A program made the translations under genes and the position numbers. Source: a virus. Taken from it: a DNA stretch of 54,102 nucleotides. The stretch's first letter is position 1. Each line of letters opens with the position of its first letter. Shown in pieces: positions 1 to 54,102 of this stretch. The DNA is taken from IMG/VR virus record IMGVR_UViG_3300012988_000019, positions 1 through 54,102 of that record; one strand, given 5' to 3'. The notes beneath the pieces were generated by a model, which saw only the letters and a program-made list of their open reading frames with translations, ran no database searches and was not told where the DNA came from.

Positions 1-1085
1 AACGAGTCCACCAGCGGGTAGTCCGAGCGCTGGCCCGGGATGACCTTGAGACCGCGGTAGGCCTCGTTGGCGTGCTCCCGCAGGCCGATGGGGTTGGAGA
101 TGTTGTCCTGCCCACCGGTCACCACCGAGACCAGGTAGCCGGCCGGGATGTAGCCCTCCTCGACCACGTGGAACGGGCCGTAGGTGCCGATCTCGCCCTC
201 GACGGTGCCCTGCGGGCCACCGACGTACTGGCCGTTGTTGGGCACCCAGACCGCACCGCCGTAGGTCGACGGGTTCGGCACGAAGTCGTACATCGCGCCG
301 GTGGTGGTCCGGAACGTCTTGATGACGTCGGCCTCCTGCTTGTTCACCCAGAGCACGGTGCGGTAGCCGTTCTGGAGCGTGTAGCCGTGCTCCTCCGTGG
401 CCCGCGCCAGGGTGTCGAGGTCCTGGCTGCGGACGGCCGCCGCACCCGAGACCAGGTAGTGGTTGTGGTTGCCGGCGAAGGTGTTCTGCTTGTACTTCGG
501 CGGCAGCTCACCGTCACCGTTGTAGAAGCCGAAGACCGTGATCGGCTCGTTCTTGTCGGTGATGCCCTGCGAGTTGAGCGGGTTGAACAGCCGCTCCATG
601 ACCTTGCGGAAGAGCAGCTTGGTGTCCGCCTCCAGCGCCATGTTGTGGTTCTGACGCAGCTGCTGCGCGCCGGCCTCCGCGATGAACATCCAGGTGTACC
701 GGATGGCCAGGTCGTAGAAGTCGAAGTCGAACCCGCGGAAGAACCGGGTCGCGGTCCCGCGGATGCCGACCGGCTGGCCGTACTCGGAGGCCCGCTCGAA
801 GTCGACCTCGGACGGCACCTGGACCTCCTCGACGATGCCGTTCACGCGGACCGAGAGCGCGTCGATGATGCGGTTCCGGTCGCGGTTGCGGATCGCGATG
901 GTGGCCTGGACCTCGTTCCAGAAGTCGTTGAGGTCCGTGCCGTCGGCGGCGACGATGACGTCGGCCCGCTCGTTGAAGCCCTGCTCGCCACCACGGATGA
1001 GGTAGCGGTCGAGCTCGTGGGAGCCCGCGGCGTTGAACCAGTCGAGGTACTCCGCCGGGGAGATGATGGTGGGCGTCTGACCCAT
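1..1085 (-). CDS. Major capsid protein, 3' end beyond the left edge
   Basis: Probable HK97-fold shell protein; about 361 codons are visible and no stop is reached. The ATG is at 1085-1083 behind AAGGAG. The N-terminus reads MGQTPTIISPAEYLDWFNAA, and later parts have the long alpha/beta texture of actinophage capsid proteins (VRVNGIVEEVQVPSEVDFER, GYIPAGYLVSVVTGG near the edge). The call rests mainly on gene order, portal then scaffold then decoration then capsid, and on size. It sits 40 bases after the decoration gene in the same operon. The C-terminus cannot be assessed. Confidence 0.85.
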   Translation of the reverse strand, partial: MGQTPTIISPAEYLDWFNAAGSHELDRYLIRGGEQGFNERADVIVAADGTDLNDFWNEVQATIAIRNRDRNRIIDALSVRVNGIVEEVQVPSEVDFERASEYGQPVGIRGTATRFFRGFDFDFYDLAIRYTWMFIAEAGAQQLRQNHNMALEADTKLLFRKVMERLFNPLNSQGITDKNEPITVFGFYNGDGELPPKYKQNTFAGNHNHYLVSGAAAVRSQDLDTLARATEEHGYTLQNGYRTVLWVNKQEADVIKTFRTTTGAMYDFVPNPSTYGGAVWVPNNGQYVGGPQGTVEGEIGTYGPFHVVEEGYIPAGYLVSVVTGGQDNISNPIGLREHANEAYRGLKVIPGQRSDYPLVDS

Positions 1086-1125
1086 GGTGGTTGTCTCCTT
1101 GTTTTTCAGTGGATCGACGGAGGGA

Positions 1126-1581
1126 TCAGGCCGCGGCCGGGGCGGGCGCCGCGAACCGGACGACCAGGCGGCCGGCCTCGACGGTCCAGCCGATGGGCAT
1201 GTTGGTGCCCGCGGTCAGGGTCAGCGCGCCGGCGGAGGTCACGTAGACCTTGCTGCCGGCCAGGAAGACCGTCGGGTCGAGGTCGACGATCTCGCCCTGG
1301 GTCATGACGTCGACGACGTCACCCGCGCGGGCGCCGATGAACGCGGCGGGGTTCGGGTCGCCGGCACGCAGCGAGGTGTCCCACTGGCCGACCGGGCCGC
1401 GGGCCACGTTCTTCACCACGACACCGACGATGCCGGTCTGGCCGCCCGAGCCGACGACCAGGCGGCCGGCGGAGTTGAGCGAGACACCCCCGATGAAGCC
1501 GCCGTCGGTGAGGGTGAGCGCCGCGGCGAGACGCGCGCGGAACCCACCGGAGATCGGGTCGTACTTGTCGTACCGAGCCAT
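1126..1581 (-). CDS. Capsid decoration / head protein
   Basis: 151 residues, rich in Gly, Val and Ala, predicted beta, beginning MARYDKYDPISGGFRARLAA. Small proteins of this kind between scaffold and major capsid in actinophages are usually head decoration or stabilisation proteins. The repeated short beta turns (SAGRLVVGSGGQ, SAGALTLTAGT) fit a capsomer-binding beta barrel. It has a GAGGAG ribosome site before the ATG. It could instead be a head fibre base; the decoration role is inferred from position and texture. Confidence 0.65.
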   Translation of the reverse strand: MARYDKYDPISGGFRARLAAALTLTDGGFIGGVSLNSAGRLVVGSGGQTGIVGVVVKNVARGPVGQWDTSLRAGDPNPAAFIGARAGDVVDVMTQGEIVDLDPTVFLAGSKVYVTSAGALTLTAGTNMPIGWTVEAGRLVVRFAAPAPAAA

Positions 1582-1626
1582 GAGTGGCTCCTCCTTGTTC
1601 TGCGGTGTGGAAGAGGGATGGAAGGA

Positions 1627-2295
1627 TCAGAGCCCGGGGTACTGCTTGCGGAAGGTCTCCTCCGTCGTCTCGGGCTTCTTGCTCTTGGAGCCCCCGAACT
1701 GCTCGCCCGTGGGCTCGCCGTCGGTGGTGCCCCGGCGGATGAAGTGCGGCTTCTTGGCGGCGAGTGCCTTGACCGCCTTCTCGACCGCCTTGAGATCCAC
1801 CGTGACGTCCGAGGGGTCCTCGTCGTCCTGCTCGATGGTGATGGACTCCTTGTCCACACCCGAGATGGCGTCGTCGATGTCGAGGAAGTTCAGCTTCTGA
1901 GCCGCCTTCTCGATGGCGGAGTTCAGCTCGCGGGTCCGGTAGCCCTGGGCCAGCTTCTCAGCCTTGGCCTCGGCCTTCTCCCGCTTGATGCGCTCCTGCT
2001 CGATCTCGGTCTTCTCCTCGAGCTCGCGCTGCTCCTGAGCAGCCCGGAGCTTGCGGTTCTCGCGCTCGAGCGCCTTGTTCTTGGCACGCTCCTTGTTGAG
2101 GCCCGTCTTGAGACCCTTGAGCGGGTCATCGTCGTCGGGCGAGTCGTCGTCGTGCTCCTCGGACGCGTTGGGGTCGTCCTGGGGGTCCTCCTGACCGCCA
2201 GTCGGGTCACCCGCGGGGTCGCCCCCGCTGGAGTCGTCCTCGCCCTCCGCACCGATGATGAAGGGGGGGAGCAGTCGCTCGAGCTCGTTGTCCAT
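1627..2295 (-). CDS. Capsid scaffolding protein
   Basis: 222 residues. An acidic, low-complexity N-terminal half (residues about 18-60, Asp/Glu/Ser/Gly rich) is followed by a charged coiled coil (about 65-125, Glu/Lys/Arg heptads) and a basic C-terminal tail containing GGSKSKKPETTEETF. This composition and the location between portal and capsid are characteristic of phage scaffolding proteins, whose basic tail binds the coat protein. No protease motif is seen, so no evidence that it is a fused protease-scaffold. Confidence 0.8.
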   Translation of the reverse strand: MDNELERLLPPFIIGAEGEDDSSGGDPAGDPTGGQEDPQDDPNASEEHDDDSPDDDDPLKGLKTGLNKERAKNKALERENRKLRAAQEQRELEEKTEIEQERIKREKAEAKAEKLAQGYRTRELNSAIEKAAQKLNFLDIDDAISGVDKESITIEQDDEDPSDVTVDLKAVEKAVKALAAKKPHFIRRGTTDGEPTGEQFGGSKSKKPETTEETFRKQYPGL

Positions 2296-2355
2296 GGTTG
2301 ATCCTTCCCGCGCATCCCGCGCGTGTTTCGTTGGAGCATCTCGCTCCGGTGAGTA

Positions 2356-3900
2356 CTACGCTTCGGTGCCCGAGCTTTCGTTCGGACGGTCCTTGTTGTT
2401 GCTCGAGTTCTGATCCTCGAGCGTGTTCCCGTCGGTCGACGTCTCGTCGTCCTCGGAAGTCTCTTCGTCGTCGCCCTGGTCCTCCTGCTGGTTCTTGGAG
2501 ACCGCGTTGCGAGCGAGGTCCTCGTCGATCTGGTCCTGGATGTTGCGGGGGAACTCGTACCCCAGCTTCTCCATCTCGTCGCGGTAGTACTTCGTCGAGA
2601 TGACCCGTCGGTCGAGCATGTTGTTGAGCTCCTCGACCTTGGCCTTGCGGTCAGTCGGGAGCTTGTCACCGATGGTCGGAACGACCTCGCCCTCGAGCGC
2701 CTCGTGCTCGAAGACCTCGTGCCAAACCATCCAGTCGTAGAAGAGCTGCTTGAGCCGAGCGATACCGGCCTGGTCTCGCTGCTCGACCTTGGCGAGCGTT
2801 GGCATGAACTTGATCGCCAGCGCGATACCGGACTGAGCCACCTGAGCATCGACCTTGCCGAGGGCCACGTCGCTCAGCGAGGCGCCCTCCATCATCTTCC
2901 GCTCGATGTAGCTGATCTGGTCCGTGGCAGGGGTGATCGACGTGACCCCCTCGACGCGGCGGAAGTAGGAGCCCTGAGGCACCTCCATGACTCGACCCGG
3001 GGCGACCTCCCAGTCGACCTCCGCGCCGGAGTCGTTCACCGGACGGCCACCGTCCGTGGCGTAGACACCCAGGCCCTCAAGCGAGAGCGAAGCCGAGACG
3101 TCAGTCGCGCTCTGCGAGACCGTCTGGAGCAGCGACTCGAAGCCGCGCAGCTCGGAAGAACCGAAGTCCTCCCCGTCCCAGGCCCGGTTACGGAACCAGT
3201 AGACGGGGATGGTGTCGATGCGCTGGTCCAGGTAGCCCTTGGCGAGGATGGTGCGCACCAGCTTGGGCTGCTCGCCGTACCACTTCGGCTCGAGCTCGTA
3301 GATGCCCTGCTGGCGGCTCACCCGGCGGTTGCCGAGCTCATCCTCCTCGAGCTCATACGTCAGCTTGTTGACGTAGCTCTTGTTGTCGTTCGGGTCGTTG
3401 TAGACCGTGACGAGGTGGCACTTGAGCATCTTGTCCGGCGTGTGCATGTCCCACACCGGGAAGACCGACCCGGGGTCGACCGAGTTCAGCGAGAGGCGTC
3501 GCCCCTCCCTCTTCTTGGGGTTACCGGTGAGGTGGAAGACGAAGTCTCCCTTGGCGACACCGGCATGCTTGGCGGTGTGGAACCTCGAGTAGAAGGCCTC
3601 CCGGTCCAGAAAGGCCTGCAGCGTCTTCTTGGTAGCAGCCGATCCACCATCAACCACCAGCTCCAGACCCTTGAGGATGTAGTAGGCAGTCGTGTCGACG
3701 ATCACTCGAGCGTTCGGGATGTACAGCGGCTGCTCACCCTCGAGCACTCGCAGCGAGAACTGGCGCGGCTCGTTCTGGTAGAGCTCGTTGTACTTCTCGT
3801 AGGCCGCGATGCGGTCCTGCTCGTCCTGGGGGATCCAGACTGGTCGAGCAACACCGAGGAATCGGCGTACGCTGGACCACTGGTTCGGGTCGTCGCTCAT
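2356..3900 (-). CDS. Portal protein
   Basis: 514 residues, the usual size for the dodecameric portal through which DNA enters the head and to which the tail joins. It begins MSDDPNQWSSVRRFLGVARP and has the typical portal stretch ALAIKFMPTLAKVEQRDQAG followed by a long helical part and a disordered acidic C-terminus (from about residue 465). Its ATG overlaps the terminase stop (ATGA), showing translational coupling. Identification rests on position, length and these motifs. Confidence 0.85.
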   Translation of the reverse strand: MSDDPNQWSSVRRFLGVARPVWIPQDEQDRIAAYEKYNELYQNEPRQFSLRVLEGEQPLYIPNARVIVDTTAYYILKGLELVVDGGSAATKKTLQAFLDREAFYSRFHTAKHAGVAKGDFVFHLTGNPKKREGRRLSLNSVDPGSVFPVWDMHTPDKMLKCHLVTVYNDPNDNKSYVNKLTYELEEDELGNRRVSRQQGIYELEPKWYGEQPKLVRTILAKGYLDQRIDTIPVYWFRNRAWDGEDFGSSELRGFESLLQTVSQSATDVSASLSLEGLGVYATDGGRPVNDSGAEVDWEVAPGRVMEVPQGSYFRRVEGVTSITPATDQISYIERKMMEGASLSDVALGKVDAQVAQSGIALAIKFMPTLAKVEQRDQAGIARLKQLFYDWMVWHEVFEHEALEGEVVPTIGDKLPTDRKAKVEELNNMLDRRVISTKYYRDEMEKLGYEFPRNIQDQIDEDLARNAVSKNQQEDQGDDEETSEDDETSTDGNTLEDQNSSNNKDRPNESSGTEA

Positions 3901-5297
3901 GCTGCCCTCCTCGACTTCCTAACGGAGCTCTGTCGGCTCTGGCGCTTGGCCGTATCGAACTGTTCCATGTGTCCCTTGAAGAACCGCCCCAGGGCCTCAG
4001 GACCGTGGTTGTCCTTGTCCAGCGGCATCTCACTGTCGTTGCGCATGTCGCTGTGAGACTCGGGCCAACGGTAGCCCTCTCGCATCTCCCAGATCAGCTT
4101 GGTGCAGCGTCGGTCGACCTGCAGACCGGGCTTCTTGTCGGGGTGGTCATCGGGCAGCCGCTCCGGACGAAGCTTCAGCGCCGAGCGGATCAGCCGAAGT
4201 CGAACCTTCAGCTCACCACCCGTGTTGGTCTTGACCGGCACTCCGAGGTGACGGCGGAGGATCGCCGAGTCATCCGGCGCGGCCGGGTCGGCGTAGATCG
4301 CGACGAGCTTCTGGGTCAGCGGGTGATCCTTCAGTTCGTTGCGAGCGATGTCCTCAGTGTCGCGCATCCGGAAGCGGTGCTCCCCGATCACGTAGACGAA
4401 CTTCTCCCAGGGGTCGACCTGGATCCAGAGCCAGACCCAGTCGTTCGTGTAGCCGTAGTCGACCGCGGCGTAGAGGGGCCAGTCCGGGTTGTACCGGATA
4501 TCGGCAACGTGATCCTCGTCGTCCCACTCCTTCATGACGCGGCCCTGGCGCTGGATGAACTCGCCACCGTACTGCCGACGGAACTCATCCTCGGTCAGGT
4601 CGTCCTCAGCCTCGAGGATCTCGGGGTCGTTGCGCCCTCCGGGGAAGACGATGGTGTTCGTCCAGCTCGGCATGCGCCAGGATCGCCACTGCGTCTTGGT
4701 CGGGTCCTGACCACGGTTGTATGCCCAGTAGAGCAGCGAGTTCTCGCTGGCGTCCTCAGGCACCCCAGACATCAGGCTCATGCCTCGCTTGTCGGAGAGC
4801 GCGGGTCGGACGTAGTCACCGAACATGCGGCGACGGTGTCGACCGGCCTCGACCAGCAGCACGAAGTCCAGACCCTCACCGACCAGGCTCTCGGGGTGAC
4901 GCGCAGAGCGGCACTCGATGTCGAAACCCCAGCGGGTGCGGATGTGCATGTTGCCGTTCTCGACGTTGTTCAGGAACTTGGAACTGACAGTGTCAATCCC
5001 CAGCTTCTTGAACGTGTCGTAGATGATCCGGAACTCCTTCTCGCAGTCGGAGTACTCCGGACCAATGATCCATCCGCGCATGGGCTCACCGCGCCAGTTG
5101 CGGACGAATGCCAGGCACTCCGACTCCTTACCACCGAGCATCGTCTTGCCCCAGCGTCGGCCGTTGCAGAGAACTCGGTGGCGAGTGTTGTCGTAGTGGA
5201 TGATCTGCTGGCCCCGGTGTGGACGGTACTCCGTCTTGTCGAAGTAGACGTCCTTCCGGAAAACCAGGCCCTCTTCACTGGGCAGCTCTAGCGGCAT
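3897..5297 (-). CDS. terL: Terminase large subunit
   Basis: 466-residue packaging motor. The ATPase domain has a Walker A-like GRRWGKT at residues 46-52 and a Walker B-like hydrophobic strand ending in an acid (LDFVLLVEA). The C-terminal RNase H-like nuclease has the expected acids in AAVDYGY (about residue 280), YADPAAPDD and DKDNHGPEALGRFF. The ATG at 5297 follows GAGGG. The 126 bases upstream (5298-5423) hold no gene; they contain GCGCGATGCGCGATC-type small inverted repeats and a TTGACT without a clear -10 box. Confidence 0.92.
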   Translation of the reverse strand: MPLELPSEEGLVFRKDVYFDKTEYRPHRGQQIIHYDNTRHRVLCNGRRWGKTMLGGKESECLAFVRNWRGEPMRGWIIGPEYSDCEKEFRIIYDTFKKLGIDTVSSKFLNNVENGNMHIRTRWGFDIECRSARHPESLVGEGLDFVLLVEAGRHRRRMFGDYVRPALSDKRGMSLMSGVPEDASENSLLYWAYNRGQDPTKTQWRSWRMPSWTNTIVFPGGRNDPEILEAEDDLTEDEFRRQYGGEFIQRQGRVMKEWDDEDHVADIRYNPDWPLYAAVDYGYTNDWVWLWIQVDPWEKFVYVIGEHRFRMRDTEDIARNELKDHPLTQKLVAIYADPAAPDDSAILRRHLGVPVKTNTGGELKVRLRLIRSALKLRPERLPDDHPDKKPGLQVDRRCTKLIWEMREGYRWPESHSDMRNDSEMPLDKDNHGPEALGRFFKGHMEQFDTAKRQSRQSSVRKSRRAA

Positions 5298-5423
5298 GCG
5301 CGAATCCCTCGCGTTCTTGTCAAGCTCGATGCCCGATCACTCAGCGCGACCCCCTACAGGCAATTTGAGTCAACCTGGGGGGCCGTCTGAAGGCATCTCG
5401 CCGCATGATCGCGCATCGCGCGT

Positions 5424-5708
5424 TTAGTAGGGGTAAGGCGTCTCCCGATAGCGGTCGGCCTCAGCCTGTCGTATCTGCCGCTGTCGCTCCTCCCGAGCGT
5501 AGCGGTCCGCCTCTGCAGCTCGCGGGTCCGGCCTCTGCCCACCATACCAATGGTAGGGATCGACCGGCGCGCGGCTGTCTTCCTCCTGCCCCGTCAGCGA
5601 CTGAAGCCGGAGCCTGTCAGAGGCCGTCAGAGCGTCAGTCCCCTTCGGGTGGACGGTGTTAGGCATCACGCCGCCGCCGTCGTATTCCGAGTGATCCTCC
5701 ACACCCAT
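5424..5708 (-). CDS. Small hydrophilic protein in the head operon
   Basis: 94 residues, not recognised. Highly charged, with a C-terminal Arg/Glu/Ala-rich helix (AEADRYAREERQRQIRQAEA) that would form a single amphipathic or coiled-coil helix. It starts at an ATG behind AAAGGAGG and lies 13 bases after the JAMM protease gene, so it belongs to the packaging/head transcript. It could be a head-assembly accessory, but nothing specific shows this. Confidence 0.7.
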   Translation of the reverse strand: MGVEDHSEYDGGGVMPNTVHPKGTDALTASDRLRLQSLTGQEEDSRAPVDPYHWYGGQRPDPRAAEADRYAREERQRQIRQAEADRYRETPYPY

Positions 5709-5721
5709 GATCGGCCTCCTT

Positions 5722-6075
5722 TCAGTACCAGGTTGGGGTCAGCTCGCCATCGGTGACTGCGATGACGAGGTGACTGAGTGGTTCGACCCTCTGGGCGAGG
5801 TCGACCCGAGATGGACCGACCCCGCCGCCGGGGTGAGAATGCCAGAGGGTGAGCTTCTCGAGTGTCGCCAAGGAAAGAGGCAGGTGGTTGGAGAGAAGTA
5901 CCTTCTGGATCTCAAGCCTGCTGACTGTGAACCTGTTGGTCGGGTTCTCAGCCTCGTTGGGGAGCTGAACCACCGTGCCGTCCGGTAGGATCAGCCCAGC
6001 GGCCTCGTTCGGCATCTCGGGCAGGATGATCTGCTCGAGCTGCCTCATCAGCCGGGGCGTCAGGACGTGCAGCAC
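5722..6075 (-). CDS. JAMM/MPN-type metalloprotease
   Basis: 117 residues with a complete JAMM zinc motif: Glu24 (NEAAGL), His79-x-His81 (LWHSHPGGG), Ser89 and Asp92 (PSRVD). The family cleaves isopeptide or peptide bonds; phage members normally belong to tail-tip assembly (lambda K). Here the gene sits between the terminase subunits, so a head or packaging role, or a host-directed role, is possible. Start is GTG 6075 with GGAGG five bases upstream, inside the preceding gene. No NlpC/P60 domain is attached. Confidence 0.8.
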   Translation of the reverse strand: MLHVLTPRLMRQLEQIILPEMPNEAAGLILPDGTVVQLPNEAENPTNRFTVSRLEIQKVLLSNHLPLSLATLEKLTLWHSHPGGGVGPSRVDLAQRVEPLSHLVIAVTDGELTPTWY

Positions 6076-6346
6076 TGGTACCTCCGAAGATGGCCATCAG
6101 ATCACCCTCGTCGAGGATGCCCTTCTGAGCCAGTCGTTCGATCATGCGGAGCGTGAGCCCCGCGGTCTGGGCCTCGATAGCCCCCGGCACTCGCTCCCGG
6201 GGTGCCTGGCGTCGAGGTGTGGGGCCGGGCTGCAGCGGGATCAGCTCGTCAGTAAGAGTGAACCGATGGTACTTGTCACCGTGCAGCTCGCGGATGGTGC
6301 TGCAGACCCCGCAGACATCGTCAGGGCCATTCTGGATGTCAGCCAT
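5948..6346 (-). CDS. Zinc-finger protein overlapping the JAMM gene
   Basis: 132 residues. The N-terminus has CGVC followed by histidines (ELHGDKYHRF), a probable treble-clef or zinc-knuckle site. Residues up to about 88 look like normal coding sequence; the last 45 (Ala/Arg/Asp/Pro rich) lie inside the JAMM frame and look like an out-of-frame read-through, giving an unusually long 128-base overlap. It overlaps the preceding gene by 8 bases. Function unknown. Confidence 0.6.
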   Translation of the reverse strand: MADIQNGPDDVCGVCSTIRELHGDKYHRFTLTDELIPLQPGPTPRRQAPRERVPGAIEAQTAGLTLRMIERLAQKGILDEGDLMAIFGGTSAARPDAPADEAARADHPARDAERGRWADPTGRHGGSAPQRG

Positions 6347-7040
6347 CGCCGAGCTCCGATTCGTCGAAGTCCTCGGAAACCTGAGCAGCCATCTCCATGG
6401 TGATGCCCGGGTAGTGAGCCACCGAGTAACCCTGGCCCGTGTCGGGGTTCATCGCCGCCTGGGAGGGGTTCACCATCACCTGGCCGAGGATGCCCTGCAG
6501 CTTGACCGAGACATCGGCCTCGAGTCGCTGCTTGGGCTTGCCAACCACGTGCTCGATCAGGAACTTGGCCGCCTCGAGCTTCGTACCTGCCGGTACGATC
6601 GGCTTGCCCTTGTCGTCGTAGTCCTCGTTCTCGAGGATGTTCTTGATCGCCTGGACCGCGTCAACGGTCGTGGCGTTCATCTCCGACTTGATCGCGGCAG
6701 TGTACCGCTCCATGGCCTGTTCGTGAACAGCCGCGGTGATCCACTTCGGCGCTCGACCTCGGAAGGTCCCATCGGCAGAGCGAGGGCGGCCGTGAGCCAG
6801 CTCTTCCAGGTCCCACTCGTCGAGCGGCTTCTGGAAGAGGTAGTCAGCCTCCTGCTCAGTCATTCGTTCCGAGCGAGCCATCTTGCGTCGGGCTCGAGCT
6901 CGGATCTGCTTGGGCGTCAGGAGCTTGCCTTCCGCGGTGCGGGGCGGCTCTCGACGAGCCAGCTGGTCCTGGATGACCCCGGACTTGTGCTGACGATGGT
7001 CAGGGCTGTTCCTGAAGTCCACTGTCATCACGGATGCCAT
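6339..7040 (-). CDS. Probable terminase small subunit
   Basis: 233 residues from the ATG at 7040, chosen because GAGGAGGT lies 7 bases upstream. An N-terminal basic helical segment (PKQIRARARRKMARSERM) would suit DNA binding; a helical core follows (KWITAAVHEQAMERYTAAIK, KFLIEHVVGKPKQR). The KFLIEHVVGKP-type motif and the place just before the large terminase are typical of small-subunit candidates. It would recognise the packaging site. No catalytic motif; an unrelated DNA-binding head protein remains possible. Confidence 0.5.
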   Translation of the reverse strand: MASVMTVDFRNSPDHRQHKSGVIQDQLARREPPRTAEGKLLTPKQIRARARRKMARSERMTEQEADYLFQKPLDEWDLEELAHGRPRSADGTFRGRAPKWITAAVHEQAMERYTAAIKSEMNATTVDAVQAIKNILENEDYDDKGKPIVPAGTKLEAAKFLIEHVVGKPKQRLEADVSVKLQGILGQVMVNPSQAAMNPDTGQGYSVAHYPGITMEMAAQVSEDFDESELGDG

Positions 7041-7305
7041 CGTCAACACCTCCTCGGCGCGGCTGAAGCTTGCCCAGTCGACCGGTCCTGGGCAGATCGT
7101 CCGTATCGCGCTTGGTGGTGCGCGCTCGAGCATCGATGTGAGGCGATGCGTGCGAGGCGATCTGGATGCCTCTGACGCCGCCCTGTCGAGCGGTCGAGCG
7201 CTGCAGCAGCATGCGATTACGGCGGTCGAGCTCCTTCAGCTGGCGGTAGATGCGGACCTGGTACGCGAGAATCGCCAGCCCGAGAGCAAGGAGCAGGAAG
7301 TCCAT
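7000..7305 (-). CDS. Small single-pass membrane protein
   Basis: 101 residues from the ATG at 7305, which has AAGGAGG immediately upstream. Residues 2-16 (DFLLLALGLAILAYQV) form one membrane helix, followed by a basic cytoplasmic part. It is the first gene of the head operon and overlaps the small-terminase candidate by 41 bases. Function unknown. Confidence 0.6.
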   Translation of the reverse strand: MDFLLLALGLAILAYQVRIYRQLKELDRRNRMLLQRSTARQGGVRGIQIASHASPHIDARARTTKRDTDDLPRTGRLGKLQPRRGGVDDGIRDDSGLQEQP

Positions 7306-7357
7306 GGCTTTCCTCCTTGAGCTTGCCTCTATGAGGCAACGAGTCTGGATTGTGTGC

Positions 7358-7387
7358 ACTCTATCAAGGCATCTGTTCATCGCGCAA
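7358..7387 (-). promoter_or_regulatory. Promoter of the head/packaging operon
   Basis: -35 TTGCGC (7387-7382), 18-base spacer, -10 TAGAGT (7363-7358). The leader to the ATG at 7305 contains a perfect 7-bp hairpin TTGCCTC-TAT-GAGGCAA (7323-7339) just before the ribosome site, which could modulate translation or stabilise the 5' end. Confidence 0.5.
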
Positions 7388-7461
7388 GGGGACGCATCGG
7401 ACACCGTTCCCCAGCGGGCCCGAAGTTCATTCCTGTCAGCGAGTCATCCCACACCAATCGA

Positions 7462-7485
7462 GGCCGATCTCCGAAGAGACCGACC
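7462..7485 (-). terminator. Hairpin after the surface-protein operon
   Basis: A 10-bp stem with two wobble or mismatched positions closed by a TTCG tetraloop lies just beyond the stop of the LAHTG gene. There is no clear U-tract, so it may be an intrinsic terminator or an RNA-end stabiliser. Confidence 0.5.
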
Positions 7486-7506
7486 CCGAGAGGTAGTGCG
7501 TGATCG

Positions 7507-8646
7507 TCAGATCGTGTGGCGGCGGCGGTAGGCGACCGCCCCGACCGTGCCGGCACCGGCGGCGAGCAGCGCACCGGCGGTCCCGAGGGCGCCGAGGTCG
7601 GACCCGGTGTGGGCGAGCTCGGTGTCGTCGTTGGCCGGCGCGGCGACCTTGGCCGGGGTGACCGGCGCGGTGACCGTGACCGGGGCGGTGACGGAGATCG
7701 GCGTCGTGATCACCGGGTTGTCGACCGGCGTCGTCGGCTCCTCGACCGGGGTCTCGGGGTCGGTCGGGTCCTCGGGGTCGACGGGCGTCTCACCCGGCTC
7801 CTCCTCGCAGACCGTCGGGGCGATGTACTCCTGTCCGGGGTCGATCATCTCCGTGATGCCCTCGCCGGACCGCTCGTTCCCCGTCGGCTCGTAGCTGGCG
7901 TCGGGGGCCTTCCAGCCGGCGTCGCGCCAGACCAGCTCGGTCGAGTCCTCGGTGCCCGGGATGTAGTCCGGGTTCGGGATGGTCGGACCGGTGTAGTCCG
8001 GGTTGGGGATCGTCTCGTCGCCCTCGGCGTCGTGGTTGACGGTCTCGGTCCAGGCCTCGCGGATGGTGACCGTCTCGTCCCAGGCCTCCTTGATCAGGGC
8101 ACCCGGGCGGGTCTGGCCGGTCTGGGTGTAGCGGTACTCCGTGGAGACCTTGCGCTTCTTGCCGTCGGTCGACTGCACCGCCGAGTGCGGGCCGGCCTCG
8201 GTGAAGTTGGCGTCGGCCCACTTGGTCGAGTTGCCCGACCAGTTCTCCCAGCCGAAGGTCTCGCCGGTGTTGACCCAGCCCAGCCACCCGGTCTGCTGCT
8301 GGATGATGCCGCGGACCTGCTTGATGTACAGGTACTCGGTGGCGTACTCGGCGTCGTGGTGGATGACCGTGGTCTCCGCCGGGTGGTTGATCGTCTCGGT
8401 CCAGGCCGGCTTGTAGTCGGGGTTCGGGATCGTCGGCGAGACCGGGTTCGGCAGCGTCTCCTCGCCCTGGGCGGGGGTGCCGGCGATGGTGTGGAGGTAC
8501 TCGTACTGCACCGCGTAGGTCGGCGCGATGTACTCCTGGCCCGGGTCGGGCACGCACTCGGTGGCCGAGGCGATGGGGGCGAAGATCAGGCCGAGGGCGA
8601 TGGCGCCCGGGGCGGCGAGGGTGTAGAGGAAGCGCGACTTGCGCAT
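7507..8646 (-). CDS. Secreted, LAHTG sortase-anchored surface protein
   Basis: 379 residues. The N-terminus is a signal peptide (MRKSRFLYTLAAPGAIALGL, cleavage likely after ASA near residue 28). The C-terminus has LAHTG at 344-348, then a hydrophobic helix and RRRH tail: a complete cell-wall sorting signal of the LAxTG type recognised by class E sortases. The middle has short repeats: PGQEYIAPT twice, IPNPDY three or more times, W(T/D)ETV/I several times, and a Pro/Thr-rich stalk (about 285-340). It is last in the 10.35-7.5 kb operon, after a lipoprotein gene. Expected on the infected host's wall, perhaps to block adsorption by other phages; this role is inference. Confidence 0.85.
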   Translation of the reverse strand: MRKSRFLYTLAAPGAIALGLIFAPIASATECVPDPGQEYIAPTYAVQYEYLHTIAGTPAQGEETLPNPVSPTIPNPDYKPAWTETINHPAETTVIHHDAEYATEYLYIKQVRGIIQQQTGWLGWVNTGETFGWENWSGNSTKWADANFTEAGPHSAVQSTDGKKRKVSTEYRYTQTGQTRPGALIKEAWDETVTIREAWTETVNHDAEGDETIPNPDYTGPTIPNPDYIPGTEDSTELVWRDAGWKAPDASYEPTGNERSGEGITEMIDPGQEYIAPTVCEEEPGETPVDPEDPTDPETPVEEPTTPVDNPVITTPISVTAPVTVTAPVTPAKVAAPANDDTELAHTGSDLGALGTAGALLAAGAGTVGAVAYRRRHTI

Positions 8647-8658
8647 GAGAGGCTCCTG

Positions 8659-8901
8659 TCAGGCCCGCTGAAGCGAGGCCGTACGGCTGATGTAGATCGG
8701 GAAGTCGTACTCCTCGACTCGAACCTCGATGGACTGTCGAGAGTTCGTGGGGGTCGCGGAGATCAGTGTCAGGGGCTCAGGCTCACCCTTGACGTTGTGG
8801 AGGAAGCGCGTCCCCTGCGCTCCGACCAGGTTAGTTGCCGGGAAGAACTTCTCCTTAGACCAGTCATTGGTCCCCGGCAGCTCGAATCGTCGTGCGGTCA
8901 T
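8659..8901 (-). CDS. Small hypothetical protein
   Basis: 80 residues, mixed alpha/beta, no signal sequence or cysteines; not recognised. The ATG at 8901 lies 7 bases after a -10 box, so the mRNA is leaderless or nearly so. It ends 12 bases before the surface-protein gene, so it is the promoter-proximal partner of that gene. Confidence 0.65.
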   Translation of the reverse strand: MTARRFELPGTNDWSKEKFFPATNLVGAQGTRFLHNVKGEPEPLTLISATPTNSRQSIEVRVEEYDFPIYISRTASLQRA

Positions 8902-8908
8902 AGCAGTA

Positions 8909-8937
8909 ATACTAGGCTACTGCGTACCGGATGTCAA
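8909..8937 (-). promoter_or_regulatory. Promoter, near-leaderless
   Basis: -35 TTGACA (8937-8932), 17-base spacer, -10 TAGTAT (8914-8909), ATG 7 bases on. The -35 box overlaps the true stop of the upstream frameshifted gene. Confidence 0.65.
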
Positions 8938-9432
8938 CGACGAATCGAGTGCCGGAGCGGGAACTTCATCCGGTTCCACACCCGGTTGGTGAGCCGCATC
9001 GCGACCCAGAGCGGAACCACCTTCTTCACCCACTTCCTCTCCTCGCTGAGGAGGTAGTAGGTCTTGCCGGCGTCGTTCGAACGCCTCGCCGCGGCGGCGG
9101 TTCTGCCAGATCATGTCGCCGACCCCGATCCAGTCCGCCGGGTCGGTCGTCAGCGGGTTGAGGTTCTCGAAGTTCAGCAGCCGCTGCAGGGTCTGCAGGC
9201 TGTACGAGGCCGACATGCCCGAGTGCCCCTGCTGGCTGAAGCGGATCACCAGGTCCATGATGTCGTACGCCATCTGGCGGTTCATCTTGTCCGAGCCGGG
9301 GTAGCCCATGCCGCTCAGCTCACGCATGGCGTGCAGCACGAGGTTGCTCTCGAAGCTGGCGTCGTAGTCGGAGTCCCGCCACTGCGGGAACTCAGCGCGG
9401 CGATCACGCAGGGGCTTGTCGCTGGTGATCAT
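8934..9432 (-). CDS. Conserved actinophage-type protein, frameshifted
   Basis: The ATG at 9432 overlaps the lipoprotein stop (TGATG). The first frame reads well to IWQNRRRGEAF (near 9079) and then turns into low-quality sequence ending at 8917. Skipping one base at 9078 opens a frame with natural composition (NDAGKTYYLLSEERKWVKKV, ending HSIRR, stop 8936-8934). The joined product of about 165 residues has the block MAYDIMDLVIRFSQQGHSGM, which I recall from other actinophage proteins of unknown function. Either a real +1 indel, a recoding site or a sequence error. No slippery heptamer was recognised. Confidence 0.6.
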
Positions 9433-9689
9433 CAGTCCTCCAGGTTGGCGCAGTGCTCGTCCCACTCGGGAACGCGCATCACGGCGTTGTAGTCACGGGT
9501 GGTGGTCGCGAAGGCGATGTCGTCGATGCACACCCGGGTGATGTTCGGGTGCTGGTCGACGTTGCCGTAGATCGTGATCTCGTCCGGCTCCTCGAACGGG
9601 ACGTTCTCGACGTCGTACTGCTGCGCGCAGCCCGCGGTCAGGGTGACCAGAGCCGCTGCTGCCAGCACGGCAGCGAGCCTCTTCTTCAT
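9432..9689 (-). CDS. Small lipoprotein
   Basis: 85 residues. A basic start (MKKRLAAVLA), a hydrophobic core and the lipobox LTAGC with Cys21 predict cleavage and lipidation, so the 64-residue mature part would sit on the outer face of the host membrane. It has two further cysteines (RVCIDD, EHCANL) that could pair. Phage-encoded lipoproteins often block DNA entry by superinfecting phages; here that role is inferred from the family habit and from the neighbouring wall-anchored protein. Confidence 0.75.
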   Translation of the reverse strand: MKKRLAAVLAAAALVTLTAGCAQQYDVENVPFEEPDEITIYGNVDQHPNITRVCIDDIAFATTTRDYNAVMRVPEWDEHCANLED

Positions 9690-9961
9690 CAGTTCTTCTT
9701 CTCCTCGGTGAGTCGTGCCATCTCGGTGTGGAAGCGCTCGACCAGCTCGTCGATCACGGCCGAGTCGATTGCGATGGGCTCCAGCGCCTCCCTGAGCGCT
9801 CTCTCAGCGTCCGCCCGCTCGATCAGGTCAGGCGAGGGCGCGATGCGTTCGAGGAACGCCCTGCGGACCGGGGCCGGCAGGTTGTACCAGCTGACGTCGC
9901 CCTGGCGCCGCTCGGTCTCGTACAGCTTCTGCGCCTTGGGCGTACGGGGGTCGTTCGGCAT
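9689..9961 (-). CDS. Hypothetical helical protein
   Basis: 90 residues, mostly charged helix, not recognised. Its start MPNDPRTPKAQKLYETERRQ is followed by DVSWYNLPAPVRRAF. It overlaps the lipoprotein start by one base and follows the 128-residue gene by three bases, so all are co-translated. No membrane segment. Confidence 0.6.
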   Translation of the reverse strand: MPNDPRTPKAQKLYETERRQGDVSWYNLPAPVRRAFLERIAPSPDLIERADAERALREALEPIAIDSAVIDELVERFHTEMARLTEEKKN

Positions 9962-9964
9962 CTG

Positions 9965-10351
9965 TCAGACCTCCTCGTCGAAGCCCAGCTCGATGAGCGC
10001 GGCCTTGAGCCCAGCGAGAGTACGGTGGCCCTCAGGCATCGGCAGGGTGTCGTCGACCTGGTGCCAGGCGCGGCGGAAGGCGTCGGCAGCTCGCGGCAGG
10101 TCATCCGCCTTGAACGCGCAGGGCCGGTCGAGGTACTGACCGAGCAGTGCGTGCAGCTTCACCGCCTCCTGGGCGCTGAGCGCGACGATGAGGCCCTTCT
10201 CCGTCACCCCGCTCTCCAGGAGGTTGACCTCGAGCCCCACACCGGGGCGGGTCTTGAGGGCGGTGAGGATGACCTCTCCCGTCTCGTTGGGGTCGGCCCC
10301 CAGGTTGTTCACCCGGGGCTTGCTGAGTGGTATGCGGCCGAGGTGCGTCAT
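9965..10351 (-). CDS. Hypothetical protein, first gene of surface operon
   Basis: 128 residues, alpha/beta, not recognised; contains GVGLEVNLLESG and ALSAQEAVKLHALLGQYLD. The ATG at 10351 starts exactly 6 bases after a -10 box, giving a leaderless mRNA. It leads the operon that includes the lipoprotein and the frameshifted gene. Confidence 0.65.
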   Translation of the reverse strand: MTHLGRIPLSKPRVNNLGADPNETGEVILTALKTRPGVGLEVNLLESGVTEKGLIVALSAQEAVKLHALLGQYLDRPCAFKADDLPRAADAFRRAWHQVDDTLPMPEGHRTLAGLKAALIELGFDEEV

Positions 10352-10357
10352 GGGACA

Positions 10358-10386
10358 AACTTACTCTCTCCATGGTTCCCTGTCAA
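10358..10386 (-). promoter_or_regulatory. Leaderless promoter
   Basis: -35 TTGACA (10386-10381), 17-base spacer, -10 TAAGTT (10363-10358); six bases then ATG 10351. Confidence 0.65.
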
Positions 10387-10397
10387 GGGTGCATCGT

Positions 10398-10467
10398 CAG
10401 CTTGATACAGTCCCACCCCCGATGCTCCGCAGGGGGAGTGAAGCATCGAGGGTGGGATCGTAAGCTG
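10398..10467. repeat. Long imperfect inverted repeat
   Basis: Arms of 16 bases (10411-10426 and 10442-10457) pair with one mismatch around a 15-base loop, and outer arms CAGCTT / AAGCTG (10398-10403, 10462-10467) extend it. It lies between convergent-free minus genes in a 338-base gap. No U-tract follows on either strand, so it may be a structured RNA, a processing site or a protein-binding cruciform. Confidence 0.55.
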
Positions 10468-10532
10468 ATGGCTGACTCGGCATACCATCCTCATCGGATC
10501 ATCTCCGGACCCTTGAGTCAGTTACCCCTCTC

Positions 10533-10559
10533 TCATTCTCTGCTGCCTGAGAGGACCAT
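10533..10559 (-). CDS. Possible 8-residue leader peptide with hidden ribosome site
   Basis: MVLSGSRE then stop. ATG 10559 has AGGAG 8 bases upstream, and that site is the 3' arm of a perfect hairpin GCTCCT / AGGAGC (10585-10580 with 10572-10567). A TATAAT (10602-10597) lies just upstream, although its -35 is poor. The rest of the gap 10352-10689 holds a TTGACA at 10678-10673 and no normal gene. Confidence 0.3.
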   Translation of the reverse strand: MVLSGSRE

Positions 10560-10689
10560 CGTGGGGGCTCCTTGTGCGTAGGAGCTATGACCGGGTATTA
10601 TACGATGTCCGGTGTTTGTATAAGCCTCGCCTCGCGGCGATGCATGAGAAATACTGCCATGCGGGGAGCTGGATGTCAAGGCCGGAGCT

Positions 10690-11067
10690 TCAGCTGCTCT
10701 GTCGGGCCCTGCGTCGCCTCGGCTTGGTCACCGTGCGGTTCTCCCTGCGGCTGTTGCGGCGCGCCTGGCGTTCGGCGTCGCGGCGAGCGTAGATGGTGAG
10801 GTTGCGCTCGACGTCGGACTCCCGAAGGTCGCCGATGAAGAGTCGTGAGCGCCCCTGCAGTTCACGACCCGTCTCGACGTCCTTCTTGCGCCCGTAGATG
10901 CCATCGGGCAGGAAGTACCCGTGCTTGCTGACGTGAGATGGCGTCAGGAGCAACCGGATGTCGCTCTTGACGGAGATGGGCTGGCCCTTCACGTAGATGA
11001 CGACCTCGACGTCACCATACTGCTCTTGGGCCTCAGCCAGGCGTTCTGCCAGCTGTGAGATACGCAT
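10690..11067 (-). CDS. Hypothetical basic-tailed protein
   Basis: 125 residues from ATG 11067 (MRISQLAERLAEAQEQYGDV). The first 90 residues are alpha/beta with EVVIYVKGQPISVKSDIRLL; the last 35 are very basic (RRDAERQARRNSRRENRT) and could bind nucleic acid. The start was chosen because longer versions begin inside the predicted -10 box. An 80-base leader separates promoter and ATG. Function unknown. Confidence 0.6.
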   Translation of the reverse strand: MRISQLAERLAEAQEQYGDVEVVIYVKGQPISVKSDIRLLLTPSHVSKHGYFLPDGIYGRKKDVETGRELQGRSRLFIGDLRESDVERNLTIYARRDAERQARRNSRRENRTVTKPRRRRARQSS

Positions 11068-11156
11068 GAGATACACCACTTCCGGATGAGAGATGTTGCC
11101 TTGCGGGTAGCACCAAATCTCCTCTCTCGAGCAGACAGTGGATCCTGAGCAAGGCA

Positions 11157-11185
11157 AATCTACTGCATCCGGTGTGGGATGTCAA
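11157..11185 (-). promoter_or_regulatory. Promoter
   Basis: -35 TTGACA (11185-11180), 17-base spacer, -10 TAGATT (11162-11157). The flank CGGCC before TTGACATCC recurs at 10678 and partly at 14291. It lies within the end of the upstream gene. Confidence 0.6.
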
Positions 11186-11388
11186 GGCCGGGGCTTCTGC
11201 TTACCCCCGGCGTGCTCGATGATGAACATGTCGAGCAGGTCTCGGTACATGTAGAAGGTGTCCCGCACGTCCGTGAGGCTGTCCGGCCTCGAGCGCGGGT
11301 CACTCACCTTGTCGTAGCGGTGGAACAGGTGGTCGAATCCGTGCATGTTCGTGAACAGCAGCATGCCCTTGGATCGCAGCTCATCCAC
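11182..11388 (-). CDS. Small hypothetical protein
   Basis: 68 residues, not recognised (MDELRSKGMLLFTNMHGFDH). Aromatic- and histidine-rich, soluble, likely helical. It overlaps the preceding gene by 8 bases and is last in the 12.9-11.2 kb operon; its end carries the -35 region of the next promoter. Confidence 0.6.
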   Translation of the reverse strand: MDELRSKGMLLFTNMHGFDHLFHRYDKVSDPRSRPDSLTDVRDTFYMYRDLLDMFIIEHAGGKQKPRP

Positions 11389-11914
11389 TGAAGTCCTCCA
11401 GCCTGGTGGTGCGCTCTAGCAGGAACCAGAAGCCGTGCCCCTCGACGAACCCCATCTGCACGACCCGGTAGCGATCTTGGAACCAGCTCTCCAGCTGACT
11501 CTCGGCCTGGTGGGTGGGCACTCCGCAGATGAACGCTTGCTGCGTGGGCGGGTCGATCTTGGGCTCGGGTGCCGGCTCCATGACCTTCGGCGAGGGCCAG
11601 GGGTCCGGGTGATGCACCTTCGCCTCGGGTCTCAGCGTGCAGCGAGCCACCTTGTTACCGAGCTGGACCTTCTGCATACAGAACATGTTGGATCGCCCCG
11701 GATTGAAGGGGTGGTACTCACCGGCCGGAACAGCCTCCTCGTCGGGCTCCTCAGAGTGAACCAGGCTCATCGAGTGGACCAGGTGGTTGCCATGGCGACC
11801 GCACGGTCGACTGATCGCCTCCTCACCCAGCGTCCAGACCGGCTGAATACAGTGTCCGCCCGGCTTGTCCGTGATATACGGGTGGACCTCGTTGAACGGA
11901 ATGATGCTAGCCAT
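11381..11914 (-). CDS. Hypothetical protein
   Basis: 177 residues from ATG 11914 behind GAAGGAGGACGC. It has histidines and cysteines suggesting metal binding in two places (GGHCIQPVW with RPCGRHGNHLVHS; MFCMQKVQLGNKVARCTL). The C-terminal 45 residues (QLESWFQDRYRVVQMGFVEG) form a small alpha/beta unit. Not recognised. Confidence 0.65.
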   Translation of the reverse strand: MASIIPFNEVHPYITDKPGGHCIQPVWTLGEEAISRPCGRHGNHLVHSMSLVHSEEPDEEAVPAGEYHPFNPGRSNMFCMQKVQLGNKVARCTLRPEAKVHHPDPWPSPKVMEPAPEPKIDPPTQQAFICGVPTHQAESQLESWFQDRYRVVQMGFVEGHGFWFLLERTTRLEDFSG

Positions 11915-11924
11915 GCGTCCTCCT

Positions 11925-12059
11925 TCAGTAGGTGCCAGCGGCAAGCGAAGCGAGGAGGAGCAGGCCGCCCATCCACACCATGAGGTAGTCCTCGTGCTTC
12001 AGGCCGAAGCCGATGGCGAGGCAGCCGAGCACGATCAGCAGCAGGATGAACAGGATCAC
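11925..12059 (-). CDS. Small two-helix membrane protein
   Basis: 44 residues from GTG 12059, which overlaps the previous stop (GTGA). Two hydrophobic helices (VILFILLLIVLGCLAIGF and WMGGLLLLASLAAG) flank a short charged loop KHEDY. Could be a holin-like or envelope-stress protein, but it lies far from the lysis genes. Function unknown. Confidence 0.6.
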   Translation of the reverse strand: MILFILLLIVLGCLAIGFGLKHEDYLMVWMGGLLLLASLAAGTY

Positions 12060-12532
12060 TGCTCCATCACCTGCTTGTGCAGCTCGTCGAGGAACTCCTT
12101 GTGATACTGCAGCGACCAGATGCGCTTGGCCACGTCCCGCTCCAGCCGGCCGACCGCGTCGTACCGGAAGGATCGCTGCCTGGTGCTGAAGGGCTGCAGC
12201 TCCCACTGGTGGATGATGTCCCGCAGCGGCTCGTAGTACCACCACCAGGTGAAGAACGGACCGAACGAGGTGTTCGTCTTGTACAGGAAGTTGTGCTCCG
12301 TGAGGCGCTCGATCAGCCCCAACAGCGCGCCCTGGGTGTGGATGTACGTCTCCTGCTCCTCGTGGAGCGCGCGGTCCTGGACCAGACCGCCGGCGGGGCG
12401 CATGTAGCCGGCCCACTGGGTGTACCGGACGGTGACGGGCGGCGTGTAGTCCGGCTGGCGGCGGTGAGCGGCAGCGGCACCGAAACGGAAGCCGAAGGTC
12501 AGCTCGCGGGGGTCGGGCAGGTGCTTTGTCAT
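12056..12532 (-). CDS. Hypothetical aromatic-rich protein
   Basis: 158 residues from ATG 12532, which overlaps the upstream stop (ATGA). Rich in Trp, Tyr and Phe (FGPFFTWWWYYEPLRDIIHQ); helical C-terminus (YHKEFLDELHKQVMEQ). Not recognised. Confidence 0.65.
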   Translation of the reverse strand: MTKHLPDPRELTFGFRFGAAAAHRRQPDYTPPVTVRYTQWAGYMRPAGGLVQDRALHEEQETYIHTQGALLGLIERLTEHNFLYKTNTSFGPFFTWWWYYEPLRDIIHQWELQPFSTRQRSFRYDAVGRLERDVAKRIWSLQYHKEFLDELHKQVMEQ

Positions 12533-12885
12533 CGCTGGGCCTCCGCCATCAGTCGGTCGATCTCCGCGGCGATCAGGGCGCCGGCACGGGCGAGCTCGTG
12601 GATGCGGTCCTCCGGCGTCGGCTTCCAGGCGTACGGCGACCACGGCCAGAGGATGGGCAGCGATCCGAGGGAGGGCATGACCTTCCGGATGCGGTCGGGC
12701 ATGGCGTAGCAGAACGCGGCCAGCGACATCTCGTCGTTCTTGTTGGTCTCGAGGTCGTTCTGCAGTGTGTAGCCCTCGCCGCCCTCGATCTTCGGGGCGC
12801 GCATCCGGATGTACTCGTCCAGGATGACTCGGGGGCCGTTCTTCGGCAGGGGCTGGGGGGACTCGGCGTCGGGTGTGGTCGTCAT
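12529..12885 (-). CDS. dATP/dGTP diphosphohydrolase-domain protein
   Basis: 118 residues. The C-terminal half has the pattern of the Pfam family I recall as dGTP_diPhyd_N: SLAAFCYAMPDRIRK, LPILWPWSPYAWKPTP, and ELARAGALIAAEIDRL. Members in phages are annotated as dATP/dGTP diphosphohydrolase-domain proteins, but their reaction is not firmly known to me. The ATG starts 6 bases after a -10 box. It fits the phage's nucleotide-pool theme. Confidence 0.55.
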   Translation of the reverse strand: MTTTPDAESPQPLPKNGPRVILDEYIRMRAPKIEGGEGYTLQNDLETNKNDEMSLAAFCYAMPDRIRKVMPSLGSLPILWPWSPYAWKPTPEDRIHELARAGALIAAEIDRLMAEAQR

Positions 12886-12891
12886 GTGATC

Positions 12892-12920
12892 ATGCTATGG
12901 CATGCTGGGCTGGATGTCAA
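12892..12920 (-). promoter_or_regulatory. Leaderless promoter
   Basis: -35 TTGACA (12920-12915), 17-base spacer, -10 TAGCAT (12897-12892), six bases, ATG 12885. Confidence 0.65.
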
Positions 12921-13081
12921 CCTTCTTGTGCCCGGACGACTCGGAGTGGAAACGGGAATACGTGGTAGGGACTTTCCCCCGAGAGACACAGCAGCAGGCG
13001 CGAACTACCATCCGTTTCTTCCCCCCTCTCCATTGTCTATTTTTTCTCCGGGGGGGTTCATTCTCTTGGAGATTAAACACA

Positions 13082-13120
13082 ATGGAGAACAAACACATTC
13101 CGAGGAGGATCATTCCTTGA
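13082..13120 (+). CDS. Possible 12-residue leader peptide
   Basis: MENKHIPRRIIP. The ATG lies in the 3' arm of the inverted repeat 13028-13087, so folding could hide it. GGAG is 10 bases upstream. Its stop overlaps the next ATG (TGATG), and its 3' part carries the GAGGAGG that would serve that next ORF. Confidence 0.3.
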   Translation: MENKHIPRRIIP

Positions 13121-13242
13121 TGGAAAGCAAACCGAAGAGGAATGCAAGGGATCATCATCACAGGAAAGATAACAACAGATCATGCCCTCATGGATGCGAT
13201 CATATCGATCCGGCATATCATCATCGCCTCATCACTCAATGA
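13120..13242 (+). CDS. Possible 40-residue His/Cys-rich peptide
   Basis: MESKPKRNARDHHHRKDNNR followed by a CPHGCDH unit; seven or more histidines and CxxxC suggest metal binding. It is coupled to the upstream 12-codon ORF by TGATG. Codons (AAA, AGA, CAT) are A/T-richer than in other genes here. It is the only plus-strand candidate among minus genes in this stretch. Confidence 0.3.
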   Translation: MESKPKRNARDHHHRKDNNRSCPHGCDHIDPAYHHRLITQ

Positions 13243-13345
13243 CATCATGCTGGAATGATCAGGATATGATCAGAGATCAAGGATAGGCATGCGCGCGCAT
13301 CATCATCGCCTCATCATGCGATCATGCAGGAAGCAACAGCACAGG

Positions 13346-13468
13346 CATATATGCCCCCCTATATACCCCCCTATATACACCCCCCTATATAGGGCTCTAT
13401 ATATGACCCCTTATATACACCCCCTTATATGCCCCTGTATATACGGGTGTATATGTACAGCCCTATAC
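13346..13468. repeat. Phased TATATA array (10 units)
   Basis: TATA-type hexamers begin near 13346, 13360, 13372, 13386, 13398, 13412, 13426, 13438, 13450 and 13464; spacings are only 12 or 14 bases. Most are preceded by C-runs (CCCCCCTATATA). The regularity argues for a protein-binding or unwinding element. Confidence 0.7.
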
Positions 13469-13530
13469 GAGGCCCCTCTTATGGGCACACCAATATACCC
13501 CCTTCTAAGAGGGGGCATTATGGCGGGGTG

Positions 13531-13689
13531 TTATCGCTGGGACGGGGCAATCACCCGGGCGATTCCCTCGATGGTCCAGATGAAGAGCATCCCCATGGCG
13601 AGAAGGGCGAGGGCCCCGGCCACCCACCCATAGCAGATGACCAGGATGGCGATGATGGCGGAGCAGAGGAGGAAAGTCGCGATTCCCAT
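13531..13689 (-). CDS. Small two-helix membrane protein
   Basis: 52 residues: MGIATFLLCSAIIAILVICY, then GWVAGALALLAMGMLFIW, then a short amphipathic tail (EGIARVIAPSQR). Two membrane helices. ATG 13689 has AGGGG 8 bases upstream and lies 13 bases after the preceding stop. A small CCCCCT / AGGGGG hairpin (about 13498-13516) follows it. Function unknown. Confidence 0.65.
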   Translation of the reverse strand: MGIATFLLCSAIIAILVICYGWVAGALALLAMGMLFIWTIEGIARVIAPSQR

Positions 13690-13702
13690 GGTGTGGACCC
13701 CT

Positions 13703-13849
13703 TCAGCGGATGGTCTTGCGGCGGCGGGTGGTGCGGCGGCGACCCGACTTGGTGGTCGGTCGGGGGGAGACCTCGATCGGGGCGAAGGTCATGGATCGGA
13801 GCTCGGCCTGGCGGCGGTCGGAGGCGAGGGTGATCGGCGAGTTCGTCAT
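13703..13849 (-). CDS. Small Arg-rich protein
   Basis: 48 residues; the last 15 are almost all Arg, Lys and Thr (SGRRRTTRRRKTIR), suggesting nucleic-acid binding. The ATG follows a -10 box by 6 bases. The protein is first in a two-gene unit with the membrane protein downstream. Not recognised. Confidence 0.65.
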   Translation of the reverse strand: MTNSPITLASDRRQAELRSMTFAPIEVSPRPTTKSGRRRTTRRRKTIR

Positions 13850-13855
13850 ACCTGT

Positions 13856-13884
13856 ATCTTACCCCCTCAGCTCCGGATCGTCAA
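13856..13884 (-). promoter_or_regulatory. Leaderless promoter
   Basis: -35 TTGACG (13884-13879), 17-base spacer, -10 TAAGAT (13861-13856), six bases, ATG 13849. Confidence 0.65.
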
Positions 13885-13891
13885 GGCGAGG

Positions 13892-14254
13892 TCACCAGTA
13901 GAGGACCTCCTGGTCGGCGGTCACCGTGAAGGACTGCCCCTGGCCGTTGCCCTGGACTCGGGCGTCCCAGTAGCAGGGTCCCTCGGCGTCCTCGGTCTGG
14001 CAGGGCGCCATGCCGGCGGTGACCCCGGCGAGGTTGCTGTAGTCGAAGGTGATCGAGGTCCCCCCGTCCATGCGGTGAGTGGTGAAGTTCTCGTCGACCC
14101 AGAAGTCGGAGTCGATCTCGGCGGCGTGCTGGTCGGCGGTCCAGTAGCAGTTCTGGAGGACGGTCGCGCGGGAGTCGCACTCGGGGAGGTCCTGAGGCGT
14201 CGAGGGCGCGAAGAGGGAGGCGATGAGGGCGGCGAAGGCGAGGATCGTGGTCAT
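13892..14254 (-). CDS. Secreted four-cysteine protein
   Basis: 120 residues. A short signal peptide (MTTILAFAALIASLFA) is followed by a mature domain with four Cys (PECDSR, QNCYW, APCQTE, GPCYW) that could form two disulfides outside the cell. Acidic, beta-rich and Trp-containing. Possibly acts on the host surface; no homology recognised. Leaderless start. Confidence 0.7.
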   Translation of the reverse strand: MTTILAFAALIASLFAPSTPQDLPECDSRATVLQNCYWTADQHAAEIDSDFWVDENFTTHRMDGGTSITFDYSNLAGVTAGMAPCQTEDAEGPCYWDARVQGNGQGQSFTVTADQEVLYW

Positions 14255-14260
14255 GCCCTT

Positions 14261-14291
14261 ATTCTACCACCCTCCACACCCAGCTTGTCAA
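14261..14291 (-). promoter_or_regulatory. Leaderless promoter with long spacer
   Basis: -35 TTGACA (14291-14286), 19-base spacer, -10 TAGAAT (14266-14261), six bases, ATG 14254. Confidence 0.5.
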
Positions 14292-14356
14292 GGCCGGAGC
14301 CGCGAGCGCCGCGATTCTTGCCTAGGACGAGCAAGTATGGACTCGACACCAGAGAA

Positions 14357-14370
14357 CCCCTCCGGAGGGG
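14357..14370 (-). terminator. Palindromic hairpin CCCCTCCGGAGGGG
   Basis: A perfect 14-base palindrome directly after the stop of the 105-residue gene; weak U-tract, but the position suits a terminator. A CTTGC-N9-GCAAG repeat (about 14317-14335) lies beyond it. Confidence 0.5.
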
Positions 14371-14383
14371 GGTCCTGTGGCGG

Positions 14384-14701
14384 TCAGTCGTTCATGTGCG
14401 ACTCGAACTCCTCGTCGGTGAGGTCGATCTCGGTCCCGCAGCGCATGCACTCCCAGTAGAGCGCCTCGCGCGTCGGCATCTCCTCGAGAACCATGGACCC
14501 GGTGCGGCGGTCCTTCATGTCGCGGTCGCCGTGCTCGCAGGTGGCGGGGTCCTCGTCGCCCTCCGCCCAGTCCGACTCCTCGTACTCGGGGATGTCGCCC
14601 TCCCAGTCCATCTCCCCGTAGGAGGGGGAGTCCCAACCGAGGACCTCGCCGTCCTCGTTGCGGATGATGGACGAGTTGGCGGTGGGGAACATCATGGTCA
14701 C
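14384..14701 (-). CDS. Acidic protein with zinc-finger cysteines
   Basis: 105 residues; N-terminal two-thirds very acidic (DWEGDIPEYEESDWAEGDED), C-terminal CEHGD ... ECMRCGTEIDL resembling a zinc ribbon. ATG 14701 has GAGGAG upstream. The 55 bases before it hold CCCCCGCCGGGGG and a TAGAGT/TATACC -10-like stretch without a clear -35. Acidic zinc proteins can act as DNA mimics or inhibitors, but that is speculation. Confidence 0.65.
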   Translation of the reverse strand: MTMMFPTANSSIIRNEDGEVLGWDSPSYGEMDWEGDIPEYEESDWAEGDEDPATCEHGDRDMKDRRTGSMVLEEMPTREALYWECMRCGTEIDLTDEEFESHMND

Positions 14702-14756
14702 TCCTCGGGTTCATGCCCCCGGCGGGGGCGATGGGTATACTCTACCACATCCCGGA

Positions 14757-15029
14757 TCAGAGTCCATAGGTCTGGGTCTGCGTCTTCGGGGTCGGCACCG
14801 ATGCCCGGAACGCGTAGGTCGCCTGCTCGATGAGTCGGGCGGTCTGGGCGAGGTCCATCTCGAAGTCGACCACCTGTCCGGTGGTGGTGGTCATGGCGAC
14901 CCGGACTCGAGGCAGGTCCGCGGCCCCCTGGAAGATCGCCCTGCTCGCCTCGATCTTGTCAAGGTCCAGGTGGACCCGCTCCTCGGGCGGGGGCCAGGTC
15001 ATGGTGACCTTGCGCTTGCGCCGGAACAT
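14757..15029 (-). CDS. Small hypothetical protein
   Basis: 90 residues from ATG 15029, with GGGGGAGG upstream and overlapping the previous stop (ATGA). Begins with a basic patch MFRRKRKVTMTW and contains VAMTTTTGQVVDFEMDLAQT, an alpha/beta fold. Not recognised. Confidence 0.65.
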   Translation of the reverse strand: MFRRKRKVTMTWPPPEERVHLDLDKIEASRAIFQGAADLPRVRVAMTTTTGQVVDFEMDLAQTARLIEQATYAFRASVPTPKTQTQTYGL

Positions 15030-15238
15030 CAGACGTCCTCCCCCTGGAGCGCAGCGATGATCCCGGCGACCACCCCGTTCCGGATGGCGATGCACTGCTC
15101 GGGCGTGGAGTGCGGCGGGAAGATGATGTTCTCATCGACCTCGAGCGCGACGATCTCCATGATCTCCTCGAGGTTGTCCTCGATCGCCTGGGCGATCTGC
15201 GCATCGGTGGGCGGCATGGGCGTCGGGTTCGTCGTCAT
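15029..15238 (-). CDS. Small acidic helical protein
   Basis: 69 residues, helical and acidic (IAQAIEDNLEEIMEIVALEV). Leaderless ATG at 15238. Translationally coupled to the next gene. Not recognised. Confidence 0.65.
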   Translation of the reverse strand: MTTNPTPMPPTDAQIAQAIEDNLEEIMEIVALEVDENIIFPPHSTPEQCIAIRNGVVAGIIAALQGEDV

Positions 15239-15244
15239 ACCTAA

Positions 15245-15273
15245 ATTCTACCACCTCCACACCCGGATGTCAA
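15245..15273 (-). promoter_or_regulatory. Leaderless promoter
   Basis: -35 TTGACA (15273-15268), 17-base spacer, -10 TAGAAT (15250-15245), six bases, ATG 15238. Confidence 0.7.
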
Positions 15274-15322
15274 GCGAGCGCCGAAGTCGCGTACGCTCCT
15301 GTGAGGCGGCGGAGTTCGGGGC

Positions 15323-15338
15323 AGATAGCTAGCTATCT
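15323..15338. repeat. Palindrome AGATAGCTAGCTATCT, copy 1
   Basis: A perfect 16-base palindrome in the gap 15274-15476; related copies at 16391 and 17188. A CTTGCCTAGGACGAGCAAG inverted repeat follows near 15380, also seen near 14317. Confidence 0.65.
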
Positions 15339-15440
15339 CCCAGGTGCCCGAGGGCCTCAGATCGCTCCTCAGGCGGTACTTGCCTAGGACGAGCAAGAGT
15401 CCACATGGTGGGCAGCGCCTTGACAAACGCCGAACCAGCC

Positions 15441-15456
15441 CCCTCCTTGCGGAGGG
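15441..15456 (-). terminator. Hairpin CCCTCC-TTGC-GGAGGG
   Basis: A 6-bp G/C stem with a four-base loop 21 bases past the stop of the 115-residue gene. Confidence 0.5.
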
Positions 15457-15476
15457 AGCGGTCGGTGTGGTAGGGA

Positions 15477-15824
15477 TCAGTCCTCGAGGTCCTCGTCCTC
15501 GAGCGCGAGGTCGTCGTCGGTGGGGCCCTCGAGCGAGTCGAAGTCGGGGGCCTCGTCGGTCGCCTCGGGGGTGACCTCCTCGACCTCCTGCGCGGCCTCC
15601 TCGGCGCGCTTCGCCTTGGCCTCCTCCTGCGCGGCCTCGAAGGTGCGGAAGGCCCTCGTGAGGCGCGTCAGCTCGGTCTTGGTGCCCTTGATCGCCCAGC
15701 GCTTGCCCTTCCCGGGCTGCTCGTCGCGCGGGGTGATCGAGCGGAGGAACTTGCGCGCGGTGCGGGGGTCGGTGCCCAGCTCGGCGGCGAGGTCGGCGGG
15801 GGAGAGGATCGAAGCAGCGGCCAT
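15477..15824 (-). CDS. Helix-turn-helix protein with acidic tail (paralog 1)
   Basis: 115 residues from ATG 15824 (GGAG 8 bases upstream). The N-terminus MAAASILSPADLAAELGTDP, then TARKFLRS and RWAIKG, is a small winged or Lsr2-like DNA-binding unit; a charged helix and an Asp/Glu tail (TDDDLALEDEDLED) follow. Shares layout and the core L-(G)TD-x-(K/R)T-x-RKF(L/F)RS with the protein at 26282 and, more loosely, layout with 43020. Probably a nucleoid-type or regulatory protein; role inferred. Confidence 0.7.
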   Translation of the reverse strand: MAAASILSPADLAAELGTDPRTARKFLRSITPRDEQPGKGKRWAIKGTKTELTRLTRAFRTFEAAQEEAKAKRAEEAAQEVEEVTPEATDEAPDFDSLEGPTDDDLALEDEDLED

Positions 15825-15880
15825 TTGAATCACTCCAGTTGATCAGTCGAGGGGGTCGGTCCCCCCCTTGCGATGAGATA

Positions 15881-15909
15881 ATCATGCCACACCCACTGGG
15901 GTGACTCAA
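15881..15909 (-). promoter_or_regulatory. Promoter
   Basis: -35 TTGAGT (15909-15904), 17-base spacer, -10 CATGAT (15886-15881); about 50-base leader to ATG 15824 with ribosome site. Confidence 0.5.
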
Positions 15910-15957
15910 GGCGAGAACGGTAGTTCTTGCTGTGACCTACCTCACTCTCTCACCCCC

Positions 15958-15986
15958 TTGACGGGAGCACTCCCATGCTCTAGAAT
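15958..15986 (+). promoter_or_regulatory. Plus-strand promoter
   Basis: -35 TTGACG, 17-base spacer, -10 TAGAAT (15981-15986). The RNA would start near 15993 and includes a perfect 7-bp hairpin GACTCTT / AAGAGTC around 16027-16052. Confidence 0.55.
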
Positions 15987-16003
15987 CGCGCGCCCGCGCA
16001 CGC

Positions 16004-16117
16004 TTGTACGCGCCAAGTATCGACGAGACTCTTCGGTTACTGAAGCAAGAGTCCCCTAAAGATGCTACCCCAACCGCCTTGGGTCGCCCCTCGACTCGTG
16101 GTAGAGTATGGGCATGA
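16004..16117 (+). CDS. Possible 37-residue protein
   Basis: TTG start about 11 bases after the predicted RNA start; no ribosome site. Reads LYAPSIDETLRLLKQESPKD then a basic tail. Its TGA overlaps the next ATG (ATGA), as expected of a coupled gene pair. Confidence 0.3.
   Translation: MYAPSIDETLRLLKQESPKDATPTALGRPSTRGRVWA
16079..16107 (+). promoter_or_regulatory. Leaderless promoter
   Basis: -35 TTGGGT, 17-base spacer, -10 TAGAGT (16102-16107), six bases, ATG 16114. This fixes the start of the next gene. Confidence 0.55.
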
Positions 16118-16341
16118 TCAACAACGACATGACCCCCGCCAACGCGATCATCGCGCCCCTCTCGCTCCTGCAGGAGATCACCCCGCCGGCCGCGGGTGCG
16201 CTCATCATCCTGATCAACGCGCTCGACCCGAGCGACGCCGACCGCGACTCCATCGACCAGGCGCTCGTGCGCTTCGAGGGTTCGCACCCGAAGCAGGTCG
16301 CCACCATCCGCCACGAGCTCTTCCGCAAGTTCCGCCACTGA
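16114..16341 (+). CDS. Small hypothetical protein
   Basis: 75 residues (MINNDMTPANAIIAPLSLLQ). Two predicted helices separated by a turn; the second half (VATIRHELFRKFRH) is basic. Start chosen at 16114 rather than an in-frame ATG at 16108, because it fits the 6-base leaderless spacing. The only normal-size plus-strand gene in this stretch. Not recognised. Confidence 0.6.
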   Translation: MINNDMTPANAIIAPLSLLQEITPPAAGALIILINALDPSDADRDSIDQALVRFEGSHPKQVATIRHELFRKFRH

Positions 16342-16349
16342 CCCCCCAC

Positions 16350-16371
16350 GAGGGCCCCTACGGGGGCTCTC
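16350..16371 (+). terminator. Terminator hairpin
   Basis: GAGGGCCCC-TAC-GGGGGCTCTC, a 9-10-bp G/C stem 9 bases after the stop of the 75-residue gene. Confidence 0.6.
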
Positions 16372-16390
16372 AGGGCGGAGCGGACCCGCC

Positions 16391-16405
16391 AGATAGCTAG
16401 CATAC
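16391..16405. repeat. Palindrome-related element, copy 2
   Basis: AGATAGCTAGC then ATAC: the left arm and centre of the 15323 palindrome with a diverged right arm. The gap 16372-16544 also has an ACTTGCTT-N5-AAGCAAG repeat (about 16492-16511) and TGCTGATGTCACACAAG (16519-16535), recurring at 17244-17260. Confidence 0.55.
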
Positions 16406-16544
16406 TGCCTACCCCCTCAACGGGCTGCAGGAGCGATCCTGACCCCCTCAGCGACTGATGTAGGGCACAAGACCCCCCTAGTCAGGTGGTACTTGCTTCA
16501 GACAAGCAAGCGAATACGTGCTGATGTCACACAAGTGTATAAAC

Positions 16545-16576
16545 AATGCCATTCCCCGGATTCCCGGGGTGGCATT
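16545..16576. terminator. Bidirectional terminator
   Basis: AATGCCA ... CCCCGG-ATTC-CCGGGG ... TGGCATT: long stem with a small internal asymmetry, 9 bases past the stop of the minus gene at 16586 and facing the plus unit. Confidence 0.65.
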
Positions 16577-16585
16577 CTTCAGTAG

Positions 16586-16762
16586 TTATCGGTGGATTGC
16601 TCCGCACTTGTTGCAGAGGTATTCCCCATTCCAGTTGGAATCCGCGGTCGGTTCGCATTCCTTCCCGTCAATGGAAGGGGAGAATCCCATGTATTCGGCG
16701 TCATTGCCGCAGGGGCATTCGAGATCGGAATCGGGGTCAGTGATGGGAATGATGGTAGGCAT
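16586..16762 (-). CDS. Small zinc-ribbon protein
   Basis: 58 residues with CPCGND near 17-22 and CNKCGA near the C-terminus: a four-cysteine zinc ribbon. GGGGA precedes ATG 16762. Codons ATT, AAT and GAA are common here, unlike the ATC/AAC/GAG of the other genes. Function unknown. Confidence 0.65.
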   Translation of the reverse strand: MPTIIPITDPDSDLECPCGNDAEYMGFSPSIDGKECEPTADSNWNGEYLCNKCGAIHR

Positions 16763-16775
16763 TGTTTGATTCCCC

Positions 16776-17069
16776 TTAGTTGATCGGCGGGAAGTTATCC
16801 CCGAATGCGTGAATGTAACGTCGGATCAAATCCCAGGTGGTTTCCGACTCGAAAGCATTCAGGAATGCCTCCTCTTCGGCGTCCGAACTGATGAAGGGAT
16901 TGAAGAGATCATTCTCCGCGCATTCCTGCTCGAGAATGCTGAAGAACTGACCGTCGGGGGCATTGTATGCGGCGCGGAATGCCTCGGGGTCGCGCATTGC
17001 TTCCCCAATAACATCGGCAATAACAATGCCAGCGATTACCGGGGGCGTGAGGGGGATGCGATTGATCAT
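16776..17069 (-). CDS. Small hypothetical protein with atypical codons
   Basis: 97 residues (MINRIPLTPPVIAGIVIADV). A hydrophobic N-terminal helix (about 8-24) could be a membrane anchor or buried core; an acidic alpha-helical remainder follows (ILEQECAENDLFNPF). Leaderless ATG. Shares the A/T-shifted codon use of its downstream neighbour. Confidence 0.65.
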   Translation of the reverse strand: MINRIPLTPPVIAGIVIADVIGEAMRDPEAFRAAYNAPDGQFFSILEQECAENDLFNPFISSDAEEEAFLNAFESETTWDLIRRYIHAFGDNFPPIN

Positions 17070-17075
17070 GCCTCA

Positions 17076-17104
17076 ATTATACTCCCCCTACCCCCCTCGA
17101 GCAA
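17076..17104 (-). promoter_or_regulatory. Leaderless promoter with consensus -10
   Basis: -35 TTGCTC (17104-17099), 17-base spacer, -10 TATAAT (17081-17076), then TGAGGC and ATG 17069, the same TGAGGC-ATG junction as at 23557 and 25202. Confidence 0.65.
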
Positions 17105-17187
17105 GGTGGGTCAAGGTGACTTGGGTCACACTCTTGCTTCAGAGACCGAAGCGCGAGGTTCGCTCCTGCGGGGGCGTACCCCTCAGC

Positions 17188-17203
17188 AGATAGCTAGCTA
17201 TCC
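17188..17203. repeat. Palindrome, copy 3
   Basis: AGATAGCTAGCTATCC; 14 of 16 bases form the perfect core GATAGCTAGCTATC. The right half overlaps the stop of the start-less zinc-ribbon frame. Confidence 0.65.
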
Positions 17204-17497
17204 TCGTGCCCCTGCTACCCCCTCAGATCGCTGAGTCGATATGTGCTGATGTAACACAAGAGTGTGACCGACGTCACTTCCCGTGCTATTGACTAACGGT
17301 GTATCCTGTGGTATATTTGTATTGCCACAAAGCGGGCAACAATGAGAGAAAGGGTAGTTGTGTGGGACAACTGTGCATTCCTCGGATTCACATTGTTTGC
17401 ATTGTTTAAATCCATTCTTGTGAGGAATGGGAACAATGTGAAAAAGAATGCCAGCGACCCCCAGCCAGAAAATTTTGAACTTTGTTTTCGCCTCGTA
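17198..17497 (-). pseudogene. Zinc-ribbon reading frame without a normal start codon
   Basis: Open from after TAA (17500-17498) to TAG (17200-17198). It reads KTKFKIFWLGVAGILFHIVP, then GFKQCKQCESEEC, then FSHCCPLCGNTN: hydrophobic start plus a CxxC ... CxxC zinc ribbon. No ATG, GTG or TTG lies before the cysteines; ATT at 17449 is the best non-standard candidate. The DNA upstream has a repeated TCTAGCCC/GAATT and AGGAGA with no start after it. Either a rare start, a 5'-truncated remnant, or a fusion lost by rearrangement. Confidence 0.45.
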
Positions 17498-17544
17498 TTA
17501 TGGGGCTAGAAAATTCGGCTCTTTGTTCTCCTGAGAATTCAGGG

Positions 17545-17772
17545 CTAGAATCCGTCCTTTCCTCGCTTCATGGTCCTGTTGACCGAAGCTTCCAGAACCA
17601 GTCGCTTCCAGTACTCCTCGAACCGGTCCATCATGGCGCCGATCTCGTACTCGTCCAGGGTCCGGCCGTACTTCTGCTCCTGCGCCTGAGCGTAGCCTCG
17701 GCAGTAACCCTCCCGCGCCTGCTCCTTGGTCCGTCCGACGAGTGCTTCCTGCTCTTCTAGTGGCATGTCCAT
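17545..17772 (-). CDS. Small helical protein
   Basis: 75 residues, all helix (MDMPLEEQEALVGRTKEQAR; DEYEIGAMMDRFEEYWKRLV). Leaderless ATG at 17772. Its codon use is normal for the phage, in contrast with the neighbouring 16.6-17.5 kb genes. Not recognised. Confidence 0.65.
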   Translation of the reverse strand: MDMPLEEQEALVGRTKEQAREGYCRGYAQAQEQKYGRTLDEYEIGAMMDRFEEYWKRLVLEASVNRTMKRGKDGF

Positions 17773-17778
17773 GGCACT

Positions 17779-17807
17779 ATGCTACCAGTTCCGTGGTGTG
17801 GAGTCAA
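17779..17807 (-). promoter_or_regulatory. Leaderless promoter
   Basis: -35 TTGACT (17807-17802), 17-base spacer, -10 TAGCAT (17784-17779), six bases, ATG 17772. Confidence 0.65.
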
Positions 17808-18254
17808 CTTCCGCACTCTTTCCACACCAGGCCGGCCTCGCTTCGCTGGGATCGGTCTTCCGGAACGGAACGTGGCCGTCGATGCTAGCATCGAGCGAGT
17901 CGGACAGAGTGTTCCGTGGCCATTTGGAGCCGGAATCTTCCCGTCCAAACTCGTGTAGTCCTCCTTCCAACGGGGCCAAACCCCCAGTGCTCCTGTCAAC
18001 GGAGCCTACCCCCCGGTCAAAACCCGGACCGGATCGATCCGAGTGGGAACAAACCGCCAGTCTCTCGGAGCCCACGGTAATTCCTACTGGAATATCCTCG
18101 ATACTCTGTCCTCATTCTTCAACCCCGAACGTGGTAGCTGGATCACCAGACCTTCATTCCGGATGCACCATCATACCACCTAGCGATTCACCCGGACACC
18201 AAACCGGCGACCAGACCCTCACCATCAGAGTCCAATCACCGGCCGGCGCCCGGA
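17808..18254. other. Intergenic stretch without convincing genes
   Basis: About 450 bases. Open frames exist on both strands (for example 17782-18075 minus) but show no ribosome site, promoter spacing or protein-like composition. A GATGCTAGCATC palindrome lies near 17881. Possibly a decayed gene. Confidence 0.4.
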
Positions 18255-18464
18255 TCAACTATTCAAGTGGCTGATCAGCTTCTCCCTAGCTTTCTTCAGC
18301 TCACCGATGGTGGTGCCCTCAGACCCCACGTGAAGACTCCAGATGCCTCCATGGATTACCGTGTTATAGTCCCCACCAGGCAGCCAGGTATCATCAGAAA
18401 GCTCCCGCCCTTCGCCTTCAGCCACCCGGTTGAGAATCTGCTCCCGGTCCTCATCGCGAAGCAT
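18255..18464 (-). CDS. Small hypothetical protein
   Basis: 69 residues, alpha then beta then alpha (MLRDEDREQILNRVAEGEGR ... GELKKAREKLISHLNS). Overlaps the upstream gene by 14 bases; last gene of the unit from 19.5 kb. Confidence 0.6.
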   Translation of the reverse strand: MLRDEDREQILNRVAEGEGRELSDDTWLPGGDYNTVIHGGIWSLHVGSEGTTIGELKKAREKLISHLNS

Positions 18465-18759
18465 AGTACTCCTCGAGTCTCAGCTCCAGCAGGTCGTACG
18501 TCTGCTCGGTCAGCCCGCCAGTACCAGCGATAAGCCGATGTATCACCCCATTGGCATCCTGGTAGAAGTGAGAGACAGGCCCATCACTCCGGAACATCAT
18601 CTCCCACTTCCGGGCCGTCTCGAGCTTCCCTCCCCGCCGACCCTTACCCCCAAGATCGATGTACCGGCTCTCTACCGGGTCGAGCTTACGCCCCCAGTCG
18701 GGATCGGAGAGCAGTGCCTCCTCCATCCAGTCGGCCGCCTCATCTTCGTACCCCTTCAT
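18451..18759 (-). CDS. Hypothetical protein
   Basis: 102 residues, charged, with a Gly/Lys/Arg segment (GGKGRRGGKLETARK) and FYQDANGVIHRLIAG. ATG 18759 overlaps the previous stop (ATGA). Not recognised. Confidence 0.6.
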   Translation of the reverse strand: MKGYEDEAADWMEEALLSDPDWGRKLDPVESRYIDLGGKGRRGGKLETARKWEMMFRSDGPVSHFYQDANGVIHRLIAGTGGLTEQTYDLLELRLEEYYASR

Positions 18760-18887
18760 CCCGAGATACCCGGCTGCGCGTCCCGATACATCATCGGATC
18801 AGCACCCTCGGCCTCACGCTCATCGCGACCATCGACGAGCATCTCCTCGCGATCCTGACCATCTTCCTCAGGTCCCAGCTCACTCAT
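18756..18887 (-). CDS. Small acidic protein
   Basis: 43 residues, nearly all charged (MSELGPEEDGQDREEMLVDG). An ATG directly before (18890) is an alternative start. It overlaps both neighbours by a few bases, which supports its reality despite the size. Confidence 0.5.
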   Translation of the reverse strand: MSELGPEEDGQDREEMLVDGRDEREAEGADPMMYRDAQPGISG

Positions 18888-19476
18888 CATGCCCAACCTT
18901 TCCTCCGTCAAACGGGCAGAACTTCCAGCCCTCTCGCATCATTCGACCACATCCAGTGCAGCGAGTACCCGAACCCAGATGCCCCTCCCGTTCCGGTTCA
19001 CCGCGACGACGGCGTGCCATCTCGTCGAGCTCGAACTGAATCTCACGGGCAATACCACGAAGCCGCTTGTCAATGAGGTCCTTGAGCTCCAGCGCTTCCT
19101 CATCAGCGATGACCCAGTACTTCTTGTATGACTTCCGCTTGGCCCCACCCCCCGAGATCTGTATCTTGCCTGGGACGTTCCGCGTCGGAGCCTTGCCAAG
19201 TCGACCTGTCTCTGCTTGAGCTGCACCACGCGCACCTGCGCCTCCATCATCCTTGCCAGCCAGCCCCTTGTGCCAGAGCTGCTCGTACGCATCCAGGAAG
19301 CCCTGCGGCAGGAAGAAGAAGACCTCCTTGGCGATCTGGTTATATCCCACACCAGCCGAGGCCATCAGGTCCGCAAACATCGCCTTCGCCTGTCGAGCAG
19401 CGAGAGCGTGAACCAGTGCAGCACCCTGATCCTGCCTCTCTCTTGCTCCCCCGCCTCGTTCGATCGCGTTCTTCAC
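18880..19476 (-). CDS. Zinc-ribbon-tailed hypothetical protein
   Basis: 198 residues from GTG 19476. A helical N-terminal half (AAGL-type segment GFLDAYEQLWHKGLAG) is followed by a Gly-rich linker, a basic middle (KRKSYKKYWVIADEEALELK) and a C-terminal CTGCGRMMREGWKFCPFDGG zinc ribbon. The GTG lies right after TAGATA, so the start is uncertain; ATG codons near residue 33 are alternatives. Function unknown. Confidence 0.6.
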   Translation of the reverse strand: MKNAIERGGGARERQDQGAALVHALAARQAKAMFADLMASAGVGYNQIAKEVFFFLPQGFLDAYEQLWHKGLAGKDDGGAGARGAAQAETGRLGKAPTRNVPGKIQISGGGAKRKSYKKYWVIADEEALELKDLIDKRLRGIAREIQFELDEMARRRRGEPEREGHLGSGTRCTGCGRMMREGWKFCPFDGGKVGHDE

Positions 19477-19563
19477 TATCTACCGACCCTTCCGATGTGG
19501 CTTGTGTGGTGTGTGGTGCGGAGCTGAGCGCAGCGAAGCGACGCGCTCCGTGCCATGCATGCG

Positions 19564-19860
19564 CTACCGCGAGGCAAGGGTGCTAGCCTTCCGCCGGATG
19601 ATCGCGTACTCTGCTTTCCGCTGCCTCGACAGCCCGGGCCAGAGTCGCTTCATCAGCTCGTGCAGACGGTCGCCCTGTACCTGCACCTTGATCCCACCTC
19701 GATGACCCTTGTGCACGTTCAGACCTGCGAGGTCAGCGAATCGCTGGATCGCCTCGATCCGGAAGGTGCTCTTCAGCACGTAACAGGAAGCCCCTTGGCG
19801 TACGAAGAAGGTACCCATCCCATCCATCATGCCTGCCATCCAGGCTTCGTCAACATCCAT
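19564..19860 (-). CDS. LAGLIDADG-like protein, catalytic acid missing
   Basis: 98 residues. WMAGMMDGMGTF at 7-18 matches WLAGLIDADG, and the rest follows the family fold (LKSTFRIEAIQRFADLAGLN, VQGDRLHELMKRLWPGLSRQ, KAEYAIIRR). The catalytic acid position of the motif is Met, so nuclease activity is doubtful. A single motif means it would act as a dimer. Leaderless promoter. May be a domesticated DNA-binding protein or a decayed homing nuclease. Confidence 0.65.
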   Translation of the reverse strand: MDVDEAWMAGMMDGMGTFFVRQGASCYVLKSTFRIEAIQRFADLAGLNVHKGHRGGIKVQVQGDRLHELMKRLWPGLSRQRKAEYAIIRRKASTLASR

Positions 19861-19866
19861 AGAGAT

Positions 19867-19895
19867 ATCCTATCCTCTGCGGTTTGATCTGTCAA
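19867..19895 (-). promoter_or_regulatory. Leaderless promoter
   Basis: -35 TTGACA (19895-19890), 17-base spacer, -10 TAGGAT (19872-19867), six bases, ATG 19860. CGGATGCACTGA, also present near the 28609 promoter, lies just upstream (about 19901). Confidence 0.65.
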
Positions 19896-19987
19896 TCCAA
19901 TCGGATGCACTGAATCCGATAAGATGCACGAAACAGCCCCGAGTCGAATGTCAGATCTTGACAGAGTGTGTTCGTTTCGTTCGTATT

Positions 19988-20007
19988 CACCCCTCCGAAG
20001 GAGGGTG
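19988..20007 (-). terminator. Hairpin after the primase operon
   Basis: CACCCTCC-TTCG-GAGGGGTG on the minus strand, a tetraloop stem with one bulge. The gap 20008-20086 holds GGGCAC repeats and a 20-codon plus frame (20016) of Arg-Ala repeats behind GAAGGAGG. Confidence 0.5.
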
Positions 20008-20086
20008 ATACGCGTATGCATATGACGCGCCCGCGGGCACGGGCACGGGCACGCGCTCGTGCTCGTCCGCGCGAGTGAGTGGGCCG

Positions 20087-20620
20087 TTAGCTCTTGTCCT
20101 TGCGCTGGCCGCAGTGCATGCACATTCCCGTTACGGCCTGATAGTAGTGGGGCTTCTGGCTGCCCTCACGGCCCGGGCAGTAGTCGCCGGCACTGGTCCG
20201 GCCCAGGGGCGGGAGCTTGGCCAGCTCGCGGCAGACTTGGCACTCGGAGGCGGGGCCGTCGTGGAGAACACGGGCATTGCCGAGAGATCGATGGCCGCCC
20301 GGCTTGATCGGTGTGGGGCGACCTCGAACCAGCAGCTCGTCCTTCTGGAGCGCATCGGTGATCTCCTCGGCGAGCACAGCGTGCGTGCGGCCCAGGTTCC
20401 TGGTGATGAGGTCGAAGATGAGCTGGCGGGCCTCTCGGGCGATGTCGTCGGACTCCCGCTGCCTCTGCTTGGCGAGCACAAGGCCCTCGGCCGCTAGTGC
20501 TTCGGTGACTCGCGCCGTCAGCACATCGACCTTCCACTCACGCTCGTCGGTGGACTTCATGAGCGGGCGGGCGTCGATGTTCCGGTCGATCGCCTGTCGG
20601 ACGATGTCGTAGGTGGTCAC
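20087..20620 (-). CDS. Hypothetical protein with Cys-rich C-terminus
   Basis: 177 residues from GTG 20620. Helical first half (LTARVTEALAAEGLVLAKQR, REARQLIFDLITRNLGRTHA); C-terminal ECQVCREL, DYCPGRE and GMCMHCGQRK could bind one or two zinc ions. Last in the primase-helicase operon, overlapping the previous gene. Not recognised. Confidence 0.65.
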   Translation of the reverse strand: MTTYDIVRQAIDRNIDARPLMKSTDEREWKVDVLTARVTEALAAEGLVLAKQRQRESDDIAREARQLIFDLITRNLGRTHAVLAEEITDALQKDELLVRGRPTPIKPGGHRSLGNARVLHDGPASECQVCRELAKLPPLGRTSAGDYCPGREGSQKPHYYQAVTGMCMHCGQRKDKS

Positions 20621-20871
20621 ATGATCTCCTTGAACTGGTAGTAGCCGTCGTAAACTTTGCCCTGGGGGTCGCGGAAGAGGACCAGCGCGTAGAGAGCAAC
20701 CTCGGGCATCGGCATGCTTTGGATCAGGTCATTGTCAGCGTAGAGCGAGACGACCTCGGGCTCACCGGGCACCATCATCTTGAGCTCGTGCTGGATCATG
20801 CTCTTGGGCAGCCAGTGCTCACCCTCCAGAGGGCCACCCTTGAGTGTGACTCGGAAGAGTTCCTCGTTCAT
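20617..20871 (-). CDS. Small hypothetical protein
   Basis: 84 residues from ATG 20871, which overlaps the primase-helicase stop (ATGA). Beta-rich (LFRVTLKGGPLEGEHWLPKS; VYDGYYQFKEIM), resembling small phage proteins that start FRVTLxGGPL. Function unknown; coupling suggests a replication link. Confidence 0.6.
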   Translation of the reverse strand: MNEELFRVTLKGGPLEGEHWLPKSMIQHELKMMVPGEPEVVSLYADNDLIQSMPMPEVALYALVLFRDPQGKVYDGYYQFKEIM

Positions 20872-22958
20872 GCCCTGAATACCCACTTGTTGCTCCCTCC
20901 CGGCAGAACCTCTCGCTCGACCCGCTCCTCGTCGAAGAGCTTGGTCATGCGCTTGTGGATCGTGGATCTTCCCACACCCCGCGCTTCGGCGAGCTGGGCG
21001 GTCGTCATGCCGGTCGAGCCCGCCTCCTTGAGCAGGTCGATGATCGGGTCGCCCTTCGCCTTGCCTCCCCTCGCCGTCCTGGAGCGCGTCCCTCGCGTCT
21101 CGTGGCCATGACTGACCTGATCGCTCGGCTGCTCATCTTCGGCGCGCCAGGGGACGATATTCGGGGTCCATCCCAGGTTATCCACCTCGTTCATGCGGTA
21201 GGTGGCCGCCGGCACGGTCTTCGAATCGAGGTCGATGCGGATGTCCTTCAGACCCGAGCGGCTGAGGTAGATGGAGTCCTCACCCCATGCGTGGTTTGCC
21301 ACCGAGCCGAGCAGTCGCTGGCCCGGGCGGCTCTTGTCAGCCTTGCCCATGTGGTGCACCACGAGCAGGGCGACATTGTGCTTGCGGCTGAGCACCTTCA
21401 GCGGCTTGAAGACTCTGTTGGTCATCTCCTGCGAACGGTTCTCATCGACGTCCCCGGCGGTCATCATCAGTGTGTCGATGATGATGAGGCGGTAGGGCTC
21501 CCCATCCATGCCGGCAGCGAGCACCTCGTCGAGCCAGATCATCCAGGCGTCGCTGCTGATGGTGAAGCCCTGCTGGATGTAGGCGTTGACATCCGGGTCG
21601 AACACCTGCTCGCGGTCAGGCGGCAGCCAGTAGAGCCCAGCCGAGTCTTCCTCGTTCACCAGCTCGAACTTGTCGGTAGCCTTGCCTACCCAGATCTTCG
21701 CCGAGCGGTTCTTCAGCGTGGGGGCGGGGTCCTCCTCCTGGATGTAGAGCACGGGGCCGGGGTTCTGGATCTTGAACATCCCCAGGAAGGGAGCACCAGT
21801 CGAGACGGAGAGCGCCATGTCCAGGGCGACCCAGCTCTTGTAGCACTTCGGCTCACCAGCGATGAAGCCACATGCACCCTCGGTGAGTACCCCCTGGATC
21901 AGGTACTTGGGCTTCTTGATGTTCTTGAGCAGGAAGCCGAGGCGGTTCGGGGCGGGTCGATCGACCTGCTCCTCCTCCTCATCCTCCTTAGCCAGCTTGG
22001 CGATGGTCTCGTCCGACCGCTTGGCGATGGCCTTGGAGGCCTCGGTGATGAGTCGGCGCATCTCGTCAGCGCGGTCGCGGAACTTGTTCCAGACCGTCTC
22101 GCGTACCACCGCGACGATCTCGGCAGTGGTGCAGCCGACATCAGCGAGGCATCGAATCAGGTACCAGAGGTTCTCGCTCTTGTCCCCGTGAGCCTCACGG
22201 GCGTTGAGCAGCTCACGAGCGGTGTGATTGAGCTTGAGCTTCACCCGGGCGATGACCTCGACCCTGTCCACACCATCGATGTCGTTGGCGAGCGCGTCGG
22301 TGAGGTCTGTCTCCGCCCCAGCCTTGACCTCGGGCAGCTCGGCGAAGTCCCCCGGCTGGTAGCGGGGGCCATCGAGCCAGAGGAGCTTGCCCTTGGGGTA
22401 CTTCCCCTTGCTGTCCCGGTAGTCGGGCTTGTAGTTGGTCGAGCCCGGCACTCGGAGCAGCTTGGTCGCGAACCACCCGCCGGAGTCAGCCCCGGTGAAG
22501 TAGGTCATTTTCTGGTTCTCGTTGCCCGGCCAGGTGGCGCCGAGGAAGTCACCAGTCTGAGCGACCCAGAGCGCCTGATAGCTGCCCGGCGAGGTCTCCC
22601 AGGCGACAGTCGGCGGGTACTCGTCCAGTGTGGAGGGGTCCACCTTGTCGAGGTCAGCGAAGAGCGCGTGCTCGGTCATCGCCACGTCTTCGCGGCGGAT
22701 CGGCATCTCGAAGAGCTCAGCCGACCAGTAGATGTCGTGCTCGAGATCGTCGTTGTTGTGAGCCAGGATGTGCTCGACGATCTTGTCCCTGTCCCTGGGC
22801 CACATGAACGCAGGCCCCTCGTTGAAGCCCTTCCGTCGGATACCCGACAGCCGCTGCTCTCTGCGGTCGATCCAGGGGAAGAAGGTGTACCCGCTCTGGC
22901 GACGTCCCCATGACATCGCCATGATCCGGAGTGCCTTCTCGACCTCCGCCTTGTTCAC
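20868..22958 (-). CDS. Primase-helicase fusion (RepB primase, RepA-type AAA)
   Basis: 696 residues. Domain 1 (about 60-200) is a RepB-like archaeo-eukaryotic primase: ALFADLDKVD (paired acids), SPGSYQALWV, LLRVPGSTNYKP. Domain 2 is a RecA-fold hexameric helicase: Walker A-like GEPKCYKS near 370, Walker B LIIIDTL near 490, VVHHMGK sensor near 530. Domain 3 (640-696) is a winged helix (LAEARGVGRSTIHKRM). It would prime and unwind the replication fork. GTG start overlaps the preceding stop (GTGA). Confidence 0.85.
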   Translation of the reverse strand: MNKAEVEKALRIMAMSWGRRQSGYTFFPWIDRREQRLSGIRRKGFNEGPAFMWPRDRDKIVEHILAHNNDDLEHDIYWSAELFEMPIRREDVAMTEHALFADLDKVDPSTLDEYPPTVAWETSPGSYQALWVAQTGDFLGATWPGNENQKMTYFTGADSGGWFATKLLRVPGSTNYKPDYRDSKGKYPKGKLLWLDGPRYQPGDFAELPEVKAGAETDLTDALANDIDGVDRVEVIARVKLKLNHTARELLNAREAHGDKSENLWYLIRCLADVGCTTAEIVAVVRETVWNKFRDRADEMRRLITEASKAIAKRSDETIAKLAKEDEEEEQVDRPAPNRLGFLLKNIKKPKYLIQGVLTEGACGFIAGEPKCYKSWVALDMALSVSTGAPFLGMFKIQNPGPVLYIQEEDPAPTLKNRSAKIWVGKATDKFELVNEEDSAGLYWLPPDREQVFDPDVNAYIQQGFTISSDAWMIWLDEVLAAGMDGEPYRLIIIDTLMMTAGDVDENRSQEMTNRVFKPLKVLSRKHNVALLVVHHMGKADKSRPGQRLLGSVANHAWGEDSIYLSRSGLKDIRIDLDSKTVPAATYRMNEVDNLGWTPNIVPWRAEDEQPSDQVSHGHETRGTRSRTARGGKAKGDPIIDLLKEAGSTGMTTAQLAEARGVGRSTIHKRMTKLFDEERVEREVLPGGSNKWVFRA

Positions 22959-23170
22959 TCGCCCTCGCCCCTCACTGTTGCTCCCCAGATGGTCTTCTCG
23001 GCGAAGCTCAGCATGCCCATGAACTGCAGCAGCATGCGATCGTCGTCGTCTTCGGAAGTGGTGTCATCCCAGTAGACCTCGACATCGGGCTGACCACCCG
23101 GCATGATCTGGTAGGTGATCTCGATCCGGGCGAGCACTACCGGCGCATCGGGCTCAGACTCCGAAGTCAT
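22955..23170 (-). CDS. Small acidic protein
   Basis: 71 residues, beta then acidic (VLARIEITYQIMPGGQPDVE; DDTTSEDDDDRM). Overlaps both neighbours by a few bases. Not recognised. Confidence 0.6.
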   Translation of the reverse strand: MTSESEPDAPVVLARIEITYQIMPGGQPDVEVYWDDTTSEDDDDRMLLQFMGMLSFAEKTIWGATVRGEGE

Positions 23171-23402
23171 TGTTCCTCATTGTCTCGGCGAGCTCGGCGG
23201 ACAGCTGCAGCAGCGCTCGAGCCTCGGGCGAGTTCCGAGTCACCGAGCCATCCATATACTTCTCCTCGAGGTGGGTCAGCACCGCGCGGCGCATCTTCTC
23301 CCGGCCCTCGTTGCGACCCGCGATCCACACCGGGTCATCGATCCTGACCTTGGGCTTACCGACTGCTCCTGCGAGTCGGGACAGCTTGTCCCCGCTTGCC
23401 AT
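23154..23402 (-). CDS. Small helical protein, first gene of primase operon
   Basis: 82 residues from ATG 23402 (GGAG 6 bases before), helical (NEGREKMRRAVLTHLEEKYM). The start was chosen because an in-frame TTG upstream would overlap the -10 box. Not recognised. Confidence 0.6.
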   Translation of the reverse strand: MASGDKLSRLAGAVGKPKVRIDDPVWIAGRNEGREKMRRAVLTHLEEKYMDGSVTRNSPEARALLQLSAELAETMRNNDFGV

Positions 23403-23428
23403 ATCATCTCCAAGGCTGTTTCGTACGG

Positions 23429-23450
23429 GAGTGTGTTCGTCCTGTTCGTA
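23429..23450. promoter_or_regulatory. Candidate operator in the primase-operon leader
   Basis: GAGTGTGTTCGT, three variable bases, GTTCGTA; the same 22-base element (19 identical) occurs at 19964-19985. TTCGTTACGAA-type inverted repeats surround it. Confidence 0.45.
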
Positions 23451-23464
23451 ACGAATCGTGCTCA

Positions 23465-23494
23465 ATACTAGGAGTGAGGAGTGTGAGATGTCAA
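23465..23494 (-). promoter_or_regulatory. Promoter of the primase-helicase operon
   Basis: -35 TTGACA (23494-23489), 18-base spacer, -10 TAGTAT (23470-23465); about 60-base leader to ATG 23402. Confidence 0.6.
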
Positions 23495-23521
23495 CGATAC
23501 GAAACGGGCTCGATCCCTGCC

Positions 23522-23550
23522 TTGACTCATCGATCCACCCGCCCTAGTAT
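23522..23550 (+). promoter_or_regulatory. Leaderless promoter, divergent to 23465
   Basis: -35 TTGACT, 17-base spacer, -10 TAGTAT (23545-23550), TGAGGC, ATG 23557. Confidence 0.7.
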
Positions 23551-23556
23551 TGAGGC

Positions 23557-24129
23557 ATGCTCACGATCCATGACCTGCTTCAGGACCCGGTTTACAAGGG
23601 GTTCCTGCGCACCGTGCCAACCCTGCCCGATATCTACGGGCCCGACCGCAAGCCCTGGCGCCTGATGGTGCTGCTGAAGGGGGAGAAGCACTGGCGGTCG
23701 AAGCGGTACGGCACCTACCGCGAGGCGTTCGCGGCTCTGAAGAAGTATCTCCCTCGCGCGGCTGACGCGACGATTAACTGCCCGGCGATCGACTGGCAGC
23801 CGCCGACGAAGGTGGTCAAGGTCAAGGGCAAGTACATCGTCAAGGGCAAGGGCAAGAACGCCAAGAAGGTCCAGGTGACCAAGACCATCACCTGGAAGCC
23901 CAAGATGCCGATGGACGAGTTCGAGGAGCACTACTGGTGCCCCTTCTGCCGGCGGCCCACGGTCTTCCGCACCATGGACTCGCACACCTCGCTGCCCGCT
24001 CGCAAGACCGCGGGTGTGGGCATCGACCCGACGCTCCAGCGCTGCATCATCTGCGGTGCCAGCGAGAACATCGTCAACCTCCGCAACCCCGCCGCTCACC
24101 AGCGGTGGGACGTCTACGCAGTTCGCTAA
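23557..24129 (+). CDS. Zinc-finger protein of actinophage type
   Basis: 190 residues. N-terminal alpha/beta part (KPWRLMVLLKGEKHWRSKRY, a small beta sheet with helix), a Lys-rich hinge (KVKGKYIVKGKGKNAKK), then a four-Cys zinc ribbon: YWCPFCRRPT and RCIICGASE. Probably a nucleic-acid-binding protein. First gene of the plus-strand unit; leaderless. Confidence 0.7.
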   Translation: MLTIHDLLQDPVYKGFLRTVPTLPDIYGPDRKPWRLMVLLKGEKHWRSKRYGTYREAFAALKKYLPRAADATINCPAIDWQPPTKVVKVKGKYIVKGKGKNAKKVQVTKTITWKPKMPMDEFEEHYWCPFCRRPTVFRTMDSHTSLPARKTAGVGIDPTLQRCIICGASENIVNLRNPAAHQRWDVYAVR

Positions 24130-24134
24130 GGAGC

Positions 24135-24752
24135 ATGGTGGAATACCCCCAGCCGCCCATCCCGCCCGGCTACATCGAGATCGAGTTCATCGACGAGAAC
24201 ATCTCGCCGGTGCGCTACTACTTCCGTGACATCATCTCCTACCGGACGACCGACTACCGAGGTGAGCCGATGTCGGACATGATCGTCAAGCTAGACGACA
24301 CGACGCACCTCACCTACCCGCTCAGGCACATCCTGGTCTGGAAGGTGAAGAAGAACGGCCCCGAGTACATCGAGGAGCTGCGCACCTACGAGATGATGCT
24401 GCACGAGCAGGGCCACCCGGAGAAGGAGGATCCCGATCACCCGGGGCGCACCCTTCAGCGGTTCGGCAACTGCCGGTACTGCGGAGCCAACCCCCACTCG
24501 GTGGTCACTAGCCCGAGAGGAGGTACTCGAGCCGAGTTCAGCGAGCAGGAGCAGGAGCTGATCCGCCGCACCACCAAGCTCGGGCCCGGTGACGCCTACT
24601 TCCCGCCGGGGGTTACCGCCCCGCCGCCGTCGCTGCCGACCCCAAAGTGGGACCCGCCGAACTGGCCTGAGATGCCGCCGATGCAGCCCCGTCATGGTCG
24701 CTCCAAGTCGCCGATGCAGACTGTGATCGATACGATCCTGGGCCGCAGCTGA
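24135..24752 (+). CDS. Hypothetical protein with Pro-rich tail
   Basis: 205 residues from ATG 24135 (AAGGAG just upstream, overlapping the previous stop). N-terminal beta part (IEIEFIDENISPVRYYFRDI), a CRYCGA zinc-type pair near 116, and a Pro/Trp-rich C-terminus. Not recognised. Confidence 0.65.
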   Translation: MVEYPQPPIPPGYIEIEFIDENISPVRYYFRDIISYRTTDYRGEPMSDMIVKLDDTTHLTYPLRHILVWKVKKNGPEYIEELRTYEMMLHEQGHPEKEDPDHPGRTLQRFGNCRYCGANPHSVVTSPRGGTRAEFSEQEQELIRRTTKLGPGDAYFPPGVTAPPPSLPTPKWDPPNWPEMPPMQPRHGRSKSPMQTVIDTILGRS

Positions 24753-25042
24753 TGCGCGGTCACATGTGGGTCGAGCTCAAGATGACCCCCGTCGAGGTCG
24801 AGGAGATGCCCGACGGAACACTCAACCTCTCCGTGGCCGAAGCTGCCGAGGAGATCGCCCATGAGGAGGCGCAGTATGGATGCTGGATCTGCTTCACTCC
24901 GCTCGACCGCAACAATCTCGGTACCGACTGCCTCGGTGGCTTCGGACCTCGAGACGTTCCGTACGAGCCTGCCCCAGATCAGGCTGAAGAAGGCCCGGCT
25001 GATGGCTCGCATGGAGGCCCAGGGCCCGACCTGGGATCGTGA
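24752..25042 (+). CDS. Small CxxC protein
   Basis: 96 residues, starting by TGATG overlap (MRGHMWVELKMTPVEVEEMP). CWICFTPL with a later Cys looks like a zinc knuckle. Composition after about residue 66 becomes Pro/Gly/Asp-rich, while another frame becomes protein-like, so the authentic end may be by frameshift into the next frame. Confidence 0.55.
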   Translation: MRGHMWVELKMTPVEVEEMPDGTLNLSVAEAAEEIAHEEAQYGCWICFTPLDRNNLGTDCLGGFGPRDVPYEPAPDQAEEGPADGSHGGPGPDLGS

Positions 25043-25160
25043 CTTCGCCGAGGCCCTCTACGTGAAGCTGTGCGACGAGGGGCTCACCCCGGTCTTCGAC
25101 AAGCTGTGCCAGGAGAAGGGCCACCCGCTTCAGGTCTGGGGTGGCGACGCCAACGGTTAG
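24876..25160 (+). CDS. Overlapping small helical protein
   Basis: 94 residues from ATG 24876 (AGGAGG 6 bases upstream), overlapping the previous gene by 167 bases. The first 25 residues are low-complexity Ser/Thr/Ala; from LETFRTSLPQIRLKKARLMA on it is convincing helix (DFAEALYVKLCDEGLTPVFD). GTG at 24936 is an alternative start. It may instead be the +1 frameshift extension of the previous gene. Confidence 0.5.
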   Translation: MDAGSASLRSTATISVPTASVASDLETFRTSLPQIRLKKARLMARMEAQGPTWDRDFAEALYVKLCDEGLTPVFDKLCQEKGHPLQVWGGDANG

Positions 25161-25166
25161 CTCGAC

Positions 25167-25195
25167 TTGACAACCGTCAGCCCTAGTCTTAGAAT
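25167..25195 (+). promoter_or_regulatory. Leaderless promoter
   Basis: -35 TTGACA, 17-base spacer, -10 TAGAAT (25190-25195), TGAGGC, ATG 25202. Confidence 0.75.
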
Positions 25196-25201
25196 TGAGG
25201 C

Positions 25202-25576
25202 ATGACGAAGTACTTCCCGCGAGTAGGTGACTGGGTCAGGTGGCTCACGTCGACCAAGGGCCAAGAAGGCCAGGTCGTCGAGGCTGCTTGGCCCAGCTTC
25301 ACTGTTCGCTGGGTGGGTGTGGACGAGCCCCAGGTCTTCCCGCTGGGCTTCCTGTACTTCACCGGCGAGCAGTCATCGATGAGCATGGAGCCGATCACGC
25401 CGAAGAAGAAGCTCAAGGCTGTCGCTATCGACTCCACACCGAAGGGTCGAGCGATGACTGTGCGCGAGGCGGCCGGCGCCCTTGACACTACTCCTCGCGC
25501 TATCCGAATGAAGCTGCGCGCCGGCAAGCTGAAGGGCCTTCAGCGCGACGGCCGATGGGTGGAGGTCTACCTGTGA
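25202..25576 (+). CDS. SH3-like plus helix-turn-helix protein
   Basis: 124 residues. The first 55 are a small beta barrel (VGDWVRWLTSTKGQEGQVVE, FTVRWVGVDEPQVFP); the last 45 are a MerR/excisionase-type helix-turn-helix (TVREAAGALDTTPRAIRMKL, GKLKGLQRDGRW). Likely DNA-binding regulator. Leaderless. Confidence 0.7.
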   Translation: MTKYFPRVGDWVRWLTSTKGQEGQVVEAAWPSFTVRWVGVDEPQVFPLGFLYFTGEQSSMSMEPITPKKKLKAVAIDSTPKGRAMTVREAAGALDTTPRAIRMKLRAGKLKGLQRDGRWVEVYL

Positions 25577-25908
25577 CATCGCTCCGCGAGTTGCTCGGTA
25601 TCAAGATCAGCCAGACGGGGTATGAGTACTCCTCGGATGGTCATCGAATTGGTACCTTCGGCTCGGCCTTCGTCCCGGGTCGACCCGACATCATCTGGCA
25701 GGGGGACTTCCTCGAGTACGACGCGGAGTACTTCCGCAATCGCACTGAGTACGAGGCCTGGCTGGCTGAGATGATCAGGCGGGAGTTCAAGCCCGCGCTC
25801 TCGGTGATCATGCAGGCGGGTCTCCTGCCCAAGCCCCTCCGTGAGCGGGCTGACATCCCATACAAGATCGAGTACCCGATCCACCATGGGGATGTTGACT
25901 GTGAGTAA
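25573..25908 (+). CDS. Hypothetical protein
   Basis: 111 residues from GTG 25573, overlapping the previous stop (GTGA). Helical, with SLRELLGIKISQTGYEYSSD and EYEAWLAEMIRREFKPALSV. Not recognised. Confidence 0.6.
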   Translation: MTSLRELLGIKISQTGYEYSSDGHRIGTFGSAFVPGRPDIIWQGDFLEYDAEYFRNRTEYEAWLAEMIRREFKPALSVIMQAGLLPKPLRERADIPYKIEYPIHHGDVDCE

Positions 25909-27061
25909 GCGAGGCGGCCTGGGCGTCCGTCACGCCCGTGCCGATCGTCAGCAGCAGGCCTCGGGCTACCGCCTGGTGGGCGTTCCGTCAGGCTCCCCAG
26001 TAGCTGAGTGCCTCGATCCCTACCGCCGATGGCAGTACGGCTATCGTACGGGCGTGATCGTGCGCAATAGTACTGCGATGGTCACCGTGCAGTGGGATGG
26101 TGAGGAGTCATTCACCACCTACTCGGCGGGCGATGCGCGATACAAGGTGGACACGAACCTGTGGCGCATCGGAGAGTCACGAAGCAAGTCGCCCTTGACT
26201 GCCTTGACATCGCCGGCAGGGGAGGATAGATTTACCTCATCGCCTCACCCGGGGGCACCGACAACAACAGGAGGGTCAGCGATGGCTGACGACACGACGA
26301 CCTACACGGTCGAGGAGATCGACGCGATGATGCTGCCGGCGCTGCGCAAGCTCGCCGCCGAGCACTACGAGGCCGACGACCTGAAGGGTCTGAAGAAGGC
26401 CCAGCTGCAGACGCTGCTCAAGGAGAACCCCGCGATCATCGCCTCCGACGATGTCGACGAGGACGAGGTCGACGACGAGGAGCTGGACGACGAGGTCGAG
26501 GACGAGGACGAGGAGGACGACACCCCCGAGACCGAGTCGGACGACGAGCTCGACGACATCGAGGTCGACGAGGACGAGGAGGTCGACGAGCCGGTCCCCG
26601 CCCCGAAGAAGTCCCGCGCCAAGGCGGCCGACAAGCCGGCTCCGGCGAAGGCGACCAAGGCCAAGGCGGACACCCCGCCCGAGCCGACGGGCGACACGCT
26701 GACCGCCAAGCAGGTCGCCACCCGCATCGGCACCGACGCCAAGACGCTGCGCAAGTTCTTCCGGAGCGACGCCAGCACCGTCGAGGCGGTCGGCCAGGGC
26801 GGGCGCTACGAGTTCGCCAAGGAGGACCTCGAGACGATCCGCTCGGAGTTCAACGCCTGGAACACGAGCCGCCCGACGCGGTCGGCCCCCGGCGCCAAGG
26901 CCGACAAGCCGGCCGAGCCGAAGCGCAAGGCGGCCGAGGAGGTCCCGGACGAGGAGCTCGAGCTGGAGGACGACGAGGAGGCCTCGGGCCCCAGCGACGA
27001 CGAGCTGGACGACCTGGAGCTCGAGGACGACGAGCTGGACGACGACGAGCTGGACGACTGA
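25892..27061 (+). CDS. Long form: beta-barrel protein reading into the acidic HTH protein
   Basis: The frame beginning near ATG 25892 or GTG 25901 (TVSKRGGLGVRHARADRQQQ) codes a small beta domain (YGYRTGVIVRNSTAMVTVQW) and has no stop before joining the 26282 gene. A separate promoter and start lie inside. Either a natural two-isoform locus or loss of the upstream gene's stop. The exact start is uncertain. Confidence 0.5.
   Translation: MLTVSKRGGLGVRHARADRQQQASGYRLVGVPSGSPVAECLDPYRRWQYGYRTGVIVRNSTAMVTVQWDGEESFTTYSAGDARYKVDTNLWRIGESRSKSPLTALTSPAGEDRFTSSPHPGAPTTTGGSAMADDTTTYTVEEIDAMMLPALRKLAAEHYEADDLKGLKKAQLQTLLKENPAIIASDDVDEDEVDDEELDDEVEDEDEEDDTPETESDDELDDIEVDEDEEVDEPVPAPKKSRAKAADKPAPAKATKAKADTPPEPTGDTLTAKQVATRIGTDAKTLRKFFRSDASTVEAVGQGGRYEFAKEDLETIRSEFNAWNTSRPTRSAPGAKADKPAEPKRKAAEEVPDEELELEDDEEASGPSDDELDDLELEDDELDDDELDD
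26204..26232 (+). promoter_or_regulatory. Internal promoter
   Basis: -35 TTGACA, 17-base spacer, -10 TAGATT (26227-26232), 3' part of the upstream reading frame. About 43-base leader to ATG 26282 with AGGAGG. Confidence 0.65.
26282..27061 (+). CDS. Acidic DNA-binding protein (paralog 2)
   Basis: 259 residues from ATG 26282. An N-terminal SAP/Rho-N-like helical unit (LRKLAAEHYEADDLKGLKKA), a long Asp/Glu tract (about 60-105), a Lys/Ala/Pro linker, a helix-turn-helix (TAKQVATRIGTDAKTLRKFF ... GRYEFAKEDLETI, 140-195), then a second Asp/Glu tail. The core matches the 15477 protein. Strong promoter and ribosome site suggest high expression. Probably a nucleoid or replication-associated protein; role inferred. 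Confidence 0.7.
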   Translation: MADDTTTYTVEEIDAMMLPALRKLAAEHYEADDLKGLKKAQLQTLLKENPAIIASDDVDEDEVDDEELDDEVEDEDEEDDTPETESDDELDDIEVDEDEEVDEPVPAPKKSRAKAADKPAPAKATKAKADTPPEPTGDTLTAKQVATRIGTDAKTLRKFFRSDASTVEAVGQGGRYEFAKEDLETIRSEFNAWNTSRPTRSAPGAKADKPAEPKRKAAEEVPDEELELEDDEEASGPSDDELDDLELEDDELDDDELDD

Positions 27062-27072
27062 CCCCTCCACAC

Positions 27073-27084
27073 CAGCCCGCGGGC
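27073..27084 (+). terminator. Palindrome AGCCCGCGGGCT
   Basis: 12-base perfect palindrome 12 bases after the stop of paralog 2; may attenuate before the next two genes. Confidence 0.4.
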
Positions 27085-27162
27085 TCGGGGCTTTCAACGC
27101 CGCCTCGAGACTAAACGACCCGGCTTAGCAGGGCGCCCGCACTTCCAGCTCAAGGAGAAAGC

Positions 27163-27342
27163 ATGCCGATCCGCCGGCACAACATCCGCAAGTGGTCCGA
27201 GTCGAAGAAGATCGCGGGCACCAAGAAGGAGCTCCACTACTGGAGCTGCTCGCACTGCCAGGAGTCGAACGCCACCGACTCCAAGAAGCAGCGCGACAAG
27301 CAGGCCGCCGAGCACGAGCAGAAGATCACGGTGAACCGCTGA
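27163..27342 (+). CDS. Small basic CxxC protein
   Basis: 59 residues, basic (MPIRRHNIRKWSESKKIAGT) with CSHC at about 31-34. AAGGAG precedes the ATG. Stop overlaps the next start (TGATG). May bind nucleic acid. Confidence 0.65.
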   Translation: MPIRRHNIRKWSESKKIAGTKKELHYWSCSHCQESNATDSKKQRDKQAAEHEQKITVNR

Positions 27343-27761
27343 TGGGCCTCTCTACCTTCCTCGTCACCTGCGCCAACCCTCGGTGTGGGCAGCAGAACCC
27401 GCTCCGTCACCCCTCCTTCCAGAACGATGCCAAGCGGCTCATCGGGGTGGTCTTCAAGTGCATCCACTGCGATGAGGTGAACGAGGTCAGCGCAGACCAT
27501 GACGCCGAGGAGATCCCGGCTCAGCCCCTCGCCGCGGTGCTGCCCTTCCCCAAGCTCAAGGGGGCTGAGGAGTCCGCCAAGCCGACGCCGGCCGTGATGC
27601 CGAAGCGACGCCCCGAGGCCAAGCCGAAGGCGCCCCAGAAGCAGCAGAAGCAGTCCAAGCGGCAGCCCTACCTCGGCCTCACCCAGCGCATCGACCTCGG
27701 CCTCTACGTCGAGGCCCGCCAGCGGGCCGAACAGGGCATGGACCCGAACGAAGAAGACTGA
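27342..27761 (+). CDS. Zinc-ribbon protein
   Basis: 139 residues. CANPRCGQQNP (Cys about 10 and 15) and KCIHCDEVNE (39, 42) make a zinc ribbon; then a Pro/Lys-rich linker and a terminal helix (GLTQRIDLGLYVEARQRAEQ). Not recognised. Confidence 0.65.
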   Translation: MGLSTFLVTCANPRCGQQNPLRHPSFQNDAKRLIGVVFKCIHCDEVNEVSADHDAEEIPAQPLAAVLPFPKLKGAEESAKPTPAVMPKRRPEAKPKAPQKQQKQSKRQPYLGLTQRIDLGLYVEARQRAEQGMDPNEED

Positions 27762-27769
27762 CACCAGTC

Positions 27770-27800
27770 GGCCCCCGCCTCGAGATGAGGATCGGGGGCC
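27770..27800. terminator. Bidirectional terminator
   Basis: GGCCCCCG ... CGGGGGCC, a perfect 8-bp stem with 15-base loop between the convergent genes ending at 27761 (+) and 27814 (-). Confidence 0.7.
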
Positions 27801-27813
27801 TTCTGGCGTGTGT

Positions 27814-28269
27814 TTATCGCGCGATCATCGGGTGATCGAGCTGATCGAGCAGGTCGAATCCTGCCCCGAGAAGCTCATCCGGCTCATCCGTGATCGCCGC
27901 AATGGGCGAAGTGATCGAGTCGGTGGGCTCATCGGGCACCGGCGATTCCTGACCCTCTCCAAGAAAGTCGAACTCGTCGCCCTCGATGTCCTCCACACCC
28001 GGGGAGGCCTTGGGCCGGCCAGAGCCGATCTTCAGGCCTCGGCGCTGAGCCTCAGCCCAGGCGTCGATCTCGCAGTCGCTCGGCAGACCGCCGGCCTTGG
28101 TGATGCGCAGGTAGTCAGCGGCGATCCCGCGGATGTTCTCGGCCGGCTGAGAGAGCCGCCATGCCATGCGAGCATCGTCGTAGTCCACATTGTCGACCGG
28201 CATCGTGAGCTCGGGGTACAGGCTGTTCCGGTACCGCGAGCCTCGCTTCTTCGGGTTACCGCCCGGCAT
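27814..28269 (-). CDS. Hypothetical protein
   Basis: 151 residues; first half helical (MAWRLSQPAENIRGIAADYL), second half acidic and disordered (VEDIEGDEFDFLGEGQESPV), ending in a helix. It overlaps the nuclease gene by 14 bases with GGAGG at the start. Not recognised. Confidence 0.6.
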   Translation of the reverse strand: MPGGNPKKRGSRYRNSLYPELTMPVDNVDYDDARMAWRLSQPAENIRGIAADYLRITKAGGLPSDCEIDAWAEAQRRGLKIGSGRPKASPGVEDIEGDEFDFLGEGQESPVPDEPTDSITSPIAAITDEPDELLGAGFDLLDQLDHPMIAR

Positions 28270-28561
28270 TCTTGAGCACCTCCTTGACTACCGCGAGAGC
28301 CTCGGCAGGGGACGTAACCACCTGCGCGTGACCACCCGCGTTCTCGATCTGGCTGTGCACCAGCACCTGCCTCGGCGAGACGTCGCCTCGGGTCTCGGGG
28401 TGCTTGGTCTCGAGGCCGATGAACAGCCCCTCTGCACAGACGATGATGTCCGGCAGCCCCGCCATCATGAACTCGCTGCCGTGAACCTTGAAGCAGAAGT
28501 AGCCTTCAGCACGGAGCTCGGTCATGATCTTGCGGCTGAGCTTAGACTCCCGCTGGGTCAT
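28256..28561 (-). CDS. VRR-NUC nuclease
   Basis: 101-residue stand-alone VRR-NUC of the PD-(D/E)XK superfamily. Motifs: Glu in SKLSRKIMTELRAEGYF, Asp in MMAGLPDIIVC, and ExK in IGLETKHPETRGD followed by SPRQVLVHSQIENAGG. Such phage enzymes act as junction or flap nucleases in replication and recombination. ATG 28561 has TAGGAGA upstream. Confidence 0.85.
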   Translation of the reverse strand: MTQRESKLSRKIMTELRAEGYFCFKVHGSEFMMAGLPDIIVCAEGLFIGLETKHPETRGDVSPRQVLVHSQIENAGGHAQVVTSPAEALAVVKEVLKNAGR

Positions 28562-28608
28562 GATCTTCTCCTAAGTATGTAAGGGCAATCCGCCCTATCC
28601 GATGCACT

Positions 28609-28637
28609 GATACTATCGGATTGATAGCTGGCAATCA
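28609..28637 (-). promoter_or_regulatory. Promoter with overlapping inverted repeats
   Basis: -35 TTGATT (28637-28632), 17-base spacer, -10 TAGTAT (28614-28609). CGATGCACTGA overlaps the start region and TATCGGAT repeats flank the -10, suggesting an operator. Confidence 0.55.
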
Positions 28638-28660
28638 AGGATCTTTCTGACACAGGACAA

Positions 28661-28685
28661 AGCCCCTCTCCGGTGTGGAAAGGGG
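28661..28685 (-). terminator. Terminator of the recombination operon
   Basis: GGCCCCTTTCC-ACACC-GGAGAGGGGC followed by TTTGTCC on the minus strand, 37 bases past the SSB-like gene. Confidence 0.65.
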
Positions 28686-28721
28686 CCCTGTCTATCCTGC
28701 TAGAGGGTTGGTCCAACCCCC

Positions 28722-29507
28722 TCAGAGATCGTCGATGTCGAGCTCCTCGAGCTCGTCGTCGGTGACCTCGGTCGCCTTCTTCTTGGCCGCGGCCTTCTTC
28801 TTCGCGGCCGGCTTCGGAGCGGGCTCGGGCTCCTCCTCGTCCTCCTCGTCCTCCGGGTCGCCGGCGCGCTCGGCCGAGGCCTCACGCAGCAGGTCGCGCA
28901 GGTCGTCGTCGGACTGCGACTTCTTGGCGACGAAGCTCGGGTCGAGCTTCTTGAGCTCCGCCTTGAGCGCGGCCCGGTCGAGCTCGGCCAGCGGGTCGGT
29001 CTCCTCCTCGGCCTCGTCCTCGGTGTCGTCGTCCGCGAGGTCGTCGAGGTCCTCCGTGGCCTCGTCCTCGTCGTCCTCGATGGGCTCGTCGTCCTCGGGC
29101 TCCGCACCGTCGGCGAGCTCGGCGGCCGGGAAGACCGCGGCGATGGTCGACTGCTCCTTGCCGTCGTACTCGTCGTCCTCGACCGTCACGCCGATGGTCT
29201 TGCCGACCACCTTGTTCGGGTCGACCTTCATCTTCTTCTTCGGCACCGTGAGGCCGGCCGCGATCAGCAGGTTGCGCAGCTTCCAGAGCTGGTTCTCCTG
29301 CAGCTTGCAGTAGTAGGGGAAGACCGACTGCGAGTGCTTGGTGATCTTGATGGAGACGAGGTACTGGAAGACCCCGTCCTTCGCCTCGGCGTCCTCGATC
29401 TTCGTCACCGTCGCGAGGTAGTCACCCGCGGGGATGCGCCGGCGGTTGAAGTTGCCGCCGTCCTTGACGTTCGAGAAGTCGATGTTCCTGGCACTGGCTC
29501 CTGCCAT
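28722..29507 (-). CDS. SSB-like protein with long acidic tail
   Basis: 261 residues. N-terminal 130 residues resemble DUF669-type phage SSB-like proteins: RRIPAGDYLATVTKIEDAEA, FQYLVSIKITKHSQSVFPYY, KLRNLLIAAGLTV. Then an Asp/Glu tract, a SAP-like helix pair (LDRAALKAELKKLDPSFVAK), a Lys/Ala linker and a terminal acidic tip (DELEELDIDDL), like the protein-interaction tip of SSB. It sits directly after a Sak4-like ATPase gene, the usual partner. Binds single-stranded DNA by inference. Confidence 0.65.
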   Translation of the reverse strand: MAGASARNIDFSNVKDGGNFNRRRIPAGDYLATVTKIEDAEAKDGVFQYLVSIKITKHSQSVFPYYCKLQENQLWKLRNLLIAAGLTVPKKKMKVDPNKVVGKTIGVTVEDDEYDGKEQSTIAAVFPAAELADGAEPEDDEPIEDDEDEATEDLDDLADDDTEDEAEEETDPLAELDRAALKAELKKLDPSFVAKKSQSDDDLRDLLREASAERAGDPEDEEDEEEPEPAPKPAAKKKAAAKKKATEVTDDELEELDIDDL

Positions 29508-29530
29508 TGTGGCATGTTCCTTTCGTGATT

Positions 29531-29550
29531 CCAGCTAAGCGCTTAGCTGG
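29531..29550. repeat. 20-base perfect palindrome
   Basis: CCAGCTAAGCGCTTAGCTGG, containing the TAA stop of the ATPase gene and lying 24 bases before the SSB-like start. Could be an operator, an attenuating hairpin or an RNA-processing site. Confidence 0.65.
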
Positions 29551-30328
29551 AGGTCTTGGGGGTTGCGGTCGCCGATCCGGTACGCATCAGGCGAACCAGC
29601 TTAGGAATCGTAGGATTCCGGATGAAATCAGGCAAGGTGTAGTCGGAACGATATCCGGTGTCGTACTTCAGCGACTCGCCGATCCAGAGTCGTCGTTCCG
29701 CCTTGCCATCATCGTTCTTGACGATGTAGAGCCGGCCGATGACGTCGACCATGGAGGTGATCGATCCCCGGACACCCTTCGGCAGGTCGGGCAGGAAGAG
29801 CGCGCTAACGCCCTCGACGTCCTCGTCCTCCTCAGAGTCATCCGAGTTCTCGACCATGCGCTCGTTGGCGGTGAAGATGACACCCAGCGGCAGGTTCTGG
29901 AACTGGTTGAGCATCTCCTTCATCAGCTCGCCAGCCTTGCCGTAGTCGCGCTGCTGCACCATGCCGGGGATGCGGTCGAGGGACTTCTCCTCCTGCAGCT
30001 TCATCACGTACTTGAGCGCCATGTTGGCCAGCTTGGTCATGGCATCGACCCCGACCCACTGGTAGTCGTGCTTCTCGTGGCGCAGGAACTGGTAGGCCTC
30101 GTCGATGTCCTCCCAGCGCTCGATGTGCCAGACGTGCGGGTCCTTCTTCTTCATCTCGTCCGTGCCATGCTCGGGATCGAGGATGAGGATCTTGTCCACA
30201 CCCACCGTCGTGAGCAGGGTGGACTTCCCCTTCTTGTTGCGGGAGTAGATGAAGATGCGGGGGAACCGCTTCTGCTGTGACGGCCGCGAGATGCGCTGTC
30301 GCGCGATCGCCGCGTAGTCCTTGGCCAT
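29543..30328 (-). CDS. Sak4-like RecA-fold ATPase
   Basis: 261 residues. Walker A-like SRNKKGKST near 29-37, Walker B QWVGVDAM near 97-104, and FTANERM near 155 as the sensor strand. These fit the Sak4/AAA_24 group of phage single-strand annealing or RecA-like proteins, usually paired with an SSB and a Cas4-like nuclease, as here. An acidic insertion (NSDDSEEDEDVEG) follows the sensor. Cytoplasmic recombination role. Confidence 0.8.
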   Translation of the reverse strand: MAKDYAAIARQRISRPSQQKRFPRIFIYSRNKKGKSTLLTTVGVDKILILDPEHGTDEMKKKDPHVWHIERWEDIDEAYQFLRHEKHDYQWVGVDAMTKLANMALKYVMKLQEEKSLDRIPGMVQQRDYGKAGELMKEMLNQFQNLPLGVIFTANERMVENSDDSEEDEDVEGVSALFLPDLPKGVRGSITSMVDVIGRLYIVKNDDGKAERRLWIGESLKYDTGYRSDYTLPDFIRNPTIPKLVRLMRTGSATATPKTSS

Positions 30329-30391
30329 GCGTGTCCTTTCCTTCCGGGCCCCTATACTATCAGCGGGGAATGCTGTCGCGCACCTACCGCG

Positions 30392-30601
30392 TCAGTCGCG
30401 ATTCCGCACCGCGTACCGGAGCTGCTTCCGGTTGAAGGGCCGGGAGGGGATGGGCATGTGCTGCTCGACGTCCTTGTACTTGGCCAGCACCCCCTTGCCA
30501 TCCTTGCGCAGGTGGTCGCTCCAGGCCATGCCGCAGATGCAGACCTTGGAGGGCTTGGGCGCCTTGATCTTGGCGAGCTCGAGGCTCTTCCCACTGGCCA
30601 T
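30392..30601 (-). CDS. Small basic protein with CxC
   Basis: 69 residues from ATG 30601 (MASGKSLELAKIKAPKPSKV), with CICGMAWSDH suggesting metal binding. Basic C-terminus (RKQLRYAVRNRD). GAGGAAGAGG upstream. Not recognised. A TAGTAT -10-like box (30359-30354) lies between it and the ATPase gene. Confidence 0.6.
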   Translation of the reverse strand: MASGKSLELAKIKAPKPSKVCICGMAWSDHLRKDGKGVLAKYKDVEQHMPIPSRPFNRKQLRYAVRNRD

Positions 30602-30602
30602 G

Positions 30603-30731
30603 TCAGACCTCTTCCTCGTCGATGACCTCGGCCCCGAGGGCGCGGAGGGTGTCCATGATCCGCATGTATGTGTCCGGCTCGCCATCATCCTCGAGCTCGA
30701 TGACCAGCTTGAGCGTGCGGGGGTTGCCCAT
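30603..30731 (-). CDS. Small acidic protein
   Basis: 42 residues: MGNPRTLKLVIELEDDGEPD, then helix MRIMDTLRALGAEVIDEEEV; a beta-alpha unit. It is packed tightly between two genes. Not recognised. Confidence 0.55.
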   Translation of the reverse strand: MGNPRTLKLVIELEDDGEPDTYMRIMDTLRALGAEVIDEEEV

Positions 30732-30732
30732 G

Positions 30733-31104
30733 TCAGATCTCCAGACGGTTGCGCAGGTCGGCCACGCGGGTCACCGCGTGACGGTAGCGACGGATGAGGG
30801 TCTCGAGCTGCTCCGCGAGGGGGCTCTGCTGCGGCGGGTCCTCCGGGTAGCCCTCCTTCGACTCCGCATCGCGCGCCGGCACGAGCAGGGGGTCGACCCG
30901 CTCGTCCAGGCCGTTGAGAGCATCGTGGAGCATGATGGCCGTCTCCTCGAGCTCCTTGACGCGCTGCATGAGGCTGATGGGCCGGGGCGAAGCGTCGGAC
31001 ATGCCGACCTCAGTCTTGCCCCTCATGCCCACGATGCGACCCGAACCGACGTCGCGGGTGGTGCGCTCCGCCGGCCACTCCTCCTGGGCCCGGTCGTTGC
31101 CCAT
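30733..31104 (-). CDS. Coiled-coil hypothetical protein
   Basis: 123 residues; helices MQRVKELEETAIMLHDALNG and LAEQLETLIRRYRHAVTRVA form a coiled coil. ATG 31104 follows the previous stop by one base. Not recognised. Confidence 0.6.
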   Translation of the reverse strand: MGNDRAQEEWPAERTTRDVGSGRIVGMRGKTEVGMSDASPRPISLMQRVKELEETAIMLHDALNGLDERVDPLLVPARDAESKEGYPEDPPQQSPLAEQLETLIRRYRHAVTRVADLRNRLEI

Positions 31105-31105
31105 G

Positions 31106-31267
31106 TCAGGCCTCCTGCTCGGGGTGGACCAGCGCGTCGACCTGCGTGGTCACGGTCTCGCTGACCAGCCGGCCCTGCTCGTCGTACTGCAGGGTGCGGG
31201 TCTGCGACGTCACCGTACCGACGTCACCAGACTGCAGCGAGCGGGCCTTGTTCTTCACCTTGGCCAT
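31106..31267 (-). CDS. Small beta protein
   Basis: 53 residues (MAKVKNKARSLQSGDVGTVT, then TRTLQYDEQGRLVSETVTTQ), predicted beta hairpins. GAAGGAGTGATC precedes the ATG. Directly follows the Cas4-like gene. Not recognised. Confidence 0.6.
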   Translation of the reverse strand: MAKVKNKARSLQSGDVGTVTSQTRTLQYDEQGRLVSETVTTQVDALVHPEQEA

Positions 31268-31269
31268 GA

Positions 31270-32421
31270 TCACTCCTTCTCGGGCACGTCGCCGGCCCGG
31301 TCGTTGTAGTAGTCGTTCGGGTCACCGACCGTGTAGTTCTGCCGGATCAGGGGGCGCAGGTTGCCACCCATGAGCTCCGCCGTGCAGAGGTCGGTGTAGG
31401 AGCAGCTGAAGGTGCAGCCCCTCTCGACCACCCGTTCCACCTGGTCGGGGTTGTCGAAGTTGTAGTTGTGCATCCGCAGGGAGGTCGTGTAGTTCCCCTG
31501 CAGCACCCGCTCGATCATGTCGTCGGACTTCTCGAGCACGTCGCGGCGGAAGAAGGTGGAGGTCTGCGGCTTGCCGAACTCGTAGCGCGCAGCCTGCAGC
31601 TGACGGAGCCGAGCCTTGTCATCCTCCGAGATCACGAACTGGGGGTTCTCTGCCTTGTACTTCTTGAGCGCCCGGTACATCGTCGGATAGTCGGTGTCAC
31701 AGGCGGACTTGCTGATGCGCTTCCCGTCCTTGAGCAGCGCGGGTGTGGACGGGGCCTTCCACCGGATGTAGTTCCAGATGAACCCCTTCACATCCAGCCC
31801 GTTCTCGCGAGCGGCCCAGAGGTACAGGGCAGACTGCGCATCGAGCAGACGGAAGTTCATGTCGGGCAGGGTCTTGTGCGTCTTGTGGTCCACCAGGTAG
31901 AGACCGAACTGGGTCTCGACCAGGGCGTCGACCTTCCCTCGGTAGATCGTCCCGTCGGGTAGCTCGGCCTCGAGCTGGAACTCCGCGTCGATGTACTTCC
32001 AGGGGTCGTTCTTGTAGTGCCACATGTACGAGTTCATGATCTGAAGGATCTCCGTCGGCATGTCGCCGTAGTAGTCCTTCTCTTCGTCGAACAGCTGGTT
32101 GAACTTGGCACTGTATGCCGCGTGCAGAGCCCGCCAGTCCTCGCCCTTGTGGTACGCCTCGAGCAGAGCGTGAACCCAGGTCCCTCGCTTAAGCGGCGAA
32201 CCCAGTCGCTTCGGCTTGAGGCGATGGACGTACTTGAACTCGGCCTGCTTCGGACACCGACGGAATGTCTTGAGCATCGAGTGGGTGGAGATGCGGGCAC
32301 CCTCACCATCTCGAGCGTTCGGGTCCCAGTACAGACCCTTCGTGCCTTCGAGCCGGTCGTACATGTCGATACGGGCTTCGTCAGCATTCTCGAGGGGCAT
32401 CCCGAGGTCAACGGTCGTCAT
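31270..32421 (-). CDS. Cas4/RecB-type PD-(D/E)XK exonuclease
   Basis: 383 residues. First Fe-S cysteine in STHSMLKTFRRCPKQAEFKY (about 57); nuclease core GKVDALVE ... LYLVDHKTHKTLPD (about 165-187), then the QSALYLWA motif; last three cluster cysteines CTFSCSYTDLC near 341-351. This is the full Cas4/AddB layout of an iron-sulfur 5' exonuclease that makes single strands for recombination. It leads the operon 32.4-28.7 kb. Confidence 0.85.
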   Translation of the reverse strand: MTTVDLGMPLENADEARIDMYDRLEGTKGLYWDPNARDGEGARISTHSMLKTFRRCPKQAEFKYVHRLKPKRLGSPLKRGTWVHALLEAYHKGEDWRALHAAYSAKFNQLFDEEKDYYGDMPTEILQIMNSYMWHYKNDPWKYIDAEFQLEAELPDGTIYRGKVDALVETQFGLYLVDHKTHKTLPDMNFRLLDAQSALYLWAARENGLDVKGFIWNYIRWKAPSTPALLKDGKRISKSACDTDYPTMYRALKKYKAENPQFVISEDDKARLRQLQAARYEFGKPQTSTFFRRDVLEKSDDMIERVLQGNYTTSLRMHNYNFDNPDQVERVVERGCTFSCSYTDLCTAELMGGNLRPLIRQNYTVGDPNDYYNDRAGDVPEKE

Positions 32422-32443
32422 CTTCCTCCTTTGTCAGATGTCG

Positions 32444-32473
32444 ACTCTATCACGCAGCCCGCTGAGGAGTCAA
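32444..32473 (-). promoter_or_regulatory. Promoter of the recombination operon
   Basis: -35 TTGACT (32473-32468), 18-base spacer inside the upstream gene's last codons, -10 TAGAGT (32449-32444); short leader with AAGGAGGAAG. Confidence 0.6.
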
Positions 32474-32653
32474 CGCCTGGCGGCCCTCGCCCTTCTCCTG
32501 GGAGGTCAGGTGGAAGTGACCGTTGGGGCAGGGGTAGTATCGCTTCTCGCCCTTGTCCTTCCACACCCGGGAGGCGAGGGCGATCTTCGCATCCAGCTCG
32601 GTCTCGAAGACCACCTTGCCGGCACGGTTGCAGCGGCGGAGCTTCTTAGTCAT
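32450..32653 (-). CDS. Small basic protein
   Basis: 67 residues from ATG 32653 (MTKKLRRCNRAGKVVFETEL). CNR ... YYPCPNGHFHLTSQ looks like a single metal site (Cys, Cys, His, His), a pattern common in small actinophage proteins. Overlaps the previous stop (TGATG). Confidence 0.6.
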   Translation of the reverse strand: MTKKLRRCNRAGKVVFETELDAKIALASRVWKDKGEKRYYPCPNGHFHLTSQEKGEGRQALTPQRAA

Positions 32654-32823
32654 CAGTTCACCTTCTTGGCGCACTTGTAGCAGAGGATGGCTGGGATGGC
32701 AGTCTCGGTGTAGAATCGAGACCAACCCCCCATATCCAGCCCGCAGGCGGTGCGATCACCCGGGAAGTTCACCAGGTGCATGAGAGACGGTCGCTTGTTA
32801 ACCGTGCGTGCCACTACGAACAT
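32653..32823 (-). CDS. Small CxxC protein
   Basis: 56 residues (MFVVARTVNKRPSLMHLVNF) with GDRTACGLD and ILCYKCAKK: three cysteines and a likely fourth ligand, a zinc-ribbon type. GAGGTGAAGCA before ATG. Confidence 0.6.
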   Translation of the reverse strand: MFVVARTVNKRPSLMHLVNFPGDRTACGLDMGGWSRFYTETAIPAILCYKCAKKVN

Positions 32824-32857
32824 TGCTTCACCTCAATCGTGGTCGATCAGTGAAGCA

Positions 32858-32886
32858 ATACTACCAACACTGACCTATGTCGTCAA
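32858..32886 (-). promoter_or_regulatory. Promoter
   Basis: -35 TTGACG (32886-32881), 17-base spacer, -10 TAGTAT (32863-32858), ~28-base leader. Confidence 0.6.
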
Positions 32887-32888
32887 CA

Positions 32889-33131
32889 TCAGCTTCCCCT
32901 TTCTTGCTTACGGAGTGCCGCCTCGAGCCGGATCATCTCGTTGAACTCGGAGGGGTACTTGCGAGCGAGTCGACGAAACGCGCGCGAGCGGATCAACTCG
33001 CGCTCCCTGGAAGCGTCGAGGGTCTTCCCATCGTTCCGTTGCTTCTGCTCCGCCTGATATCTCGCATGTGCTTCACGGCAGCCGCAGGAGTCTTCCTCAT
33101 CGATCATCACCTTGTGTCGATGGTGGGCCAT
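32889..33131 (-). CDS. Small basic helical protein
   Basis: 80 residues from ATG 33131; a GTG or ATG a few codons later is also possible. MAHHRHKVMIDEEDSCGCRE then basic helix ELIRSRAFRRLARKYPSEFN. Sits 43 bases after the polymerase gene. Not recognised. Confidence 0.55.
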   Translation of the reverse strand: MAHHRHKVMIDEEDSCGCREAHARYQAEQKQRNDGKTLDASRERELIRSRAFRRLARKYPSEFNEMIRLEAALRKQERGS

Positions 33132-33174
33132 GTAGCCCGCATTGGTGCCATGGTGGATCGTGATGACTGAGGTC

Positions 33175-35715
33175 TTAGGCACCCTTGTACTCCAGCTTGA
33201 AGTCGTAGACCTGGTCGGGGCTGAGCTCCTTCTTATCGCCCCAGTGCTGCCCGACGGCAACATCGGCGATGATCGGGATGTCGACCACCGTACCGAATTT
33301 CTTGTACACCAGATCCATATCCTCCATCACATCCTTGATGATGGGGAGAGCCTGCGGCAGGTAGTCATCCCGAATCTCGTAGTTGATGGCATCGTGCACC
33401 AACCCGAGGCAGTAACCCATGATGCCCAGCTCGCGGAAGCGTCGGTTAATCTCGATCATCGAGAGTACCGCCATGTCCGAGGCGAAGCCCTGCACCGGAG
33501 AGTTGATCGCCTGGCGCTCGGCTTCAGACTGCACCCCCTTATCGGGCGAGTAGATGTCGGGCAGGTGCCTGACGCGTCCCAGAGGGCTCTGAACTCGCCC
33601 GTACTCGCGCACCAATCGTCGCTGTCGAGCGTGCCAGGGGAGAAGCTTGGGGTAGAGCTGGAAGTATGTCGCCCGAGCGCCCTGTGCCTCGAGCTCGCTG
33701 AACTCGGCCCCGTAGTTCTCGAAGGCGGTCTGGATGAACTTCTTCCACCCCATGCCATAGAGGAAGCCGAAGTTAACTGGCTTGCCCAGCTTCTTGCGCA
33801 CCTCCTTCTCGACCTGAGACTCAGGGATGCCCGCTACTCGAGCAGCAGTGGTAGTGTGAATGTCACCGCCAGTCGCGTAGATGTGCTTCATGTTCGTCTC
33901 GTCGGCAAGGAATGCCGCCACCCGCAGCTCGATCTGCGAGTAGTCGGACTCAACGAATGTCCACCCAGGAGGTGCACCGAACATGCCGCGGATGAAGGCG
34001 TCACGGGGTACCTGCTGCAGGTTGACCCCGCGCAGCTTGCCTCGACTACCGCTGATCTTGTCAGCGTCAGCCTTGCCCGAACTGAGTCGCCCCGTCACCG
34101 TACCCGCCAGCTTGAATGTGGTGTGGATGCGGTGATTCTCGTCGTAGAGCTCGACGTAGGGGTTGAAGAACGCGGTGAGGTGCTTGTTCGCAGTCACCCG
34201 GTCGAGCATGTGCGGTACTACCGGATGCTCATTCTTGAGTGCCATGAGCACGCCTTCCGCCATGCTCGGGTCACCGGGCGAGCCATCCTCCTTGTCCTTG
34301 CCCCGTTCGAGCACCGGCAGTCCGCACCACTCGAACAGCATCCACTTGGCGAAGTTACTCGCGTTGAAGTTTCGCTCGAGCGGGATGCGCTTGTCCCCGG
34401 ACTTGAGGTGTTTGATCGTGGCAGGCCACTCAGGATCACTCGGGTCGGGCAGCTCAGCAGCCTCGGCGATGCGCTCCTCGATCTCAGCGAGCTTCTGCTC
34501 AGCCTGAGGCTTCCGTTCGTTCAGCCGCTTGACATCGATCCAGATGCCCCGGAGCTCAGAGTCAATCAGCTCGCGCTGTGCCGGCATCGTGAGCAGCTTG
34601 AAGATGCGAGCGAGCCGTGGCTGCTCCTTCAGCTCTTCGACCAGCTGCTGCTTCACCCAGTACATGTACCAGGTATCGAGAACGTTGTAGTGCAGCACGT
34701 CATCCAGGTCGTGCTTGAACAGGTCACCGGTGTCGATGCCCCAGGGCTCCACACCCAGGCGAGCCATTGCCTGAGGCTTCAGTCCCTTCTGGATATTCTC
34801 GTTCATCAGCGCGATGGCGAGCATGGTGTCGAAGGTGGGATAGAGCTTCACCCCGTACCAGATCAGCCACTTGCAGTCGAAGCTGGAGTTGTGAGCCACC
34901 ACCTTGCGGATGCCCTCAGTATGCTTACCGATGACCCGCAGCACCTGCTTCCAGCTGCTTCGCCAGGGCGACTGGGGGTGGCAGAGAGGGACCGCGATCA
35001 CGGCTCGCTTGCGCTGACCGAAGGTGTCGGGCTTCAGAATGCAGGTGGCCGCGAGCGAGACCATCTTGGACTCGTCCTTGTAGTACTCGCCGCTGGGTGC
35101 GTGCGTCTCGATGTCGACGTAGATTTCGTCAGTCCTGTCGAGAATCTTGAGCACCAGGGCGAGTGAGGCCTTGTCCCGAGCCACTGTGTACTTCGGATCA
35201 GGAATACCAACCTCGCGGCCCTTCACCTTGTTCACGAAGAGCCTCAGGTCAGCGATGTAGCCTGGCGTCTGACCCGGGTTGCGCTTCACTGCCGAGGGCG
35301 AGATGGTGGCGATGACCTCAGCACCGAAGTCGGTCGTGAAGGTCTTGCCTCGGTACTTGGTGATACCCGACTTGCCCGTCAGCGCGAGCAGTGCCTCATT
35401 ACCGAGCGCGAGGATGTACTTCGGCTTGATACGCCGGATCTCCTCGTCGAAGTAGTCAGCTGCGTGAGTCTTGAGCTGCTTGTTCGTGAGCGAGAGGTCG
35501 AACGACCGGCACTTGATCACCGGAGTGAAGTAGACCGAGCCGACATCCAACCCCAGCTCGGTGAGCTGAGCCTCAAGCGCCTGCTGGTAGGTGCCCGAGT
35601 TCTTCATCTTGCCGACGACCACGATCTTCGCGTCAGCTGGCCCGGTGGAGTAGGTCTCGACGCGGTGGGGGTCATCACAGAGGATGCACTGGTCGAGAAG
35701 CTGTACGACTGTCAT
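33175..35715 (-). CDS. Family A DNA polymerase with N-terminal UDG-like domain
   Basis: 846 residues. Residues 1-170: family 4-type UDG fold (CILCDDPHRVETYSTG, IVVVGKMKNSG, ALGNEALLALTG, TISPSAV). Residues about 190-380: proofreading exonuclease with YVDIETHA, AHNSSFDCKW and YNVLD. Residues about 400-846: polymerase with motif A SDYSQIELR (~590), motif B KLGKPVNFGFLYGMGW, motif C GLVHDAINYE (~773). The UDG motifs are altered (GEAPG to GKMKN, HPS to SPS), so it may bind rather than cut. Replicative polymerase. Leaderless ATG. Confidence 0.9.
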   Translation of the reverse strand: MTVVQLLDQCILCDDPHRVETYSTGPADAKIVVVGKMKNSGTYQQALEAQLTELGLDVGSVYFTPVIKCRSFDLSLTNKQLKTHAADYFDEEIRRIKPKYILALGNEALLALTGKSGITKYRGKTFTTDFGAEVIATISPSAVKRNPGQTPGYIADLRLFVNKVKGREVGIPDPKYTVARDKASLALVLKILDRTDEIYVDIETHAPSGEYYKDESKMVSLAATCILKPDTFGQRKRAVIAVPLCHPQSPWRSSWKQVLRVIGKHTEGIRKVVAHNSSFDCKWLIWYGVKLYPTFDTMLAIALMNENIQKGLKPQAMARLGVEPWGIDTGDLFKHDLDDVLHYNVLDTWYMYWVKQQLVEELKEQPRLARIFKLLTMPAQRELIDSELRGIWIDVKRLNERKPQAEQKLAEIEERIAEAAELPDPSDPEWPATIKHLKSGDKRIPLERNFNASNFAKWMLFEWCGLPVLERGKDKEDGSPGDPSMAEGVLMALKNEHPVVPHMLDRVTANKHLTAFFNPYVELYDENHRIHTTFKLAGTVTGRLSSGKADADKISGSRGKLRGVNLQQVPRDAFIRGMFGAPPGWTFVESDYSQIELRVAAFLADETNMKHIYATGGDIHTTTAARVAGIPESQVEKEVRKKLGKPVNFGFLYGMGWKKFIQTAFENYGAEFSELEAQGARATYFQLYPKLLPWHARQRRLVREYGRVQSPLGRVRHLPDIYSPDKGVQSEAERQAINSPVQGFASDMAVLSMIEINRRFRELGIMGYCLGLVHDAINYEIRDDYLPQALPIIKDVMEDMDLVYKKFGTVVDIPIIADVAVGQHWGDKKELSPDQVYDFKLEYKGA

Positions 35716-35721
35716 ATGGCT

Positions 35722-35750
35722 ATTCTACCTCTCCATCGATGAGAGGTCAA
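35722..35750 (-). promoter_or_regulatory. Leaderless promoter of DNA polymerase
   Basis: -35 TTGACC (35750-35745), 17-base spacer, -10 TAGAAT (35727-35722), six bases, ATG 35715. The TAG of the -10 is also the stop codon of the upstream deaminase gene. Confidence 0.65.
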
Positions 35751-36273
35751 CGACCCGGATTCCAGCAGCAGTGAGCATCCACACCCCACTGGCGATGCGG
35801 TACGGCACCTTGTAGATCACCCGCTTCACCCCGACGTTCAGCAGCGAGCCGGCGCAGGTAGGGCAGGGCATGTGAGTGACATGAACCTCCGAGCCCTCGA
35901 GCGAGATGCCATGGCGAGCCGCGAAGTCGATGCCATTCCGCTCAGCGTGGTTGGCGATGGGGCATCCGTGCAGGACATCTCTCTCCCACCGACGGTCATC
36001 CCCGGCCCGAGTGAAAAACTCTCCTGGCTGGAAGTGGCAACCCTCGGGCCACTCCTGAGCCATCATGTCATCCACCCACTCGGGTCGATCACCATCTCCC
36101 ACGACGTAGTGCTCGCAGTGAGGCTGCCCCTTCGGTGCGCCGTTGTAGCCCGTTGCGAGGATGCGTCCCTCGCGGCTGAAGACCGCACCGACCCTCAGCC
36201 TCGAACACGTACCCCGCTTGGCCGCGACAGTTGCGTGCTCCATCAGCATCTGGTCCCTGCTCAGGCGCTCCAT
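35725..36273 (-). CDS. Deoxycytidylate deaminase-type protein
   Basis: 182 residues from ATG 36273. Zinc ligands and catalytic Glu: HAE at 109-111 (IANHAERNG) and PCPTC with Cys137 and Cys140. CSRLRVGAVFSREGRILATG and TGYNGAPKGQ are the classic dCMP deaminase N-terminus. It converts dCMP to dUMP. An insertion of about 40 residues (60-105) precedes HAE, as in allosteric enzymes. Overlaps the next gene by 13 bases. Confidence 0.9.
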   Translation of the reverse strand: MERLSRDQMLMEHATVAAKRGTCSRLRVGAVFSREGRILATGYNGAPKGQPHCEHYVVGDGDRPEWVDDMMAQEWPEGCHFQPGEFFTRAGDDRRWERDVLHGCPIANHAERNGIDFAARHGISLEGSEVHVTHMPCPTCAGSLLNVGVKRVIYKVPYRIASGVWMLTAAGIRVVDLSSMER

Positions 36274-37124
36274 GCCTTGCCCTCCTCGTCGCGCAGCTTC
36301 ATGGCGGGGACATCCCCAGCGAAGCAGTGCAGCGAGACGATGTGCATGATCAGCTCGCTCACCTCGTACCTCAGCTGGCCCACCTCGTCGTTGAGACGGT
36401 CTCGCACCCACTGGGCCAGGCGACCCGCCATGTAGACATCGTCCTGGAAGTGCCGGATCAGGTCGCAGGAGCGCATGTAGTACGTGATCTGGAGCTTGTC
36501 GCCCCGGATCATGAAGTGGTACCCCAGCGTGCAGGGCACCCGCTCACCGTGAACCGCCCCCGTGTCCTCGGGGAACCAGATCGGGAGAAAGGCCTGGCGA
36601 GTGAGCGGCCCCTTCTTCAGCTGGTTGACGACATCGTCCAGGTCGCCGTAGTAGAACCGGATGCCATGCATGGGGTCCCAGGCCGTCGAGTTCGACTTCG
36701 CCATGTCGACGTAGGCCTCACCCGCCCACTTCGGCCACATCCGCTCGGGGTACGTGTGGGAGAAGGCCTCGCCCTGGCTCTTGTGGGCCTTGTTGGTCTC
36801 GCCGACCTCCGTCTTCTGCGCGAACGGCCACCAGGCCTCGCTCGGCGCGGGGTTCAGCGGCTCACCCCCCACCCGCTCCTTGAAGTGGTCCTCAGCCCAG
36901 GGCAGGTGAGCCCCGGTCTTCATCGCCAGGTGGTGCGCGGTGTGAGGGATCGGCATCACCATGCTCACGTTGGCGAGCTCGTGCGTCGCCAGCATCGGCT
37001 TGTCGCTGATGTCCTGCGACTGCCACTCGCCCGTGGCCACGATCGGGACCTCGAGCAGACGGCGCTGAAGGGTGCGGAAGACCTCTTCGAAGTCGTCGCC
37101 GTCGAATGCGTGAAGCGTCATCAT
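36261..37124 (-). CDS. Thymidylate-synthase-fold protein, predicted dCMP hydroxymethylase
   Basis: 287 residues. It follows ThyA order: GEAFSHTYPERMWP, VVNQLKKGPLTRQAFLPIW, catalytic VPCT with Cys198, LQITYYMRSCD (R218-D221), then DLIRHFQDDVYMAGRL and ELIMHIVSLHCF. In an ungapped alignment from RSCD, ThyA Asn177 (dUMP-reading) is Asp229 here; T4 dCMP hydroxymethylase also has Asp at that place. Predicted: 5-hydroxymethylation or methylation of dCMP with methylene-folate. Product not provable from sequence. GAGGAGAG precedes the ATG. Confidence 0.7.
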   Translation of the reverse strand: MMTLHAFDGDDFEEVFRTLQRRLLEVPIVATGEWQSQDISDKPMLATHELANVSMVMPIPHTAHHLAMKTGAHLPWAEDHFKERVGGEPLNPAPSEAWWPFAQKTEVGETNKAHKSQGEAFSHTYPERMWPKWAGEAYVDMAKSNSTAWDPMHGIRFYYGDLDDVVNQLKKGPLTRQAFLPIWFPEDTGAVHGERVPCTLGYHFMIRGDKLQITYYMRSCDLIRHFQDDVYMAGRLAQWVRDRLNDEVGQLRYEVSELIMHIVSLHCFAGDVPAMKLRDEEGKAWSA

Positions 37125-37180
37125 CTCTCCTCGAGTGCTTGGAAGGCCGTCAGGATCGCCCGTACGCGATCATGCAGTCG

Positions 37181-38215
37181 TCACTCGTCATCGTCGTCGA
37201 AGTCGTCCCCATCGCCTCCCACGAAGGGCTCGCCGTACGCCCGGGTGATGGGCATGCCGATGGGCGAGAAGTCGAGGCTATCAGCCTTGACCGAGGGGAG
37301 CAAACCGTAGAACTTGAAGAACTCCTTCTGCTCTCCCTCCTTCGGGCCCTTCTTGTAGTAGGACCACCCCTCGAACTTCTTGGCGTAGTCCTCGCCCATC
37401 ACCTCGGTGTGGAAGCGTCGCACGATCCGGCGGAACGTGTTGTACGTCATGTCACCGTAGGTGCGACCGGCGCGGTCGTCGCTGATGACCTTGCGCAGCC
37501 ACTTGCGGGACAGCTTGATCGCCGGCGAGCTGAGGATGGCCCTCTTCTCCACACCGGTGAGTGCGCTCGAGTCCTCCATGAGGTACCGGCGGTACTGCTT
37601 GCGCATGTTCTGGTCGTGGTGGTTGAGCATGTAGGCCAGCGACTTGAAGTTGTGCCACTGGATCGCCGAGTTCATCCAGACGAAGCTGATGTCGGAAACA
37701 TCGATCTTCATCTCCTTGGCGAGGTACCGGGCGCACATCCAGGCGACGGTCAGGTCGAGCGCCCCGATGTAGCCCAGGTACGAAGTGCGGGACATGAGCG
37801 TGATCGTCGGCTTCGGCTTCGCCTTGTACGAGATCGAGAGCATGCAGGAGCCCCAGCGACGCGTCTCCTTGTTGGTGTGACCGGTCGCGGCACCACCGCG
37901 CGGCTTCACCACCTTGGTGCGCATGGTCGCGATCCCTCGACCCTTGGTGCCGATCTTGCCCGTGCACTGCCCGATCCAGGCCTCGAGCTCCTCGGGGTCG
38001 ATGTACTGCCGGACCATCATCGACCAGCGCTGCTTGGTGAGCCACATCGACTTGAGGTCGAAGTCCCAGTCCATGGACTCGGCCTCGGCGATGACGTCGT
38101 GGATCTGGACGTCGACCGTGGAGATGACGTCGAGCTCACCCTCCTTGGCGGTGATGAGGCTGTCACAGAGCAGGTCGTGCAGCTCCGTGAGGGTAGGCGC
38201 GGTGTAGGTGCGCAT
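37181..38215 (-). CDS. Second, divergent thymidylate-synthase-fold protein
   Basis: 344 residues. Candidate core: RRWGSCMLSISY (Cys124), TITLMSRTSYLGYIGALDLT (R143 to D154), and ISFVWMNSAIQWHNFKSLAY (W180, H188), matching ThyA PCH, RSCD-N6-LPFN and FVWxxxDxHxY in spacing. As in its neighbour, Asp (154) occupies the Asn177 place; the RSxD acid is Tyr. A unique 110-residue N-terminus and acidic tail (GGDGDDFDDDDE) are added. Could be a partner subunit, a second pyrimidine-modifying enzyme, or non-catalytic. Confidence 0.5.
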   Translation of the reverse strand: MRTYTAPTLTELHDLLCDSLITAKEGELDVISTVDVQIHDVIAEAESMDWDFDLKSMWLTKQRWSMMVRQYIDPEELEAWIGQCTGKIGTKGRGIATMRTKVVKPRGGAATGHTNKETRRWGSCMLSISYKAKPKPTITLMSRTSYLGYIGALDLTVAWMCARYLAKEMKIDVSDISFVWMNSAIQWHNFKSLAYMLNHHDQNMRKQYRRYLMEDSSALTGVEKRAILSSPAIKLSRKWLRKVISDDRAGRTYGDMTYNTFRRIVRRFHTEVMGEDYAKKFEGWSYYKKGPKEGEQKEFFKFYGLLPSVKADSLDFSPIGMPITRAYGEPFVGGDGDDFDDDDE

Positions 38216-38364
38216 CAGTGCATGACTCCAATGAGCTTGAGCAGGGTGATCACCAGGATGGTGGGCACCAGGAGGATGACCGCGATCACGGCCGTGAAGA
38301 AGGCGGCAGTCACCGCAGTCGCAAACCGGTCACGCAGCTTGTCCGGCTTCTGGTCGTTCTGCAT
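38215..38364 (-). CDS. Small membrane protein
   Basis: 49 residues from ATG 38364: a basic start MQNDQKPDKLRDRFATAVTA then one long or two short membrane helices (FFTAVIAVILLVPTILVITL). Lies between nucleotide-metabolism genes with TGATG overlaps on both sides. Function unknown; could tether the pathway enzymes to the membrane (speculative). Confidence 0.6.
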   Translation of the reverse strand: MQNDQKPDKLRDRFATAVTAAFFTAVIAVILLVPTILVITLLKLIGVMH

Positions 38365-38852
38365 CAGTACCGCCCGAAGCAGATGAAGGAGCCGGGGTGC
38401 AGCGGGTCCTCGTGGCACTGGACCGCGTCGTCGTCCAGCGCGCGCCGGCAGTGCGGGCACTTCGTCGAGACGCCGTCGTAGCCCTCCTCCTGCCGCTTGA
38501 TGTTCTTCGTACGCTTCCGGTAGTACTTGACGAAGAGGTCCTCCGGGGTCATGCCCGCGGTCATGCAGAGGTTCATGAAGAAGTGGAAGGCATCCACCAG
38601 CTCGCCCTGCACGGCCTCCTCGTTGAAGTGCTTGGAGGTGGCCCAGGGCTTCCAGCCCATCTCGTCGAGCGCCTCGTGGAGCTCGTCGATCAGCGCGATG
38701 TGCATGTCCTTGTAGAACTGCAGCCGCTGCTCACCGCTCAGCTGGTACGGGTCGGCGCCGAAGTTCTTCTCCTGCATGGAGCGCTGGAGCTCGAACATCG
38801 TGGCGAGGCGGTCATCCACACCCAGCTGGCCGTCGGGGGTGATCTCGGTCAT
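38364..38852 (-). CDS. All-alpha dUTPase/dCTPase-type NTPase with zinc ribbon
   Basis: 162 residues. Dimeric dUTPase/MazG-superfamily motifs: ALIDELHEALDEMGWKPW (54-70), NEEAVQGELVDAFHFFMNL (77-95), and YYRKRTKNIKRQEEGY (110-125). T4 gp56, the dCTPase-dUTPase, belongs to this group. A C-terminal extension KCPHCRRALDDDAVQC plus a last Cys makes an unusual zinc ribbon. It would hydrolyse dUTP and perhaps dCTP to monophosphate, feeding the TS-like enzymes. Confidence 0.75.
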   Translation of the reverse strand: MTEITPDGQLGVDDRLATMFELQRSMQEKNFGADPYQLSGEQRLQFYKDMHIALIDELHEALDEMGWKPWATSKHFNEEAVQGELVDAFHFFMNLCMTAGMTPEDLFVKYYRKRTKNIKRQEEGYDGVSTKCPHCRRALDDDAVQCHEDPLHPGSFICFGRY

Positions 38853-39400
38853 GCGAACTTCCTCTCGATGTGGCGCATCACGCCGTTGAACGTGGCCAGC
38901 GGGTCATCCTCGCGGCCATCCTTGGTGTAGTCGTAGATGAAGACCCGAGCCTGCGTGGCCTCCTCATCGATGGCAGCACGAGCGCAGTACGCCTGGTAGA
39001 TCGCGTCGATCTTGCCCTGGACGACCACATTGTCGGGGTCATCCCAGATGTTCTCCCTGACGACCTGCAGCGGCGGGAGGCAGTAGATGATGATCGGCTG
39101 GCACCGGTAGAAGTCGCCCATCCAGAGCAGCATCTGGATCGGGTCGTCGAAGCCCTGCTCCGCGCTACCTCGCAGGATCGGCCCGTAGATCGTCTCGGAG
39201 ATCAGGCGGTGTCGGTCGAAGAGCATGGGCTTCTCGCCCCAGTGCTCGAGGCTGTCGGCGATCCAGGCCGGCAGGTCGACCATGGCCTCAGCGTCCTTGG
39301 AAACGACCCTCGGCGCGAGCTCGAGGAACGGCCACCGCTCGAGCAGCGACTTGATCAGCGTGGTCTTGCCGGCACCATCCGGCCCCTCGACGATGATCAC
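38849..39400 (-). CDS. P-loop deoxynucleotide monophosphate kinase
   Basis: 183 residues. Walker A GPDGAGKTT at 6-14, DRHRL with conserved DR (about 74) as in thymidylate kinases, and PIIIYCLPPLQVV strand. Fits the dNMP/thymidylate kinase family. By context it may phosphorylate a modified dCMP, like T4 gp1. ATG overlaps preceding stop (38852-38849 region with the NTPase start downstream). Confidence 0.75.
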   Translation of the reverse strand: MIIVEGPDGAGKTTLIKSLLERWPFLELAPRVVSKDAEAMVDLPAWIADSLEHWGEKPMLFDRHRLISETIYGPILRGSAEQGFDDPIQMLLWMGDFYRCQPIIIYCLPPLQVVRENIWDDPDNVVVQGKIDAIYQAYCARAAIDEEATQARVFIYDYTKDGREDDPLATFNGVMRHIERKFA

Positions 39401-39756
39401 AGGACCGGCTCGCTCGGGAAGAGGATCGGGTAGCTCCAGGGCTCCTGACTGGTGATCAGTACCGGGCCCCCATCGATGCGACGGAAGTCGGGCGACTGGA
39501 TCATGTCGTAGGGGCCGATGACCGGGCGAGAGAAGATGGTGCCGTTGGGCCGGGTGTCGGTGACCAGCGTCGGGATGCGCCAGAACTCGGTTGTGTAGTA
39601 CTTGCCCGAGGTCTTGAAGAGGATCACTTCGACCCTCTCGATCGTCGGCGGGTGCTTCTGCTCGCGACCAGCCGACCAGATCTCGCCGCAGCTACACTGC
39701 CAGTACGGTCTGCTCTCTGAACCCATGAGCTTGGCGATGTGCGGCTTGTTCTCCAT
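39397..39756 (-). CDS. Hypothetical protein with CxC
   Basis: 119 residues (MENKPHIAKLMGSESRPYWQ), CSCGEIWSAGREQKH near 21-35 suggesting a metal site, then beta strands (VEVILFKTSGKYYTTEFWRI). First gene of the nucleotide cassette transcript, overlapping the kinase by 4 bases. Not recognised. Confidence 0.6.
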   Translation of the reverse strand: MENKPHIAKLMGSESRPYWQCSCGEIWSAGREQKHPPTIERVEVILFKTSGKYYTTEFWRIPTLVTDTRPNGTIFSRPVIGPYDMIQSPDFRRIDGGPVLITSQEPWSYPILFPSEPVL

Positions 39757-39783
39757 TGTCTTATCCTTCCGGGTGGATGATTA

Positions 39784-39813
39784 ACTCTATCAGTTCGGAA
39801 CTGAAGATGTCAA
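39784..39813 (-). promoter_or_regulatory. Promoter of the nucleotide-metabolism operon
   Basis: -35 TTGACA (39813-39808), 18-base spacer, -10 TAGAGT (39789-39784); short leader with GGAAGGA. The -35 overlaps the last codons of the helicase gene. Confidence 0.65.
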
Positions 39814-41363
39814 TCACTCAGCTTCCCGCCTGCGACTCGGAGCAGTCGCTCGGGGGACATGATCATCTTCTTGCCGATGTCGCCATCCTCCATGAGGGTC
39901 TCATAGAGGAGGAAGTCAACGGTGTTTGCCCCGAGGTAGAACTCGTGGAACGTCGGCTTGTCGCTCAGCGCGATACGGTCCGAGAACTGACGGAAGTTCA
40001 CCCAGCTCTGCGGCAGGCTGTACCACTGGAGGATCGATGCACAGCTCAGGTCGATGGCCTCACCAGCAGCAGCGGGCTGACCGATGAAGACTGCACCACC
40101 CTGCGTCTTCTTGAACTGGGCCGGCATCCTGTCGCGCTCAGCCTGCTTCATCCCCCCATAGATCGAGTAGACGGGCACCTTCAGCTGCTTCCGGCAGAGC
40201 TCGAGCAGTCGCTGGATGTCGGCCTTGAACAGGGCGCCGATGACGACCTTCTCATCGGCTTCCATCAGATCCTCAAGCCTGCTCTGGATCATCCGCAGCT
40301 TTTCTGCACCCACCACTACCAGTCGACCCTCACGGTGCTGAGGAGTCGGCGAGGTCTTGCTGAGGCCCGAGGTAATCTGCTGCAGTCGCAGTCGCTGAAC
40401 CAGGCGGATACTCGCCTCAGTGATCTCACCCGTGTGAATGCGGGCGACCATGTCCTCGGCCATCTGGTCGTAGACCCCAGCAGACTCCTCGAGCGGTACC
40501 GGGATGATCTGAGTGGTTTGCTTAGGAAGGTCGTAGCACTCCTCACGAGTGATGCTGAAGGCATCCAGGTGCACGAGCGAGTGCAGCTCGTCCTCGTTAC
40601 GGGCACCCTTCCATACCTCGTAACGACCATCCCCAGCCTTGACCCATCGCCCGTAGTAGTGCTTGAACTCATTGAAGTTCATGTTGGGGAAGCGATCGGG
40701 GTTAAGGAACTGCCACTGGCTATAGATGTCGTACAGACGCTTGCTCTTCGTCACTACCGTACCGGTCAGCAGAACTCGGTAGTCGGCGACCTTGCCGAGG
40801 GTGTGGAGAGCAGTCGACTTCTTGGCAGACGGGGACTTGATACGGTGGCTCTCGTCGAGGATCATGAGCTGAGGCTGCCACCGCTTGAACGCCTTGATCA
40901 TGTCGTAGCGTCCACCGCGCCTAGCGCGAATCTTGGCCCCGCCCTTGTCGAGGATCGGCTGGCCCTTCTTTGGACCGCTGCGATGCACTCGGAAGTCACC
41001 CGGCACCGAGAAGGCGTCGTAATTGATCAGCACGATGTCGAGGATGTCCTGGCCATACGGAGGCAGCGACTGCACCTTGCGGCCCTTGCGGTCCCAGACC
41101 GTAAGTCGATAGGGTACGGGACAGTTCTCCTTGAGCTGGTCCTTCCACACCTGGATCGCGACGACCGGGCCGACCATGACTACTCGGTTGACCTTCCCCT
41201 GCATGTGCAGGATGGACATGTAGTCGATCGCTACCTTGGTCTTGCCTGTCCGGGGTTCCATGAGGAGCGCCCCGCCCCAGCCGTTCGCCATCAGCTTCTT
41301 GACGGCGGCCACCTGGTGGGCGTATGGACGCTTCTTCCACCTGTACTTGAGCCGATCTGCCAT
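39810..41363 (-). CDS. SNF2-like superfamily 2 helicase/ATPase
   Basis: 517 residues. Motif I EPRTGKT (36-42), Ia MVGPVVAIQVWKDQL, II LMILDESHRIKSPSAKK (about 166-182), III RVLLTGTVV, then a C-terminal RecA fold with VIGALFKADIQRLLELC and motif V/VI SCASILQWYSLPQSW ... FRQFSDRI. DESH and the short inter-motif spacing match SNF2-type translocases common in phage replication modules. Leaderless start. Confidence 0.85.
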   Translation of the reverse strand: MADRLKYRWKKRPYAHQVAAVKKLMANGWGGALLMEPRTGKTKVAIDYMSILHMQGKVNRVVMVGPVVAIQVWKDQLKENCPVPYRLTVWDRKGRKVQSLPPYGQDILDIVLINYDAFSVPGDFRVHRSGPKKGQPILDKGGAKIRARRGGRYDMIKAFKRWQPQLMILDESHRIKSPSAKKSTALHTLGKVADYRVLLTGTVVTKSKRLYDIYSQWQFLNPDRFPNMNFNEFKHYYGRWVKAGDGRYEVWKGARNEDELHSLVHLDAFSITREECYDLPKQTTQIIPVPLEESAGVYDQMAEDMVARIHTGEITEASIRLVQRLRLQQITSGLSKTSPTPQHREGRLVVVGAEKLRMIQSRLEDLMEADEKVVIGALFKADIQRLLELCRKQLKVPVYSIYGGMKQAERDRMPAQFKKTQGGAVFIGQPAAAGEAIDLSCASILQWYSLPQSWVNFRQFSDRIALSDKPTFHEFYLGANTVDFLLYETLMEDGDIGKKMIMSPERLLRVAGGKLSD

Positions 41364-41369
41364 GGGGGT

Positions 41370-41399
41370 ATTATCTCACCAGCCGACCGCGAGAGTCAA
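41370..41399 (-). promoter_or_regulatory. Leaderless promoter of helicase
   Basis: -35 TTGACT (41399-41394), 18-base spacer, -10 GATAAT (41375-41370), six bases, ATG 41363. Confidence 0.6.
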
Positions 41400-41832
41400 T
41401 GACTGGATACCAGTACCCTTCCGCTGGTTCCTCGGGCCAATTGAACCGCCCGTACCACTCGGGGTCTTTGCGCAGGAGGTTGGCGCGGTGAACGGAGTGG
41501 AACCGCTTGAGCCCGATGAACGGGGGCAGAAGCACGTTACCCCTGCGGAACTGGCGATCGATCTGGGCCGGGTAGTATAGGTCGCGGGTTTTCTCCCAGC
41601 AGGTGTCCTTGTAGCCTCGGCGCTGCCATTCTTTGCAGATGTACCACTGGTAGGAAAGAAGAGCACCCTCGTAGCCTCGCCACATCTTCGTGACGGGGTG
41701 ATTGACCCAGCCCTCGTCGGTCACGAGAGCCTTCATGATCTGCAGGGTCTCGACTCGCTGCTTACCGAGACGTGCTCTGTCGAGCACCCGAGCCGATGAC
41801 TGGAAGCTCCGGTAAGGGAGGAACGTTTGCAT
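41371..41832 (-). CDS. MSMEG_6728-type / pyrimidine-dimer glycosylase-like protein
   Basis: 153 residues. The family signature MQTFLPYRSFQSSARVLDRA, RLGKQRVETLQIMKAL, and HPVTKMWRGYEGALLSYQWY is clear, as is HRANLLRKDPEWYGRF. Annotated in actinobacteria and their phages as MSMEG_6728 family or pyrimidine dimer DNA glycosylase/endonuclease V; activity is not firmly shown. Its Met overlaps the previous gene's stop. Confidence 0.8.
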   Translation of the reverse strand: MQTFLPYRSFQSSARVLDRARLGKQRVETLQIMKALVTDEGWVNHPVTKMWRGYEGALLSYQWYICKEWQRRGYKDTCWEKTRDLYYPAQIDRQFRRGNVLLPPFIGLKRFHSVHRANLLRKDPEWYGRFNWPEEPAEGYWYPVIDSRGRLVR

Positions 41833-42383
41833 CAGACCTTCTTCGCGCAGACGGGGCCGATGCCCGCCTTGATCGACTCGTCAGCGGTGAGCTCTGCCCC
41901 GCAGATGATGCACCGACCGTGGAGCTTGCCCAGCTCCTTAGCCCGCTCGAGCGAGAGCTTGGAGCCGTGCATGAAGACCTCGTGCGAGCCCCCCTCGATG
42001 TACTCGAACTTGCCCCTGTCGTTGAGCACCTTGGCATAGCGTCGACCCGCCATGGAGGTGAGCAGCTTGTAGATGCGACCTCGAGCTTCGTAGAAGCCGT
42101 CCTCGACGACCCGTGCCTCATGCGCGGGGTTACCTGCTCGCTGGCGGTACGGAGCCGCACGGAGAGCTTCGATCATGTCCGAAGCAGCCTTGCTCGTCAA
42201 GGGCGTACCCTTGCCATCGCGGCAATCACGGATGATCTGCTCCTGCTTGTCGCGGGGCACCTCTGGAGCATACTCGCGCTCGTTCAGCAAGATGAGGATG
42301 TAGTTGTACTGCTTCACCGAAGCGAGTCTCACCTCGCTCGGCCGGTACGGGTTGCGCCAGTACTGGTGGGTCATCGCGGTCAT
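41832..42383 (-). CDS. DUF6011-like protein with C-terminal zinc finger
   Basis: 183 residues. Helical N-terminus (SVKQYNYILILLNEREYAPE, TSKAASDMIEALRAAPYRQR) then a C-terminal GRCIICGAELTADESIKAGI ending GPVCAKKV, typical of DUF6011 in actinophages. Likely nucleic-acid binding. Leaderless ATG. Confidence 0.7.
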   Translation of the reverse strand: MTAMTHQYWRNPYRPSEVRLASVKQYNYILILLNEREYAPEVPRDKQEQIIRDCRDGKGTPLTSKAASDMIEALRAAPYRQRAGNPAHEARVVEDGFYEARGRIYKLLTSMAGRRYAKVLNDRGKFEYIEGGSHEVFMHGSKLSLERAKELGKLHGRCIICGAELTADESIKAGIGPVCAKKV

Positions 42384-42389
42384 GTGATC

Positions 42390-42417
42390 ACTCTACCATC
42401 TCCACACCAGGTGTCAA
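42390..42417 (-). promoter_or_regulatory. Leaderless promoter
   Basis: -35 TTGACA (42417-42412), 16-base spacer, -10 TAGAGT (42395-42390), six bases, ATG 42383. Confidence 0.6.
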
Positions 42418-42419
42418 GG

Positions 42420-42824
42420 TCAGTCGCGGGCAGGGTAGATGTTCACCTGCAGCTCATCGGGGTAGAACGAGTAGTCACGAGGATCGGAGTTGCTCGGCGC
42501 CGACTCGGTGTGGAATGCCCGTCCGCGCGCCTTGAACGGGGCGATGATATCGGCGCGCGCGAGGAGGTTCCGAAGGCCCTGGTTCTGCACGGTGGGGCGC
42601 TTGCAGGTGGGGCAGACGAACCAGCCGAGCTTGCCCCCTCGCTGAATACCCCACTCCTTGTAGTCCTTCGTGGAGCGGTAGCACTGGCAGAGCTTGCCAG
42701 GGCGGGCGAAGAGACCCACTACCCTGAAAGCCTTGCCCTTGCGAGTGGCAGTATCAATCTGCGCGCGTAGGGCATCCGCTTGGGCGGCGTCATCGAACTC
42801 GATGAGAAGGTAGCGAGCGGGCAT
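42420..42824 (-). CDS. Zinc-ribbon hypothetical protein
   Basis: 134 residues. KLCQCYRSTKDYKEWG and FVCPTCKRPTVQ give a four-Cys zinc ribbon in the middle; an RRM-like beta-alpha start (MPARYLLIEFDDAAQADALR) precedes it. Start has GAGGGGA upstream. Not recognised. Confidence 0.6.
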   Translation of the reverse strand: MPARYLLIEFDDAAQADALRAQIDTATRKGKAFRVVGLFARPGKLCQCYRSTKDYKEWGIQRGGKLGWFVCPTCKRPTVQNQGLRNLLARADIIAPFKARGRAFHTESAPSNSDPRDYSFYPDELQVNIYPARD

Positions 42825-42866
42825 CAGATTCCCCTCTGGAATGTCGTATGCGGTCGATCACCCCCC

Positions 42867-42895
42867 ATACTATATACACAGATCACTAATGTCAA
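42867..42895 (-). promoter_or_regulatory. Promoter, divergent
   Basis: -35 TTGACA (42895-42890), 17-base spacer, -10 TAGTAT (42872-42867); ~37-base leader. Confidence 0.65.
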
Positions 42896-42921
42896 AGTGG
42901 GAAGCACTGCACCTTCCAGCC

Positions 42922-42950
42922 TTGACATGATAGCCATGGCTCATTAGATT
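42922..42950 (+). promoter_or_regulatory. Promoter, divergent
   Basis: -35 TTGACA, 17-base spacer, -10 TAGATT (42945-42950). The two -35 boxes of this divergent pair are 26 bases apart. Confidence 0.7.
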
Positions 42951-43019
42951 AGTACTCGCATCGCTCACCCAACGAGCTAGGCGGACAACCCGGTCCGCCA
43001 TCGATCAAGGAGAATCATC

Positions 43020-43490
43020 ATGGCCCGAGCCCGTGCCGCCGCCAAGCCCGCCGTCGAGGTCGAGGAGGAGGTGGAGGCCACCGAGGAGACCCAGGAGGTC
43101 GCCTTCGGCGTCGCCGACATCGTCGCCCTGATCAAGACCAAGTTCAAGCAGGACACCACCACCCGCGAGCTGCGGACCCTGCTCCGCAAGATGGCCCGCG
43201 ACGGCCGCCTCGACCGCGAGATCGTCGCCGGCAACCGGGCCCGCTGGGAGTGGTCCGGCCCGAACGACCCCGAGGTCAAGGCCATCCTCAAGGCCTTCAA
43301 GGACGGCGAGCTCGAGGCCGACAAGAAGGAGAAGCTCGAGGCGCTGAAGCAGCGCAAGGCCGAGCAGAAGGCCGCGGCCGCCGCCGAGGCGGAGAAGGCC
43401 GAGAAGGCCGCCGCCAAGAAGGGCAAGAAGGCCGCGGTCGTCGAGGTCGAGGACGACGACGAGGACCTCGAGGACGACGACGAGTCCTGA
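43020..43490 (+). CDS. Winged-helix-like protein with acidic tail (paralog 3)
   Basis: 156 residues. An acidic patch (12-24), a winged-helix-like unit (VADIVALIKTKFKQDTTTRE, LRTLLRKMARDGRLDREIVA, RARWEWSG), a long Lys/Glu/Ala helix, then an Asp/Glu tail (VEDDDEDLEDDDES). Layout parallels the 15477 and 26282 proteins. Strong promoter, 63-base leader and AAGGAG suggest abundance. Probably DNA-associated; role inferred. Confidence 0.65.
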   Translation: MARARAAAKPAVEVEEEVEATEETQEVAFGVADIVALIKTKFKQDTTTRELRTLLRKMARDGRLDREIVAGNRARWEWSGPNDPEVKAILKAFKDGELEADKKEKLEALKQRKAEQKAAAAAEAEKAEKAAAKKGKKAAVVEVEDDDEDLEDDDES

Positions 43491-43541
43491 TCTCTCATCT
43501 GCCGGCACGACCTCCTGGGCACGAGGTTAAACTACCCACTC

Positions 43542-43665
43542 GGGGAGCTAGCTCAATCGGCAGAGCATCCGGCGCGCCCATGGACATGATGATACCGCCT
43601 TACGAGGTACTGGATCCAGGACCATGCGGATGGGAAGTATCGAGGTTCGAATCCTCGGCTCTCCA
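43542..43665 (+). tRNA. tRNA-like element with G3:U70 and oversized central region
   Basis: Acceptor GGGGAGC (43542-43548) pairs with GCTCTCC (43658-43664), including a G3:U70 wobble, the alanyl-tRNA synthetase determinant. D-arm GCTC-N8-GAGC (43551-43566) and T-arm CGAGG-TTCGAAT-CCTCG (43641-43657) are canonical; discriminator A, no encoded CCA. The centre is 74 bases instead of about 23-40; ATCCG (43567-43571) pairs with CGGAT (43627-43631), and the insert holds CTGGATCCAG and CCATGG. No normal anticodon loop is visible. May be an interrupted tRNA, a tmRNA-like RNA or a decayed tRNA. Confidence 0.55.
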
Positions 43666-44041
43666 CTCGAGTACAACTCAATAGAGGTAGAGGGACCTTG
43701 CGAGGTAACGAGGCCGCGTTTTCCGGGTGATGGCGGCGGCAGTGACTCACTCGCTCAGGTTTAAAAGACCCTATTCTCAGCACCTAGCCAGTGCCAGGGC
43801 CCCCTCTCCCCAGCTGCCCCGCCGGTATTCTCTCGCCGCCGGGGCAGTCTGGTAGATGGCTCAGAATCGCCGGCCCCTCACCTGACCTCATCACTCGACC
43901 CCACCCCTAACGGGCGATTACGCGCTTCCCTGGCCCCATCCTAGGGGTGCATGATCGCCCGACGCGTCGCGATCGATCACGGCCCGACACACCACGAAGC
44001 CCCCCCACACCCGAGTGATCGAGCGCGGAGGGGCAACGGTA
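43666..44041. other. Convergent intergenic region with RNA structures
   Basis: About 375 bases between the plus unit and the end of the tail operon. No gene seen. Contains GCCCCG ... CGGGGC (about 43825-43853), likely a terminator, and the interleaved repeats at 43902-43961. Confidence 0.5.
43902..43961. repeat. Interleaved inverted repeats (pseudoknot-like)
   Basis: CACCCCTA (43902-43909) pairs TAGGGGTG (43942-43949); CGGGCGAT (43911-43918) pairs ATCGCCCG (43954-43961). Both are perfect 8-bp stems in a-b-a'-b' order. Confidence 0.6.
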
Positions 44042-45433
44042 CTAGCTGGTGTAGGCGTCAACGGGCTCAAGCGTTACAATGGCCCAATCACTAGTCCCTC
44101 CCCCGCCAGAAATAGTACCACTGGCGTTTCGGTTCACGGCCTGTACCCGCACCCGTACGGTAACTCCCGGATCAATCACGAGCTCAGCATCGATCAGCCG
44201 GGAAGCGAGCTGTGACGCAGATACTGTGTTGTCTCGATGCTCGTGTCGGATAGCCTCAGTACCCCCAATCGAGAGATCGGCGATCAGGGAGGGGGAGGCA
44301 TTAGCAGCCGAGTTGGTAAGCATGGCGGAGGCTCGGACCTTGAGTAGAGCCTTACTATCCGGGAAGGGGTTGGTGAAGTTGGCATCAAACATCACCGCTG
44401 CGACAGTACCAATTGCACTAACCGCAGTCATGGGGCCAGTGTAGGTTTGCATCTTGGGTGAAGCCGGGCCAGTGGCCCCCGTGTTACCGCGGGGGATCAC
44501 CAGGTTGAGCTGCTTATCGGGGGAGTCCCCGGTAATCGTGGCCTGTGCCGCAGAACCCGCTGCCCCAGTGGTAACAGTGCCAATGGAGAGTGTATCCCCA
44601 TCAGCCCCATCGACTCCCGGGTTTCCCCTGGGGATGGTCAGATCGAGAACCTTGTTCGGAGAAACACCGGTGATCGAAGCTACTGCCTCAGTACCAGGGT
44701 CGCCCGTCGTGATGGTGCCCATGGTGAGCTTGTCACCCGGGGACCCCGCATCACCCTTGTCACCCTTGGGGCCGATACTCCCATCGGCCCCCGGAGGACC
44801 CTCCAGCTCACTCGTCAGGATCAGATCGACCCAGGGCAGCTCAGGCGTATCGACATACCGCCACTGGATGGCCGTCCCTGAGTTCCTGAGCTCGACCTCC
44901 CGACCATCATCACCCATGATGATACCACCACCATCGATGATGTCCTTGATGTCCTGGTAGATCTGCTCGACCTCGGCGACACCCTCGGTACTCACCACGA
45001 CTACCGTGCCGGGATCGGGGTCGACACCCATCGCCATGGCCAGATCGATGGTCCCGTTCACCGGAACCTCGAAGACCACCGGTACCGGCTGAGCCAGCCC
45101 ACTCAGCTCGTTGAAGTTGAACCGAGCAGTGAACTGGACGTGATCGGGCTGGCCGGCAGGCTGCTCACTCGCCATCATCCAGACCCCAGGTGTGGAGCTG
45201 TTCGGCGCGTAGAGATCCCCGTTGATCACCCGGCACTCGAGGATGGAGATCACTGCCGTCCTCGGCGGGTCGGTGTTGATGAACCGCATGAGAGGAGTGT
45301 TCGGCGTGATGGTTACGGTACCAGTGAGAGGCACCTCATCCGGCACAGTGCCCGGGTCGTTGGAGTCCGCCACGAAGGAGACAAACCGACCGATCACCTT
45401 GCCATACTGGACCTGGCTAGGAACGTCAACCAT
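44042..45433 (-). CDS. Minor tail protein with collagen-like repeats (paralog B)
   Basis: 463 residues. N-terminal beta part (VPSQVQYGKVIGRFVSFVAD), helix EVEQIYQDIKDIIDGGGIIM, then Gly-X-Y segments (GPPGADGSIGPKGDKGDAGS; GNPGVDGADGD; GNTGATGPA) and a C-terminal beta domain. It resembles tail fibre or host-binding proteins. Clearly paralogous to the 45444 protein (first 250 residues). Last gene of the late operon. Confidence 0.75.
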   Translation of the reverse strand: MVDVPSQVQYGKVIGRFVSFVADSNDPGTVPDEVPLTGTVTITPNTPLMRFINTDPPRTAVISILECRVINGDLYAPNSSTPGVWMMASEQPAGQPDHVQFTARFNFNELSGLAQPVPVVFEVPVNGTIDLAMAMGVDPDPGTVVVVSTEGVAEVEQIYQDIKDIIDGGGIIMGDDGREVELRNSGTAIQWRYVDTPELPWVDLILTSELEGPPGADGSIGPKGDKGDAGSPGDKLTMGTITTGDPGTEAVASITGVSPNKVLDLTIPRGNPGVDGADGDTLSIGTVTTGAAGSAAQATITGDSPDKQLNLVIPRGNTGATGPASPKMQTYTGPMTAVSAIGTVAAVMFDANFTNPFPDSKALLKVRASAMLTNSAANASPSLIADLSIGGTEAIRHEHRDNTVSASQLASRLIDAELVIDPGVTVRVRVQAVNRNASGTISGGGGTSDWAIVTLEPVDAYTS

Positions 45434-45443
45434 GGTGAGCCTC

Positions 45444-46913
45444 CTACGGCTTCTCGACGGTCAGCAGACCGGGTCGGTTACTAGCAGAAATCCAGGTCAC
45501 CTGACCGGTACCACCGGCGCGATAAACCCAGACCCCATAAGTAACAGAGCCCTCGGGGGGAGTGTCCTTAGTACGAAGAATGACCGTAGAAGGCACTCCG
45601 GCGTAGGGCACCAGGATCACGAAGTTACCGACCTCGGGATCGGTTGTAGCAGTACCTCGACGGATGATGATGCCCAGTCGGTCATTGGCCACTGTGCACT
45701 GAAGGTGGCCAGAGAGCTCGAGCAGCAGGTCACTACCAGTAGCGGCGACCGTTACCGTCAGCTGAGACATCAGGACCTGAGTACTGTCAGTCGGGCCATA
45801 GTTCACTACCGACTGGCTCAGTCCGATCTTCCCTCGAGCCTCGAGCGCAGTAACTCGATTGGTCAGGTTCTGCTGAAGTGCAGTGACTGCGGCCTTGAAT
45901 ACCGCTGCGGTGATGGCGCTCTTGGTAGTGTCAGTACCCGTGGTGATCTGAGCCTGGGTGAGAGCCGGTAGAGCAGTACCGTCCGCACCAGCAGGACCAG
46001 TGATGGAAGAGAGAGAGACCAGGTTGCTCCACACCGGGTCACCGACATACTGCCACTGGATGTAGCCACCCGAGACGCGAAGCTGGACCTGCCTCCCGTC
46101 CGCACCAGGGTTACCATTCGACCCATCGGCACCCTTCGGGAGACCCAGGTTCAGCACCTGGTTAGGGGCCGCCCCCGTAATACTCGCCTGCGGGGTCGAG
46201 GTCGAAGTGACGCTGCCGATCGTCAGGGAGTTGGGCGGTCCGGCTTCTCCATCGTCGCCCTTATCGCCCTTGAGCCCCTGGGGGCCCTGCAGGTCGGCCA
46301 GCATGACGAGAGATGCCCAGAGAGTCGTTCCCGAGTACCGCCACTCGATAGCCGTGTCGCTGGCCCGCAGCTCGACCTCTCGACCATCAGCACCCTGGAT
46401 CATGCCGCCACCGGCGATGATGTCCTGAATCTGCTGGTAGATCTCCTGGATGTCGGCCCAGTCCTCGTGAGTCACCAGCTCGACCGTACCCGGGTCAGGC
46501 GAGACAGGCACGATTGTGGTGAGATCGACCTCGGTGTCGGGCGGAACTTCGATGATCACGGGCGACGGCTGCTGGGTCGAGGTAAGACCATCGAACTGGA
46601 AGGTGGCAGTCCACTGGATGTTGCTCGGCTGACCCTCCGGCTGCTCCGAAGCGACCAGGTTAACTCCGGGTTCGGTGTTGCCCTCTGCAGTAAGCCAGCC
46701 ATCGACCAGGGTGCAAACAATGGGCGAAATCACCGCGAGGCGTGCTGGGTCGGTAGTCGGGAACCGCATGATGCGGACGTTGGGCGTGAGCGTGATGGTG
46801 CCGCCCAGAGGCAGCTCCTCGGGCAGGTTACCCGGGTCGTCACTGTCAGCCACCACCAGGACGAACCGCCCGACTACCCGACCGTAGCGGACCTCACTGG
46901 GAACATCGGCCAT
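45444..46913 (-). CDS. Minor tail protein with collagen-like repeats (paralog A)
   Basis: 489 residues. Same plan as its neighbour: VPSEVRYGRVVGRFVLVVAD, helix DIQEIYQQIQDIIAGGGMIQ, Gly-X-Y (GPQGLKGDKGDDGEAGP; GADGSNGNPGADG), and a different C-terminal beta domain. Only 10 bases separate the two. Tandem duplication with divergent ends suggests host-range diversification. Confidence 0.75.
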   Translation of the reverse strand: MADVPSEVRYGRVVGRFVLVVADSDDPGNLPEELPLGGTITLTPNVRIMRFPTTDPARLAVISPIVCTLVDGWLTAEGNTEPGVNLVASEQPEGQPSNIQWTATFQFDGLTSTQQPSPVIIEVPPDTEVDLTTIVPVSPDPGTVELVTHEDWADIQEIYQQIQDIIAGGGMIQGADGREVELRASDTAIEWRYSGTTLWASLVMLADLQGPQGLKGDKGDDGEAGPPNSLTIGSVTSTSTPQASITGAAPNQVLNLGLPKGADGSNGNPGADGRQVQLRVSGGYIQWQYVGDPVWSNLVSLSSITGPAGADGTALPALTQAQITTGTDTTKSAITAAVFKAAVTALQQNLTNRVTALEARGKIGLSQSVVNYGPTDSTQVLMSQLTVTVAATGSDLLLELSGHLQCTVANDRLGIIIRRGTATTDPEVGNFVILVPYAGVPSTVILRTKDTPPEGSVTYGVWVYRAGGTGQVTWISASNRPGLLTVEKP

Positions 46914-46933
46914 TGAAACCTCCAGGGGTTAAA

Positions 46934-46968
46934 GCCGGGGCCTCGAGTATCGCACCCGAGACCCCGGC
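46934..46968 (-). terminator. Strong hairpin after the lysis genes
   Basis: GCCGGGG(T)CTCG ... CTCGAG(G)CCCCGGC, followed by TTTAA on the minus strand, between the holin-type gene and the collagen-like gene: partial terminator or regulator of tail-fibre dosage. Confidence 0.65.
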
Positions 46969-46973
46969 GGTCG

Positions 46974-47330
46974 TCAGCCCTCGATCGTCTTGTCGTTACT
47001 GAGGGAGCCGGTCGAGTTGCCGATGGCCTGCGCCTTGTCGGTCAGGCCGGTCGGCTTCAGCAGGCCGAAGTGGAACCCCACACCGATCACGAAGGTGACG
47101 ATGGCCTGGAGCAGGGCGAGCCCCAGGTCGAAGCTCTCCACCCCGTTCTGGAAGGCCGAGAGCATCTCCGTGAGCAGCGCGGTGATCACCGACAGGGCCA
47201 GCAGGAGCAGCGCCTTGAGCGAGCTCGAGGTGGTGTACTTGGTGACCAGGCCCACCGCCAGCGGCAGCAGCACGGGCAGGATGAACAGCTGCAGGATGAT
47301 CCAGCCGGAGAGGCTGAAGGTGAACTCCAT
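46974..47330 (-). CDS. Probable holin
   Basis: 118 residues from ATG 47330 (AGGAGG upstream). Three or four membrane helices: GWIILQLFILPVLLPLAVGL, LKALLLLALSVITALL, LGLALLQAIVTFVIGVGFHF. A short polar C-terminus (SLSNDKTIEG). Position after endolysin and other small membrane genes suits a holin. Not proven. Confidence 0.6.
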   Translation of the reverse strand: MEFTFSLSGWIILQLFILPVLLPLAVGLVTKYTTSSSLKALLLLALSVITALLTEMLSAFQNGVESFDLGLALLQAIVTFVIGVGFHFGLLKPTGLTDKAQAIGNSTGSLSNDKTIEG

Positions 47331-47338
47331 GGAGCCTC

Positions 47339-47635
47339 CTAGTGATTGTGTCCGGAAGCAGGAGCCCGGTTGGACACCTGCACCCCCGGCTCGATTTTGC
47401 CGGACCAGGGGTAGAAGGAGTACTTGCAGATGGTCGCTCTCGTTTCCGAGAGATAGGACTGTTGGATGCACTGGTTCAAGTAGAGCGTGTGCATCCAGAT
47501 CGCGAAGTAGGCCGTGAGTACCAGCAGGATGAGCTCCTTCAGCCTCCGCCTGCTCCACTTCTGGCGTTCGAGTCGGCGAGCGTAGCGGATCGCCTGCTTC
47601 GCCTCGTCGACCACCTCCTTGGCCTGGTCGGTCAT
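47339..47635 (-). CDS. Small membrane protein in lysis cassette
   Basis: 98 residues; basic helical start (AKQAIRYARRLERQKWSRRR), one membrane helix (ELILLVLTAYFAIWMHTLYL), then an outside loop with two Cys (NQCIQQ, TICKYS). Could be an antiholin, spanin-like or holin partner. Confidence 0.6.
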   Translation of the reverse strand: MTDQAKEVVDEAKQAIRYARRLERQKWSRRRLKELILLVLTAYFAIWMHTLYLNQCIQQSYLSETRATICKYSFYPWSGKIEPGVQVSNRAPASGHNH

Positions 47636-48114
47636 GCCGTCCCCCTCTGCCGGAGGACCCTGAGTTCCCCCTCGGCAGCAGCCAGAGCCTGCCGGGCCAG
47701 GTTCAGCTCGCTCTGCAGCGTTGAGATGGTCACCTGGTACTCGAGGTTCTGTCGAGTGAGTGTTCGGGCCTCCGCCCGTGACTCGTTCAGCTCCGTCCTC
47801 GTCTGGCTCAGCTGGCTCTGGATTGCATCCAGTCTTGTGTTCGCATCAGCGAGCATCTCGAGTACCGTGTCGAGTGCCCGACCGACGGCCAACTCGAGCG
47901 GATCGGCCATCGCCTCCGGCGCAGCCTTCGGTGTGGGAAGCTGGGTCACCGTGGCCTCCTGTTTGACCTCGGCCTTGTGTTCCTGCACGGGCTTTTCCTC
48001 ACCCCCCTCTTTGGCATCGCGGCGATTATCCACGAGCAGCTTGGTGAGAAGGGTGAGCAGGCCCGTGAGCGCGACACCGAAGAATGCCCAGGCTTCACCG
48101 GGAAGGTCTCCCAT
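47632..48114 (-). CDS. Membrane-anchored coiled-coil protein
   Basis: 160 residues. N-terminal helix WAFFGVALTGLLTLLTKLLV, a charged linker, and a long coiled coil (about 70-150: LDAIQSQLSQTRTELNESRA, TLQSELNLARQALAAAEGEL). This layout resembles actinophage DUF2746-type proteins near holins. Function unknown. Confidence 0.6.
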   Translation of the reverse strand: MGDLPGEAWAFFGVALTGLLTLLTKLLVDNRRDAKEGGEEKPVQEHKAEVKQEATVTQLPTPKAAPEAMADPLELAVGRALDTVLEMLADANTRLDAIQSQLSQTRTELNESRAEARTLTRQNLEYQVTISTLQSELNLARQALAAAEGELRVLRQRGTA

Positions 48115-48140
48115 ACCCCCTCCTTACCTGGGTACTGGTA

Positions 48141-49106
48141 CTAGAAGCGACCAGCGTTGAGCGCGTTCTGCATGGCCGCGACTGCCGGCGAGTGCCGCCA
48201 GAGCTCCCCGTCGACGACCGTGCCGTAGCGGCGCTGCAGGCCCTTGTAGAACTCCGTGCCCGCCACCCCGTCGATCTTGCCCGTGTACTGGCCGGCAGCC
48301 GCCATGATCTCCATCATCCGGCGGATGAGGGGCGAACCGCTGGTGCCCTTGACCCAGTTCCACACCCAGCCCGAGACCATCGCCGGCTGAGCGTTCGGCT
48401 TGTACTGGTACCAGACCTCACCATCGGCGACGAGACCCAGCACCTCCTGGGCGCGCTTGGTCGTCTTGGTGCCCCAGTCACCATCGGGGTCGAGGTGGTT
48501 CGACGGCACCGGGGTGGGCGCCGGCGTCGGGGTCGGCGTCGGGGTGGGAGACGGCGAGGGCTGCGCGTTGCCTCCGTTGAAGATGCTGGGGATCTGCGCG
48601 ATCTTGGCGTTCCCCGGGCAGATCTTGCCCGACTTGCGGGAGTAGAGCACGCCGCCCACCGAGGTCGGGTAACCCGGCACGCCGAGGCGGTGGTAGCTCA
48701 GGCCCTTGTTCTCGTCGTTGACCGCCCGGGACGAGGTCGCCAGCTTGTTCTTGATGCCGTGGGTGTCCCGAGCCCACTGCCAGATGCGGGCGAGCGAGAC
48801 GAGCTGAGCAGCGGTCCAGGGCTCGTTCTGCGCGTCCTTGAGACCCCCCTGGGTCTCGATGGAGATGGTCGCGTCGTTGCCCTGGTAGTCGGCCTTGGAC
48901 TGGAACTCGGTGTCCATGTACTGCTCGATCGTGCCGTCCTTCGCGACGTAGAAGTGCGAGCAGTCGCCGACCCCCGAGAAGTAGCCGAACAGCGACGAGG
49001 CCTCGGAGACCGCGACGTGCAGGTTGACTCGGTTGTAGACCGCCATCTTCGCGCCCTTGTTGTGGCGAGCGATGAGGCGGTGGTTCACTCCCGGCATGAG
49101 TGCCAT
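48141..49106 (-). CDS. Endolysin, N-acetylmuramoyl-L-alanine amidase
   Basis: 321 residues. Amidase_2/PGRP domain (1-170): zinc ligands in RVNLHVAVSE (His30), LSYHRLGVPG and KICPGN; TIEQYMDTEF and ETQGG support the fold. A Pro-Thr linker (PSPTPTPTPTPAPTPVPS) joins a C-terminal domain with two repeats resembling peptidoglycan-binding units (WGTKTTKRAQEVLGLVADGE; GLQRRYGTVVDGELW). It cuts the stem peptide from muramic acid at lysis. Confidence 0.9.
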   Translation of the reverse strand: MALMPGVNHRLIARHNKGAKMAVYNRVNLHVAVSEASSLFGYFSGVGDCSHFYVAKDGTIEQYMDTEFQSKADYQGNDATISIETQGGLKDAQNEPWTAAQLVSLARIWQWARDTHGIKNKLATSSRAVNDENKGLSYHRLGVPGYPTSVGGVLYSRKSGKICPGNAKIAQIPSIFNGGNAQPSPSPTPTPTPTPAPTPVPSNHLDPDGDWGTKTTKRAQEVLGLVADGEVWYQYKPNAQPAMVSGWVWNWVKGTSGSPLIRRMMEIMAAAGQYTGKIDGVAGTEFYKGLQRRYGTVVDGELWRHSPAVAAMQNALNAGRF

Positions 49107-49116
49107 GGGGTTCCTC

Positions 49117-49362
49117 CTATCCTTCCGACCCGGATGAGTCGGAGTCCTGGGTGCGGAGCCGGGTGAGCTCCGCCTCGAGCTGGTTGACCCGGTCCTGGTT
49201 CGCTTCGAGCTGCGCGGCCATACCCCGCCACTGCTCCATCAGCGACTCCCGTTCGACGGTCAGCTGGTTCACCTGCAGCGTGGCGAACGCCAGCTGCTTG
49301 ATGTAGAGGTTCACGATCGGACTATCCGTAAACTCCTGCGAGTTCTCCGGGTTCTGGGCCAT
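49117..49362 (-). CDS. Small coiled-coil protein
   Basis: 81 residues, one long coiled coil (LTVERESLMEQWRGMAAQLE, VNQLEAELTRLRTQDSDS). ATG 49362 with GGAGGGACA upstream. Between tail and lysis genes. Not recognised. Its upstream 75 bases hold a weak TAGGTT promoter-like box. Confidence 0.6.
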   Translation of the reverse strand: MAQNPENSQEFTDSPIVNLYIKQLAFATLQVNQLTVERESLMEQWRGMAAQLEANQDRVNQLEAELTRLRTQDSDSSGSEG

Positions 49363-49437
49363 TGTCCCTCCTGGGGGTATTGATGGATCAAACCTATCAT
49401 GCGAGCTGGAGAAGTGTTGAAGAGCTGATTCCCGAAC

Positions 49438-52400
49438 TCAGATCATCTTGTGCTCGGGACCCGCCCCCACCTTCTCAATCTCGACGTCGAACTCGAAGCC
49501 CGAGCGAACTGCCTGCACCAGCCAAGAGAACCGTCGACCAGGCTCTCCGTAGACCGTGAAGCGGCCATCCTCGATCTCATCCACACCGATGGGGTACGGC
49601 TTGCCGACGGCGCTCACCAGCACGGCTCGCTTGTCCTTGTCCGTCAGTGGCTCGAAGTAGTCAGGGAGGATGATGACTGCGGTGCCATCCTCGCCGATCA
49701 CATCGTCACCAGTGCCGCCGACCCCGTTCCAGTAGTGAACACCCGAAGCGGGCGCCTCAGTGGCAGCGTGAACGAGGCTCATGTCGTCCTTGGTCGGGTG
49801 GTCCATGACGAAGCTCTTGTTACCCGTCACAAACAGGCCGTTCATCGGTCGCAGAACCCCATAGACATCCATGTAGGCAGTGCCATCGGTGTTTCGCCAG
49901 GAGTTGATGCGACCGTGACTGTTGTCACCCCAGCCGATCGACCAGTCACCACTCCAGAGCAGCACCAGTCCCCGGCGGTTGTCATTCAGGAAGGCGTTGC
50001 CCGTGTAGACCGCAAGGCCCTGCGAGCCCACCTTGACCTGAGTACGTGCCGCCGCGTTGAAGCCAGGCTGATGAGGCGAGTCGATAGCCACCGAGTATCG
50101 CTCAGCATACATACCGCCCCACTGAGAGGGGTCGGTAGTATCGGTTCCCGTACCCGGATAGTACACTGCCGGGACAACGCCGTAGCGCGCAGTCTGGTAA
50201 GAATCCGCAGAGACTCGAACCCGGTAAGCGATGTCAGATGAGGCGGGCTTCGACTCAAACTGACCGGCAGTGATCGAAGCCCCAGCACCGTCGAGAACGA
50301 TAGTCTGGTTACCACTGCCATCGTACATCCGGATGGTGCTCGGCGAAAGCTCGAGAGCAGGGGCTCCCGACTGCAGGAAGAAGACACTACCGAGGCGAAT
50401 GGCGTTGGTGTTATTGCTGAACGACCCATCCCCGTTGTTCTGGAAGACGAGTCGAACGTGAGTAATACCCGTGGCGAAAGCTCGAGTCCAACTAACATAA
50501 GCCCAGGCGTTAACCACATTGCCTCGAGCCCAGTTAGTCGTACCCATGTCGCTGAAGGTCTGGCCCCCGTCAGTACTGACCAGGTAGCGAAGACCAACCT
50601 CCTGCACAGTAGAAACCAGGGGCATCAGGAAGATGGTCAGCTTGTAGTCGATACCGGGAGTAACGGGGATGGGGTCGCTGACGATGCGACCACCAGTCTC
50701 AAGGGCATTACCCTGGCGAAGAACTGCGTTGCCCCGACCGACATAAGCAGTACCCAGGCCGTACTGGAACCCCTGCTCACTAGCCTGAGAAGTGCGAGGC
50801 TCGTAAATCCAGCCCGGGATGGTGGGCCCGAAAGCCCCCGGGTTCGGCGGCGGGTAAATGCCCATGTCGCTGAAGTCGCCATTGCGAATCAGGTTAGTGC
50901 TCACTGTACCAATCGCGAGCGAGCGGGCCTGCACGGCCCCTGCGGCGATCTGTTCTGCCTTCACCGATCCAGCAGCGAGCTCATTGGTCGTGACCGAGTT
51001 TGCTTCGAGGTCAGGCCCAGAGATTCGCTGGACCATGATCTCCGACTGCTCCGACTGCTCAGACTCGTTGCTAGAGGTGTCGGTGGCAGTAAACCAGAAC
51101 GTCTGAGTCTGAACGGGCAGTCCGCTCAGAACGATCAGACCACCCCCCTGACCGCGAGAACCTCCGCGGATAGTACCGACCTGCTCCGCACCAATCGTAC
51201 CCAGTCTCCACACCCGGACGAAGGCGAAGTCTGCCGGCATCACACCGCCAGTCTCGTTCTTACCATCCCACTGGATTGTGACAGTACCCAGCTTGCTCGA
51301 CAGAACCGGCTTGCTCGGGGCGGGGGGAGCCTGGTCCTCGGTGGCAGTGGTGTGAGGCACTACCGTCGAGTACTGACCCAGCACTCCACTCGAGCTACGG
51401 GCACGCACTCGGAACTGATACGCCGTACCGATGGGCAGTCCGGGGAAGGAGAGGCTGTTGCTCGGCGTCTCAGTCAGGAGGGCCCAAGGTGCACTACCAC
51501 CATTCAGTCGGTACTCGACCTGGTAGCCATTGACCTCAATAGCCCCGCCATCCGTCGCGGTGTCAACAACAGTCCAGCCCATCGTGACCTGAGCTCGGGG
51601 TGATCCCAGCTCGATGTAGGCCGTGCTGTCCACCGTAAGCGCCTGGGGGGCGACGGGGGTACGAGTGTCGTTCGAGGGAGGCGTCGGACGACCTCCTGAG
51701 CCACCAGCAGTAGCGCCGCCGGTGATGCCATTGGTCTTCTTGGCGTTGCGGATCTCCCGCTCGACGAAGCGGTCGTTGAGGATGAGGTCGATCTGCTGCT
51801 TCTCGCCAGTCGCCCGGCTGCCGTTGATCTGGCGCACTCGGTAGGGCTCAGAGCCCTGCTCAGAGGGCCCCGTCACGTAGTCACCAGGGAAGAAGTCGAT
51901 GAAGGGGTGGTACGTAGTCGTATCCATCTTCATCTCAGCGGTATACTGGATGCGCTCCTGAGAGCCATCCTCCAGCAGAGCCTCACCGAGAAGCTGCATC
52001 GTGGTCTTGTCACTGACCCCCGAGTTGGACACCGAGGTCTCCCAGTGACCCCACGGCATGGTGATGCCCGTGTTGGTCAGGGGGAGGCTTACCCCGCCAT
52101 CGCCGATGACGAGAGCCTTGTCGACCAGCTCCTCGATACTGCCCTGAATCGGGAGTGCCTTGACATCCACACCGGGCTTGAGGGTGACCGGGCGAGTCGT
52201 GGAGAGCGCAGTGTCGGAGTTGTACAGCTGGAGCGTGCGACCCTGGAAGCGCCAGTCGCACATGCTCTGCTGAGCGAGGTTGTCCAGGATGGTGTAGAGG
52301 TTCGCCCCGGGCTCGTAGTAGATCGTGATGACCTTGTTCCACGGGTTACCCGCAGAGTCATGGGTCGTCGAGAAGTCGTACGTGAGCCCCGGAACGGTAC

Positions 52401-52824
52401 CGCGAGAGTGGGCCTCGTCGAGCAGGGTCTTCACGATAGTGCCGACCGTCGCGCTCAGGAACGGCCGCTTCCCATCAGCGTTGAGCCCCGTGGTCTGCCA
52501 CTGCAGCACCTTCTTGAGCTGCCAGCCGTAGCCAGTGAAGGAGTACTCACGAGTGTTGTGAGCACCGATCTTCTCGTACTTCCGGTTGAGTCGGATGTAC
52601 CGCCCGTTCGGAATCTCTGCCCAAGTCTCACCCGTCTTCGACGCCTCGACCGCGACCTCCATGTAGTTCTGGAGAAGGTCGTAGCCCGGCGAGTCGGGAC
52701 GGTAGTTGAAGGAACAGGAGCCCACCTCGTTGAAGGGGCTGCCGAAGCTGACTCCGATGGGCGCGGAGAGCATGCCCAGGCGGGCACCGTTGGGCTCGTA
52801 AGCCACCACTCGGAAGAGAGTCAC
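49438..52824 (-). CDS. Large minor tail protein with FN3 domains
   Basis: 1128 residues. Residues 1-370: Siphovirus ReqiPepy6 Gp37-like tail hub domain (MTLFRVVAYEPNGARLGMLS; PGANLYTILDNLAQQ; DFFPGDYVTGP). Residues about 390-620: two fibronectin-III-like repeats (APQALTVDSTAYIELGSPRA; APSKPVLSSKLGTVTIQW). Then a helix, a beta domain and an acidic C-terminal part. Probable baseplate/central fibre component. It overlaps the upstream gene. Confidence 0.8.
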   Translation of the reverse strand: MTLFRVVAYEPNGARLGMLSAPIGVSFGSPFNEVGSCSFNYRPDSPGYDLLQNYMEVAVEASKTGETWAEIPNGRYIRLNRKYEKIGAHNTREYSFTGYGWQLKKVLQWQTTGLNADGKRPFLSATVGTIVKTLLDEAHSRGTVPGLTYDFSTTHDSAGNPWNKVITIYYEPGANLYTILDNLAQQSMCDWRFQGRTLQLYNSDTALSTTRPVTLKPGVDVKALPIQGSIEELVDKALVIGDGGVSLPLTNTGITMPWGHWETSVSNSGVSDKTTMQLLGEALLEDGSQERIQYTAEMKMDTTTYHPFIDFFPGDYVTGPSEQGSEPYRVRQINGSRATGEKQQIDLILNDRFVEREIRNAKKTNGITGGATAGGSGGRPTPPSNDTRTPVAPQALTVDSTAYIELGSPRAQVTMGWTVVDTATDGGAIEVNGYQVEYRLNGGSAPWALLTETPSNSLSFPGLPIGTAYQFRVRARSSSGVLGQYSTVVPHTTATEDQAPPAPSKPVLSSKLGTVTIQWDGKNETGGVMPADFAFVRVWRLGTIGAEQVGTIRGGSRGQGGGLIVLSGLPVQTQTFWFTATDTSSNESEQSEQSEIMVQRISGPDLEANSVTTNELAAGSVKAEQIAAGAVQARSLAIGTVSTNLIRNGDFSDMGIYPPPNPGAFGPTIPGWIYEPRTSQASEQGFQYGLGTAYVGRGNAVLRQGNALETGGRIVSDPIPVTPGIDYKLTIFLMPLVSTVQEVGLRYLVSTDGGQTFSDMGTTNWARGNVVNAWAYVSWTRAFATGITHVRLVFQNNGDGSFSNNTNAIRLGSVFFLQSGAPALELSPSTIRMYDGSGNQTIVLDGAGASITAGQFESKPASSDIAYRVRVSADSYQTARYGVVPAVYYPGTGTDTTDPSQWGGMYAERYSVAIDSPHQPGFNAAARTQVKVGSQGLAVYTGNAFLNDNRRGLVLLWSGDWSIGWGDNSHGRINSWRNTDGTAYMDVYGVLRPMNGLFVTGNKSFVMDHPTKDDMSLVHAATEAPASGVHYWNGVGGTGDDVIGEDGTAVIILPDYFEPLTDKDKRAVLVSAVGKPYPIGVDEIEDGRFTVYGEPGRRFSWLVQAVRSGFEFDVEIEKVGAGPEHKMI

Positions 52825-53753
52825 AGGTAGGCCCTCCCCATCCTCAGGTCGATCTGGGCCGGTTCGGAGTCGTTCTTGATCACCGAAGCCCAGTAGCGGT
52901 TAGGTGTGGAGGGGAAGAGGTCGAACCCAGCCTCCGGCTCGAAGACGAACCCCCCGTTACCCGTCAGCTCGAGGTAGTTACGGGCATCAGTACCCGCAGT
53001 GATGTCCCAGGTCGCAGAGGTCTGCTTGCGGGCGTTGAGCGTCTTCAGATCGATCAGAAGAAACTCGGTGGGCTGAAGCAGAGCCGTCGGGCGAATGACC
53101 AGCCCGTGATCCACGAGACCTCGATCGCGGATCGTCAACGTAGCCCCAGAGGCCAGCTGACCTTCCACTCGAAGGAGGCCCTCACCCATCGGGGCAGTAG
53201 AGTCGCCCGCGATGTTGAGCTCGGTGAGGTCCAGGGTGTTCGTGCCCTGAGTGACCTCCATCCCATTGGTGTACTGGTCCTGACTGTACCAGAAGGCCCC
53301 GGGCAGCTCGATCACCGCAGTGAGCCGAGCAACCCGCTCGTTGATGTACTCGACAGCGAGCGAGCCGATCATGCGCGCAGTCGCCTCCCTGATGAGTCCT
53401 GAGGCGACGTTAAAGGTCCTGTTGGCCCTTTGCCGATTGGTCGGCGCGCTGCGAAGCGGAGAGATCTGGGGGGCGGATGTGAGCTTCAGGATGGGTGCGC
53501 TGAACAGCGACTGCAGGGCGGTGAGCAGCTGGTAGAACTCCTCGCGGTTAGCAGCTTCCAGGTTGAGCACCAGGGTGTGCTGACCGGCACCGAAGTAAGC
53601 CGGACCAGTGGCATCCACACCATGATAGGCGATCTGGTCAGTCGAGGGGGCCGCGCGACTCACCGTGTTCAGAAGCGACGACCGGGTGTAATCCGGCCGC
53701 CACTTCTGAAGCGGGTCTCGCATGGGCACCCCGTTGATGATCAGGTCTCTCAT
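52821..53753 (-). CDS. Distal tail / minor tail protein
   Basis: 310 residues, beta-rich. MRDLIINGVPMRDPLQKWRP, FGAGQHTLVLNLEAANREEF and TAVIELPGAFWYSQDQY fit the siphovirus distal-tail (Dit-like) family. It directly follows the tape measure gene. Overlaps the large tail gene by four bases. Confidence 0.75.
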   Translation of the reverse strand: MRDLIINGVPMRDPLQKWRPDYTRSSLLNTVSRAAPSTDQIAYHGVDATGPAYFGAGQHTLVLNLEAANREEFYQLLTALQSLFSAPILKLTSAPQISPLRSAPTNRQRANRTFNVASGLIREATARMIGSLAVEYINERVARLTAVIELPGAFWYSQDQYTNGMEVTQGTNTLDLTELNIAGDSTAPMGEGLLRVEGQLASGATLTIRDRGLVDHGLVIRPTALLQPTEFLLIDLKTLNARKQTSATWDITAGTDARNYLELTGNGGFVFEPEAGFDLFPSTPNRYWASVIKNDSEPAQIDLRMGRAYL

Positions 53754-53765
53754 GGGAGTATCTCC

Positions 53766-54102
53766 TTAGACATCAACGGCAGCAGCGAGCTGCAGTGCCT
53801 TGTCGGTGGTTTCCGAGTCGCGCTCGGTCACCGGGTTGTTGATCGTGACCTCCTGGTTCACCACTCGCTGAGGCTGAGAGGCGAGCTGGGCAGCGACCTG
53901 CTCTGCCAGCTGGTTCGTGGGCGGCATGCTGGTCGCAGTGGCCAGCTGAGCAGAGAGGTTCGCAGTACCAGCCATGCTGCTGAGCTGAGACTGCATCGCC
54001 TGGGCCTGAGCCACCCGGTCGGCCAGGGTGGTAAGACCCGAGTCGACGGCAGTGGGATCGAAGCCCATGTTCTCACCCATGCGGGAGATACCGTTGCCGA
54101 GA
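53766..54102 (-). CDS. Tape measure protein, C-terminus; 5' part beyond the right edge
   Basis: The frame is open to the right edge; visible residues LGNGISRMGENMGFDPT then Ala/Gln-rich helix (AQAQAMQSQLSSMAGTANLS). It precedes the distal tail gene, the usual place for the tape measure that sets tail length. The missing part would continue on the segment that also holds the left-edge genes. Confidence 0.7.
   Translation of the reverse strand, partial: LGNGISRMGENMGFDPTAVDSGLTTLADRVAQAQAMQSQLSSMAGTANLSAQLATATSMPPTNQLAEQVAAQLASQPQRVVNQEVTINNPVTERDSETTDKALQLAAAVDV

Follow-up and report, generated by a model that had tools for sequence, protein, structure and literature searches.

A putative sortase-anchored, mirror-repeat surface protein encoded by a virus of soil bacteria and its relatives in Microbacterium phages

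Phage-borne genes for sortase-anchored wall proteins are known from SasX (SesI), an LPXTG protein of a staphylococcal phiSPbeta-like prophage that has been linked to colonisation by the lysogen (PMC6066798). The specificity of class E sortases for LAXTG is established, and the chaplins ChpA-C of Streptomyces are class E sortase substrates with this motif (PMC5148588). Exclusion of further phages at the cell surface is represented by Llp of T5, a superinfection-exclusion lipoprotein that acts from the periplasm on FhuA, with which Cor of T1-like phages has also been named (PMC9586334).

The sequence analysed here is the IMG/VR record IMGVR_UViG_3300012988_000019, a virus of soil bacteria, which was used in its full length of 54,102 bases (positions 1 to 54,102) and is referred to below as the window. 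The record has DNA in common with the Microbacterium phages Triscuit and Huwbert and the Curtobacterium phage Shrew. Its genes include those for portal, terminase, scaffold, primase/helicase, DNA polymerase, exonuclease, endolysin and tail proteins, which bears out the assignment of the gene under study to a phage by an earlier note on this DNA. No integrase was found among the window ORFs tested, and there was hence no sign of lysogeny. The gene and its parts were delimited as follows.

7507..8646, minus strand: LAHTG surface-protein gene, ORF of 379 aa with ATG start, preceded by AGGAG (Shine-Dalgarno-like)
8563..8646, minus strand: signal peptide, residues 1-28 (ending in APIASA, before TE), by inspection; the N termini of relatives are similar except those of Pumpernickel and SM23 as annotated
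8554..8556, minus strand: Cys31, base of the predicted clasp, directly after the signal peptide; one of exactly two cysteines, and an invariant column in the full-length alignment A1
8371..8547, minus strand: predicted N-side stalk, residues 34-92 (DPGQEYIAPT, NP..NPDY, AWTETINH), the segments of which recur on the C side in mirrored order
8059..8370, minus strand: putative tip domain, residues 93-196 (TEYLYIKQVRG..GW..GET..), by its position between the mirrored repeats
7810..8058, minus strand: predicted C-side stalk, residues 197-279 (AWTETVNH, NPDY..NPDY, DPGQEYIAPT), a mirrored copy of the N side
7807..7809, minus strand: Cys280, second cysteine of the predicted clasp, directly before the Pro-rich linker, from the cysteine count
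7618..7806, minus strand: Pro/Glu/Thr-rich linker, residues 281-343, by sequence and by the equivalent position in relatives
7603..7617, minus strand: LAHTG sortase motif, residues 344-348, by sequence, composite rule and shuffles
7510..7602, minus strand: hydrophobic helix and RRRHTI tail, residues 349-379, by sequence; helix at 353-378 in the AF2 model

As a phage-encoded and predicted sortase-anchored wall protein, the window protein is of a kind already known from SasX, with which it shares a phage-borne gene; what is new here is the breadth of the family and its mirror-repeat, Cys-clasped build. SasX belongs to a lysogenic prophage and carries LPXTG, whereas the window protein is encoded by an apparently non-integrating phage and has a class E signal, and its mirror-repeat ectodomain is unrelated to that of SasX. 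Its LAXTG sorting signal has the same layout as those of ChpA-C, but these are host morphogenesis proteins, while the window protein is phage-encoded and has a different ectodomain. To Llp and Cor the likeness would be one of purpose, the stopping of adsorption to an already infected cell, which for the window protein is a proposal. The mechanism is not alike, as Llp and Cor are small lipoproteins of Gram-negative phages and the window protein is a predicted wall-linked stalk in a Gram-positive host. The 379-residue window protein has no lipobox before Cys31, and a lipoprotein anchor was rejected on this ground.

The N terminus of the window protein, MRKSRFLYTLAAPGAIALGLIFAPIASA followed by TE, was read by inspection as a Sec signal peptide. 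At the C-terminal end LAHTG is followed by an uncharged hydrophobic stretch up to residue 373 and then by RRRHTI, and the linker before the motif presumably spans the wall. A composite sorting-signal rule was applied using L[AP]xT[GA] at 18-55 residues from the end, a 15-residue uncharged hydrophobic stretch and at least two K/R thereafter, and among 286 window ORFs (>=60 aa) the LAHTG gene alone satisfied it. None of 50,000 whole-protein shuffles passed the rule, which ruled out a chance motif and sustained the claim of the earlier note that the ORF at 7507-8646 has a complete sorting signal, with its signal peptide, LAHTG motif, hydrophobic helix and RRR tail. The rule was passed by 0.26% of shuffles when the last 60 residues alone were shuffled, and the motif by itself fell within the last 60 residues in 1.2% of shuffles of the window protein. 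In the profile searches the window protein reached none of the curated NCBIfam cut-offs and matched no Pfam or PHROG model; the best curated match was to NF058582 (NCBIfam LAVTG domain) with 15.8 bits at a cut-off of 27.

Relatives of the window protein were reached stepwise. The tblastn search with the window protein against the phage collection gave no match at 1e-3, and the path led via a viral contig (L002) to P0005 and P0004. The E-value between the window protein and a viral-contig member was 1e-8, and pairwise comparisons with members gave 8e-9 and 1e-4; these values are lenient owing to the repeats. Using L002 as query, 101 Microbacterium phage records were retrieved at E <= 1, and 134 were retrieved at E <= 1e-3 using AluminumJesus gp68 as tblastn query. 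The relatives that were read individually span the genera Squashvirus, Gillianvirus, Quhwahvirus, Mementomorivirus, Rogerhendrixvirus, Krampusvirus and Neferthenavirus as well as unclassified phages and viral contigs, with sizes of 40-186 kb.

Twenty-five relatives were read one by one (18 first, then Rasputia, Marcie, Fregley, BirdInFrench, Ixel and the contigs L072 and L076), and in 24 of them the C terminus consisted of LA[QETA]TG, a helix and a basic tail. The exception was SM23 (L010, 3600-3730), the deposited frame of which stops soon after LATTGGG; since another frame carries the helix and RRR, this deposit is probably frameshifted. The diversity of the full-length alignment was too high for pattern scans. 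The L, A, T and G of the motif and one R did not vary across 12 aligned relatives that represent several phage genera, in agreement with the earlier reading of the signal as class E type (LAXTG; PMC5148588). Among the named relatives, AluminumJesus gp68, Kozie gp78, Quhwah gp85, Hendrix gp122, Pumpernickel gp243 and Ixel gp42 have the anchor as in the window protein. These Microbacterium phage proteins form one family with the window protein, and most of them also share NPDY-type repeats and the clasp cysteines; they differ from each other in repeat number (3/3 to 8/8) and in the type of tip.

The relatives are labelled in their records as hypothetical or as membrane protein, those of Quhwah and Paschalis as glycosyltransferase, and sortase anchoring was absent from the annotations in all records inspected. 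The two proteins labelled glycosyltransferase, Quhwah gp85 (L021, 2857-4182) and Paschalis gp81, are LAQTG-type surface proteins, and in Quhwah-like phages genes annotated as glycosyltransferase and UDP-glucose dehydrogenase come after them, in Quhwah at a distance of a few genes. No account of these proteins, or of sortase signals in Microbacterium or Curtobacterium phages, was found in the open-licence literature.

The label membrane protein, given to relatives by several annotators, would suit a plain membrane-anchored surface protein, held by its C-terminal helix and with an LAxTG that sortase leaves unused. For a membrane anchor alone, however, the invariant L-A-x-T-G is superfluous, and relatives match curated sortase-anchor models, such as AluminumJesus gp68 with a score of 18.6 over the TIGR01167 cut-off of 15.9; we regard a plain membrane anchor as improbable. 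Sortase anchoring of the window protein is predicted with high confidence, and it is very likely that the enzyme is a class E sortase. A Pfam PF04203 search detected no sortase in the window record, so a phage-encoded sortase was rejected and the host, as had been proposed before, would supply the enzyme. Of 297 Actinomycetes genomes sampled, 228 had a class E sortase; within one genus, 54 of 59 genomes had one that scored above the cut-off.

Bacterial genomes were also searched for the protein itself. The phage-family profile matched 56 of 297 Actinomycetes genomes, mostly via its last ~95 positions, and the loci fetched from these matches mostly encoded bacterial proteins with LAxTG (or LPxTG), a helix and a basic tail. 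An ectodomain-only profile matched 1 of 395 genomes of the class (Actinomycetes) and 2 of 300 in the family of that genome. These ectodomain homologues are surface proteins that end in LALTG, a helix and a basic tail and have a cysteine at either end of the module, and the tip of one of them (L068) is closely similar to the tips of the metagenomic phages L072 and L076. No relative of P0004 was found in genome contigs or plasmids, and the LAQTG codon pattern yielded one locus in genome contigs, which was used solely as the centre for genome searches. Bacterial proteins with the same clasped module, and with a tip so near to those of phages, could point to captured host surface proteins that are kept as cargo helpful to the host or neutral. 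Against such cargo stand the handful of matching genomes compared with more than 100 phages, and the lack of an integrase among the tested ORFs and hence of any sign of lysogeny; we consider it quite improbable.

The repeat-rich stalk described in the earlier note was right but understated, since the repeats are mirror-symmetric. Three kinds of segment are mirrored in the window protein (DPGQEYIAPT at 34 and 269, NPDY at 75 and at 215 and 225, AWTET at 81 and 198), and Cys31 and Cys280, its sole cysteines, close one end each; the window protein thus has the clasp cysteines and the repeats mirrored around a tip that mark the family. In six representatives with many repeats, NPxY repeats flank a ~100-aa tip in equal numbers (5/5, 6/6, 8/8, 3/3, 5/5 and 6/6), and the spacing outwards from the tip in Fregley is 35, 50, 25, 25 and 25 on one side and 33, 50, 25, 25 and 25 on the other. 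The summed spacing difference over these six was 14 in mirrored order versus 142 in same-direction order, and the mirrored statistic was reached by 2 of 100,000 shuffles. Exactly two cysteines, the first right behind the signal peptide and the second right ahead of the linker, were counted in the window protein and in AluminumJesus, Pepe25, Hendrix, ValentiniPuff and Fregley.

The two AF2 models, one of the window protein and one of the Squash ectodomain, were weak (mean pLDDT 46 and 43). In the window protein, strands 82-88 and 199-205 took mirror positions, with blocks of pLDDT 72-83. Strands were likewise placed in mirror positions in the Squash ectodomain (12-18/372-378, 92-96/294-298 and 143-149/241-247). 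Given the low AF2 confidence, the hairpin rests on the symmetry of the sequence, which makes probable a disulfide-clasped, antiparallel two-stranded stalk that holds the tip at its end most distant from the wall.

This stalk-and-tip layout resembles that of wall-anchored adhesins in general, and the few homologues in bacteria are surface proteins of the LALTG type, both of which would fit an adhesin whose tip binds cells, surfaces, polysaccharide or virions, with progeny being released near new hosts or held for them. No known binding domain was found, however, and the fold search with the weak model returned nothing at E <= 0.001, so that an adhesin appears rather unlikely. A decoration or fibre protein of the virion that was misread as a surface protein was considered as well. 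In the window the gene precedes the terminase, and weak profile matches linked 2 of the 12 relatives to phrog_25388 (virion structural protein) and two to PF25616 PhiKZ_gp35 (best E ~1e-5), matches that are probably compositional. The window protein itself matched no structural family in PHROG or Pfam; a signal peptide, C-terminal helix and RRR are ill-suited to cytoplasmic assembly, and in most relatives the gene is away from the structural genes. A virion component is therefore very improbable.

The same anchor was also found on other outer parts. Of the annotated phages, Shrew and Triscuit are nearest to the window phage, and both have LAxTG genes. Shrew gp28 (L008, 10423-11268) carries LAYTG and a signal peptide; Triscuit gp17 (L003, 26339-26632) has 97 aa with LATTG, a helix and a basic tail and, as annotated, is without a signal peptide, which would point to an uncommon way of insertion or to an upstream portion that was overlooked. 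LAYTG or LAFTG proteins were further found in the Curtobacterium phages Yappy, Kithara and Sunfish, and LAYTG proteins in two viral contigs (L055, L057). The ectodomain of the Curtobacterium phage proteins (Shrew gp28, L058-L060) is a different one and is conserved among them. Since four Curtobacterium phages and viral contigs place LAYTG or LAFTG on other ectodomains, the anchor is the part that is kept, and since LAxTG genes recur with different outer parts, phages of Microbacteriaceae repeatedly bear class E-type signals.

A constant anchor with ectodomains that differ between Microbacterium and Curtobacterium phages would also be expected of a protein that is produced in large amounts and serves as a sortase decoy, occupying the host class E sortase, or in wall homeostasis, propping the wall. 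In such a role it would leave host LAXTG proteins (possible receptors) undisplayed or delay lysis, and its anchor would count more than its ectodomain. Long, strictly mirrored and Cys-closed ectodomains are nevertheless kept across unrelated phages and would be needless for a pure decoy; this explanation is judged unlikely.

The genomic context of the window gene was examined next to that of its relatives. Upstream of the gene the following features were found.

8659..8901, minus strand: 80-aa ORF directly upstream of the LAHTG gene, with no Pfam or PHROG match
8909..8937, minus strand: promoter-like TTGACA-17-TAGTAT, 7 bases upstream of the start codon (ATG) of the 80-aa ORF
8917..9465, minus strand: Tad3-like (Type I Thoeris inhibitor) gene, two genes upstream, Pfam PF25185 with E 2.5e-28, over the cut-off

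The 80-aa ORF is probably co-transcribed with the LAHTG gene, and the Tad3-like gene suggests an anti-defence neighbourhood. Exact promoter-like TTGACA-N17-TANNNT sites, the one ahead of the 80-aa ORF included, occur 10 times in the window (8909 to 42950) versus 0.04 expected, with a second hexamer that starts with TAG in nine of the ten, and they form a coherent set of strong promoters in the non-structural part of the window. In Shrew a site of this type stands 35 bases ahead of the LAYTG gene; apart from L076, the other relatives showed no clear sigma-70 promoter upstream of the gene. The genes of the relatives adjoin primase/helicase, DnaE, helicase, ParB or sigma-like genes, and in most relatives the gene is situated among replication or regulatory genes, often flanked by intergenic spaces of its own. 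The promoter sites, these surroundings and the separate intergenic spaces favour expression during takeover over expression with the virion genes. No terminator was detected between the LAHTG gene and the downstream same-strand terminase and portal genes, and late expression is therefore possible in the window virus.

Other genes of the window were recorded in the same survey. At 9432-9689 (minus strand) an ORF of 85 aa, whose signal is of the lipoprotein type (LVTLTAGC), overlaps the start of the Tad3-like ORF and is a possible second phage surface protein. A stand-alone Prok-JAB protein (PF14464) is encoded at 5722-6075 (minus strand) just upstream of the terminase. Two neighbouring tail/fibre genes at 44042-46913 (minus strand) have similar profile matches, one with a weak match to collagen repeats, and are possibly a duplicated fibre pair.

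In the mechanism that we propose, the host-type promoter near the anti-defence gene would drive synthesis of the window protein during infection, and the host Sec machinery would export it. The host class E sortase would then cut LAHTG between T and G and link the protein to peptidoglycan. The chain would fold back on itself, with N-side repeats pairing with C-side repeats in a two-stranded antiparallel stalk, the base of which would be locked by a Cys31-Cys280 disulfide and which would hold the ~100-residue tip off the wall. The protein may thereby cover or alter the wall of the infected cell, and later of its debris, such that further virions would not be lost to unproductive adsorption. That an anchored hairpin stalk is active at the surface of the infected cell, whatever its exact use, seems reasonably probable. 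The surface-remodelling or receptor-masking role suggested in the earlier note draws on gene context and on analogy and is a reasonable guess; the adsorption-blocking (shield) role is put forward tentatively, at somewhat below even odds. We assign a probability of about one in three to the reading as a whole, in which many unrelated Microbacteriaceae phages have adopted a new class of wall-anchored, clasped mirror-repeat stalks, with which lytic phages would block adsorption in a sortase-dependent way.

The mirror-repeat hairpin would be an unusual design of surface stalk, common to phages and a few bacteria. Phages are widely isolated on Microbacterium foliorum, and more than 100 sequenced Microbacterium phages carry a gene that has been labelled 'hypothetical' or 'membrane protein' and that likely encodes a sortase substrate. 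Reading it in this way makes covalent remodelling of Gram-positive walls by lytic phages concretely testable.

What the first reader, a model, noticed from the sequence alone, without database searches (positions are those of the whole stretch)
35725..39400. Predicted cytosine-modification cassette resembling the T4 hydroxymethyl-dCMP pathway
Seen: dCMP deaminase, two TS-fold proteins with Asp at the ThyA Asn177 place, all-alpha dUTPase/dCTPase-type NTPase and P-loop dNMP kinase, in one operon behind the promoter at 39784. Known: T4 cd, gp42, gp56 and gp1 perform the analogous steps, and gp42 uses Asp179 for dCMP. Inferred: this phage builds 5-substituted dCTP and replaces cytosine. No glucosyltransferase or other finisher was seen here.
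Basis: partly seen in the sequence, partly recalled or inferred. Interest (0 to 1): 0.88.

Follow-up and report, generated by a model that had tools for sequence, protein, structure and literature searches.

The report
Two-enzyme phage cytosine-modification gene cassette
This virus of bacteria carries a compact, widely shared set of genes that most likely builds an altered form of the DNA letter C before it is put into the viral DNA, and it includes a second enzyme of the thymidylate synthase type that databases still list as unknown.

Summary
On the minus strand, 35725-39756 is a tightly coupled operon: P-loop kinase, T4 gp56-like all-alpha dNTP pyrophosphatase, 49-aa membrane ORF, TS2, TS1, dCMP deaminase, then a UDG-fused DNA polymerase. 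TS1 is a clear thymidylate-synthase-superfamily protein. TS2 (phrog_13667, 'unknown function') has no detectable sequence similarity to TS, but its AlphaFold model (pLDDT 91) matches only TS-superfamily structures among the top PDB hits. Both keep the catalytic Cys, phosphate Arg and Asp at ThyA position 177 without exception (TS1 50/50, TS2 53/53). Phages known to modify C (T4, RB69) have Asp there; hmU phages have Asn. A cytosine-nucleotide pathway is well supported, against the published 'thymine synthesis' reading of these genes in Gordonia phages. 'Hydroxymethyl' is less certain: the closest solved fold for both is a flavin-dependent dCMP hydroxylase (AfhB) that also has Asp177. TS1 keeps the folate-site Asp169 that AfhB lacks, favouring hydroxymethylation; TS2 lacks it. 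The kinase is unrelated to T4 gp1. No conserved glycosyltransferase accompanies the cassette. It recurs in about 100 sequenced phages (Gordonia, Mycobacterium phage Muddy, Streptomyces, Microbacterium, Serratia, Pseudomonas and others).

The parts
39784..39813 (-). promoter-like site TTGACA-18-TAGAGT with TG before the -10, ahead of the operon
   Evidence: consensus scan, 10 of 12 matches; region has 7 sites against 1.8 expected; sequence read
39397..39756 (-). 119-aa protein of unknown function, first gene of the operon, overlaps the kinase start by 4 bases
   Evidence: ORF and spacing; no family; no relative found in other loci
38849..39400 (-). P-loop nucleoside-monophosphate kinase (GPDGAGKTTL), inferred kinase of the modified dCMP
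   Evidence: phrog_761 3e-21; present at the same place in the related loci; no match to T4 gp1, weak P-loop match to RB69 ORF045
38364..38852 (-). all-alpha dCTP/dUTP pyrophosphatase, T4 gp56-like
   Evidence: PF08761 3.7e-15; BLASTP with T4 gp56 28% over 143 aa, E 1e-13; family profile scores T4 gp56 94.7 bits
38215..38364 (-). 49-aa single-pass membrane ORF, start and stop overlap both neighbours (TGATG)
   Evidence: sequence and spacing
37181..38215 (-). TS2: divergent thymidylate-synthase-superfamily protein, C124, R143, D154 at the ThyA C146, R166, N177 places
   Evidence: phrog_13667; AlphaFold pLDDT 91.2; Foldseek top PDB hit 9iqu dCMP hydroxylase E 6.9e-7, all top 50 TS superfamily; invariant residues
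36261..37124 (-). TS1: cytosine-nucleotide hydroxymethylase-like TS homologue, C198, R218, D221, D229, H266
   Evidence: PF00303; PDB profile hits MilA 9.6e-8, AfhB 4.4e-6, L. casei TS N229D 4.7e-6, T4 gp42 8e-5; residue table; AlphaFold pLDDT 83 and Foldseek
35725..36270 (-). dCMP deaminase (start probably ATG 36270)
   Evidence: PF00383 2.3e-21 and phrog_174 1.3e-46
33175..35715 (-). family A DNA polymerase with N-terminal UDG-superfamily domain and 3'-5' exonuclease; inferred to incorporate the modified dCTP
   Evidence: PF00476 9.7e-71, PF03167 1e-10, PF01612; same neighbour in relatives

Best explanation
The operon makes a 5-substituted dCTP that the phage polymerase uses in place of dCTP. 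The gp56-like pyrophosphatase destroys dCTP (and dUTP) and yields dCMP. TS1 adds a one-carbon unit from methylene-tetrahydrofolate at C5 of dCMP through the covalent Cys198 adduct, with Asp229 reading cytosine; the product is most likely 5-hydroxymethyl-dCMP. TS2, a second TS-fold enzyme with the same Cys/Arg/Asp core but without the folate Asp and the 3'-OH His, acts on a cytosine nucleotide in the same pathway: either it works on the TS1 product or it pairs with TS1 as a heterodimer. The kinase phosphorylates the modified monophosphate. The dCMP deaminase diverts part of the dCMP to dUMP for dTTP. Shown here: gene content, synteny, TS fold of both (by prediction), residue identities, gp56 homology. 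Inferred: every enzymatic activity, the nature of the base, its presence in virion DNA.
For: Both TS proteins keep Cys146, Arg166 and Asp177 equivalents without exception (TS1 50/50, TS2 53/53), also between TS2 proteins only 16-19% identical. In known cases Asp177 marks cytosine (T4 gp42, RB69 ORF048) and Asn marks uracil (ThyA, SPO1 gp29, ViI-like TS) in the same alignment (with a local gap at 177 in the ViI-like and SPO1 rows); MetaGPA found the same split, and position 147, in phages with modified DNA (PMC8670742), and TS1 has Thr/Ser at 147 as T4 gp42 has Thr. TS1 keeps Asp169 (D 47, E 3 of 50), which holds the pterin in ThyA and T4 gp42 (PMC6400193) and is Asn in the flavin enzyme. The best PDB profile match of TS1 is MilA, a CMP hydroxymethylase. 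TS1 keeps Ser167 (45/50) and Arg126 (50/50), the deoxyribose pair by PMC5175136. The dNTPase is a T4 gp56 homologue. Some relatives carry a separate canonical thymidylate synthase: ThyA with Asn177 in Triscuit, ThyX in MW202455, full-length ThyA in most large phages that hold TS1. Synteny holds across actinobacterial and proteobacterial phages.
Against: No chemistry has been measured for any phage that carries the cassette, as far as the held library shows. The closest fold for both proteins is a dCMP hydroxylase, not a hydroxymethylase. TS1 departs from folate enzymes at Gly173 (His) and Tyr209 (Phe, as in RB69 ORF048), and the catalytic Glu58 could not be placed with certainty. No glycosyltransferase or other finisher was recognised, so if hmC is made it would be bare, or finished by an unrecognised gene.
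Confidence: 0.62

Rival explanations
1. TS1 (or TS2) is a flavin-dependent dCMP 5-hydroxylase like AfhB of phage HY126 and RB69 ORF048, and the phage base is 5-hydroxycytosine or an ether of it.
For: Foldseek top PDB match of both models is 9iqu/9iqc, dCMP hydroxylase AfhB. The TS1 profile scores RB69 ORF048 29.0 bits and T4 gp42 26.0, so sequence does not separate them. Tyr209 is Phe in both TS1 and ORF048. TS2, like ORF048, lacks the folate Asp169. Mosigvirus 5-hodCMP synthase is a TS homologue (PMC13390438).
Against: TS1 keeps Asp169, which ORF048 has as Asn, and its best PDB profile hit is MilA. The RB69 cluster with arabinose genes is absent; GT2 genes were found only in the ~80-kb genomes related to Zuko among 16 records searched.
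Confidence: 0.2
2. The cassette only boosts dTMP supply: deaminase, dUTPase, thymidylate synthase and thymidylate kinase make thymine nucleotides, as published for Gordonia phage Azira (PMC10353413).
For: Gene names in databases; four of the five genes fit a dTMP route.
Against: Asp instead of Asn at 177 and Thr instead of His at 147 in TS1. NCBIfam thymidylate synthase equivalog cut-offs are missed by far: best 44.6 bits against 174.6. Several relatives carry an additional canonical ThyA or ThyX. The scheme leaves TS2, always present in the cassette, without a role.
Confidence: 0.1
3. TS1 methylates dCMP to 5-methyl-dCMP, giving 5mC throughout the genome, as in Xanthomonas phage Xp12.
For: The single change Asn177Asp turns TS into a dCMP methylase (cited in PMC8670742); L. 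casei N229D is the top phmmer PDB hit of TS1.
Against: TS1 ends 21 residues after His266 and lacks the C-terminal segment of ThyA that closes over the folate; T4 gp42 lacks that segment too. Closest profile match is a hydroxymethylase.
Confidence: 0.1
4. TS2 is not an enzyme of its own but an obligate partner of TS1 (heterodimer) or a regulator. (This concerns the role of TS2 only and can hold together with any of the chemistries above.)
For: TS enzymes are dimers with residues from both chains in each site (phosphate Arg pair from the opposite protomer; PMC6400193); TS2 lies directly before TS1 in the cassette; TS1 lacks an obvious Arg21 and has Gln at 127.
Against: TS2 itself keeps Cys, Arg and Asp invariant over deep divergence, as expected of an active site. 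TS1 occurs without any TS2 in large phages, so TS1 does not need TS2 there.
Confidence: 0.25

Closest known systems
T4 dCMP hydroxymethylase gp42 and the T4 hmC pathway (gp42, gp56, gp1, cd)
   Same: TS fold, catalytic Cys, Thr after it, Asp179, folate Asp171; gp56 homologue and dCMP deaminase present
   Different: two TS-fold proteins instead of one; N-terminal half of TS1 strongly diverged; kinase not related to gp1; no recognised glucosyltransferase; family A instead of family B polymerase, with a UDG domain
MilA, CMP 5-hydroxymethylase of mildiomycin biosynthesis
   Same: best PDB profile match of TS1; same Asp for cytosine, Arg at the place of TS1 Arg224
   Different: MilA prefers CMP through Lys133 and Ala176; TS1 has Arg176 and Ser219, the deoxyribose type; phage DNA context instead of antibiotic synthesis
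AfhB / RB69 ORF048, flavin-dependent dCMP 5-hydroxylase (5-hodCMP synthase)
   Same: closest fold for both TS1 and TS2; Asp177 and catalytic Cys; a small P-loop kinase gene near by in RB69
   Different: has Asn at the folate Asp169 place; single TS protein; accompanied by arabinose-sugar genes, absent here
Gordonia CT-cluster 'thymine synthesis' operon (Azira and relatives)
   Same: the same operon: deaminase, thymidylate synthase, dUTPase, thymidylate kinase in one order
   Different: published reading is dTMP supply and leaves the TS2 gene as hypothetical; the residues point to cytosine

Membership tests
thymidylate synthase superfamily (fold) | TS alpha/beta fold with Cys146 and Arg166 | tested here: met
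   TS1: PF00303, Foldseek E 1.5e-10; TS2: Foldseek E 6.9e-7, only TS superfamily in the top 50; Cys and Arg invariant
thymidylate synthase proper (dUMP methylase) | Asn177 and His147 | tested here: not met
   TS1 D229 50/50 and T/S199; TS2 D154 53/53; NCBIfam equivalog cut-offs missed
T4-type dCMP hydroxymethylase | Cys148 and Asp179 equivalents | tested here: met
   TS1 C198 and D229 invariant, aligned with gp42
T4-type dCMP hydroxymethylase | folate-site Asp171 and catalytic Glu60 | tested here: inconclusive
   Asp171 equivalent D221 kept (47 D, 3 E of 50); Glu60 could be E83 (50/50) or E78 (38/50), alignment ambiguous
T4-type dCMP hydroxymethylase | hydroxymethylation of dCMP in vitro | not testable with these tools
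   needs purified protein
flavin-dependent dCMP hydroxylase (AfhB, RB69 ORF048) | loss of the folate Asp169 (Asn in ORF048) | tested here: not met
   TS1 keeps Asp. TS2 has Tyr there and so shares the loss, with a different residue
flavin-dependent dCMP hydroxylase (AfhB, RB69 ORF048) | FAD use | not testable with these tools
   no co-factor prediction available
T4 hmC pathway | gp56-type dCTPase/dUTPase | tested here: met
   28% identity over 143 aa, E 1e-13
T4 hmC pathway | gp1-type dNMP kinase | tested here: not met
   family profile gives gp1 -1.8 bits; a different P-loop family (phrog_761) occupies the place
T4 hmC pathway | DNA glucosyltransferase | tested here: inconclusive
   none found by Pfam on the larger ORFs beyond one weak AGT match at E 0.008; the window is a 54-kb record that may be incomplete; PF00535 absent from 13 of 16 related records

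The most novel reading that the evidence does not exclude
TS2 is a new catalytic class of the thymidylate synthase superfamily that performs a second step on the cytosine nucleotide made by TS1 (or does so as a TS1-TS2 heterodimer), so that phages from Gordonia to Serratia, including the therapeutic mycobacteriophage Muddy, carry a C5-modified cytosine not yet described, made wholly in the nucleotide pool without a glycosyltransferase.
Probability: 0.35. Interest if true: 0.85.

Novelty: new variant of a known kind. Interest (0 to 1): 0.66.

Why it matters
If true, about 100 sequenced phages whose genes are annotated as making thymine would in fact replace or modify cytosine in their DNA. Among them are Mycobacterium phage Muddy, used as a therapy phage against M. 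abscessus (own knowledge), and the Gordonia CT phages handled in teaching laboratories. It would predict resistance to host restriction, warn that CRISPR or restriction-based engineering may be hampered, and give a function to a protein family with no name (phrog_13667 and its proteobacterial counterpart). These phages are in culture, so one mass-spectrometry run would decide it.

Tried and rejected
Sequence-level link TS2 to TS: profile-profile alignment with TS1 and with ThyA/gp42 gave nothing usable (probability 4.7% and 0.1%), and a PDB profile search with TS2 gave no hit; the fold was needed. The kinase as a T4 gp1 homologue: rejected. A conserved finishing enzyme near the cassette: clustering of ORFs in 52 loci found, besides the cassette, only replication and recombination genes widely in common. 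Glycosyltransferase family 2 in the wider genomes: only in the ~80-kb relatives of Zuko. The weak AGT match of 23557-24129 (E 0.008) belongs to phrog_13148 of unknown function and was not taken as a glucosyltransferase. TS2 in bacterial genomes: only two contigs, a Polynucleobacter and an Acidobacteria MAG, so it is in effect a phage family. A single-sequence search of viral contigs with the Serbin TS2 found nothing. Plasmids: none. Literature on modified DNA in these actinobacteriophages: none found in the held library; the key preprint on 5-hydroxycytosine synthesis (doi 10.1101/2025.06.16.659550) is not held, so overlap with its phage list could not be checked. Heterodimer prediction was not possible (no multimer tool).
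Full report
What is there. The window is a 54,102-base virus record of IMG/VR. On the minus strand, behind a promoter-like site at 39813-39784 (10 of 12 consensus positions, extended -10), lies an operon with overlapping or nearly overlapping genes: a 119-aa unknown protein, a P-loop kinase, an all-alpha dNTP pyrophosphatase, a 49-aa membrane ORF, TS2, TS1 and a dCMP deaminase, followed 9 bases later by a family A DNA polymerase. Intergenic distances are -4, -4, -1, -1, 56, -10 and 9 bases. Family searches give PF00383 for the deaminase, PF00303 for TS1, PF08761 for the pyrophosphatase, phrog_761 for the kinase and phrog_13667 (unknown function) for TS2.

TS1. TS1 is a member of the thymidylate synthase superfamily by sequence (PF00303 7.7e-8). 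A profile of 46 relatives finds MilA (CMP hydroxymethylase, 9.6e-8), AfhB (4.4e-6), L. casei TS N229D with dCMP (4.7e-6) and T4 gp42 (8e-5) in the PDB. Its AlphaFold model (pLDDT 83) has as top Foldseek matches AfhB (1.5e-10), with MilA and T4 dCMP hydroxymethylase among many TS entries. In an alignment with ThyA, T4 gp42, RB69 ORF048, SPO1 gp29 and a ViI-like TS, TS1 keeps Tyr94, Arg126, Cys146, Arg166, Ser167, Asp169 and His207, has Thr at 147 and Asp at 177. Counts over 50 relatives: Cys 50, Arg166 50, Asp177 50, His207 50, Asp169 47 (3 Glu).

TS2. TS2 has no Pfam match above cut-off and no NCBIfam match, no PDB profile match and no profile-profile similarity to TS1 or ThyA. The model is very good (pLDDT 91.2, pTM 0.88) and every one of the first 50 PDB matches is a TS-superfamily protein, AfhB first (E 6.9e-7), then MilA and T4 gp42. 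TM-scores are low (0.3-0.55), so it is a remote member. In the viral structure library the matches include its counterpart in Pseudomonas phage PMBT14 and dCMP hydroxymethylases. Cys124, Arg143 and Asp154 have close to the spacing of ThyA Cys146, Arg166 and Asn177 (19 and 11 residues against 20 and 11) and are invariant in 53 relatives. In an alignment that includes proteobacterial counterparts only 16-19% identical, the invariant positions are Met1, Tyr71, Gly122, Cys124, Arg143, Asp154 and Pro307: the catalytic trio is what selection has kept. TS2 lacks the folate Asp169 (Tyr146 there) and the His207 of the 3'-OH site (Gln186). An iterated profile started from four proteobacterial TS2 proteins recovers the actinobacterial ones, so they form one family.

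Cytosine, not uracil. Asp at 177 switches TS to dCMP (Graves, Hardy, Liu and Santi, cited in PMC8670742), and a study of phages with modified DNA picked positions 177 and 147 as the two that separate modified from unmodified contigs. In my alignment the two phages with known modified C (T4, RB69) have Asp and Thr; SPO1 (hmU) and a ViI-like phage have Asn at both places, with a local gap at 177. Relatives that carry a further canonical thymidylate synthase (Triscuit ThyA with Asn177; ThyX beside TS1/TS2 in MW202455; full-length ThyA in most of the large phages with TS1) show that TS1 is not the dTMP enzyme there. This contradicts the published reading of the same genes in the Gordonia CT cluster as 'thymine synthesis' (PMC10353413).

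Which modification. Asp177 is shared by dCMP hydroxymethylase, CMP hydroxymethylase, the dCMP-methylating TS mutant and the flavin-dependent dCMP hydroxylase. The printed stretches of PDB 9iqc are identical to RB69 ORF048, and a 5-hydroxy-dCMP synthase of this kind supplies the base for arabinosylation in Mosigvirus (PMC13390438). The one discriminating residue I could use is Asp169, which binds the pterin in ThyA and T4 gp42 (PMC6400193): kept in TS1, Asn in ORF048. TS1 also lacks the long C-terminal segment of ThyA, as T4 gp42 does. I therefore favour hydroxymethylation for TS1 (about 0.6) over hydroxylation (0.2) and methylation (0.1). The deoxyribose pair Arg126/Ser167 (PMC5175136) points to dCMP, not CMP.

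Supporting enzymes. The pyrophosphatase is a homologue of T4 gp56 (28% over 143 residues, E 1e-13; 94.7 bits by profile), which fits removal of dCTP. The kinase holds the place of T4 gp1 but is not related to it; it is conserved in the cassette and is inferred to phosphorylate the modified dCMP. The deaminase feeds dUMP and is a side branch.

Distribution. The order helicase, kinase, pyrophosphatase, TS2, TS1, deaminase, polymerase, PD-(D/E)XK nuclease, RecA-like ATPase is found in the IMG/VR loci wherever the contig is long enough (in a few loci the pyrophosphatase was not detected by tblastn) and in named phages Triscuit, Shrew, Amok, Zuko, Muddy, Serbin and Yersinia P744 with small insertions, with variations in MW202455 and Brevundimonas Polewnik. 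In the phage collection 85 records hold the actinobacterial TS2 and 18 the proteobacterial type; 103 hold a TS1 that covers at least 80% of the query. The sums agree, but I did not check the sets record by record. TS1 without TS2 occurs in large phages; TS2 without TS1 was not seen except where the contig ends (L012). That asymmetry suggests TS1 does the basic step and TS2 adds to it.

What is missing. No glycosyltransferase or other finisher is conserved near the cassette, and GT2 genes occur only in the ~80-kb genomes. Either the base stays small, or TS2 is itself the finisher, or finishers vary. No measurement of the DNA of any carrier was found in the held papers.

Verdict. The hydroxymethyl part is likely but open. 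The real novelty is the second TS-superfamily protein, an unnamed family that is part of a two-TS cassette across distantly related phages.

Noticed in passing
33175-35715 (-): The DNA polymerase carries an N-terminal UDG-superfamily domain (PF03167 1e-10, UdgX/family 4-like); an alignable N-terminal region is present in most related polymerases beside the cassette (shorter in Muddy, Amok and Brevundimonas). It could sense or exclude uracil or the modified base.
   Followed up: partly
38215-38364 (-): 49-aa membrane ORF (MQNDQKPDKLRDRFATAVTAAFF...) coupled by TGATG to both the pyrophosphatase and TS2.
   Followed up: partly
8917-9465 (-): Homologue of Tad3, inhibitor of type I Thoeris defence (PF25185 2.5e-28).
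   Followed up: no
41371-41832 (-): Pyrimidine dimer DNA glycosylase (PF03013 2.3e-24), kept at the same place in some relatives.
   Followed up: no
42390-42417 and 39784-39813 (-): Two promoter-like sites with the same hexamers TTGACA and TAGAGT, 16 and 18 bases apart; promoter-like sites are enriched in the region (7 against 1.8 expected).
   Followed up: no
L118:1459-2379, L140:1704-2630, L141:782-1717: In large phages that hold TS1 without TS2, a conserved DUF6734 protein (PF20508) with a DLDAE motif lies about 4 kb upstream; it looks like a GT-A glycosyltransferase (own impression) and could be a finisher there.
   Followed up: partly
L061:2048-4214 (RB69): The RB69 5-hydroxy-dCMP synthase gene lies close to a small P-loop kinase gene (ORF045) that matches the cassette kinase profile weakly (21 bits, P-loop region only).
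   Followed up: partly
23557-24129 (+): Gene with a weak match to T4 alpha-glucosyltransferase (PF11440 E 0.008, below cut-off); belongs to phrog_13148 of unknown function.
   Followed up: partly
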